DNA of 34,406 nt from Methanoregula sp. (GTDB lineage: Archaea; Halobacteriota; Methanomicrobia; Methanomicrobiales; Methanospirillaceae), in NCBI RefSeq assembly GCF_028712425.1, contig NZ_JAQTQD010000024.1, positions 1-34,406 of the forward strand, read 5' to 3'. The position numbers and the translations under genes were made by a program. Every line of letters begins with the position of its first letter. Positions within the stretch are counted from its first letter, which is position 1. Under the pieces are notes generated by a model. The model had not been told where the DNA came from. It searched no databases and saw only the letters and a list, made by a program, of their open reading frames with translations. Of the stretch, positions 1-34,406 are shown piece by piece.

Positions 1-91
1 CCCGATAATGCGGGAACTCATCCAGGACTTCCTGAACGACATCGGCATGGAACTCCATCATCTTCGGTTGCTGTGCTACTGCTTCGGTCAT
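1..91 (-). CDS. Hypothetical protein, N-terminal 30 residues only
   Basis: An open frame begins with ATG at 91 and runs off the left edge of the window, giving 30 residues that start MTEAVAQQPKMMEF. Its start lies 5 nt after the stop of the next minus-strand gene (97-471), so the two are probably co-transcribed. The ribosome-binding site is weak (GTGAT-like). The fragment is acidic, shows no motif I recognise and is too short to classify. Neighbours suggest it belongs to an integrated element. Confidence 0.5.
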   Translation of the reverse strand, partial: MTEAVAQQPKMMEFHADVVQEVLDEFPHYR

Positions 92-96
92 GGGGA

Positions 97-471
97 TCAC
101 GCATCTTCGCTTACAATAGTCTCTGTGTTGGTCGTGATCTTTGTCGGACCCATGAATCCAAACCGGAGAGCCAGTGCTATAACTCCCTCGTTCACGAAAT
201 CAGGATCTCCAAACCCTTCATTCCGGAGTTTGGCCTCTTCATCGTGCAATCCAGGGCGTATATCAGCGACTGCTAGATGGCAGCCTGGGACCAGCCCCTC
301 AAGCTTGGCAATGTACGCGATCCCCGCCTCTGCGATGGGCCTCTTTGAGATCGCTTTTCCTTCGGCGGCCCACTTCGCGAAGATCTTCTTCAGGAGATCC
401 TCGTGGTACTCATCGATCCTCGATCCGAGGAAGTCGGTTTTCCTCTCATCCAACGTGGTTTTGTTTGTCAT
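97..471 (-). CDS. Hypothetical protein, 124 aa
   Basis: A soluble, charged 124-residue protein without signal peptide or membrane segment. I do not recognise the family. The N-terminal half (about residues 10-60) looks helical and contains KKIFAKWAAEGK and PIAEAGIAYIAKL, a pattern that could be a small DNA-binding fold, but that is a guess. It is divergent from the ribbon-helix-helix gene at 600, and its start lies inside the group of GTTTAAC boxes, so it may be controlled by that regulator. It reads straight into a further gene at the left edge (5-nt gap). The setting, next to a tyrosine recombinase, fits a plasmid-like or viral integrated element. A large plus-strand frame covering 8-478 is the shadow of this gene: this strand has the better start and operon spacing. 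Confidence 0.6.
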   Translation of the reverse strand: MTNKTTLDERKTDFLGSRIDEYHEDLLKKIFAKWAAEGKAISKRPIAEAGIAYIAKLEGLVPGCHLAVADIRPGLHDEEAKLRNEGFGDPDFVNEGVIALALRFGFMGPTKITTNTETIVSEDA

Positions 472-472
472 C

Positions 473-635
473 GTTTAACTACGTTTAACAGTATATGCTC
501 AATGTTTAAAAAGATTTCTATATATTATAACATTGTTAAACTTATATAAATTCAATTAGTTTAAAATAGTTGGCCGCTCACTTACCTATCAGTTAAACGG
601 TGTGCAACGTGGTTAAAGAGGAGCTTGTGTTTAAC
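473..635. promoter_or_regulatory. Cluster of GTTTAAC/GTTAAAC boxes between divergent genes
   Basis: Eight copies of a 7-bp box or one-mismatch versions lie in about 160 bp: GTTTAAC at 473, 483 and 629, GTTTAAA at 504 and 559, GTTAAAC (the inverse) at 535 and 592, and GTTAAAG at 612. The region is otherwise AT-rich and includes TATA-like stretches (TTTAAAATA near 560). The boxes cover the starts of both the minus-strand gene at 471 and the ribbon-helix-helix gene at 600, so an operator for that regulator is the simplest reading. This is inferred, not shown. Confidence 0.5.
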
Positions 636-881
636 GGGGTGAAGCTGCCTAAGAGCGTGAATGATAAAGTCACCGAGTTGGCAGAGGAGGAAGGAATCGA
701 CAGATCTTCCTTCATGAGGAGAGCGATCATTAAATTTATTGAGAGCGAGGAGAATCCCGAGTTGCTCCTTTCTCAGATCGAACAGATCCTGATCCGGCGT
801 CCCGATATTCTGGATGAGCCCCTTCGCCGATACCAAGCGAGGGATTTAACGAAGCGGCCCGGGCACCGACGATCTCAATAA
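600..881 (+). CDS. Ribbon-helix-helix (CopG/Arc-type) DNA-binding protein
   Basis: 93 residues. Residues about 8-50 fit a ribbon-helix-helix fold: a short strand (FNGVKLPKSV) followed by helix 1 (VNDKVTELAEEEG) and helix 2 (SSFMRRAIIKFIE). Such proteins bind operators as dimers and often control plasmid copy number, toxin-antitoxin operons or element-specific genes. The C-terminal part is basic (KRPGHRRSQ). The start taken is GTG at 600; GTG at 609 is an alternative, and no good Shine-Dalgarno is visible. A TATA-like TTTAAAATA about 35 bp upstream would give a nearly leaderless transcript. The gene sits in a cluster of GTTTAAC boxes, which suggests autoregulation. Confidence 0.65.
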   Translation: MCNVVKEELVFNGVKLPKSVNDKVTELAEEEGIDRSSFMRRAIIKFIESEENPELLLSQIEQILIRRPDILDEPLRRYQARDLTKRPGHRRSQ

Positions 882-1114
882 TATTCCGATATAGTATAAC
901 TTTTTTAAGTGCTTCTGTGGTTTTGTCATCCGTGATAATCCCCTTCTGCCGCTCTTGCTAATACTGTGAATTATACTCACACCAATATTATGGCGCACCA
1001 TATGCAGAGCGAAAGTGTATCTTTAACAAACTGGCATAAACTTTCTGTTTTGTTCACGTCGTAGAACCTGCGAGTTCATTCATATAATCGAGCGGTTCAA
1101 TAGTAAAAAAATAA

Positions 1115-2425
1115 TTACTCTTGGCCAAGAACTTTTACAAAGGCCATTTTCTCCTGTAACCTCTTCAAACTCAAGTTAATCTCTGTAAATTGTTCGTTGT
1201 GGTCAGCCCGAAGTTTCGCGTTCTCGCGCTCCAGGGCCAGAAGTTTGTCAGCCTGCCGATCGACACGCTCCCGCACAATCTCGGTCTCGGCATCGCGGAA
1301 TATCCTCAGGGCGTTCTGGTGCCGCATGAAGAGCGGGGCAACCTGTCCCTCCTCCAAGATACGGTATATTGCGATCAGGCCCGGCGAGTGGCCAACAATC
1401 GTTTCAGCTGCATCCTGACCGGCGGCCAGCCCGAACTGTGTCCGGAAGAATTTCCTCGTGCTGTGGATATGCAGCTTATTCATGCCGCTCTTGGTTTTTT
1501 CTACATACCCGGCCCTGTGAATTGCCTCAGTCAGCACCTCATCAATGGTCGAGATAGCCACTGGAAAGAGCCGATCGTCTTCGCTCACAGGCCGGCGCTC
1601 TTGGGGGTTCTTGATGTTCGGGAAGTTCATCTGCCGTTTCCCTGCCGTCGAGATCACATAGAGGTCCCGGCCAGTCTTCCAGAGCTCCTGCCGTTTATGC
1701 CCCTTCCCTCTCCTGGATACCATCCGGTGCAGTTTCTCGGTCCAGAGCTCCTTGATGAGGTCCTCGGTCTCCTTTGTCAGGAAGGCTATCCGGGGCTTCC
1801 CGTTCTTGGTGTAAGCACCATCGAAGCGGATCCGCACCGGGCCCTTGGAGCCATCCGGCAGCCTATAGTCCCAGGTAATCTCGCTGAGCCGGACACTCGT
1901 TGCCTCACGGATGCGGCAACCGGTCGAGAGTAAGAACATGAAAAGGCAGCGGGCGATCGGGGATTTCAGCTGGTGATATACCGCAAGGGCTGACTCGTGG
2001 GTGAAGGGGAGATCATCGTTCTCTGGTTTCTCCTTGTATGAAAACTCCGACCGGTACGCTTTGGGCAGCCCGATCTCGTTCATCTCAAACCATGCCTGGA
2101 CAATCGAGATCCTGAGGGTCTTGGTCGCCACCTCGTACTTCTTCGTGACCATCTGCCCGCCGATCTTCCGCGTGATCGTCAGGCCGTCCAGGAAGTCCTT
2201 GAAGTCCCGCAAGTCATCGAGCACGTCCTGTTTCGTTGCCTGCCGGATATACTGGTCCAGCTGAGGGAATACATCATCCTGGGTGAGGGGCAGCTGTTTC
2301 TCCCTCGGCAGGTCTTTCCCGAATTTTGATTGCCCGAACTGCGTCAGGGCCAGCCGGTACGATTTGGTGGTTTCGGCAGAGTCAGACTTGCAAAACTGCT
2401 TTGCCGACGTAAACAGGCGCTCCAT
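1115..2425 (-). CDS. Tyrosine recombinase / integrase
   Basis: A 436-residue site-specific recombinase. The N-terminal ~130 residues look like a SAM-like core-binding domain (FCKSDSAETTKSYRLALTQF). The catalytic domain shows the family set: Arg I in GCRIREATSVRL, a lysine-bearing beta-hairpin region, the box II HIHSTRKFFRTQF (H-x-x-R), IVGHSPG and a downstream tyrosine in IAIYRILEE. The last ~60 residues form a coiled coil (ADKLLALERENAKLRADHNEQ) not usual in minimal XerC/D proteins. It would catalyse integration, excision or dimer resolution of a mobile element. A TATA-like TTTTTATTA lies just upstream of the ATG (about 2450-2457), consistent with a leaderless message. No tRNA gene or att direct repeat was found beside it, so the element boundary is not fixed. 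Confidence 0.9.
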   Translation of the reverse strand: MERLFTSAKQFCKSDSAETTKSYRLALTQFGQSKFGKDLPREKQLPLTQDDVFPQLDQYIRQATKQDVLDDLRDFKDFLDGLTITRKIGGQMVTKKYEVATKTLRISIVQAWFEMNEIGLPKAYRSEFSYKEKPENDDLPFTHESALAVYHQLKSPIARCLFMFLLSTGCRIREATSVRLSEITWDYRLPDGSKGPVRIRFDGAYTKNGKPRIAFLTKETEDLIKELWTEKLHRMVSRRGKGHKRQELWKTGRDLYVISTAGKRQMNFPNIKNPQERRPVSEDDRLFPVAISTIDEVLTEAIHRAGYVEKTKSGMNKLHIHSTRKFFRTQFGLAAGQDAAETIVGHSPGLIAIYRILEEGQVAPLFMRHQNALRIFRDAETEIVRERVDRQADKLLALERENAKLRADHNEQFTEINLSLKRLQEKMAFVKVLGQE

Positions 2426-2458
2426 GAGATCATGGTTTGATCGGGCGGTAATAAAAAG

Positions 2459-3571
2459 TTAGGGTATTTGCCGGGAGTGTAAAAACCTTATCTCAGGATC
2501 ATTCCATGAACCGGTCAGGTGTCCCCGTAAGGCCAGTTCCCCACAGATTTTTTCCGTTTCCGGAAGAAGAGGACGCGCAGGTGAATGGGCAAGAGGTGTC
2601 CCGGGCAGCGGGATAAAGCGGTGGACGTGGACGGTACCGGCCCGTGCCACCTCCCGGATCAGGTCAAGCGTTGCCCGCTGGTCCTCATCCGTCTCGAACG
2701 GGAGCCCCACAATAAAATCAACAACCGGTGTTGTCCCGTTCTCCCGGCAGAGATCGACTGCAGTCAGCACGTCTGCGACAGTGTGCCCCCGCTTCAGCCG
2801 GGAAAGGACCGTGTCACTCCCGGACTGGGCACCGAAGTGCAGCAGGGTATTCGTGCAGTAGCGGTTGATTAGGTCCAGTGACATCGTGCAGATAAACTCC
2901 GGGCGTACTTCGCTGGGGAAGGTCCCGAAGAAGACCTGGTTATGACAGGCACGGAGAAGTCGTTCAACCTTGTCGAACCGCGGGTGAACGCCATCCGACC
3001 CGTACGCGAGGGCATTGGGAGTGACAAATCTCGACTGGCTGTGCCATTGTGTATACCGTGCAATCTCGTCAACGGACCGGTGCCGCATGCAGTGGCCGAA
3101 GATCTGCGGGGTCTGGCAGTAGCCGCACGAGAACGGGCAGCCACGCGAGATCTCGATATATCCTTTGTACTCGGAGAAGGGGGGGAAGGCATCCAGCCGG
3201 ACCGTGGTGTCCGCAGTCTGATACCAGTCTCCGGTCATGACGCCGGGAATCCTGCCGTCCCCGCCACGAATAAGGTTGAAGAGGAGACGGGGGAGCGTAT
3301 ACTCTCCTTCGCCAATCACGACATAGTCTGCATAACCGGCCACCTCGCGGGGTGCAGCGGTGGCATGCGGTCCGCCAACAACTGTAATGCAATCCGCCTC
3401 AGCAATCTCCTTCTGGTAGCGTGCGGCACTGATCGATGTCAGGCTGTAGCACGTGATGTCCCCGGTGGGTGCATCAACCGGGTTGAGATGAATCCCTTCC
3501 CGTTCGCAGGTCGCATAGAGGACCGCAAAGGAGTTTCTTGCCGCATGGATTATCCTCCAGTTGACCTGCAT
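2459..3571 (-). CDS. B12-binding domain / radical SAM protein, MJ_1487 type
   Basis: 370 residues. The first ~110 residues resemble a cobalamin-binding Rossmann-like domain (VVGGPHATAAP, residues 64-74, then VVIGEGE). A radical SAM core follows, with the cluster-binding CxxxCxxC at C145, C149 and C152 inside SRGCPFSCGYCQTP, and later HFGAQSGSD and VDFIVGLPFETDED typical of these barrels. The domain order matches the archaeal family described as B12-binding/radical SAM MJ_1487 (TIGR04013). The reaction is unknown; related proteins do methyl transfers or thioether chemistry. The cofactor-binding histidine of classic B12 domains (DxHxxG) is not evident. It lies 49 bp downstream of a lipoprotein gene on the same strand, so shared transcription is possible. 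Confidence 0.85.
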   Translation of the reverse strand: MQVNWRIIHAARNSFAVLYATCEREGIHLNPVDAPTGDITCYSLTSISAARYQKEIAEADCITVVGGPHATAAPREVAGYADYVVIGEGEYTLPRLLFNLIRGGDGRIPGVMTGDWYQTADTTVRLDAFPPFSEYKGYIEISRGCPFSCGYCQTPQIFGHCMRHRSVDEIARYTQWHSQSRFVTPNALAYGSDGVHPRFDKVERLLRACHNQVFFGTFPSEVRPEFICTMSLDLINRYCTNTLLHFGAQSGSDTVLSRLKRGHTVADVLTAVDLCRENGTTPVVDFIVGLPFETDEDQRATLDLIREVARAGTVHVHRFIPLPGTPLAHSPARPLLPETEKICGELALRGHLTGSWNDPEIRFLHSRQIP

Positions 3572-3620
3572 GGCTACCAGAGTATGGCACGGGAGAAAAA
3601 AAGAGGGTTGTGGATCGCGA

Positions 3621-4079
3621 TCAGCGCTGGCGGTACTCGCTGATCACATCGGTGACCTTGTAGGTCTGTCCGTTCATCTCGGAGACATAGACGACAACGC
3701 GGTCAGGGTTGTTCGGATCCTTGGTCCCGACAAATTCCACCTGATCGCCTTTGTTCTTCCCAATCTTTGCAGTCTCGGTCGTTCCATCCGATCTGTACAG
3801 CGTCACATCAATGGAGCTGACAAGATTTTGTCCTTTACCGCCATCGAAGACAACGGCAATCTGCCCGTTGTACTCTTTTTCCTTGACGGTGACTGATACC
3901 TGATTGTTCTCCGGGACAACATCTGTTGGCGATGGCACGAGGTTATTGCCCGAGGGGGCAGCTCCGCCGACAGGAGCCGATCCAGTCGCGGGGGCTGGAC
4001 CGGTTGTGCCCGTGCACCCGGCAATAAGAACCGCTGTGCAGAGGAGAAGGACGAAAAACACTATGTATCTGCCTTGCAT
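3621..4079 (-). CDS. Secreted lipoprotein, 152 aa
   Basis: The first 21 residues are a lipoprotein signal peptide ending in the lipobox LIAGC with the acceptor Cys at position 22. A Gly/Ala/Pro/Ser-rich linker (to about residue 50) follows, then a ~95-residue beta-rich domain (VSVTVKEKEYNGQIAVVFDGG to the C terminus) that resembles the outer domains of archaeal pilin-like proteins and Ig-like secreted domains. It is probably anchored on the outer face of the membrane. No catalytic motif is seen. AAATAAAG about 25-30 bp before the ATG could be its TATA box, making the message leaderless. It is 53 bp downstream of the AcnX small subunit gene. Confidence 0.75.
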   Translation of the reverse strand: MQGRYIVFFVLLLCTAVLIAGCTGTTGPAPATGSAPVGGAAPSGNNLVPSPTDVVPENNQVSVTVKEKEYNGQIAVVFDGGKGQNLVSSIDVTLYRSDGTTETAKIGKNKGDQVEFVGTKDPNNPDRVVVYVSEMNGQTYKVTDVISEYRQR

Positions 4080-4132
4080 ACCAGAACATATAACCCGGCT
4101 TTATTTGAGAGTTACGCTTGAAACAGAAAGGG

Positions 4133-4546
4133 TCACGCCTCACGAAGTTCCCCATCATATTCCAGTGTGCCTGCATCCCCGTCCACGGTGACAGAGACGC
4201 CATCCTTCAGTTTAACCAGGGGGACGCTCGTCCGGTCGATCATGGGGATCCCCCCGATGATGGCCCCGGTTGCAATGATCGCCTCCGCCTCAGTATTGAT
4301 GATAGCCGCAGGGGCATGGCCGTTCCGGCTCAGGGCATACAGGACGTACGAACCCACCGTGGATCCTTTCCCATACGGGAATGCAAGCACCGTGCCCGTG
4401 ATACTCGTTCCCCGGAGCGGGTGACCCTTCTCCACGATAACTCCGGTATCCGGGTCAACACCGGACAAAAACGAGATCGGGGCAGGGCTCACAAGCAGCC
4501 TTCCTTTTGCCTTTCCACGGGATATCCCTCGTCCGCTGATATGCAT
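4133..4546 (-). CDS. AcnX-type phosphomevalonate dehydratase, small subunit (DUF126)
   Basis: A 137-residue swivel-domain protein of the aconitase-X / DUF126 family. Visible family features are GRGISRGKAKGRLLVS at the N terminus, a central PYGKGSTVGSYVLY loop and the downstream NGHAPAAIIN. In archaea this small subunit pairs with the DUF521 large subunit as phosphomevalonate dehydratase in the modified mevalonate route to isoprenoids; that role is known for the family and is inferred here. The large subunit is not in the window, so the two genes are separated in this genome. ATG at 4546 is chosen over GTG at 4552 because GGTG sits 5 nt upstream of it. Only 44 bp separate it from the divergent PAN gene. 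Confidence 0.85.
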   Translation of the reverse strand: MHISGRGISRGKAKGRLLVSPAPISFLSGVDPDTGVIVEKGHPLRGTSITGTVLAFPYGKGSTVGSYVLYALSRNGHAPAAIINTEAEAIIATGAIIGGIPMIDRTSVPLVKLKDGVSVTVDGDAGTLEYDGELREA

Positions 4547-4590
4547 AATCACACCACATAAATGGTTGAAGATGAAGATATAAGAGTGAT

Positions 4591-5751
4591 ATGGAAGAGA
4601 CTGCCGTCAACAGCTCTGCTCCTTCCAGCGAGCTCAAGTACCAGATCCAGCTCAACGAGCTCGAAGCCGCACTGCTCGACCTGAAGGTGAAGATCGAAGA
4701 TCTCCAGAAGGAGAACGGCCAGCTCAGGCGCGAGAACAACCAGCTCAAGCGCATGCCGCTCTTCGTTGCCGTTGTTGTCGATATCCTGGATAACGGGGAT
4801 ATCTATCTCCGCCAGCAGGGCAATAACCAGGAATACCTTACTACTGCCGGTGAAGAACTCCGCCCGCTCTTAAAACCCGGGGCAAAGGTCGCAGTCAACA
4901 ACGCGCTCTCGATTGTCAAGGTTATCGGAAATATCTACGACTCCCGTGTCCGGGTGATGGAACTTGTGGAGTCTCCCGAAATATCCTATGCCCAGATCGG
5001 GGGCCTTGCGAACGAGATCAAAGAAGTACGGGAAGCTGTCGAGTATCCGCTAACCCGGCCGGAGATCTTCCAGCGGATCGGCGTAGAACCGCCAAAGGGG
5101 ATCCTCCTCTTCGGTGCTCCCGGCACCGGTAAAACCCTGATTGCGAAGGCAGTCGCCCATGAGGCAAAGGCAACGTTCATCAGGATGTCCGGCAGCGAGC
5201 TGGTCCACAAGTTCATCGGGGAAGGAGCCGGCCTTGTCCGGGAACTCTTCCAGTTGGCCCGCGAACGCGCACCGGCTATTGTTTTCATCGATGAGATCGA
5301 TGCAGTCGGGAGCATGCGGACCAATGACGGTACCAGCGGCAGCGCCGAGGTCCAGCGGACGCTGATGCAGCTGCTGGCAGAGATGGACGGGTTCGACAAC
5401 CGCGGCGATGTCCGCATCATGGCTGCCACCAACCGGGCAGACATGCTGGACCCGGCACTCCTCCGCCCCGGCAGGTTTGACCGCCTGATTGAGATCCCGG
5501 TGCCCGATAAGGATGCCCGGCTCCAGATCCTGATGATCCACTCAAGAAAGATGCAGCTGGGTAACGTTAACATGGGTGCGATTGTCAGCATGACAGAGAA
5601 CGCCACCGGCGCGGAACTCGAAGCGATCTGCCGTGAAGCCGGCATGATGGCCGTCCGCCGCGAGGCAGAGAAGGTCGAGATGATCGACTTCACCGATGCA
5701 GCCCGCAAGGTGAAGAACGAGGCAGTGACCGACAACCGGATGTACACCTGA
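4591..5751 (+). CDS. pan: Proteasome-activating nucleotidase, paralogue 1
   Basis: A 386-residue AAA+ ATPase that unfolds substrates and feeds them to the archaeal 20S proteasome. It has an N-terminal coiled coil (about residues 15-55), an OB domain (about 57-125), then the AAA module: Walker A GAPGTGKT (175-182), pore loop KFIG (207-210), Walker B VFIDEID (231-237), second region of homology with arginine fingers R292 and R295 in LRPGRFDR, and a C-domain. The protein ends in MYT, a hydrophobic-Tyr-X (HbYX) tail of the kind that docks in the 20S alpha ring and opens its gate. It is shorter than the second paralogue at 6686-7996, mainly in the coiled coil. The next gene follows at 39 bp on the same strand. 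Confidence 0.95.
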   Translation: MEETAVNSSAPSSELKYQIQLNELEAALLDLKVKIEDLQKENGQLRRENNQLKRMPLFVAVVVDILDNGDIYLRQQGNNQEYLTTAGEELRPLLKPGAKVAVNNALSIVKVIGNIYDSRVRVMELVESPEISYAQIGGLANEIKEVREAVEYPLTRPEIFQRIGVEPPKGILLFGAPGTGKTLIAKAVAHEAKATFIRMSGSELVHKFIGEGAGLVRELFQLARERAPAIVFIDEIDAVGSMRTNDGTSGSAEVQRTLMQLLAEMDGFDNRGDVRIMAATNRADMLDPALLRPGRFDRLIEIPVPDKDARLQILMIHSRKMQLGNVNMGAIVSMTENATGAELEAICREAGMMAVRREAEKVEMIDFTDAARKVKNEAVTDNRMYT

Positions 5752-5789
5752 GCCCGCGTTACGATGGGCTGTACAGTTTGGAGAGAAGG

Positions 5790-6266
5790 ATGAACATCCT
5801 CCTGGTCCAGCGCGAAGGAACCGACCTCTACCATACCCTCTTTTCTTCAGAGACGAGCCGCATGGCGCTGCGGTTCTACCACCCGAAAAAGAAATCCTGC
5901 GGCGTGTACATCTCCTGTGCGGCACTGAGCAGTGCCCTTGCGCTTGTTGCAGAACTGCGATGGTATATCCGCCGGTACGTGCGCGAGCCCCTCTTTGAAT
6001 GGGAACCGGGGATCTATTTTACCCACCAGCTGGCACAGGACGTTTATTACGAGCGGACCGTTGTCCTTGGCCCCGGCTGGCAATACCGGAAACTCTACGG
6101 GTTCAAGGACGGGAAGCTCATCAGCTCGGTCCCGATGGTACCGGGATCGACCGTCGAGGAATACCACCAGGAATATGCCGGCATAGACCACACGCTTGAG
6201 ATCTGGTGCACAGAGGATGACGTGGATGAGGGAGAACTGGTAAGCGGGCCGGATGACCTTATCTGA
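5790..6266 (+). CDS. Hypothetical protein encoded downstream of PAN
   Basis: 158 residues from ATG 5790, which has GGAG 6 nt upstream; a TTG at 5778 in the same frame is less likely. It has no signal peptide. It is rich in aromatic residues (ELRWYIRRYVREPLFEWEPGIYF, GPGWQYRKLYGF) with an acidic C-terminal tail (CTEDDVDEGELVSGPDD). I do not recognise the family. The 39-bp gap to PAN-1 on the same strand suggests co-transcription, so a proteasome-related accessory role is possible but only inferred from position. A convergent 42-aa gene and a strong hairpin follow it. Confidence 0.7.
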   Translation: MNILLVQREGTDLYHTLFSSETSRMALRFYHPKKKSCGVYISCAALSSALALVAELRWYIRRYVREPLFEWEPGIYFTHQLAQDVYYERTVVLGPGWQYRKLYGFKDGKLISSVPMVPGSTVEEYHQEYAGIDHTLEIWCTEDDVDEGELVSGPDDLI

Positions 6267-6345
6267 TTCCTGCCATTCAACCACGGCCTCGGGCAGAATA
6301 GTTTCCGTATGAAAAAATGAAAAAAGTGACGGGAAAAGGAGGAGA

Positions 6346-6371
6346 TCTTTTAAGGACCTGTCCTTAAAAGA
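6346..6371. terminator. Perfect 12-bp inverted repeat, probable bidirectional terminator
   Basis: TCTTTTAAGGAC and its exact reverse complement flank a 2-nt CT spacer. The element is AT-rich at its outer ends (U-run like on both strands). It lies between the plus-strand gene ending at 6266 and the stop codon of a minus-strand small gene at 6364, which it overlaps. A bidirectional terminator for converging transcripts is the simplest role; a protein-binding palindrome is the alternative. Confidence 0.5.
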
Positions 6372-6492
6372 CCGGTTCCCGCCGGAGGAGCCAGCAGAGT
6401 GCAAAGCAGGCCCCCATCAGGGCAAGCAGCCCGATGCCCTCAACTGCCCGGAAGATCACCGGGTAATGGTTCATGGTCTTTGTTATTGTCAT
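6364..6492 (-). CDS. Predicted 42-aa single-pass membrane peptide
   Basis: A short frame not reported by length-limited callers. It encodes 42 residues starting MTITKTMNHYPVIF and ending RREPVF, with one clear hydrophobic segment (about residues 18-36, IGLLALMGACFALCWLL) flanked by Arg on the C-terminal side, which predicts a single transmembrane helix. A strong TATA-like box (ATATATAT near 6590-6599, minus strand) lies about 100 bp upstream. GGAG is present 10 nt before the ATG, which is rather far; internal ATG (M7) is another start. The stop overlaps a perfect palindrome at 6346-6371. It lies between the two PAN genes. Function unknown. Confidence 0.4.
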   Translation of the reverse strand: MTITKTMNHYPVIFRAVEGIGLLALMGACFALCWLLRREPVF

Positions 6493-6589
6493 AGGTCATA
6501 ATCTCCTGGATCATTCACAGCCCGGGGTCTCCCCGCATGGAATTCCTGCAGGATTCCCGTACTGTCATACACAACCATCGCCCGTTCGC

Positions 6590-6599
6590 GATATATATT
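6590..6599 (-). promoter_or_regulatory. TATA-like box upstream of the 42-aa gene
   Basis: The run GAATATATAT on the minus strand, in an otherwise GC-rich intergenic stretch (6493-6685), fits an archaeal TATA box. Predicted transcription would start about 25 nt downstream (near 6568) and read the small membrane peptide gene with a leader of roughly 75 nt. Confidence 0.4.
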
Positions 6600-6685
6600 C
6601 GTAAAATAGATGCGGGTGGTTCCTGAAACTCCGTAGTGTATTCAGCTAACTTCCCGGTTAAGGGAATAAAAAGGGGATCGGCTGT

Positions 6686-7996
6686 TCAGGCGAACATAAC
6701 GCCTTCGGTACCAGGCAGGCCACGGTGGAAGTCAAGGCCCACCTTCTCAATGGCCGAGAGGAAGTCTTCCTGCTTGATGGCAGACCGCTCCTTCCGGATC
6801 GCGAACATCCCGGCCTCCATGCAGATGGCCCGGAGATCTGCACCGTTCTTGCCATCCGTGAGCCGTGCCACTTCCGTAAGGTTAACATCTTCATCAATGG
6901 TGAGTGCCCGGCAGTGTACTTTCAGGATGGAGAACCGGCCTTTCTCATCCGGCAGGGGGATCTCGATGATCCTGTCGAACCGGCCGGGCCGGAGGAGTGC
7001 CTTGTCAAGGATGTCGATCCGGTTCGTTGCACCGATGATCTTCACATCGCCCCGGTTCTCGAACCCGTCCATCCCCGCAAGGAGCTGCATCAGCGTCCGC
7101 TGGACCTCGCGGTCTCCGGAAGTATTCGCCTCGGTCCGGCTGGCCCCCACCGCATCGATCTCGTCGATGAAGATGATGGTCGGGGCCTTCTTCTTCGCAA
7201 GATCGAAGAGCTCACGGACGAGCCTTGCGCCCTCCCCGATATATTTCTGGACCAGCTCCGATCCCACGACCCGCATGAAATGGGCGTTGGTCTCGTGGGC
7301 AACGGCCTTTGCAAGCAGCGTCTTTCCCGTGCCGGGCGGCCCGTGGAGGAGAACGCCCTTTGGCGGTTCGACCCCGATCCGCTCGAAAAGTTCGGGGCGC
7401 TTCAGCGGCAGTTCCACGGCCTCCTTGATCTCGTTGATCTGTTGCTCGAGCCCGCCGATATCCATGTAGGTCTCCTGCGGGGAGTCCACCAGTTCCATGC
7501 CATACACCTGTGCATCAAAGGAACTTGGGAGGAGCTCGACAATAGCAAGCGACTGCTGGTTCAGCGTGCACCGTACCCCCGGCTTGAGGTCGTCTGCACT
7601 GATGGACGGCGAGCTCCGCACTAAAAACCGCGGGCCCGCGCTGCTCCTGACGATCACCCGGTTTGCATCAACAACATCAGTGACCGTGCCGATGATAAGG
7701 GGAGGGCTCCTGAGTTGCTCGCTCTCGCTCTTGAGTTTCCGCACCTCACGCTCGTACCGGATCTTCTGGGTCTCGATATACCGCTTGTCAGCCTCGACCT
7801 GCCGCAGTTGCTCGCGGAGTTCGAGGTTGCGGGACTCCAGGTTGCCGACCCGTTCCATCATCTGGACTTCCAGGTCATGCTTGTCACCCTCGATCTGGGA
7901 GAGCTGTTCACGGAGCTGCTCGGACAGTGTACGGTACAACCGGTACAGTTCCTCGGGAGTCTGGGGCTCCGGGGACTGGTGGATGGTGTCAGACAT
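6686..7996 (-). CDS. pan: Proteasome-activating nucleotidase, paralogue 2
   Basis: 436 residues from ATG 7996, preceded by GAGG at 7-nt spacing; an upstream in-frame extension to 8080 lacks such support and reads an unlikely N terminus. A long coiled coil (about residues 15-97, two heptad stretches) precedes the OB domain (about 98-160) and the AAA module: Walker A GPPGTGKT (219-226), pore loop KYIG (251-254), Walker B IIFIDEID (274-281), arginine fingers in LLRPGRFDR (335-342). It differs from paralogue 1 at the pore aromatic (Tyr rather than Phe) and at the C terminus, which is MFA: Phe replaces the Tyr of the HbYX motif. It is divergent from MBF1. Two PAN-type ATPases may form separate or mixed hexamers; this is inferred. 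Confidence 0.93.
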
Positions 7997-8123
7997 CTCG
8001 TGCCTCAGATAATTATATGGGGAAATTGCATATAAAGCGTTTGTGAGGAGGCAAACGGCGGGTTGCAGCCCCTGATCCATTCAGAGGGCATTTAAAGTCT
8101 GAAAACAACTTCCTAGTGAGAAT

Positions 8124-8636
8124 ATGCAGTGCGAAATGTGCGGTGAAACCATTCGCGGTCCGCCCAAGATCGTCCGGGTTGAGGGTGCCGAGCTGCAGGT
8201 CTGTGCCAGATGCGGGAAGTTCGGCACCGAGGTCCAGCAGCAACGGCGCACCGATATCGCCCGTCCGGCCGGTGCCAGGCCCGCGGGCAATGTAAAGTCT
8301 CCTGCCGTGATCCCTTCCACCTACCGGAAGCGGGACATGTTCGATTTCATCGAGGGGGATATTGTGGACGATTATAATGTCCGCATCAGGAACGCCCGGA
8401 TGGAGAAGGGCCTCTCCCAGAAGGACCTTGCCATGCAGATGAAGGAGAAGGAGCACCTTATCCAGAAGATCGAGAACCGCGACCTCATCCCGGAAGAGGG
8501 TGTGCGGAAGAAACTTGAGAAGGTGCTTGAGATCCGGCTCATCGATGCACCGGATACTGATGTTGAGAAGAAAGTCCCGGGAACCATGGCCCCGACACTC
8601 GGCGACCTGACGATCATCCGGAAAGCCAAAAAATAA
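8124..8636 (+). CDS. Archaeal multiprotein bridging factor 1 (MBF1)
   Basis: 170 residues. An N-terminal zinc ribbon with C3, C6, C27 and C30 (MQCEMCG, CARCGKFG) is followed by a linker and a Cro/C1-type helix-turn-helix at about 84-140 (IRNARMEKGLSQKDLAMQM and the recognition region HLIQKIENRD). This layout is that of archaeal MBF1 (TIGR00270), a coactivator-like protein that in some archaea associates with ribosomes; its exact role is still debated. A TATA-like CATTTAAAG lies 25-35 bp before the ATG (about 8088-8097). The divergent gene is PAN-2, with 127 bp between starts. Confidence 0.93.
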   Translation: MQCEMCGETIRGPPKIVRVEGAELQVCARCGKFGTEVQQQRRTDIARPAGARPAGNVKSPAVIPSTYRKRDMFDFIEGDIVDDYNVRIRNARMEKGLSQKDLAMQMKEKEHLIQKIENRDLIPEEGVRKKLEKVLEIRLIDAPDTDVEKKVPGTMAPTLGDLTIIRKAKK

Positions 8637-8652
8637 TCAATCCCCTTTTTCG

Positions 8653-9315
8653 TTATGCAAGGTCGATGACCGCGTTGTGCAGGATATCGAGGGTATCCCG
8701 CATGGCCCTGCCCGCGTCCCGCAGGTGATGATAAATCTCCCTTGTCCTTATTGCCTGCATGGCATCGTCCGTACGCAGGAGCTCGGCCATGCCGGTGATG
8801 TACTGCTCTTCAAGACAATTATATGCCCGGCGGGCCCGGCGGATCTCGTCCTCGACGCTCTCGCGGTCAGATTCCAGTGCGGAAATCCCCCGTGCAATGC
8901 ACTCCGTTCCTAAGAGGAGCTGCTGTGCCATGCTGCGGATATGCGGATCGGGAGAGACCGAGAACGCGTACATCTCCTTTGCGGTCTCCCCGGCAAAGTT
9001 GAGAATATAATCCGTCTGCCGGGAGATGCTGTAGATATCCTGCCGGTCAAAAGGAGTAGAGAAGGACCGGACCAGCTTGTCCTCCATGGCATGCCGCATG
9101 GCATCCACCTCCTTCTCGATCTGCTCCAGCTCAACAGGATTTGTCTGGGGGGAATGGTTCAGCCAGTCGGTAAAGGCAGTCACACCGGCAACAGTGCGTT
9201 CGGACTGGCAGGTGAGCATACGGTAAAAATCATGTTCGCGCGGGAAGAGCGAGGAGAAAAGGCCCCTGCCCTTTCCGCGGCGGTCTTTGGTTTTTGGTAG
9301 TTTCATGGTCATCAT
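8653..9315 (-). CDS. PhoU-like DUF47 protein paired with PiT transporter
   Basis: About 220 residues, mainly helical, of the DUF47 family (PhoU-like), which is commonly encoded next to PiT phosphate transporters and thought to regulate them. Supporting segments are PREHDFYRMLTCQSERTVAGVTAF at the N terminus, EQIEKEVDAMRHAMEDKLVRSF and DIYSISRQTDYILNF, the last resembling the acidic, metal-binding helices of PhoU folds. The start is ambiguous among ATG 9315, 9312 and 9306. 9315 overlaps the PiT stop as ATGA, and a GGAG lies just before the group. The overlap means translational coupling with the transporter upstream. Confidence 0.85.
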   Translation of the reverse strand: MMTMKLPKTKDRRGKGRGLFSSLFPREHDFYRMLTCQSERTVAGVTAFTDWLNHSPQTNPVELEQIEKEVDAMRHAMEDKLVRSFSTPFDRQDIYSISRQTDYILNFAGETAKEMYAFSVSPDPHIRSMAQQLLLGTECIARGISALESDRESVEDEIRRARRAYNCLEEQYITGMAELLRTDDAMQAIRTREIYHHLRDAGRAMRDTLDILHNAVIDLA

Positions 9316-10340
9316 ACTCCGATAAGGGGGGATACGAGAAGGAATAACAGCCCGGCAATGAGCATGGTCACCGGGATCGTGATCACCATAGCGATAATGA
9401 TCTCCCTGCCCACCCGCCACTGGACCTTACGCGGGTTTTCTGCAGCTCCGACACCGAGGACAGACATGGTGATCACATGGGTCGAAGAGACGGGAGCACC
9501 GGCTGCTGTTGACAACGCGATAGAGGATGCAGAGAAAAACTGGGAATCGAACGAATGGATCGGCTCGATCCGGAAGATCCGGCGCCCGAGGGTATTCATG
9601 ATCCGCCACCCGCCGCTGATCGTCCCCAGCGCCATCAGGACTGCGCACGCACACCGTGTCCAGAGCGGGACCTCCGGGGTTGCCGCAAAACCCGCGGCAA
9701 CAAGGACCATCGCTATCATCCCCATCTGTTTCTGGGGATCATTTGCCCCGTTGAAGAACGCCATCAGGGATGCAGTGCACCAGTTGAGGATGGCGATATT
9801 CCTGTTCTGGCGACGTTCTGCATTGCGCATAAAGAGATCCGTTGCTTTGTGTAATCCAAAACTTCCTGCAAATCCGATGATTGCAGAGAGGACGAAGAAG
9901 ACGAGGATCTTCATGAACCCGACAAGTTCCGGCTCCGGGCCGGTAAGTTCGGAAAAACCCCAGGCAACGCTCGATATGCCTGCGGCCGCGATGCTCCCCC
10001 CGACAAGACCCCCGATCAGCGAGTGTGTGGAGGATGCGGGAAGCCCGAACTTCCATGTAATGATGTTCCATGCGGTTGCTGTAACGAGCGCAACGAAGAG
10101 GACGGCCAGTTCGCCGGCCCCGGGCTGAATGCTGATGAGCCCGACCATGGTGAAGGCAACTGCACTCCCCCCGAAGACCGCCCCGAGAAGAGACATCCCT
10201 GCAACAAGGATGATACCGGCCCGCGGCGATGCTGAACGCGAGGCAATGAAGGTAGCAGCGATCGAACTTGCGTCCTGGAACCCGTTGGTAAAGGTGAACG
10301 CGAGCGCAAGCAGGATAGTGAAAACCGCAATCACGAACAT
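9312..10340 (-). CDS. Inorganic phosphate transporter, PiT family
   Basis: A 342-residue polytopic membrane protein with about nine to ten hydrophobic segments. The two PiT signature repeats are visible: TNGFQDASSIAAT near residue 18 and FNGANDPQKQMGM near residue 197, together with SSTHSLIG and SSTHVITMSV. It should import phosphate by cation symport. The first signature departs from the usual N-G-x-x-D-A-A-N (Gln-Asp-Ala-Ser-Ser instead), so the coupling site may be altered. A TTTTTAT box about 70-75 bp upstream implies a GC-rich leader containing short hairpins. It overlaps the DUF47 gene, forming the usual PiT-DUF47 pair. Confidence 0.93.
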   Translation of the reverse strand: MFVIAVFTILLALAFTFTNGFQDASSIAATFIASRSASPRAGIILVAGMSLLGAVFGGSAVAFTMVGLISIQPGAGELAVLFVALVTATAWNIITWKFGLPASSTHSLIGGLVGGSIAAAGISSVAWGFSELTGPEPELVGFMKILVFFVLSAIIGFAGSFGLHKATDLFMRNAERRQNRNIAILNWCTASLMAFFNGANDPQKQMGMIAMVLVAAGFAATPEVPLWTRCACAVLMALGTISGGWRIMNTLGRRIFRIEPIHSFDSQFFSASSIALSTAAGAPVSSTHVITMSVLGVGAAENPRKVQWRVGREIIIAMVITIPVTMLIAGLLFLLVSPLIGV

Positions 10341-10495
10341 AGGCAGGTGCCGGCATGCCTGCGGGCTGCCGCAGTCAGAGCCACATGGGCAGTATTGCGG
10401 GATGAGGATAAAAAGATCGCCCGAGATCGCCGGCCGGTTTCACCAAGAGGCGTTCCCGGAAAAGGGTATTGTCAGAGCAAGGGAAGAGAAAAAAA

Positions 10496-11056
10496 CTATG
10501 GTGTTTTCGGTGACGCTGCTGTTGCTGTCGCAGGGGCGTTGACCGGCCCGGTATACACGCCGGAGCCGAGCCACCAGTCATCAGCTACCTGCATGCCATA
10601 CCCCAGTTTGGATTCCAGGGTGTTGTTGTCCCGCGGATTGATATACACGTAACGGTAGAACCCGCTGCCGTTCCGGACTTCTGCGCCCATCTCCTCAACA
10701 AAGATCCCGTTGGCTCCCTCGCGGAGTTTGCCAACCGCTTCCGGATTGATGGGATGGGCAAGCGTCGTGCCATTATACCCGTACGCGAAGATATAGAGTT
10801 CGCCCTGAATAAACGACCCGTTCCGGTTGTTGAACTCGGACAAAGCCCGTTCAGTGCCCTGCACCTTTGCATAGGCAACGGCGCTGTCGACAAAGGAAAC
10901 AAGGGTCTCGTTGGAAACAGAGGGCATCACCGGGCCGGCTGGCGTATCCATGGGAGTTGACGGGGCCGATCCGGATGCACTCTCTGTACAGCCTGCAGCA
11001 ATCACCAGCAGGGCGATGATGAATATATGAAGAATGAACATTGGGATTTTTTTCAT
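10496..11056 (-). CDS. Cache-domain lipoprotein
   Basis: 186 residues. A lipoprotein signal peptide ends in the lipobox with Cys at 23 (VIAAGC). After a Ser/Pro linker comes a small-molecule sensor of the single-Cache type, about residues 50-170: FVDSAVAYAKVQG, ELYIFAYGYNGTTLAHPINPE, FYRYVYINP and YGMQVADDWWLGSGVYTG are characteristic of Cache modules of methyl-accepting or kinase sensors. Here the domain stands alone, with no kinase or chemotaxis part, so it may act as a ligand-binding surface protein. The C terminus is Ala/Thr/Pro-rich. No clear operon partner: the PiT gene lies 155 bp downstream on the same strand. Confidence 0.8.
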   Translation of the reverse strand: MKKIPMFILHIFIIALLVIAAGCTESASGSAPSTPMDTPAGPVMPSVSNETLVSFVDSAVAYAKVQGTERALSEFNNRNGSFIQGELYIFAYGYNGTTLAHPINPEAVGKLREGANGIFVEEMGAEVRNGSGFYRYVYINPRDNNTLESKLGYGMQVADDWWLGSGVYTGPVNAPATATAASPKTP

Positions 11057-11331
11057 GGGCTCATTATTGGATTTTTTTCTTTATAGGGTGATCTGTGTCC
11101 CCGGATTTCCATGCAGGGACGCCTGCGAACACCGGTACGATCCTCTCATATCGCCGATACCTTTTTGTACAACCCGATCTCCACATACCTATTCGGAAGC
11201 TCTCCAGCCATTTGGGGGGGACTGGTTAACTGTCTGACGGACCGGATAGCAGGATACAATCCGGTGCCGTCAGGATATGAGCCGGACACTCCGGCTTTCC
11301 CTCAAGAAACCATCCATACACAAGGACGATC

Positions 11332-12336
11332 ATGGCACACCTTCACGGAATCTCAGGCAGCACCCGTTTCCTCCTTGATGGGACAAAACCGGTCCACGGC
11401 AGAAAAATGGCAACCCTTGCCGAGATCACGGAGTTCCTGGAACACTACCCGGAACTCCTTGCCGGGGCTGCATCGGTTGAGGAGAAGCGGCAGGATGAGA
11501 TCATCCATGCGCTCGAAGACCGCGAGGCAGAGCTCAACCGTGAGATGGCCGAAGGCATTGAACAGCGCACAAAGGACGTCTATACCAGCATCCTTGCAAT
11601 CAATGACCGGATCGAGGCAAGCGAATCGTTTTTTGTGGTCCTCTGGCTCCTGATCCGGTTCTGGGGGGCAAACCAGATCAGTGGGTGGCGGATCCACTTC
11701 CCGTCAACTGCTGTCAGATGGAAACTCTGGAAGCTGAAGCGGGAATGGGAGAAGGCAATCGCAACCCGGACCTGCAGTGTCAGTTCTGCGAGCCGGGACA
11801 TTACGGCTACAAAGCAATTCCTTACAAAAAACAGTTCTTATCTCATCGGCGCAAAGGCTGAACAGCAGGTCATTGATGCGCTCTCGCAGCTGCCCGACGA
11901 CTGCCATATCATGAGCGGGGTCAACCTGCGCCGGTTCGACACCGCGTACTGGTGGCGAAAAAAGGACGAGATCCGGTTCCAGCAGATCGACCCGGTTGTC
12001 ATCGGCCCAACAGGGCTGTTTCTTATCGGCACCAAGAACTGGTCGGGAGCAGACATCGAGCTGAAGACCGGAGACATCAAACGGCAGGTGAAGGTCGCCA
12101 CCCACGCCCTCTGGGTGTACATGAAAGACGAGTACCGCTTCTACGAGCGAAATCCGAAGATCCGGTGCGTCATCGTCTCTACACAGGGTAGCCATCCTGA
12201 CCTGAAGCTCGACAAGGACATCGATGTGATCACGCTCAACCGGCTGATCGAATACATCACGCAATGGGAGAAGATCCTGACCCCTCTGAATGTCGAGCGG
12301 CTTACCCATGTCATCTCATTTTCCGAAGCCCGCTGA
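11332..12336 (+). CDS. NERD-domain protein with altered catalytic motif
   Basis: 334 residues. The first ~110 residues are helical, with an ARM-like acidic stretch and a hydrophobic segment (SFFVVLWLLIRFW, about 99-111). A NERD (nuclease-related) domain follows at about 170-300: LIGAKAEQQVIDAL, QQIDPVVIGPTGLFLIGTKNWSG. NERD domains belong to the PD-(D/E)xK nuclease group; the Asp (D220) and Lys (K235) are present, but the residue two before the Lys is G233 where family members normally have Glu (ETK). Nuclease activity is therefore doubtful. The start ATG 11332 has AAGGA at 6 nt; ATG 11407 (M26) has no such site. It is flanked by unrelated genes on the opposite strand. Confidence 0.8.
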   Translation: MAHLHGISGSTRFLLDGTKPVHGRKMATLAEITEFLEHYPELLAGAASVEEKRQDEIIHALEDREAELNREMAEGIEQRTKDVYTSILAINDRIEASESFFVVLWLLIRFWGANQISGWRIHFPSTAVRWKLWKLKREWEKAIATRTCSVSSASRDITATKQFLTKNSSYLIGAKAEQQVIDALSQLPDDCHIMSGVNLRRFDTAYWWRKKDEIRFQQIDPVVIGPTGLFLIGTKNWSGADIELKTGDIKRQVKVATHALWVYMKDEYRFYERNPKIRCVIVSTQGSHPDLKLDKDIDVITLNRLIEYITQWEKILTPLNVERLTHVISFSEAR

Positions 12337-12585
12337 TGGCCGGGAGAACCTGGCTTTCGGTCTGGGAAATCTGCATAACGGAAGATCGGGGATACCAGCA
12401 GGCGCCGGATTAGTTTCAGCTGGATAAGACGTACCCGTTACGTACAGGATCAACATCTGGCTTCAGGCTCCATGAACCCCGGAAACATGGAGTGGCAAAA
12501 CCAGAAAACGCTGAAAGGTGTTGTCCGTGATGGGATCGGCCTTCCCGGTGAAAAATGATAGTGCACCCTGCCGGGGCACGCATGA

Positions 12586-13038
12586 TTACCCGGGAATACC
12601 GCAGCACTTCTTTGCAATCGCCACCCCGATCGGGGCTGCGATCAGGGCCGCTATATAGGTTGCGAGCAGCGCGAACGGGTACATACCGATCCAGATAAAG
12701 AGGAAAAACGGGCGTGCTTCGGGAGGTATGAAGTAAATGACCATGATGAGCGAGAGGAGCGTACCCATGATCAGCGCCAGAGCGGCAGTGGAAATCAGGT
12801 GCCACGGCAGCGTTTCAGGCTGTGCCCCGCAGGCAGCAGCAACCCTGCCCCCCCACTCCATGAGAGGGATGATGAGAGTTATAACCAGGCTTATGACAAA
12901 GGAGACGATGAACCCTTCGAAAAATTCTGCGAGCGTAAGCGATCCGGTGGCGATGAACGGAAGGATGATACTCAGGACAACCGCAAGGAACAGACACATC
13001 CAGATGGTTACCATCAAACCAAATTTGTCAATTTTCAT
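12586..13038 (-). CDS. Membrane protein, four predicted helices
   Basis: 150 residues from ATG 13038, which is preceded by AGGATG at a good spacing; the longer frame to 13140 adds a segment without support. There are four hydrophobic segments: about 8-28 (MVTIWMCLFLAVVLSIILPFI), 36-60, 78-100 and 107-135. The arrangement of two similar two-helix halves is reminiscent of small DUF2798-like membrane proteins, but I cannot confirm the family. The C terminus ends in KKCCGIPG. No operon partner; the intergenic stretch 12337-12585 between it and the convergent NERD gene holds nothing I recognise. Confidence 0.65.
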   Translation of the reverse strand: MKIDKFGLMVTIWMCLFLAVVLSIILPFIATGSLTLAEFFEGFIVSFVISLVITLIIPLMEWGGRVAAACGAQPETLPWHLISTAALALIMGTLLSLIMVIYFIPPEARPFFLFIWIGMYPFALLATYIAALIAAPIGVAIAKKCCGIPG

Positions 13039-13243
13039 CCCTACATCCTGCCATTCTGCTATGCAGATTGACCTTGTTGAACATTTTTTAAAAGTATCAT
13101 AGATAAAAACAACGATATGCAAAACATATTTGTAAAGCAATTTGATCGGGACGATCGAAATATAGGTTCAATACAGGGAATTCCCAAGATCCATCAACCC
13201 CGCGATCAGCAGCTACATACCCCATGACACAAAAGTACGGATC

Positions 13244-13819
13244 ATGAGCCGGTACTCGATCACGGTCATTGTTGGCAGCCTCCGGAAAGAATCATTGAAC
13301 AGGCAGCTCGCAGAGGGTCTTGTGCAGCTTGCACCGCAGGACTTTTCCTTTACCCGCGTTCCTATCGGCGACCTGCCGCTCTACAACCAGGACGATGACG
13401 ATCATCCCGCTCCTGCAGTCACCCGGATGAAAGATGCAGTCAGGGCCGCTGACGGTCTGCTCATTGTAACACCGGAATACAACCGCTCGATCCCGGGTGT
13501 GCTCAAGAACGCACTCGACCACGGGTCCCGCCCGCCCGGCCAAAGCGTGTGGGCCGGGAAGCCCGCCGGTATCATTGGCATCTCTCCCGGCGCAATGGGT
13601 ACGGCCATGGCCCAGCAGCACCTGCGGAACATCCTCTCCTTCCTTGACGTTTCCGTGATGCGCCAGCCTGAGGCATACCTCCAGATGCGAGAGGGGATGT
13701 TCAATGCAGACGGAACTATCGGCGAAGGGAGCCTTCCCCGCCTCCGGGACTGGATGGAGCATTACTGTACGTGGATCCGGGAGAATGTGCAAAGGGACAG
13801 TAACAGGGCAAACGAGTAG
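13244..13819 (+). CDS. NAD(P)H-dependent FMN reductase (ChrR/YieF-like)
   Basis: A 191-residue flavodoxin-fold reductase. The phosphate-binding loop GSLRKESLNR (about 12-21) and the isoalloxazine-side motif TPEYNRSIPGVLKNALD (about 76-92) are those of the NADPH-dependent FMN reductase / azoreductase family, which reduce quinones, chromate or flavins using NAD(P)H. GKPAGIIGISPGAMGTAMAQQHLRNIL also fits. It is cytosolic with no signal peptide. It stands alone between opposite-strand genes, so a specific pathway cannot be inferred; an oxidative-stress role is plausible for an anaerobe. Confidence 0.9.
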   Translation: MSRYSITVIVGSLRKESLNRQLAEGLVQLAPQDFSFTRVPIGDLPLYNQDDDDHPAPAVTRMKDAVRAADGLLIVTPEYNRSIPGVLKNALDHGSRPPGQSVWAGKPAGIIGISPGAMGTAMAQQHLRNILSFLDVSVMRQPEAYLQMREGMFNADGTIGEGSLPRLRDWMEHYCTWIRENVQRDSNRANE

Positions 13820-14125
13820 AGAGATCCTGGAGAGGGGTCGCAAGAAATTATCGACGGGAAATCAGGACTTTGTAGCCGGTAAACTCGTCTGCAGTGAATT
13901 CAGAACGGTCGCACCGCGTCCCGGCATCTGAACCGGAGGAATGAAGCAACCAGGGTGTATTAAACTCCAGATATGACGGGACAATATTTACGGTTGCTAT
14001 TCTCATCGGCATATATCGGATAGTGCACCACATACCGAGAGACAAGGGAATTGAAGGGTATGACGGACTAGTGAACTAACTGGGATAGCCACACGTTGAT
14101 GTCCTGCTGCAAAAAACAGAAAAAC
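13820..14125. other. Intergenic stretch without recognisable gene
   Basis: About 300 bp between the FMN reductase and the convergent NHL protein gene. A few AT-rich patches are present (around 13975-14030), but I see no convincing open frame, structured repeat or RNA gene here. Confidence 0.4.
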
Positions 14126-15439
14126 TTATGGAAGGAATGGGATCCTCATCTCAAAGACGGAACGGAGAAACCGGGATATTCTGTCAAAGGCTCCCGGTTC
14201 TCTGCCAGCCACCAGGGTGCCCTCTTCACGCCGATTGTCCGCTGTTCCAGTCTCGGGCATCTCCAGCGTTGCAGGTATCTGAGTTGCAGAGGTATTGTTT
14301 TCGGCAGACACTTCCGGGGAGATTGTGAGAACGGTTTTTCCGGGTTCAGGGCTTTGCACTGATATTCTCTGCCGGGGTGTATCTGATGCTCCCGGGGTCA
14401 TGGATACACTAGGTGTACGTGGGACCAGCACGGCAAATGTGGAGCGTTGTACGGGAGTTTCCTGAACAACAAAAGACGAATACCTGAATTCACCAATCTC
14501 CCATGAAGAGCCGGACTGCATAATAACGAATAACTCTCCGGAAGGACCGATGGCAACATCATACGCTGTTTTGCTCGTGTTGCACGTACTGAAATATTCC
14601 CCGGTCGGGCTGAACTTCTGGACACGGGCAGTCTGATCGGCAACATAGACATTCCCCCATTTGTCTACGGCAACACCGGACGGGGTCAGGAATTGTCCGG
14701 CACCCGTTCCCTTTGACCCCCATTCTGCAAGAGCGGTCCCGTCGGATGTGAATTTCTGGATCCGGCTGTTGCCGGCATCGGTGACATACACATGATCCCG
14801 TGCATCGATGGCAATACTTCCCGGCGCATTAAACACCCCGCGTGCTGTCCCGTAGGATCCCCACTGGAGGAGATACTTTCCGCCGGAATGGATCTTCTGC
14901 ACCCGGTTATTGCCGGCATCAGCAACATACACGGTTCCGGAAGAATCGACAGCTATCCCGGCCGGATGGTCAAACTCCCCGTTGCCGGACCCCTCGCGGC
15001 CCCATAGCTCTGTTTTGAAGAGAGACAGTTTGATGACCGTGCTGTTCTTCCGGTCGGTAACATACACGTTGTGAGAAGCGTCAGCAACGATCCCGGCAGG
15101 GACAACGGATACCCCGGATTCCGTATCATTCAGCACCCAGTAGGTGGTGAGTTCCCGTTCCGGAGAATACCGAAACACCCGGCCATCCTCCGGCGAGGTT
15201 ACATAAACAGCGCCGGATGGATCAATGGAGATATCCGGAGGAACCGTGCCGGATCCCGCCGTATAGGGCCAGGGTTTCACAAAAGAACAGGATTCGTCAC
15301 CCGTAACCCCGGCCACCAGAGCAAGCAGGAGAATTGTCGCAAGCATGCCCCGTATCGAAACCCTGCCAACCAGATCCCTCCCTGTGATCGTTACACCATC
15401 TCCTTCACTTCGATTATTAAGATCATAGTATATTGTCAT
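14126..15439 (-). CDS. Secreted NHL-repeat beta-propeller protein
   Basis: Up to 437 residues. A hydrophobic export segment (MLATILLLALVAGVTG, residues 32-47) precedes five or six NHL repeats, seen as repeated units such as IAVDSSGTVYVADAGNNRVQKI, IAIDARDHVYVTDAGNSRIQKF and VAVDKWGNVYVADQTARVQKF. These form a beta-propeller that binds protein or carbohydrate ligands. The C-terminal ~130 residues are Ser/Thr/Pro-rich and lack repeats, as in a surface linker. The start is uncertain: ATG 15439 gives a 31-residue leader, while ATG 15346 starts directly at the signal peptide but lacks its own ribosome-binding site. The gene is divergent from the tail-tube-like gene. Confidence 0.75.
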   Translation of the reverse strand: MTIYYDLNNRSEGDGVTITGRDLVGRVSIRGMLATILLLALVAGVTGDESCSFVKPWPYTAGSGTVPPDISIDPSGAVYVTSPEDGRVFRYSPERELTTYWVLNDTESGVSVVPAGIVADASHNVYVTDRKNSTVIKLSLFKTELWGREGSGNGEFDHPAGIAVDSSGTVYVADAGNNRVQKIHSGGKYLLQWGSYGTARGVFNAPGSIAIDARDHVYVTDAGNSRIQKFTSDGTALAEWGSKGTGAGQFLTPSGVAVDKWGNVYVADQTARVQKFSPTGEYFSTCNTSKTAYDVAIGPSGELFVIMQSGSSWEIGEFRYSSFVVQETPVQRSTFAVLVPRTPSVSMTPGASDTPRQRISVQSPEPGKTVLTISPEVSAENNTSATQIPATLEMPETGTADNRREEGTLVAGREPGAFDRISRFLRSVFEMRIPFLP

Positions 15440-15617
15440 GTATATTTGAGCGAATCGATCTGTTTTCCCGGCACAATTTGGCTCACATCACCCTGCACCA
15501 GCCTCACGAGCCTCCATCCCCTGCCCTCCATCTCCCTCCTTGCCCCGGCAGCGTAACACTGCTGTCCTGCCCCAATCCAAAGAATCAATATGTCCAGCGA
15601 TAAGGAACGACCGTGGG

Positions 15618-16100
15618 ATGATCATGTCGTTAGAAGACGATCTCTGCAGGAAGTTCCAGTTCCGGGTGAAATGGGATGGCCGGTACGTTGCCGGCTTTCC
15701 GGAGGTCTCCCCGCTTCCTGTGAACATAGTGCATACCGGCCAGAGAGAAAGTGGCGGCCCGCCCCCTGCCATCGGGCCGGAGGGTCAGCGCACCCCGTAT
15801 TTCATCAATCTCGAACGCGGCATTGCCGTTGACCTCGGGTTCGCGCAGTGGATTACCATGGTGCGGAGTTTCGGCCCGGCAACCGGCAAAGGCTCCCTGC
15901 TTCCGGAATACAAACGGCCATTCACGATCGAGTCGTGCGATGAGAACGGAAAGGTTGAATATTGCTATCATCTCTCCAACTGCTGGGTGGATGAATACCG
16001 GGCTTTCCCGGACCCGGATCCCGCTTCTGTCGAAGTTGCAATCGAACACCTGAGGCTCGGTTTCGACGCATGGGGACGGGAGCCGGCGGAGAAGAGATAA
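15618..16100 (+). CDS. Phage tail-tube-like protein (T4 gp19 family)
   Basis: About 160 residues. The order of segments follows the gp19 / conserved tail-region family: RKFQFRVKWDGRYVAGFPEVSPL at the N terminus, a loop, YFINLERGIAVDLGFAQWI, PFTIESCDENGKVEYCYHLSNCW and the closing VEVAIEHLRLGFDAW. In contractile phages and extracellular injection systems this protein polymerises into the inner tube. No sheath, baseplate, spike or AAA+ assembly gene is seen near it, so it is an orphan here. ATG 15618 or 15624 are both possible; the frame extends upstream to 15540 without support. A flavodoxin converges from the other side. It could be a domesticated or degraded remnant; the frame itself is intact. 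Confidence 0.75.
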   Translation: MIMSLEDDLCRKFQFRVKWDGRYVAGFPEVSPLPVNIVHTGQRESGGPPPAIGPEGQRTPYFINLERGIAVDLGFAQWITMVRSFGPATGKGSLLPEYKRPFTIESCDENGKVEYCYHLSNCWVDEYRAFPDPDPASVEVAIEHLRLGFDAWGREPAEKR

Positions 16101-16176
16101 CCGCAGGTTCCCTGATCGCTCCTGCGCACAGTCGGCTGGTTCACTGCCGGCCGGGTGGACCTGCCCCTCCTGCCCA

Positions 16177-16593
16177 TCACTTCCCGGCAATGTTCCGGGC
16201 CCAGGTCCTGGCAGCCTCCAGATCTTCCTTGTGCACGTTGCGGTAACGGACCATGATTGCCTTGCCCGGGGCAGCCGGGTCCCCGAGGACCTGTGCACCT
16301 TTCTTTGTTACCATCTCCGCCATGTCGCGGACCAGCTTCTCGCCATCGCGCGATCCTGCCGTGGCAAACAGGGCCACCTTCCGCCCGGTGAATGTCCCGT
16401 CCCGGAGAAGGTATCGCATCTCATCTCCCGGCTGGTGGCCGTACGTCCCGCTCCCGAGGAAGAGGATCTCCGCATCCGGCAGGGGCCGTTTTTTGATATC
16501 CCCGACACTTACGCCGAGCTCATCCGCAATCGCTTCAGCAACCTTCCGGGTATGCCCGCCCCGGGAATCCACCAGAACTGCTACCGTGGCCAT
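16177..16593 (-). CDS. Flavodoxin
   Basis: 138 residues from ATG 16593, which has AGGA at 6 nt and a TATATATCC box about 25-33 bp upstream; an extension to 16683 lacks such support. The FMN phosphate loop is DSRGGHTRKVAEAIA (about residues 10-24), followed by LFLGSGTYGHQPGDEM and VALFATAGSRDGEKL, the usual flavodoxin loops near the flavin. It is a cytosolic one-electron carrier or a flavodoxin-domain oxidoreductase. No partner gene is adjacent, and the Lys-rich small gene follows separately on the same strand upstream. Confidence 0.88.
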   Translation of the reverse strand: MATVAVLVDSRGGHTRKVAEAIADELGVSVGDIKKRPLPDAEILFLGSGTYGHQPGDEMRYLLRDGTFTGRKVALFATAGSRDGEKLVRDMAEMVTKKGAQVLGDPAAPGKAIMVRYRNVHKEDLEAARTWARNIAGK

Positions 16594-16722
16594 ACTCTTT
16601 CCTGCTGGCTCAAAGGATATATACCTCGTCTTCCTGCCATGCAGAGTGAGACGGAGCCGTGCACCGGGAGAATCCGCCGGCATGTGCCGGCCATGAGAAA
16701 AAGAGAGATGAAAACAGAATGC

Positions 16723-16860
16723 CTACTTGATCTTCTTCTCAAGCTTCTTGAGTTTCTTCTGGGCCTCTTTGCTGCCCGCAGCTGCCTGCTTTGAGAGTTC
16801 TTCTGCCTTCTCCTTCTTTGCCTTGTTCAGCTTTACCAGTTGTTTCTTGCTTGTTGGCAT
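16723..16860 (-). CDS. Lysine-rich 45-aa protein
   Basis: A very short protein starting MPTSKKQLVKLNKAKK and ending KKLKKLEKKIK, with about one third Lys, Ala-rich in the middle (SKQAAAGSKEAQ), and probably one or two amphipathic helices. ATG 16860 has GAGGT at 7-nt spacing, which strongly supports this start over the long upstream frame that reaches 17523. Similar basic micro-proteins occur in methanogens, but I know no assigned role. RNA or nucleic-acid binding is suggested by charge only. Neighbours are the flavodoxin gene and a CPBP remnant. Confidence 0.75.
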   Translation of the reverse strand: MPTSKKQLVKLNKAKKEKAEELSKQAAAGSKEAQKKLKKLEKKIK

Positions 16861-17032
16861 GTGGTTACCTCTAATATGCGGATGGTTGATTTTATCCCTG
16901 TTTTGTCTTAAAAATATCCCCCGGGACCGACCTGCAACCCCCGGGTCAAAATGTTTTTTTAAAAAAACCCGGCAGCCAAAAGAAACGGGGAAATTCACCG
17001 GTGAAAGAAAAAGAAAAGCCTGGCGGGGATTC

Positions 17033-17386
17033 CTACAGCCCGCCTTCGGGTTTTGGCATTTTCGGGAGCATATACCGCAGGTGCCAGCAGAGCAGCCCGA
17101 TAACAATACTGATGAGCAGCACGCACCAGCCGAACTCACCAAGCATAGCACTCCCGGCTCCGGTGGTTGCCGTGAACGCCGGGTAAAACTGCTGGATGAA
17201 ATAATTCCAGAAACCGTGAAGAAGGGATGCCGTCCAGATGCTGCCGGACCGGAGCCGGAGATCACGAAACTTCCGCCGCCCGCATTCTTCGTGTATGTCC
17301 GGGAGTACCCACTTGATGCGATCGGCACGGGCGGTGTCCCGCTCGCACAACAGAAACTGCCGCCGCATGCGCCAAAGGAATAACAA
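17033..17386 (-). pseudogene. C-terminal remnant of a CPBP (CAAX-type) membrane protease
   Basis: Residues about 40-117 resemble the end of a CPBP-family intramembrane metalloprotease: the segment LRLRSGSIWTASLLHGFWNYFIQ contains the second motif (H-x3-N) in the usual position, followed by a hydrophobic helix (GWCVLLISIVIGLLCWHL). The EExxxR motif that holds the catalytic site should lie about 90 residues upstream but is missing, and the upstream sequence (to about 17500) has no matching frame. The N-terminal part of this frame reads as unrelated sequence. I therefore read it as a truncated, probably non-functional copy. Confidence 0.45.
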
Positions 17387-17628
17387 TCCCTTTTACCGGT
17401 CCCGCTCTGGCAGTGGTTAAGCGGCTGTTGCAGTGCAGCAGATTTCCTGGTGGGGTGGGGGCCCTGCCACGGACACTGGAGATGAGTACGCGGCGGGTAA
17501 TGGAATATCGCTCTCATGGACATGGTAACAGTTTTATATGCGGATGCCTATGACTTCAGCTATACAAAGCTGCAATCACTCCGGCATCTGTCGTCATTAA
17601 AAAAATAAACCAGAATGGGAGATTCAAA

Positions 17629-18342
17629 ATGAAGAATATCTTAATGAAATTGTTGCCCGTGTTCCTGTTCCTTGTTCTGTTTATAATCGTTGGCGCCTGC
17701 ATAACGAAAACAACCGACAACGACAACAGCGGCATGAGCGGACCTTCCGGTCAGGTCGTGAGCGACAATCCGGGCACGCTGAACATTCCCGACGTGGAAA
17801 CCACAGTCTCCGGGATCTCAGGGCCGGGATCCGTGGACACGGGCTCCTTTTCGGACGGGGACGATTTTCCCCTCACTCGCCAGCAGATCCTGAAGCACCT
17901 GAGGACGGCCAACGAGGTAGCAAAGGAAGCGAAGGCATCCGGCCACCACCCCTTTGGCGCAGTGCTTGTGGCGCCGGATGGCGAGACAGTGCTGATGAAA
18001 CAGGGAAACATGGGGGGTCTCTCGCATGCCGAAACAGAGCTTTCACGGAGGGCGTCTGTGCAATACGATCCTGATTACCTGTGGAATTGTACCCTGGTGA
18101 CGACGTTTGAACCGTGCGCCATGTGCAGCGGAAACATCTACTGGGCCAATATCGGAAATATGGCCTATGGCCTTCCGGAAACCACGTTGAAGAACCTGAC
18201 CGGCGCAAGCAAGAGCAATCCCACGATGAACCTGTCGTCCCGCACGGTCTTTGCAGCGGGGCAGAAGCCTATCCGGGTGGCGGGCCCCTTTCCGGAACTG
18301 GAAGACGAACTGGTTGCCCCCCACAGGGACTTCTGGAAATGA
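17629..18342 (+). CDS. Exported lipoprotein with nucleoside deaminase domain
   Basis: 237 residues. A lipoprotein signal peptide ends in FIIVGAC (Cys 24), and a Gly/Ser-rich linker runs to about residue 80. A zinc deaminase domain follows: HPFGAVLVAPDGE (107-119), HAE at 133-135 (zinc ligand and general acid/base), and PCAMC (C163 and C166, zinc ligands) in EPCAMCSGNIYWANI. The overall order is that of guanine deaminase / tRNA-adenosine deaminase-like enzymes, which normally work in the cytosol; here the enzyme is predicted to sit outside the membrane. GGAG lies 7 nt before the ATG, and TTTTATATG at about 17531 is a likely TATA box. The chagasin-like lipoprotein follows at 35 bp. Confidence 0.88.
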   Translation: MKNILMKLLPVFLFLVLFIIVGACITKTTDNDNSGMSGPSGQVVSDNPGTLNIPDVETTVSGISGPGSVDTGSFSDGDDFPLTRQQILKHLRTANEVAKEAKASGHHPFGAVLVAPDGETVLMKQGNMGGLSHAETELSRRASVQYDPDYLWNCTLVTTFEPCAMCSGNIYWANIGNMAYGLPETTLKNLTGASKSNPTMNLSSRTVFAAGQKPIRVAGPFPELEDELVAPHRDFWK

Positions 18343-18377
18343 AATCTGCTGTAATCTTTTTAAAATTGTAACACACG

Positions 18378-19004
18378 ATGGAAAAAAATACCAGGAACGG
18401 ATATTACCCGGCGATTCTTATCGGAATTGTTTTCATGGTACTTACCGGGGGTTGTGTTACGGACACAACCTCTTCCCCACCAACCAGCACTCCCGCTGAA
18501 ACGCCGACACTGCCTCCGGGGCACCCACCGTTATCAACCATCACCGCAACCCCGTCCTTCTCACAAACCCCGGCGGTATCCTCACCCCGGTTCACACCGG
18601 ATCCCCGGACCGGATGCTCTATGGACTCCCATGTCCCGGAACCGGTCGACACTTCCGTTGCGGTCCGGGATCCAATGCCCGGGATCCGCTATTCTTTCAA
18701 AGAGAGTGAGACCGGCCGAACGGTCGTGCTTGAGAAGGGAGAGATTGTTGAGATGACCCTTCGGTGGGCCCCGAGTGTTGCATGGGAATGGGACATGCCG
18801 GTTTCAGGCTGCTCGATCGAGCTCCTGAATGACGGGTACTATTCCGGAGGCGGCGATTACTGGAACCAGTCCGGCCATTACCGGGCCCGGTACCGGGCAA
18901 CAGGCCCCGGAACATCGTTCATTGACGGGGTATTTGGCGTTGTGCCAGGCTGCTCGCCGCATGAATGGAATCCCCGGTTCAACCTGACCGTGATTGTGAA
19001 GTAG
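18378..19004 (+). CDS. Lipoprotein with chagasin-like (I42-type) domain, copy 1
   Basis: 208 residues. A signal peptide ends in LTGGC (Cys about 26), then a Thr/Pro-rich linker (to about 75). The C-terminal domain starts at VDTSVAVRDPMPGIRYSF and carries TVVLEKGEIVEMTLRW, CSIELLNDGYYSGGG, and HYRARYRATGPGTSF, a pattern like the chagasin / I42 inhibitors of papain-like cysteine peptidases. The classical NPTTG loop is not present (APSVAWEW in its place), so inhibitory ability cannot be assumed. It is closely related to the lipoprotein at 26642-27229. It may be co-transcribed with the upstream deaminase (35-bp gap), with which no functional link is known. Confidence 0.65.
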   Translation: MEKNTRNGYYPAILIGIVFMVLTGGCVTDTTSSPPTSTPAETPTLPPGHPPLSTITATPSFSQTPAVSSPRFTPDPRTGCSMDSHVPEPVDTSVAVRDPMPGIRYSFKESETGRTVVLEKGEIVEMTLRWAPSVAWEWDMPVSGCSIELLNDGYYSGGGDYWNQSGHYRARYRATGPGTSFIDGVFGVVPGCSPHEWNPRFNLTVIVK

Positions 19005-19163
19005 ATTTAATAAAATAATTGCCGCCACGGTAGATCCTTCGTGGTGGGGTCCCTGAACCTGTGTCCTGAAGGCAGAGACCCCGGACCGTCTTCTGCCGGC
19101 ACTGCCGCACTCGTATCATCGTGCTGACTCCCGACAGGCAGGCATGAGCCCGGGAATGTTCGG

Positions 19164-19670
19164 TCACAATGCTTTCTGAGCCGGGACTTGGTCCAGCAGA
19201 TCGAACCGCCGGAGGCAGGCTACGTATTCGGCCACGAGATAATAATTCCCCAGGTCCTCCACGTCCAGCCCGCGGAACGCGAAGAGCTCGTCCCACAGGA
19301 GACTGCTCCCCTCGACCATGAAGTACGCAGACTGGAGTTCGACTGCACCGATAATCGCCCTTCCCCGGAACATTTCGTCCTGGTTTTCATACAGGTGTTT
19401 TCCTGTCCCGGTGTTTTCCATGACAAAACCCTGTACCTCGGGAGTTATCCCCGCCGGCATCTTCCGTGCATGGCACTCGTTTGAGAGAATATTGTCCTCA
19501 ACAACATCGCGCAGGGCATCCGAGGTCAGTTCCCGCACGGGATATTTGCCGGTGAGATACGCGAGGACATCAGGACCGGTTTTTTTGTTGGGCTGAAGCA
19601 GGGGCCGGTACGTCTTTGCCGTTTCCTTCCACGTGCTGACCAGTTCCGGGGTGACTTTGCGGGTGAGCAT
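19164..19670 (-). CDS. Hypothetical protein, 168 aa
   Basis: 168 residues from ATG 19670, where the protein starts MLTRKVTPELVSTWKETAKTYRP; a longer frame to 20300 reads improbable sequence over the neighbouring gene and is not used. It is soluble, with segments VVEDNILSNECHARKMP, GFVMENTGTGKHLYENQDEM and ELFAFRGLDVEDLGNYYLVAEYV. I do not recognise the family. A TTTTATACC element 25-34 bp before the ATG fits a TATA box with a very short leader. It is convergent with the chagasin-like gene. Confidence 0.65.
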   Translation of the reverse strand: MLTRKVTPELVSTWKETAKTYRPLLQPNKKTGPDVLAYLTGKYPVRELTSDALRDVVEDNILSNECHARKMPAGITPEVQGFVMENTGTGKHLYENQDEMFRGRAIIGAVELQSAYFMVEGSSLLWDELFAFRGLDVEDLGNYYLVAEYVACLRRFDLLDQVPAQKAL

Positions 19671-19807
19671 CGGTACGTACGTTTGCGCCGTGAAGGTATA
19701 AAACGGATTTTTTAAAAAACAGGGGTATTGGGATGGGGTGGTGCAATACAGGAGGTGCACGACTCGCGCCCTGTCCGTTTGTCCTTCGGATGGCCCGGTG
19801 CCTGGCG

Positions 19808-20044
19808 TTACATCCCGAGATATTTCAGCATGCCATAGACCAGGAACGCCGGCCAGAGCAGCGCTTTCACAACGCCGATCACTCCTGCAAGGAAGCTCGT
19901 TGCCGTTGTGAGGTAATAGTACAGGGCGCCAAGGAAGCCCACGAAGTACAGGGCGCCCCCGGACCCGTGGCAGGCATGATGTTTCATCGTGTGCCCAACG
20001 TCGCACCAGCATTTTTGTTGTGGTTCGTTTGGTTCGTTCTCCAT
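19808..20044 (-). CDS. Small membrane protein with Cys/His-rich N terminus
   Basis: 78 residues from ATG 20044 (a GTG at 20053 is in frame). The N-terminal 30 residues contain CWCDVGHTMKHHACHG, a cluster of three Cys and four His that could bind a metal. Two hydrophobic segments follow: about 32-53 (ALYFVGFLGALYYYLTTATSFL) and 56-76 (IGVVKALLWPAFLVYGMLKYL). Family and function are unknown. It is on the same strand as the 168-aa gene, 137 bp upstream of it. Confidence 0.65.
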   Translation of the reverse strand: MENEPNEPQQKCWCDVGHTMKHHACHGSGGALYFVGFLGALYYYLTTATSFLAGVIGVVKALLWPAFLVYGMLKYLGM

Positions 20045-20348
20045 GGTATCCACTTCCGTATGAGAATACGTACTGCCTGCAGGAGAATAAAAATACTGTT
20101 ATAGAGATACATCTATCGCCCTCTGCCCGTCCTGCGTGTGGGCGGTTGCTCATAGTGGGGGCGACAGGGACCTTGTTCGTCGGATTGTGTAGTTGTGGCA
20201 GACTTGCGTGAATAGCGAGCAGGGATTCAAGCTGTTTTGCATGGTTGTCGAAGTTCACACAAATCGGCATGTTTTTATTTTTTTTGATTATGATTGACAA
20301 TGAGATGATTGTTTGTTTATTGAAAATTTCATTAAAAGATACTCCCCG

Positions 20349-21509
20349 ATGAGAAAAAGTCCATTACCAGGAATCTTTCTCATCTGCATTTTTTTTATGT
20401 TTATTATGCAGGGATTAATTCATCCCGTAAATGCAGTCGATCACTATACTCAACCTGCATTGTTGTGGAAATCCTCCTCCTTAAACAAAAATGTCGTAGC
20501 TGATGTTGCAATCTCATCAAATGGCCAGTATACTCTTGTTGGTACATTTTCAAATGACGACCACGTATATTTGTTTGATCAAAATGGGAAACTTATTGGG
20601 AAAAATACTGTAGGCGCCGGTGTCGCAAACGTTGCGATCACACCAGATGGAGAATATGGCGTTGTAAGTGCAGGGAACAAATCGTGGTTTCTGGTTAATA
20701 CCCAGGAACCTGTAGAAAATAATGTGTACTTTTTTAATCGCCAGGGAAACCTCTTATGGAAATATAATACTGGCGAATGTACGGGCTTGGCGGCCATCTC
20801 CGCCAATGGACAATACGTTGTTTTCGGGGACGGGGCATGGAGTGACACCAGCGTCATTCTTCTTAATCGTGAGAAGGCACTCCTTTGGAAATACAATACC
20901 GATCAGAATATCAAAGCTGTAGCAATTTCATCAGATGGACAGTATATTGTTGTTGGATTAACGGATGGAACCATCCTCCTCCTGAACCATGAGGGGAAAC
21001 AACTCTGGAAATACAACACGATGGGAATAACGAGAATGGGCATTGCAATTTCTGCCGATGATCAGCATATCGCAATCAGTGAACAAAGCACGAAAGGCGC
21101 TGTTATTCATCATCTCAACAAAAATGGTCAACTCATCTGGAAGTACAACACCGACGCTGGCATGCTCGACATTGCGATTTCGCCAGATGGTAATTATATT
21201 GCTGCCGGATCAAGCGATCTCTATCTGTTCGACCGTAACGGGATACTTTCCGGAAAATTTGTTACAGGGACCGGGGGCGTTCTTAAAAAAATCGTTGTTT
21301 CATCCAACAATCTGTATGTTGCAATGGGAAACTGGGATGGATCTGTCAGCATGTACTCATCAGGAAATCAGGAAATAATTCCGGAAACAACCGCAGTAAT
21401 GCAAAGCAAGATTGCAGAACAGGATGTAGCAATCGCTGAACAGTCAAAACAGATGGACGTTCTCCAACAGTTGATTGACAGCATCCTCAGATTTCTCGGA
21501 GTCAAATAA
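20349..21509 (+). CDS. Secreted WD40/PQQ-like beta-propeller protein
   Basis: 386 residues from ATG 20349, which begins a clean signal peptide (MRKSPLPGIFLICIFFMFIMQGLIHPVNA); an in-frame TTG at 20313 is less likely. About seven repeats follow with the recurring end LLWKYNT and openings such as VAISSNGQYTLVG, VAISSDGQYIVVG and IAISPDGNYIAAG. The C-terminal ~50 residues form a short coiled coil (MQSKIAEQDVAIAEQSKQMDVLQQLI). It is expected outside the cell as a binding scaffold. Its DNA is clearly more AT-rich than the genes to the left, which suggests later acquisition. It resembles the propeller gene at 24442 in design. Confidence 0.8.
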   Translation: MRKSPLPGIFLICIFFMFIMQGLIHPVNAVDHYTQPALLWKSSSLNKNVVADVAISSNGQYTLVGTFSNDDHVYLFDQNGKLIGKNTVGAGVANVAITPDGEYGVVSAGNKSWFLVNTQEPVENNVYFFNRQGNLLWKYNTGECTGLAAISANGQYVVFGDGAWSDTSVILLNREKALLWKYNTDQNIKAVAISSDGQYIVVGLTDGTILLLNHEGKQLWKYNTMGITRMGIAISADDQHIAISEQSTKGAVIHHLNKNGQLIWKYNTDAGMLDIAISPDGNYIAAGSSDLYLFDRNGILSGKFVTGTGGVLKKIVVSSNNLYVAMGNWDGSVSMYSSGNQEIIPETTAVMQSKIAEQDVAIAEQSKQMDVLQQLIDSILRFLGVK

Positions 21510-21589
21510 TTCTCTTTTTCCAGGCATTTTTTCGCAGGTTTTGATACGTTGATGGCGAGTTATTACATTTGCTCATTACTGTTGCATCA

Positions 21590-21920
21590 TGTTGGATCAA
21601 CCAGACCCTGCTTAAAAAAATGTGAGCAGACCTTGCTCGACCTGATTTCAACCAGATCCTGCTTAAAAAAAGATAACCGGATCTGTAATAACCGGACACT
21701 AGTGTCTTACACATCCGTCGAAACGTGTTCCGGTTTTTTTCTGCAGACCCTGCATGAAAAATGTTGAGCAGCCCCTGCTCGATCTGGTGTTGAGCAGACT
21801 CTGCAAGAAAAAATTTTGCCGGACCTTGCTTGAAAAATTTTCATCGCGATCGTGATCACGTTTGATTTACTGATCCGGAACAACCGAATCCTGCTTGAAA
21901 AATTTCAGGCAGGGGATGAG
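21590..21920. repeat. Degenerate A-tract repeat array A
   Basis: About eight imperfect copies of a unit near CAGACCCTGCTTGAAAAA occur in 330 bp (about 21600, 21627, 21651, 21743, 21767, 21797, 21822 and 21888). Some copies alternate with short hairpins: GAGCA...TGCTC near 21625 and GAGCAG...CTGCTC near 21767. No gene was found here. The array is at the 3' side of the HepT gene, as is a weaker related array at about 28737-28975. Confidence 0.5.
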
Positions 21921-21990
21921 GGAGGTTGGGGATGTGCCCGCACGATGATGGGCATGACGGTTATTGATTACTCATTTTTTTTTTGCGTCT

Positions 21991-22329
21991 CTAGCTGATC
22001 TCTTTTAAAAGTGCGGAGAATTCAGTTTCAAGAACCGGCAGATCATCGGTAAGGACACTCCAGACAATCTGCCAGTTTATCTCGAAATACCGGTGAATCA
22101 CTTTATCCCGCATACCGGCAATTTCCCGCCATGCAATACCGGGATGTTCTTCTTTGAGATGCGGCGAAAGGTTCTTAGACGCTTCCCCGATTACTTCGAT
22201 CGCACGGATGACTGCATGCGAGTAATACTGGTCTGAGAGAAGATCGTCGTAGTTCCGCCCATTGGTGATCTTCTGCAGAAATTGTATCTCATTGAGAATG
22301 TGAGTAACCAGGACCCGGTCATCCTTCAA
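21991..22329 (-). CDS. hepT: HepT-type HEPN toxin
   Basis: 112 residues of the HEPN (DUF86) family. The RNase motif R-x4-H-x-Y is present: R74, H79 and Y81 in AGMRDKVIHRYFEI. Family knowledge: such proteins are ribonuclease toxins neutralised by MntA, which adds AMP to the motif tyrosine. The start is TTG at 22329, and the 11-nt overlap with the mntA stop (22319) means translational coupling. A second copy in the window (29027-29375) is frameshifted. SHAVIRAIEVIGEASKNL fits the HEPN helix with the conserved family Glu. Confidence 0.85.
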   Translation of the reverse strand: MKDDRVLVTHILNEIQFLQKITNGRNYDDLLSDQYYSHAVIRAIEVIGEASKNLSPHLKEEHPGIAWREIAGMRDKVIHRYFEINWQIVWSVLTDDLPVLETEFSALLKEIS

Positions 22330-22642
22330 TCCAGATCACATCCTGTTCGATATAAGGCCGGATGAGTCCGGAGAGCGAAGGTTCCGTCAGAAGATCGACT
22401 TTGCGCCGGAACAGCGTTTCAAGATAATCCGATAGTCTCACGAAATTCCGGAGCGTTGCGTACCCGTCCTTAAAATCGACAAGGATATCGACATCGCTCT
22501 TTTTGGTCTCTTCACCGCGGGCAAACGAGCCGAAGATCCCGATCCGCGTCACCCCAAACGTACTGCGGATGGCCGGAGCTGCTGCTTCCAGTTTTTTTAT
22601 CACCGGGCTTTTCCTCCGTGGCCTTGCGATGAGTCCGGGCAT
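22319..22642 (-). CDS. mntA: MntA-type nucleotidyltransferase antitoxin
   Basis: 107 residues. The minimal nucleotidyltransferase signature is GSFARGEETKKSDVDILVDF (about 38-57), with the metal-binding D-x-D. It should neutralise HepT by AMPylation. The N-terminal MPGLIARPRRKSP is basic. ATG 22642 has AAGGA 5 nt upstream. The 5' half of the gene, up to codon ~46, is identical in DNA to the paralogue at 29365-29688 while the remainder is diverged, so it is a mosaic (see findings). It overlaps hepT. Confidence 0.88.
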   Translation of the reverse strand: MPGLIARPRRKSPVIKKLEAAAPAIRSTFGVTRIGIFGSFARGEETKKSDVDILVDFKDGYATLRNFVRLSDYLETLFRRKVDLLTEPSLSGLIRPYIEQDVIWIEG

Positions 22643-22735
22643 GCCGTTCCTTCCTATATGGAATTGGACATTCGGGTACTATAAGGATATGGTGAGGACA
22701 GGAATACCGGACCGGAATCGTGAAGTCTCGAACGA

Positions 22736-22861
22736 AGGGGGCAGGCTGGGCACCGCCCTATCCGGGCAGGGGGCTTTGTGCTGGCTGATCGCGGAGGGGG
22801 TGCTGAGCGGGTGTTCCGTGGAGGAGCCGTTGCAAAAAGTGTATAGGTAGAGGGCGGCCGG
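22736..22861. repeat. GC-rich G-run element, copy A
   Basis: About 125 bp with recurrent runs of G on the plus strand. Recognisable landmarks are a CTTTGTGCTGGCTG core, GCGGAGGGGGTGCTG and an end at GGGCGGCCGG. Related copies lie at 27283, 29783, 32301, 33442 and 34066. None occurs left of 22.7 kb. No protein reading is convincing. Confidence 0.65.
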
Positions 22862-23036
22862 AAACCCTGCAAAGAATGAAAACAGAACGATAAGGTAAAA
22901 AGAGACGAATTGCCCCGCGCAGGTTTTTACTTACGCCGGGAGAGATCTCTTCCGGCCAATCCCTGCTCATTTCATTTTCCTTTTCTTACCGGGTACCTTT
23001 CGTATCTTCGAACGTGTAGCTGATTGGGACAGAAAT

Positions 23037-23060
23037 CATATATATATCATCATTATAAAT
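23037..23060 (+). promoter_or_regulatory. Promoter of peptidase A leader
   Basis: Two TATA-like boxes lie in a row: ATATATATATC at about 23038 and ATTATAAATT at about 23053. Both are kept in copies B and C except for a change in the first box of B. Transcription is predicted to begin near 23067-23080, making a 5' leader of about 150-165 nt before the start codon. Confidence 0.5.
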
Positions 23061-23064
23061 TGCA

Positions 23065-23232
23065 CATTGTGGACAGCCGGGGGTTGTTCCACGAAAAGAA
23101 GAGGACGGGTTCACCAAGCGACAACCCTGTGTTGAACCCGGTCCCGCCCGTAGGCATGAGATTGTTATCTTCCGATCCTATGAAGGTTTTCCCCTGCCGG
23201 CGAGCGAAGGCTATCAAAAAAGGTGAGAACAA
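23065..23232 (+). ncRNA. Structured 5' leader of peptidase A (candidate regulatory RNA)
   Basis: Two good hairpins can be drawn. H1 is 23069-23092: GTGGACAGCC pairs with GGTTGTTCCAC, loop of 3 nt. H2 is 23103-23144: GGACGGGTTCA pairs with TGAACCCGGTCC, one bulge, 19-nt loop. A ribosome-binding site GGTGAG lies 5 nt before the ATG. The same leader precedes the second peptidase and continues at the right edge of the window. It matches no riboswitch I know. It could be a leader RNA, attenuator or sRNA target. Confidence 0.45.
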
Positions 23233-24423
23233 ATGAGCATACGTAAAACGTTTGTCATCCTGCAGGCGTTGCTGCTGGCAGGGATGGTAATGGTACCGAT
23301 GGTGAATGCCGATAAGGCCTCATCTGCATCGGATATAGTAACGCTTGTTGATAAAAATGCTATTTCAGAGGATACTGCTCTCCAGTCTGCACGTGCTGCG
23401 GTCGAAGATTTTGTCAGCAGAGGTGCACTTGACAATAACTGGGACGGGGCAACCGTAGATCCCAAATCAGACATTATCTATGACCTCAACGAAAAACCAC
23501 TATTCTATCTCTTCTCTGTTGAGAGCAAAGGGAAAAGAATCGGTGAGATCAAGGCCGCAGCGAGCAAGGTTGTCGGGGGTGCCATTGTCACGATCGGCCC
23601 CGGCGCCGGACCTGTCGATCTGGATTCCGCCAAAACGCACGCCAGAGAGATCATCGAAAAAGAATACAAGGGAACGGTAATCAACTCAATGACTCTGGTA
23701 TGTTATGATTATCCCGACATGGCGATATTATTCAGGTTCTCTGCGCCGGGATCGAAGGAAAAAACCCTGATACTGGACGCGTATGATTTCTCAGTTATTC
23801 CGGAGTCAAAACAGGTCTCCTATTATAACGGGATCCATTCGTCGGATATCAGCACCCGTATTGCAAATGCCGAATCCGAACAGGATTCCCTCATGAACCG
23901 GCAGACCGTATTATCAGTTAAAGCAGGGGCGACCAAGACTCTGAGCGGATTCCCCCTTTATGCTCAGCAGGCAAATGGGTGGTGTCCTTTTGCGACAGCC
24001 CAGATGATATCCGGATACTATGGATATTCGCGAACACAATCCGGAATCGCCAGTACCATGGGAATATCAAACCCCGGTAACGGTGCCACACTCCAGGAAA
24101 CCCTCTCGAATTATTATCAGCTATCTACGGCATCCGGCGGATTAGGAAAACCGAATTCCCAACTCAGGTATACCGGCATGTTCTCGTATGATGATTTTAT
24201 TAGCAATCTGAGCGCAAACCGCCCCCAGCATGCAAGCCGCTATGAATCATTGTCCCTTCACGCACGTGCTGTTGCCGGGTATTCGTATTCGTCTGCATCA
24301 TCACAGTATCTGTATATCTACGATCCAGGCCCGGTCAATGTGGGATCCCCGTACTGGGAAAACTGGAATACCTTCCTGTCAGGATCAAATCCGGTGCAAG
24401 GAGTTATTTTCATCAGAAACTAA
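23233..24423 (+). CDS. Secreted C39-like cysteine peptidase A
   Basis: 396 residues. Signal peptide at about 1-26 (LLLAGMVMVPMVNA). Residues about 30-230 form a pro-like region with PLFYLFSVESKGKRIGEIKAAASK and LDAYDFSVIPE. The C-terminal domain is a papain-like/C39 fold: oxyanion Gln at 245, nucleophile C251 in NGWCPFATAQMISGYYG, H343 in SLHARAVAGYSY and D364 in YLYIYDPGP. The protein is thus a plausible active secreted cysteine peptidase made as a zymogen. GGTGAG lies 5 nt before the ATG. A propeller gene follows 18 bp downstream, then a membrane-anchored protein and a chagasin-like inhibitor on the same strand. A paralogue is at 30282. Confidence 0.85.
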   Translation: MSIRKTFVILQALLLAGMVMVPMVNADKASSASDIVTLVDKNAISEDTALQSARAAVEDFVSRGALDNNWDGATVDPKSDIIYDLNEKPLFYLFSVESKGKRIGEIKAAASKVVGGAIVTIGPGAGPVDLDSAKTHAREIIEKEYKGTVINSMTLVCYDYPDMAILFRFSAPGSKEKTLILDAYDFSVIPESKQVSYYNGIHSSDISTRIANAESEQDSLMNRQTVLSVKAGATKTLSGFPLYAQQANGWCPFATAQMISGYYGYSRTQSGIASTMGISNPGNGATLQETLSNYYQLSTASGGLGKPNSQLRYTGMFSYDDFISNLSANRPQHASRYESLSLHARAVAGYSYSSASSQYLYIYDPGPVNVGSPYWENWNTFLSGSNPVQGVIFIRN

Positions 24424-24441
24424 ACGGTCACAGGACGAACG

Positions 24442-25746
24442 ATGATGCTTGGAAAAATAACACCATTCTTCTTTTTTTTCATCCTTGCTTTCCTGATCAC
24501 CCCATTTCCGGTCATGGGGCTTGAATACCCGTTACATCCTGCATGGGAAGTCCCGCTCGTTCCTTCAGATAATCCGGCCAATCTCTCCCCGGTACTGCAT
24601 GTCGCGGAAGAAGGTCGGCTCATTTCCCTGAATTACCCGTATAGTCCGGATTTTTTCGTTTATGACGGGAACGGAACGCTTCTCTTCAACAAAACACTCA
24701 CTGCTGAAAAAATCCCCTGGGTTTCATCTATCACTCCTGTTCCCGATGGAACTGGCATTGTGATCACTCAGCTGGTCCCGGGCTGTTGTCACGGGTCCGT
24801 ATCCAATACCACCTCAAACAAGGTGACATTCTATGACAGGTCCGGCAGGATTGTCTGGGATTATGTGACATACCAGCCGCCCCTTGCTTCCGCTGTTTTA
24901 CCGAACACCGGTGATATCGTTGTCGGGACAGAAGACGGGAGAATCATCGGTCTTGACAGGAACGGATCGGTACGCTGGACAACCGTTGTTGACGCCCCTG
25001 TGCTTTCCTTTGCTGCATCAGCGGATGGAAGTACCCTTGTTGCGGCGGGAGACAGCAACTACGATTCATGGATACATTACGGTGAGCGGCTCAGCCCGTA
25101 CGACCTGTTTTTCCTTGACGGGACGGGTTCGATCCTCGGGAAATACCAGACGCGGGGTCAGAACACGGTTGCTGTCAGCAGAAACGGGTCCGTGATTGCG
25201 GTGATCGGGGGACGTTTCGGCAATCTCATGATGTTCAACCGTACGGGGACAATGACCGGGGAGAGATCGTTTCCCGGTGCCGGAACAGCACTGGATATTT
25301 CAGATGACGGTACCCGGCTTGTTGTGGAAACTTCCGAAGGGCGGGTCTATGCTCTGGATGGGAAGATGCAGGAGATTGTCTCTTTGCCCGGAGAACCCGG
25401 CCAGAGAATTGCAGTATCCGATACCGGCGATGTCCTTGCACGGGGAGGGAATTGGAATATTACGCTGTACAGGATTGCAACCGGAGAGAATCTTGGAACC
25501 GTTCAGGCCGGCAGCGGGGTCCGGTTTATTTCAGCAGTTCCCGGGACCGGATCGTTCGTCATCAGTACCGGACAAAAAATGTCTTTTTTTACCATGACGA
25601 CAGGAAAACCATACCAGGAATCTGTCAGGGACACGGCATCTCCTGCAGGTCTGCCGGTAACCTCCACCCCGTTTCCGGAAGTTGTTGTTATAACGGCACT
25701 GGGCGTGTGCTCCATTCTCCACCGGGTTGTGAATAAGGGGAAATAA
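24442..25746 (+). CDS. Secreted beta-propeller protein with C-terminal anchor-like tail
   Basis: 434 residues. Signal peptide at about 1-25 (ITPFFFFFILAFLITPFPVMG), then WD40/PQQ-like blades: SADGSTLVAAGD, VSRNGSVIAVIGG, ISDDGTRLVVETSEGRVYALDG and VSDTGDVLARGGN. The C terminus, TSTPFPEVVVITALGVCSILHRVVNKGK in outline, is a Pro-containing stretch, a hydrophobic helix and a basic end, like archaeal surface anchoring/sorting tails, though the exact signal type is not clear. It starts 18 bp after the peptidase stop and is probably co-transcribed with it. A substrate-presenting or recruiting role for the peptidase is a possibility, not shown. Confidence 0.78.
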   Translation: MMLGKITPFFFFFILAFLITPFPVMGLEYPLHPAWEVPLVPSDNPANLSPVLHVAEEGRLISLNYPYSPDFFVYDGNGTLLFNKTLTAEKIPWVSSITPVPDGTGIVITQLVPGCCHGSVSNTTSNKVTFYDRSGRIVWDYVTYQPPLASAVLPNTGDIVVGTEDGRIIGLDRNGSVRWTTVVDAPVLSFAASADGSTLVAAGDSNYDSWIHYGERLSPYDLFFLDGTGSILGKYQTRGQNTVAVSRNGSVIAVIGGRFGNLMMFNRTGTMTGERSFPGAGTALDISDDGTRLVVETSEGRVYALDGKMQEIVSLPGEPGQRIAVSDTGDVLARGGNWNITLYRIATGENLGTVQAGSGVRFISAVPGTGSFVISTGQKMSFFTMTTGKPYQESVRDTASPAGLPVTSTPFPEVVVITALGVCSILHRVVNKGK

Positions 25747-25859
25747 TACCCGGCGTTCCGGGGTGTTGAGCACCACAATTTCCTGACAACAGATATTCCC
25801 ATGACAACGATTTCTGGATTGGGCCCGGAACAGCAAACTTAGAACAGGAGAGAAAAACC

Positions 25860-26582
25860 TTGAAAGAAACAGAAAATCTGAAAAGATGGATCATATGGGG
25901 CACGATACCCTTTATCCTGCTCTTCATTTTTTTTCTCGCGATCCTCATCCACCCAATCGGTCCCGGACTGCCGCAGCACCAGGATTTTTCCACCGGGGTT
26001 ATCTGGAACGTGGGACATCGTTGCGACTCGCCGGATCGTGCGAATCCCCCGGGACCTGATCTCTGTATCAGCCAGCGGAACTCAGGAAACTACCCGCAAT
26101 TTCCGTCCCTGACTCAGACTGCAGGTTATGCGACTGCGAGTTATGCCGTGTTCCGGAAACCGGGAACGAACCAGCCCCGCGTTTTTGCAATCTGGTATTT
26201 CGAAAATCCGGAGGATTGTAACAGATCGGAAGAGCAGTTGTCCAGGTACCTGAAAGCCGGTGGACAGGTTACACCTGTCGCGCTCAATCTTACGACCGAG
26301 ATTCAGTCCTGGGAATATTCGGGCAGACAAACCTCGCCAACAACATTGGAGGGTACAACGTTCGAGGGCAATGATACGGCAGGGTATTTCTTTGTCATAA
26401 AAAAAGCGGTCATGCCGGGCAGGGACGATTGTTTCATCGAATACTTTGGCCTGGTCGGGGAGAACAACCTTTCAGCGGGTTCAGCCGATCTCAGGCAGAT
26501 CATTGCGCTGGAGGGGAATCCCTGGTACCTCTTTACCGGTCGGACCGGGTCAATATCTGATGACGGGAAGGTCCATTCCTGA
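25860..26582 (+). CDS. Membrane-anchored extracellular protein, 240 aa
   Basis: The N terminus is a signal anchor (IIWGTIPFILLFIFFLAILI, about 11-30) with a basic flank. The outer part is a ~200-residue domain with about six cysteines (for example HRCDSP, DLCISQ, EDCNRS, DDCFIEYF), perhaps disulfide-linked, and several N-x-S/T sites. I do not recognise the family. The start is TTG at 25860, with AGGAG 9 nt upstream and no in-frame ATG nearby. It lies 113 bp after the propeller gene and 59 bp before the inhibitor gene, all on the plus strand. Confidence 0.65.
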   Translation: MKETENLKRWIIWGTIPFILLFIFFLAILIHPIGPGLPQHQDFSTGVIWNVGHRCDSPDRANPPGPDLCISQRNSGNYPQFPSLTQTAGYATASYAVFRKPGTNQPRVFAIWYFENPEDCNRSEEQLSRYLKAGGQVTPVALNLTTEIQSWEYSGRQTSPTTLEGTTFEGNDTAGYFFVIKKAVMPGRDDCFIEYFGLVGENNLSAGSADLRQIIALEGNPWYLFTGRTGSISDDGKVHS

Positions 26583-26641
26583 GAGAACACAATGGACGAT
26601 GAGTTACACATGGATCTGGTGAACAAAGTAAGGAATGCGAA

Positions 26642-27229
26642 ATGACGGGAAGATTCTCATTAACGATTATCCTCATCGGCATGGCACTTATCGGAGGTTG
26701 CGTGACTGAACAAACCCCGTTCCCGACAACGAGCAGTCCAATCATTCCGGAAGCAGAAGCCCCCGCAATAACAACACTGATTCCGCCAGCCACACCGACT
26801 TTGCTGGTACCTGGTTCCGTGCAGGATACTGTACCCACGTGCAGTCCCCCGGATGTTGCTCCAATAATTCCCGTACCGGTCGATACGTCCATCCCAATCC
26901 GTGACCCGATGCCCGGGATCCGGTATTCCTTTAACAGAAGCGAATCCGGCAGGACTATCGTACTTGAGAAGGGAGATGTTGTTGAGATTAATCTCGGTTA
27001 TGCATCAGGCCAGCCTTTTCATTGGATCGTCCAGGGGTCCGGATGCGGGATTGAACTCCTGAATGCCGGCGCGTACTCCTCTGGTGGCGATTTCTGGAAC
27101 AACACCGGCAATTACCGGGCCAGGTACCGTGCAGTCAGCCCGGGGACATCGGTCCTGAACGGAAAACTTGTCCTCACACCCGAAGAAAACGGAATGCTTA
27201 CGTTCAACCTCACTATGATCGTGAAGTAG
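26642..27229 (+). CDS. Lipoprotein with chagasin-like (I42-type) domain, copy 2
   Basis: 195 residues. A lipoprotein signal ends in LIGGC (Cys 20), and a Pro/Thr linker runs to about 80. The domain opens with VDTSIPIRDPMPGIRYSFNR and contains IVLEKGDVVEINLGY, GCGIELLNAGAYSSGGD and NYRARYRAVSPGTSV, closely matching copy 1 at 18378-19004 and generally like chagasin / I42 inhibitors of papain-like cysteine peptidases. The NPTTG loop is absent here too. AAGGA lies 7 nt before the ATG. It follows the peptidase A, propeller and anchored-protein genes on the same strand, which is where an inhibitor of a secreted peptidase would be expected. A direct inhibitory role is inferred only. Confidence 0.65.
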   Translation: MTGRFSLTIILIGMALIGGCVTEQTPFPTTSSPIIPEAEAPAITTLIPPATPTLLVPGSVQDTVPTCSPPDVAPIIPVPVDTSIPIRDPMPGIRYSFNRSESGRTIVLEKGDVVEINLGYASGQPFHWIVQGSGCGIELLNAGAYSSGGDFWNNTGNYRARYRAVSPGTSVLNGKLVLTPEENGMLTFNLTMIVK

Positions 27230-27282
27230 GCCGGGTGCCTACCTATATCAGCAAGGAGAGGGAGCCACCGTCACACCCGGGC

Positions 27283-27350
27283 AAACGCCTTTGTGCTGCC
27301 CGGTGCCGGCGGGGGTGTTGGCCGGGGAGGGGTACGGGGGCCATTGTCAC
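27283..27350. repeat. GC-rich G-run element, partial copy F
   Basis: About 68 bp starting GGGCAAACGCCTTTGTGCTG and containing CCGGCGGGGGTGTTGGCCGG, matching the centre of copy B at 29783-29905. It lies between the second chagasin-like gene and the DinD gene. Confidence 0.5.
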
Positions 27351-27488
27351 GAGGAGATGGATGGGGGCCCTCCTGCGGCGGATCTCTGAGGGGGGCGGGA
27401 TTAGTTTCACCCTGCGCAGGCAGAATATATGTGCCAGTATTCTGGAATATATCGATAGAGAATAATATTTCATTCAGGGACCGGGACT

Positions 27489-28361
27489 ATGAAACCAGCC
27501 ATCATCAGACGTCTTCACAAACATTTTAAGGATTTCGTCCACGTGCAGGATGGTGTAGAGTTCTGGTTTGCCCGTGATTTGCAGGGCCTTCTCGGGTACG
27601 ATGAATGGAGGAATTTTTTAAACGTTATCGAAAAAGCAAAAGAGTCCTGTACATCTTCAGGTAATACCGTAGCAGACCATTTCGTTGACGCCAACAAAAT
27701 GGTTCTCCTCGGATCGGGATCGCAAAGGAAGATCGAAGATCTCCTGCTCACCCGCTATGCCTGTTACCTCATCGCCCAGAACGGGGACCCGCGTAAGGAA
27801 GAGATCGCGTTTGCCCAGAGTTATTTCGCAGTGCAGACCCGAAAGCAGGAGATCATCGAAGACCACATCCGGCTTTCCGAGCGACTGAAAGCAAGGAAAC
27901 ACCTGAAGGATTCCGAAAAAGAATTATCCCGGAATATCTACGAACGGGGCGTGGATGAATCGGGTTTTGCCCGTATCCGCAGTAAAGGGGACGAAGCCCT
28001 GTTTGGCGGTCACTCCACCCACGCGATGAAGGAGCGCCTCGAAGTTCCTCAAAGCAGGCCTCTTGCGGATTTTCTCCCGACCGTTACTATCACCGCCAAG
28101 AACCTCGCAACCGAGATCACGAATTTCAATGTCTCCAAGGAGGATATCCATGGGGAAGATCCAATCACGACCGAACATGTTCAGAACAACCAGGACGTCC
28201 GGGACCTTCTCCTGAAACGGGGAATCTGTCCTGAAGCCCTGCCACCGGAAGAAGATCTCGTAAAACTGGAGCGAAGGGTCAAATCACAGGAGAAGACGAT
28301 TGCCGGACGCTCGGGGAAAATTGTTTCATCATCACCGGATGAGAGATGCGGTAAACCATGA
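27489..28361 (+). CDS. DinD-like (BRO-N type) protein
   Basis: 290 residues that follow DNA-damage-inducible protein D: FWFARDLQGLLGYDEWRNFLNVIEKAKESC near residue 25, HFVDANKMVLLGSGSQRKIEDLLLTRYACYLIAQNGDPRK (about 65-103) and the helical EEIAFAQSYFAVQTRKQE. In E. coli the homologous protein is induced by DNA damage; related BRO-N proteins occur in phages and toxin-like loci. The C-terminal third is charged. The stop codon overlaps the start of the next gene (ATGA), so the two are coupled. AT-rich ATATATG and TAATATTTC stretches before the ATG may hold the promoter. Confidence 0.85.
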   Translation: MKPAIIRRLHKHFKDFVHVQDGVEFWFARDLQGLLGYDEWRNFLNVIEKAKESCTSSGNTVADHFVDANKMVLLGSGSQRKIEDLLLTRYACYLIAQNGDPRKEEIAFAQSYFAVQTRKQEIIEDHIRLSERLKARKHLKDSEKELSRNIYERGVDESGFARIRSKGDEALFGGHSTHAMKERLEVPQSRPLADFLPTVTITAKNLATEITNFNVSKEDIHGEDPITTEHVQNNQDVRDLLLKRGICPEALPPEEDLVKLERRVKSQEKTIAGRSGKIVSSSPDERCGKP

Positions 28362-28603
28362 TTCCGGATCGTTGCAGCTTCTGTAAAGGAAAACTCCGCA
28401 AGGGAACAACGGAATTTCTTACCCATGCTGCCGGTGAAGTCATCGTGATCAAGGATGTCCCTGCTTATGTCTGCGAGCAGTGTGGTGAGGCATATTACAC
28501 AGCCGATACTTCCCGGAAAATCGATGGCGTGATGCGGGATGCCCACAAGAAGAAACTCTGCATGCGCCCGCTCCCTGCCGGTGAAGTATCGTTGAAGGGA
28601 TAG
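28358..28603 (+). CDS. YgiT-type zinc-finger protein
   Basis: 81 residues. Two Cys pairs, C6/C9 in CSFCKGKL and C39/C42 in CEQCGEAYY, make the zinc site of the YgiT/MqsA N-terminal type (the domain that in MqsA binds zinc and the toxin). The DNA-binding helix-turn-helix half of full MqsA antitoxins is missing. The ATG overlaps the DinD stop by 4 nt. Partner toxins for this domain are often small DUF4258 proteins; here DinD is the partner in position. Confidence 0.82.
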   Translation: MIPDRCSFCKGKLRKGTTEFLTHAAGEVIVIKDVPAYVCEQCGEAYYTADTSRKIDGVMRDAHKKKLCMRPLPAGEVSLKG

Positions 28604-29026
28604 TTTTGTTGCAAGTGAAAGGGCGGCCGGAACGACCGGGGCCGCTCTCCCGGGCTTGAACGAGCCGGGAAGGAGTGCGGTGAATTTCATTGTCTAATGA
28701 AAGATATAATTTGATAATATGTTGTTGGTTGGATGATTGAACAACCGGATTCTGTGGGGTGCGAAGTCGTGGCGTTAAGGAGAGATGATGAGTCGGAACA
28801 TTTTGAGCACAGGGATTTGCCGGAAAAATTTTGCCGGACGTTGTTTGAAATTATTTGCAGAGTCAACCCGGAATTTTTTTCACGGATCGTATGGAAAACT
28901 TTGTTCGCAAGGATGTTCGCGTTTGGGTTGGTGAGCAGGATCAAACGAATCGTGGCCGGAATTTTTTGCGAGACGATCCCCAGCCTGACAATAGTATCAC
29001 CCTGAATCGGTAATTTCTGCCGGTTT
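28604..29026. repeat. Intergenic region with degenerate A-tract repeats B
   Basis: A ~420-bp region between the YgiT gene and the broken hepT. From about 28737 it holds weak copies of the unit found at 21590-21920: GCCGGAAAAATTTTGCCGG near 28818, TTGTTTGAAATTATTTGC near 28841, and a further GAATTTTTTTCACGG near 28872. I see no gene: a plus-strand 90-codon frame at 28733 lacks a ribosome-binding site and follows the repeats. Confidence 0.4.
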
Positions 29027-29375
29027 TCAGGAGTGTTGATCCATATCCCGGAGAATTGTAAAAATCGCTGGTTTCACTTCAGGAAGATCGTTGACGATGA
29101 CATCCCAGACAATTGAATAATCGATCCGGAAATACCCATGGATGATCCTGTTGCGAAGGGCGGCCATCTCTTTTTTAGGGAAGATCCGGGTATTCCCCTT
29201 TTACCGACTCAGGGACATTATTTGCCGCTTCGCCGATTACTTCAATCGCACTCCGGACTGCGTGGCTGAAATAATCGTCATTGATGAGATCATTGAGGGT
29301 CCGATCTTTCGCTATCCGTTCCAGGAACGCGATCTCGTCAAGGATATGCCGGAGATAGACGCTGTCATCCTTCAA
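29027..29375 (-). pseudogene. hepT homologue disrupted by a frameshift
   Basis: A HEPN toxin gene like that at 21991-22329. It starts at TTG 29375, overlaps mntA copy 2 by 11 nt, and reads 66 codons ending ...GEYPDLP before a stop (TAA at about 29175). In the -1 frame the sequence continues KKEMAALRNRIIHGYFRID to a stop at 29027, with the motif R-x4-H-x-Y intact. Removing one C from the CCC before the A6 run restores one reading frame of normal length. It is either a true frameshift or a sequencing error. Confidence 0.75.
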
Positions 29376-29688
29376 TCCAGATCACCTCGGCCTCAATTCG
29401 GGGCCGGATGTACTTGTCAATCCCTTCGACCGTGATGAGATCCACATTCCTCATGAACAGGGCTTCCAGTCGCTCCGCAAGGGCAACAAAATTTTTCAGG
29501 GTAGCGTGTCCTTCGGCAAAGTCCACGACAACGTCAACATCGCTCTTCTTTGTCTCTTCACCGCGGGCAAACGAGCCGAAGATCCCGATCCGCGTCACCC
29601 CAAACGTACTGCGGATGGCCGGAGCTGCTGCTTCCAGTTTTTTTATCACCGGGCTTTTCCTCCGTGGCCTTGCGATGAGTCCGGGCAT
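29365..29688 (-). CDS. mntA: MntA-type nucleotidyltransferase antitoxin, copy 2
   Basis: 107 residues. GSFARGEETKKSDVDVVVDF carries the nucleotidyltransferase signature with D-x-D. The first ~50 residues are identical to copy 1 (22319-22642), after which the proteins diverge (AEGHATLKNFVALAERLEALFMRN against KDGYATLRNFVRLSDYLETLFRRK). The adjacent toxin is frameshifted, so the gene may no longer be needed or may act on the HepT encoded by copy A. Confidence 0.85.
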   Translation of the reverse strand: MPGLIARPRRKSPVIKKLEAAAPAIRSTFGVTRIGIFGSFARGEETKKSDVDVVVDFAEGHATLKNFVALAERLEALFMRNVDLITVEGIDKYIRPRIEAEVIWIEG

Positions 29689-30250
29689 GCCGTTCCTTCC
29701 TATATGGAATTGGACATCCGGGTACTATAAGGATATGGGGAGGACAGGAATGCTGGGCCGGTATCGTGAAGTCTCGAACGAAGGGGGCAGGCTGGGCACC
29801 GCCATATCCGACCGATTGGTTTTGTGTTGCCCGGTGCCGGCGGGGGTGCTGGCCGGTTGTGGAGTGTGGGGGCCGTTGCCCGGGGAGGGGAGAGGGGGCG
29901 GCCGGAAACCCTGCACAAAATAAAAACAGAACGATAAGATAAAAAGTGACGAATTTCCCCGCGCAGGTTATCACTTACGCCGGGAGAGATCTCTTCCGGC
30001 CAATCCCTGCTCATTTCATTTTCCTTTTCTCACCGGGTACCTTTCGTCTTTTCGAATGTGTAGCTGATTGGGACAGAAATCATGTATATCATCATTATAA
30101 ATTGCACATTGTGGACAGCCGGAGGTTGTTCCACGAAAAGAAGAGGACGGGCTCACCAAGCGACAAACCTGTGTTGAACCCGGTCCCGCCCGTAGGCATG
30201 AGATTGTTATCTTCCGATCCTATGAAGGTTTCCCATGCCGGCGAGCGAAG
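29552..30250. repeat. Repeat block, copy B (mntA 5' half to peptidase leader)
   Basis: The second copy of the ~700-bp block at 22506-23209. Offset 7046 bp over the first 166 bp, with no difference seen. Differences concentrate in the GC-rich middle. It ends about 31 bp before the second C39-like peptidase start. Confidence 0.85.
29783..29905. repeat. GC-rich G-run element, copy B
   Basis: Contains GCCCGGTGCCGGCGGGGGTG and ends in GAGAGGGGGCGGCCGG. It is the closest relative of the partial copy F at 27283. Confidence 0.65.
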
Positions 30251-30281
30251 CGCATGGAAAAATGCGAGGAGTTGAAGAAGC
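30105..30281 (+). ncRNA. Structured 5' leader of peptidase B (candidate regulatory RNA)
   Basis: Almost the same sequence as 23065-23232. H1 (GTGGACAGCC with GGTTGTTCCAC, 30111-30134) is fully kept, with the loop GGA instead of GGG. H2 has one change (GGGCTCA against TGAACCC) that leaves a C-A mismatch. A GAGGAG ribosome-binding site lies about 10 nt before the ATG. The last ~30 nt differ from leader A. Confidence 0.45.
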
Positions 30282-31559
30282 ATGAACCTACACAAAACAG
30301 TAATCGTCCTGCTGGCGCTGTTGTTAGCGGGGATGGCAATGGTACCTTTGGTGAGCGCGGCGGAAGATCAGAAAATGAAGGAGTTACGTCCGATCATTGA
30401 AGAGAATTATGTTTCTGCAGATAGAGCTCAGTCCCAGGCATCTTATGCCCTGTTGGAATTTGTGAGCACAGGTGCACTCGGGGATAAGTCAATCTGGATT
30501 GGAGGAAAAATTAAACCAGATCCTTTGATTATTTACGATATTGACGGCACGAGATTATTCTATCTCTTTACCATCGAAAAGAACAACGGAAAGATCGGTG
30601 AGATAAAAATTGCCGCAAGTAAAATATTAGGAAACCCGGTCGTTACTATCGGGCCTGGAAAATCATCAATTAATCTGAATCAACTGGAAAAGAAATCCCG
30701 TGCTGAAGCGCAAAAAAATGCAAAACCATCAACAACCATCACAACTCAGCTTGTCAGCTATGCATATCCCAACCTAGGGATGATAGCATATTACACGGAT
30801 AATCTCACAAATATTCAGCAAAACGTAATAATCGACGCATATGATTATTCGATCATTCCGGAAAAAGCTCCTCAATTTGAGGGCGACCAGGGAATTGTTT
30901 CTTACTATGAAACATATCCTTATGATAAAAAGACCGAATTCATTGAATCCTGGTTAAAATATGATCAATATGTAACCGAAACGGAAAAAACGAATTTGTA
31001 TCTTACGACTGACATGAGTGGTGAAATAACAGAAAAACGTCTCCAAGAATATACAGCAAAACTGACTTCTCTAAAAGCCGCGTCCGAATACCGGGTTCTA
31101 TCCTCATTCCCCCTAATCGGTGCGGAAACGACTGAATGGTGTACTGTTGGTACTGCCAAGATGATCTCCCAGTATTATGGAGTGTCACGAACTCAGACTC
31201 AAATTGCCACTCGGATGGGAATTCCGGTATCCATTCCATATAGAGGTGCAACCATCAATGAAGAACTGAACTATTATACGGGATCAATCGCATCAGGAGG
31301 ATTGGGAAAAACTGGTTCCCGTGATTATTACACGATTAACTGGGATGACAGCAAGAAAGAGATCGATGAAAATCGCCCATTTAAAGTAGGGACCGGAATC
31401 CATGCAAAGGCCGCTATCGGCTATATCCGATCTCCGTCCAATGGATTTACCTATCTCTATTTCAAAGATCCCTCACCGCTGGGCCAAGGATCGGAATACT
31501 GGGAATGGTTTAATGAATTAAATCCCCAATTCTATAACAATCATATAAAAATAAATTAA
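30282..31559 (+). CDS. Secreted C39-like cysteine peptidase B
   Basis: 425 residues. Signal peptide at about 1-26 (LLALLLAGMAMVPLVSA). The pro-like region (about 30-270) shares LFYLFTIEKNNGKIGEIKIAASK with peptidase A and is longer by ~30 residues. The catalytic domain has C287 in TEWCTVGTAKMISQYYG, H374 in GIHAKAAIGY and D396 in YLYFKDPSP. The Gln expected six residues before the Cys is Ala (A281), so the oxyanion hole may be incomplete. The DNA is AT-rich compared with the left part of the window. The next gene follows at 34 bp. The leader and promoter are shared with peptidase A. Confidence 0.82.
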   Translation: MNLHKTVIVLLALLLAGMAMVPLVSAAEDQKMKELRPIIEENYVSADRAQSQASYALLEFVSTGALGDKSIWIGGKIKPDPLIIYDIDGTRLFYLFTIEKNNGKIGEIKIAASKILGNPVVTIGPGKSSINLNQLEKKSRAEAQKNAKPSTTITTQLVSYAYPNLGMIAYYTDNLTNIQQNVIIDAYDYSIIPEKAPQFEGDQGIVSYYETYPYDKKTEFIESWLKYDQYVTETEKTNLYLTTDMSGEITEKRLQEYTAKLTSLKAASEYRVLSSFPLIGAETTEWCTVGTAKMISQYYGVSRTQTQIATRMGIPVSIPYRGATINEELNYYTGSIASGGLGKTGSRDYYTINWDDSKKEIDENRPFKVGTGIHAKAAIGYIRSPSNGFTYLYFKDPSPLGQGSEYWEWFNELNPQFYNNHIKIN

Positions 31560-31593
31560 TTTTTTTTTAGATTGCCTGAACGGAGCGTAACAA

Positions 31594-32280
31594 ATGTTCA
31601 AAACCGGTATGATACTCCTGATACTCTTGATTTGTATTACCGGAGTGGTACTCTTCATAGCACCAATAAAACCAGTTCAGATGGATGCCACTCATCATCC
31701 CAACAATCTCACCCCAACTCCCCATGAAGGAATATCTTCGTGCCGGGAGATATCATACAAATCCACGGACGAGTGGCAGGAAAAATCAGATCAGTCTGGT
31801 TACTGGATTGGGGGCATTCTTGTCAACGAGAGTATGTCCGATGACGAGCTATTCACCTTGCTTACACGATATAACGTTTCACATCCGGAAAACGTACACA
31901 CCTACTCATCCCATGCGTTCGGATATTATATTCTCATTAACAAAACAGAAAACGCAACACTCCCGGATTCATTTCTTTTATACGAGACTTCACCGGGCAT
32001 CGGTTTTTCATCACCAATGTATGAGTTTATCGAACCGTCAAGGAAGGATGTCAATGGAAAAATTTCAATTCCAGTAATCCTGTTATTTGGCTCTGAAAAG
32101 GCAAAATCAGATCTTTATTCCAAGATTATGCATTACAACATCTCCCTGCATAAAACAAAGATAGTATATCCGGTTGGTCTTGAGCCACCCCGGGCTAAGG
32201 AAGAGAGGGAGAACCTGTTACGTGAATTGAACCTGGATCCAAACGTCTTGTTCACGTTTAAGTCATATCTGGAGTGTTAA
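31594..32280 (+). CDS. Secreted or membrane-anchored protein, possible UPF0228 relative
   Basis: 228 residues. An N-terminal hydrophobic segment (MILLILLICITGVVLFIA) is a signal peptide or anchor. The mature part contains two similar ~85-residue units: GGILVNESMSDDELFTLLTRYNVS and VILLFGSEKAKSDLYSKIMHYNIS, each a strand followed by a helix ending in YN(V/I)S. This repeat pattern reminds me of the UPF0228 family of methanogens, for which no function is known; the match is from memory and moderate. It starts 34 bp after the peptidase B stop and is likely co-transcribed. DNA is AT-rich. Confidence 0.6.
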   Translation: MFKTGMILLILLICITGVVLFIAPIKPVQMDATHHPNNLTPTPHEGISSCREISYKSTDEWQEKSDQSGYWIGGILVNESMSDDELFTLLTRYNVSHPENVHTYSSHAFGYYILINKTENATLPDSFLLYETSPGIGFSSPMYEFIEPSRKDVNGKISIPVILLFGSEKAKSDLYSKIMHYNISLHKTKIVYPVGLEPPRAKEERENLLRELNLDPNVLFTFKSYLEC

Positions 32281-32300
32281 GTGTGCAAACCCCTCTCATC

Positions 32301-32425
32301 GGGGTGGGCTGGGCATCGCCCTATGCGAGCAGGGGGCTTTGTGCTGGCTGATCGCGGAGGGGGTGGGGGTGGGTGCTTAGTGGAGAGGGCGTTGCCGGAC
32401 GGGGTCGGGGAGAGGGGGCGGCCGG
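32301..32425. repeat. GC-rich G-run element, copy D, with potential G-quadruplex
   Basis: About 125 bp. The centre reads GCGGAGGGGGTGGGGGTGGG (about 32354-32373), three dense G-runs closely spaced and with further GGG/GGGG runs on either side, a strong candidate for a G-quadruplex on the plus strand. It lies between the UPF0228-like gene and the tandem repeats. Confidence 0.6.
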
Positions 32426-32517
32426 TTATTGTTGAGCCAATCACGTCTCAAACGGATAAAGGGGAGGTGGCTAATGGCACAATCTTTATTTTAACGTAAT
32501 TACAATACTGTAAGTGC

Positions 32518-32526
32518 TTATAAAAT
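32518..32526 (+). promoter_or_regulatory. TATA box upstream of the tandem repeats
   Basis: TTATAAAAT in an AT-rich setting. Predicted start is about 25 nt downstream, near 32543-32547, that is, within the first 106-bp repeat, so the repeats would be transcribed as the leader of the RelE operon or as a separate RNA. Confidence 0.5.
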
Positions 32527-32530
32527 TTTA

Positions 32531-32807
32531 AAGGCTGTAAGAGGGCAATGCAACGAAGCGTACAATGGTTGTATCCCTGGTTGAAATTTGCCTAGTAAAA
32601 CTGATGTGATCAAAGCTCAACGTTGTTGTAGAACAAAAGGCTGTAAGAGGGCAATGCAACGAAACGTACGACAGTTGTATCCCTGACTGAAATTAGCCTA
32701 GTAAAACTGACGTGATCAAAGCTCAACGTTGTTGTAGAACAAAAGGCTGTAAGAAGGCAATGCAACGAAACGTACGATGGTTGTACCCTTGACTGAAATT
32801 AGCCTAA
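32531..32807 (+). repeat. Tandem 106-bp repeats, 2.6 copies, candidate repeat RNA
   Basis: Units begin with AAGGCTGTAAGAGGGCAATG at 32531, 32637 and 32743 (period 106). The third is cut after about 65 bp, 24 bp before the antitoxin ATG. Each unit folds into a hairpin: CAAC (unit positions 21-24) with GTTG (38-41) and GGG (13-15) with CCC (45-47). In unit 3, position 13 changes G to A and its partner position 47 changes C to T, keeping the pair. There are no variable spacers, so it is not CRISPR. Confidence 0.75.
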
Positions 32808-32831
32808 TCGAAAGAACCGAGCTGAGCCACC

Positions 32832-33056
32832 ATGACAGAAGTCGCAAATAAAAGAATCCCGGTAACGGAGGAGATCTGGGAATCCCTCGCGGGCTTAAAA
32901 AAACACGGGCAGACGTACGACCAGCTCCTAGCGGAGATGATCGCACTCAAGCAGGAACGTGATTTTCTGGCCCACATTGAGGAAATCGAAAAGAACGGTG
33001 AATTTGTCAGCTTGAAGGATGCTGCAAAGAGACTGAAAATCCCAAATCTGAAATGA
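32832..33056 (+). CDS. Antitoxin of the RelE-type operon (DUF7557-like)
   Basis: 74 residues: MTEVANKRIPVTEEIWESLAGLKKHGQTYDQLLAEM... The opening reads like an RHH/CopG-type or AbrB-like antitoxin start (KRIPVTEEIWESLAGLK), and the second half is helical, as expected for the part that wraps around a RelE toxin (EIEKNGEFVSLKDAAKRL). The gene lies 24 bp after the tandem repeats and 69 bp before the toxin. Only a weak ribosome-binding site is visible. DUF7557 is a family name offered from memory. Confidence 0.72.
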   Translation: MTEVANKRIPVTEEIWESLAGLKKHGQTYDQLLAEMIALKQERDFLAHIEEIEKNGEFVSLKDAAKRLKIPNLK

Positions 33057-33076
33057 ATTGCCTGTTGGCATTAACT

Positions 33077-33118
33077 CCTCTGAAAAACAGGGATCAATGG
33101 AACGAAGAATTTCAGAGG
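33077..33118 (+). promoter_or_regulatory. Hairpin overlapping the relE ribosome-binding site
   Basis: CCTCTGAAA (33077-33085) and its exact complement TTTCAGAGG (33110-33118) are separated by 24 nt. The 3' arm contains the GAGG of the AGAGGT ribosome-binding site for the toxin (GTG at 33126). In the folded mRNA, the site would be covered, limiting toxin translation relative to antitoxin. Confidence 0.6.
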
Positions 33119-33125
33119 TATCGCC

Positions 33126-33404
33126 GTGGAAGTACAAATCGAGAAAGGTGTCCTGAAGACTCTGGAAAAATTCCCGGAAAAGATCCGGGAACATATCTTC
33201 AGCCACCTCTGCAAACTTGAAGATCCGTACAGCGCACCCGGTGTGGAGTGCCTGAATGCAAAATTCCAGGTATATCGCATGCACATCGGGCGGACATATA
33301 CGATTATTTTCAAAATCCATAAGGAAGAAAAACTCGTGAACGTGCTTGACCTGATGACGATCGAACAGGCACACAAAAGATATGGGCGCTATTTCTCGAA
33401 GTAG
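33126..33404 (+). CDS. RelE/ParE-type toxin
   Basis: 92 residues of the RelE fold: KGVLKTLEKFPEKIREHIFSHLCKLEDPYSAPGVECL at the N terminus, then the core strand KFQVYRMHIGRTYTIIFKIH and the C-terminal EKLVNVLDLMTIEQAHKRYGRYF, as in archaeal RelE mRNA interferases. The start is GTG at 33126, with AGAGGT 6 nt upstream; the ribosome-binding site is inside a hairpin. It should cleave ribosome-bound mRNA unless bound by the antitoxin encoded upstream. Toxin second, antitoxin first is the usual order. Confidence 0.85.
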   Translation: MEVQIEKGVLKTLEKFPEKIREHIFSHLCKLEDPYSAPGVECLNAKFQVYRMHIGRTYTIIFKIHKEEKLVNVLDLMTIEQAHKRYGRYFSK

Positions 33405-33441
33405 CGTTCATCTCTTTTTATTCGCAAGTTCTGTCATAGTG

Positions 33442-33547
33442 TCTGGCCGGGTGGGGGGCTTTATGCTGCCGGGGGGTGGAGGGGGTGCTGGGCGGGTGCT
33501 CAGTGGAGAGGCCGTTGCAAAAAGTGTAGAGGGAAAGGGCGGCCGGA
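33442..33547. repeat. GC-rich G-run element, copy E
   Basis: About 106 bp beginning GTCTGGCCGGGTGGGGGGCT and ending in AAAGGGCGGCCGG. It shares GCCGTTGCAAAAAGTGTA with copy A. It lies 38 bp after the relE stop. Confidence 0.6.
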
Positions 33548-34065
33548 GCACCCCCTGCCGGAACCCCGTTTTTCGGGCTGTGCCAATCTGGCCCCGCATA
33601 GCGCCCGGATTGCCCATATTTCCCGGCCCCGGCAACTAGGACTCGAAGACTATCGTCTTCTCGTGTCTCACGTCAGATGACGTTCGACATTTCGTGAAAA
33701 TGCAGCCATTATACCTCATTTTACAGGCTTTTTCCATCGGTAAAACACCAACCAGGTATGGCACAGTTACAGCGGCGGATCGCAGGAGGGATCGGGCTAT
33801 GAGAGGCGGGGAGCGGGGAAAATCCCCTTTTTTGGGATCGACTCTCCGACGGAGAAATCCATTCCCCAAAACCCCCGGAGGGCATAAATCCAAAAAAAGC
33901 GGGCGTAATTGCTGAAAATGAGGGCGTAAGTCCCCATTCCCGAACACTTTTTTCGTCGGAGAAACGCGGACGCAAATAGCGCTAATACAGAGGCATAACG
34001 CAGGGGCCGGAGGGGTAGGAGGTGCGGGTTTGAGGGAATGGGGCTTTTCCGGGATCGACTCTCCG
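33548..34065. other. Gene-free region with small palindromes and a direct repeat
   Basis: About 500 bp without a credible gene. It holds GAAGAC/GTCTTC around 33645-33660, the palindrome ACGTCA-GA-TGACGT (33670-33683), TCTCCG-A-CGGAGA (33843-33855), and a direct repeat GGGATCGACTCTCCGAYGG at 33834-33852 and 34051-34069. Several short frames lack ribosome-binding sites and run through these repeats. Confidence 0.45.
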
Positions 34066-34406
34066 ATGGGGGGCAGGGGGTGGGCATCGCCCTATCCGGG
34101 CGGAGGGCTTTGTGCTGGCTGAGGGCGGAGGGGGTGCTGGCCGAGGATGTGGTGAGGGGGGTCGGAGAGCCTGCATCAAATGAAAAACAGAATGATAAGA
34201 TAAAAAGTGACGAATTTCCCCGCGCAGGTTATCACTTACGCCGGGAGAGATCTCTTCAAGCCAATTACGGCTCATTTCGTTTTCCTTTTCTTACCGGGTA
34301 CCTTTCGTATCTTCGAACGTGTAGCTGATTGGGACAGAAATCATATATATATCATCATTATAAATTGCACATTGTGGACAGCCGGGGGTTGTTCCACGAA
34401 AAGAAG
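34066..34406. repeat. Repeat block, copy C, running off the right edge
   Basis: Starts with a GC-rich element (GGGCGGAGGGCTTTGTGCTG and GAGGGGGTGCTGGCCGAGG) and continues with the same promoter region as copies A and B (CCCCGCGCAGGTTATCACTT, then both TATA boxes) and the first leader hairpin (34374-34397). It lacks the mntA part of the block. The window ends 9 nt after the hairpin. A third peptidase-like gene should begin about 130-160 bp beyond the edge, if the pattern holds. Confidence 0.8.

Follow-up and report, generated by a model that had tools for sequence, protein, structure and literature searches.

A candidate class of structured leader RNAs precedes genes for exported proteins in methanogenic archaea

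The window that we analyzed, a stretch of 34,406 nucleotides, is one whole contig of a Methanoregula draft genome (2.67 Mb) and contains two genes for secreted peptidases, A and B, each behind a copy of the same noncoding repeat, as well as a third copy, C, at the contig end. The repeats start at 22.88, 29.92, and 34.18 kb, around 150 bp 5′ of TATA-like boxes, and the leader copies lie at 23.0 kb (A), 30.1 kb (B), and 34.2 kb (C). The first TATA-like box of copy A puts the predicted 5′ end near position 23069. Judging from the sequence, the region most likely combines a promoter with the 5′ untranslated leader of an mRNA for a secreted protein, this leader being about 140 nt long and comprising three hairpins (H1, H2, and H3). 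The features of the window are as follows:

22879–23036 (+): promoter-upstream repeat common to copies A, B, and C, with 94% identity to B; homogenised or duplicated tract
23037–23061 (+): TATA-like boxes of copy A, ATATATAT and TTATAAAT, from the sequence and from spacing relative to other leaders
23069–23092 (+): H1, hairpin at the predicted 5′ end in Methanoregula-type leaders only, from the fold
23103–23144 (+): H2, core hairpin GGGUUCA/UGAACCC with flanking GGAC/GGUCC, from covariation in two clades
23145–23206 (+): H3, long core hairpin CGCC/GGCG, GGCAUGA/..UGCC, and AUCUUC/GAAGGU with near-invariant GCCCGNAGGCA, from fold and covariation
23221–23227 (+): Shine-Dalgarno-like sequence AGGUGAG in copy A, whose H3 has a 3′ arm without complementarity to it
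23233–23310 (+): signal-peptide codons of gene A (MSIRKTFVILQALLLAGMVMVPMVNA), from signal-peptide matches behind leaders
23233–24423 (+): gene A, secreted Peptidase_C39_2 protein of 396 aa (Pfam PF13529, E 1.6e-12)
30111–30250 (+): leader copy B with H1, H2, and H3 (match to covariance model R1, see below, of 133.9 bits)
30282–31559 (+): gene B, secreted Peptidase_C39_2 protein of 425 aa (Pfam PF13529, E 1.1e-6)
34184–34406 (+): copy C, with its promoter region and 33 nt of the leader before the contig end cuts off the rest; from the repeat comparison

Copies A and B are 94% identical over the 158 bp 5′ of the TATA-like boxes, 93% from these boxes to the start of H1, and 97% over the leader (23069–23209), compared to 77% between leader and ATG, 73% in the signal-peptide portion of the genes, and 65% in the portion for the mature proteins; A and C share 95% identity over 223 bp. 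Chance similarity is excluded by the E-values of a DNA search (1e-147 for B, 4e-97 for C, and 2e-54 for an additional copy outside this contig). The initial annotation had described the copies as nearly alike from around 150 bp before the TATA boxes and as better conserved than the peptidase genes that they precede, and both observations hold, given that the proteins behind the 97% identical leaders share only about 40% of their residues. Its view that the two peptidases are only distantly alike outside motifs was right about their divergence but slightly overstated, with 37–42% protein identity over the whole length. H1 and H2, which it had drawn, can indeed be drawn in the leader, and it missed the additional, larger hairpin H3. 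Because the contig end cuts copy C inside the leader (34374–34406), this copy is uninformative on most of the element, and it was probably the repeat itself that broke the assembly.

Further upstream, the similarity of A and B takes in a duplicated gene for a nucleotidyltransferase (234 bp at 91% identity): Near-identical genes of the MNT type (NTP_transf_2) with diverged C-termini lie 5′ of both leaders on the reverse strand (22319–22642 and 29365–29688) as part of the same duplicated tract. Between the peptidase loci, positions 27489–28361 encode a protein with a Bro-N domain (PF02498), a domain family associated with viruses and mobile elements, and a 106-bp unit is found at 32530–32847 in three head-to-tail copies (92% and 63% identity to the first).

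When the leader was used as a DNA query, copies turned up on three other contigs of the same genome, and their alignment showed the common promoter as well as H1, H2, and H3. We searched further with covariance models built from twelve own-genome leaders (R1), from 71 divergent leaders using H2 and H3 only (R2), and from 32 leaders of which 25 are Methanosarcinales or ANME-type (R3). This search, which the initial annotation had proposed, matched the leader at 18 places in its own genome and then in its genus, its order, Methanosarcina, and a sample of the phylum. R1 matched 24 of 39 Methanoregula genomes, including 26 copies in one complete genome of 2.82 Mb, and also reached other families of the order, while R2 matched 75 of 232 genomes of the order (Methanomicrobiales) and 65 of 392 in the phylum sample. 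R3 matched 89 of these 392 and, with up to 30 copies each, 26 of 30 genomes of the genus that we take to be Methanosarcina, home of M. acetivorans C2A (5,751,492-bp chromosome); a genome with 14 leader copies is presumably that of M. acetivorans. The leader is often present in 10–30 copies per genome. A pattern scan of named genomes gave matches in Methanohalophilus, Methanoregula, Methanococcoides, and Methanosarcina as well as on a single bacterial contig from a “Syntrophomonadaceae” metagenome-assembled genome. We rejected the latter as a sign of the leader in bacteria, since its TATA-like promoter, typical leader, and signal-peptide gene probably mark misbinned methanogen or ANME DNA. One R1 match inside an enzyme gene was discarded as a false positive. 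On the sense strand, no Rfam 15 family reached its gathering threshold at the leader loci that were scanned.

Compensatory changes support H2, and also H3, in two separate clades, as the covariation check suggested by the initial annotation revealed. Across the 12 own-genome leaders, 25 double-changed cells compare to 11.7 ± 3.2 after shuffling, and 87% of cells are paired compared to 33–43% when the strands are slid; H1 is paired in 96% of cells, with an A-U to G-C change in 2 of these leaders. An alignment of 71 Methanomicrobiales leaders contains 75 double-changed paired cells (28.7 ± 4.7 shuffled), distributed over 15 of 21 pairs, with 86% paired compared to 29–51% when slid. In an alignment of 32 mainly Methanosarcinales leaders, all 11 pairs of H2 show double changes, amounting to 65 cells (22.4 ± 4.9 shuffled, 8–23 slid). 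The shuffle-based controls ignore relatedness and are inflated by shared ancestry. Parsimony on a tree of the 71 leaders yielded 17.2 double compensatory events compared to 1.3 ± 1.0 with permuted partners (0/400). A tree-based test of single pairs found none significant; its null was very wide, wider than the observed scores, which left the test without power. RNAalifold recovered H1-H2-H3 from 10–14 own-genome leaders and returned no consensus structure for the 71-sequence alignment. With a conserved structure that carries compensatory changes and a sense-strand position before start codons, the element has the hallmarks of a cis-regulatory structured leader, and matches in many genomes together with the changes in H2 and H3 favor the regulatory RNA that the initial annotation had considered. 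Two specific RNA-binding scenarios were rejected: A kink-turn bound by L7Ae would need a 3-nt bulge with tandem G·A pairs behind it, but inspection of both large alignments showed no GA opposite GAUGA in the 5′ strand of H2, and a CsrA-type reading of the GGA loop of H1 is at odds with H1 not being universal and with CsrA not being known from archaea.

The genes behind the leader have their export in common. Among downstream open reading frames of at least 120 aa, 97% (R1 set) and 95% (R2 set) encode a hydrophobic N-terminal segment compared to 38% of 148 background ORFs, and the start codon lies 10–45 nt 3′ of the element in 84% of 144. In the genome of the window, all 14 matches to the signal peptide MNIPKTWVVLLALLLAAMAMVPMVSA are located behind a leader. 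By similarity of their mature parts, 102 downstream proteins fall into 26 clusters that include C39-like peptidases and one reprolysin-like metallopeptidase, and many lack a Pfam match; judged by eye from their sequences alone, others look trypsin-like, transglutaminase-like, or phospholipase-like (one each). The idea of the initial annotation that the leader coordinates secreted peptidases is therefore borne out for secretion, with signal-peptide-like N-termini, but the 26 clusters go beyond peptidases, and this diversity rules out a peptidase-specific regulon. We propose instead that the leader class marks mRNAs of exported proteins in methanogenic archaea. Short open reading frames that lack a signal peptide, some of which end in LNRKLNRLEQRICRLEG, follow a subgroup of leaders that have H1 and diverge in their 3′ part (AAGGAAGTGATAGCATAGAATC); these leaders were seen at:

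L027, 3052–3188 (-)
L081, 1754–1888 (-)
L099, 1710–1842 (-)
L109, 13363–13502 (+)
L132, 530–667 (+)

We consider it likely that the leader constitutes a widespread cis-acting RNA class acting as a translational switch on the mRNAs of exported proteins. In the ON state, the 3′ arm of H3 (UGCCUCC) would pair with the upstream GGCA, so that H3 is closed and the Shine-Dalgarno sequence is free; in the OFF state, this arm would pair with the Shine-Dalgarno sequence, and the freed GGCA could close a small hairpin with the UGCC directly 5′ of it. H2 would set the balance, perhaps together with a protein, a ligand, or, in Methanosarcina, an antisense RNA. Pairing of GGCA with the preceding UGCC across a loop of 4, 5, or 6 nucleotides is kept in 54 of 71 leaders, and constrained folds of 36 leaders place the states close in energy (OFF minus ON, 1.9 ± 4.3 kcal/mol). 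Leaders also match their own Shine-Dalgarno sequence better than expected from within-clade permutations, with a complementarity of 8.49 compared to 7.18 ± 0.26 in Methanosarcinales/ANME and of 5.70 compared to 5.19 ± 0.11 in Methanoregula (0/1000 each); examples are CCUCAU/AUGAGG, CUCCUAG/CUAGGAG, and CCACC/GGUGG. The same comparison was not significant in 20 other Methanomicrobiales.

This complementarity differs between two types of 3′ arm, with scores of 7.4 for GCCU-type and 3.9 for GCCG-type arms, and an ON/OFF switch is most likely the correct reading for the former. Copies A and B have the GCCG-type arm UGCCGGCG, which extends H3 and lacks an anti-Shine-Dalgarno sequence; switching is hence unsupported for these two copies, whose Shine-Dalgarno sequences stay free, and GCCG-type copies in general are probably ON by default or otherwise regulated. 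Such arms would suit a different role, in which folding of the leader stabilizes the mRNA or directs it to the membrane so that export can proceed during translation, with no switching involved. A target set defined by export in general rather than by a single pathway would agree with such a stability or localization element, as would the predicted position of the Methanoregula H1 as a 5′-terminal hairpin. However, GCCCGNAGGCA is near-invariant and the 3′ arm covaries with the Shine-Dalgarno sequence, both of which point to alternative pairing, and we regard this explanation as unlikely.

Coordination could also occur at the level of DNA, with a transcription factor binding a conserved promoter segment (e.g., GTTAAGTTTTGACCGACAAATCGTTTATA) or the H1 dyad near the predicted transcription start and the leader being a mere passenger. 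Many leaders of the own genome do share one promoter type, which on contig C41 is present as an inverted pair, and H1 is near-palindromic and close to the predicted start. However, at least 4 promoter types precede homologous leaders, Methanosarcina-type leaders lack both H1 and the own-genome promoter type, and conservation and covariation run on for around 100 nt into the transcript, which makes a DNA-level regulon improbable. Since promoters before homologous leaders differ in type, the conserved unit is the transcribed part, and H1 is a Methanoregula-type addition because Methanosarcina-type leaders do without it. Where the initial annotation had left the choice between a regulatory RNA and a common regulator, the evidence favors the RNA, and the several types of promoters make it less likely that a common regulator acting on DNA is the principal cause. 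At locus L031 (around 19206–19299), the promoter element GTGTAAAGTTTTGACCGACAAA forms an inverted pair between two divergent genes for secreted proteins, which suggests a putative regulator binding site besides the RNA.

In Methanosarcina, the leader meets a known antisense RNA. An Rfam scan located RF02792 (sRNA162) on the opposite strand, overlapping the leader, at three loci examined; this was the sole overlapping match at or above threshold, and its strong matches overlap the leader only partly. On the same strand, there was one sub-threshold match to RF02792 (49.7 bits with a cut-off of 78). Previous work in M. mazei had mapped the 5′ end of MM2442 by RACE to 184 nt before the annotated ATG, shown that sRNA162 binds the MM2442 5′ UTR in vitro with a 65-nt antisense overlap formed by the first 65 nt of sRNA162, and found no ribosome-binding site upstream of the annotated start (Jager et al. 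2012, PMC3510493). When we applied the 65-nt overlap to a homologous Methanosarcina locus, L196, an in-frame ATG fell exactly at +184 and the core element at +11, so that the published MM2442 5′ end fits a start around 10 nt 5′ of the core element. The same locus has GAGGTG at +129 followed by an in-frame UUG at +142; starting there would give the signal peptide a basic N-region, and use of such an upstream UUG start would explain the missing ribosome-binding site at the annotated one. Two MM2442-like genes (L196, 1988–2096 (-) and 8313–8420 (-)) probably start at a UUG behind GAGGTG, 42 nt 5′ of the annotated ATG. The antisense overlap at three loci and the binding in vitro could mean that the leader chiefly serves as a target for antisense RNAs like sRNA162 and sRNA171. 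We view this as very improbable given that RF02792 had no match at any Methanoregula or other Methanomicrobiales locus scanned and that homologues of sRNA162 are reported only from close Methanosarcina relatives (PMC3510493).

The history of the copies within genomes is a separate matter. In close relative G040, the orthologue of gene A shares 99% protein identity and 99.6% of codon bases while its leader is only 86% identical; the G040 leader nearest to that of A (95%) precedes another gene, and this genome has three leaders of identical sequence. Because orthologous genes carry different variants and same-genome copies are near identical, the leader appears to move and homogenise within genomes. 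That A, B, and C are almost identical, which the initial annotation had taken as a sign of regulatory constraint, is thus explained by recent gene conversion or duplication and provides no evidence of constraint, which comes instead from covariation across genera and orders. That the leader is altogether a functionless recombination tract, as these G040 leaders and the identity continuing 150 bp upstream and into the duplicated nucleotidyltransferase gene might suggest, is scarcely credible when distant genera and Methanosarcinales share a homologous structure with compensatory changes and leaders persist despite differing downstream genes and promoters. Gene conversion alone, the refutation that the initial annotation had envisaged, is therefore contradicted by cross-family covariation and applies only to the near identity of the window copies.

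Beyond a translational switch as such, we tentatively envision a riboswitch-like class of archaea that might sense the state of the envelope or of secretion and set the translation of much of the exported proteome in Methanomicrobiales, Methanosarcinales, and ANME relatives, spread by gene conversion of a cassette of leader and signal peptide; we would put this wider scenario at slightly below even chances. The leader may help to reveal how surface and extracellular proteins are coordinated in methanogens, and its many copies in genetically tractable Methanosarcina make it directly testable. It also flags a large number of archaeal exported proteins, most of them unannotated, points to a corrected start site for MM2442-like genes, and hints at an origin of sRNA162 and sRNA171 from antisense transcription to leader copies.

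Native structured regulatory leaders in archaea are, to our knowledge, few. The literature that we searched, outside of which many subscription papers lie, contained no published description of this leader class and no structured archaeal leader controlling secreted proteins as a class. Within these sources and the databases searched, the class, its phylogenetic spread, its copy number, and its target set are thus new, whereas the structured cis-regulatory leader as a kind is known. Like bacterial translational riboswitches, the leader is a 5′ UTR with putative competing helices near the Shine-Dalgarno sequence and a regulon of many copies, but it is archaeal, has no recognized ligand-binding domain and no Rfam match, and its targets share an export route rather than a metabolic pathway. 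The archaeal fluoride (crcB) riboswitch and ribosomal-protein leaders of Methanomicrobia (PMC2864571, PMC7247131) are likewise structured cis-acting archaeal leaders; they control other genes through other structures, and the Rfam scan was negative for our element. Finally, sRNA162 (RF02792) is an opposite-strand antisense RNA of a few Methanosarcina species in whose description the sense leader family does not figure, yet it shares the same DNA with the leader at some Methanosarcina loci and is antisense to the 5′ UTR of a leader-type gene, MM2442.
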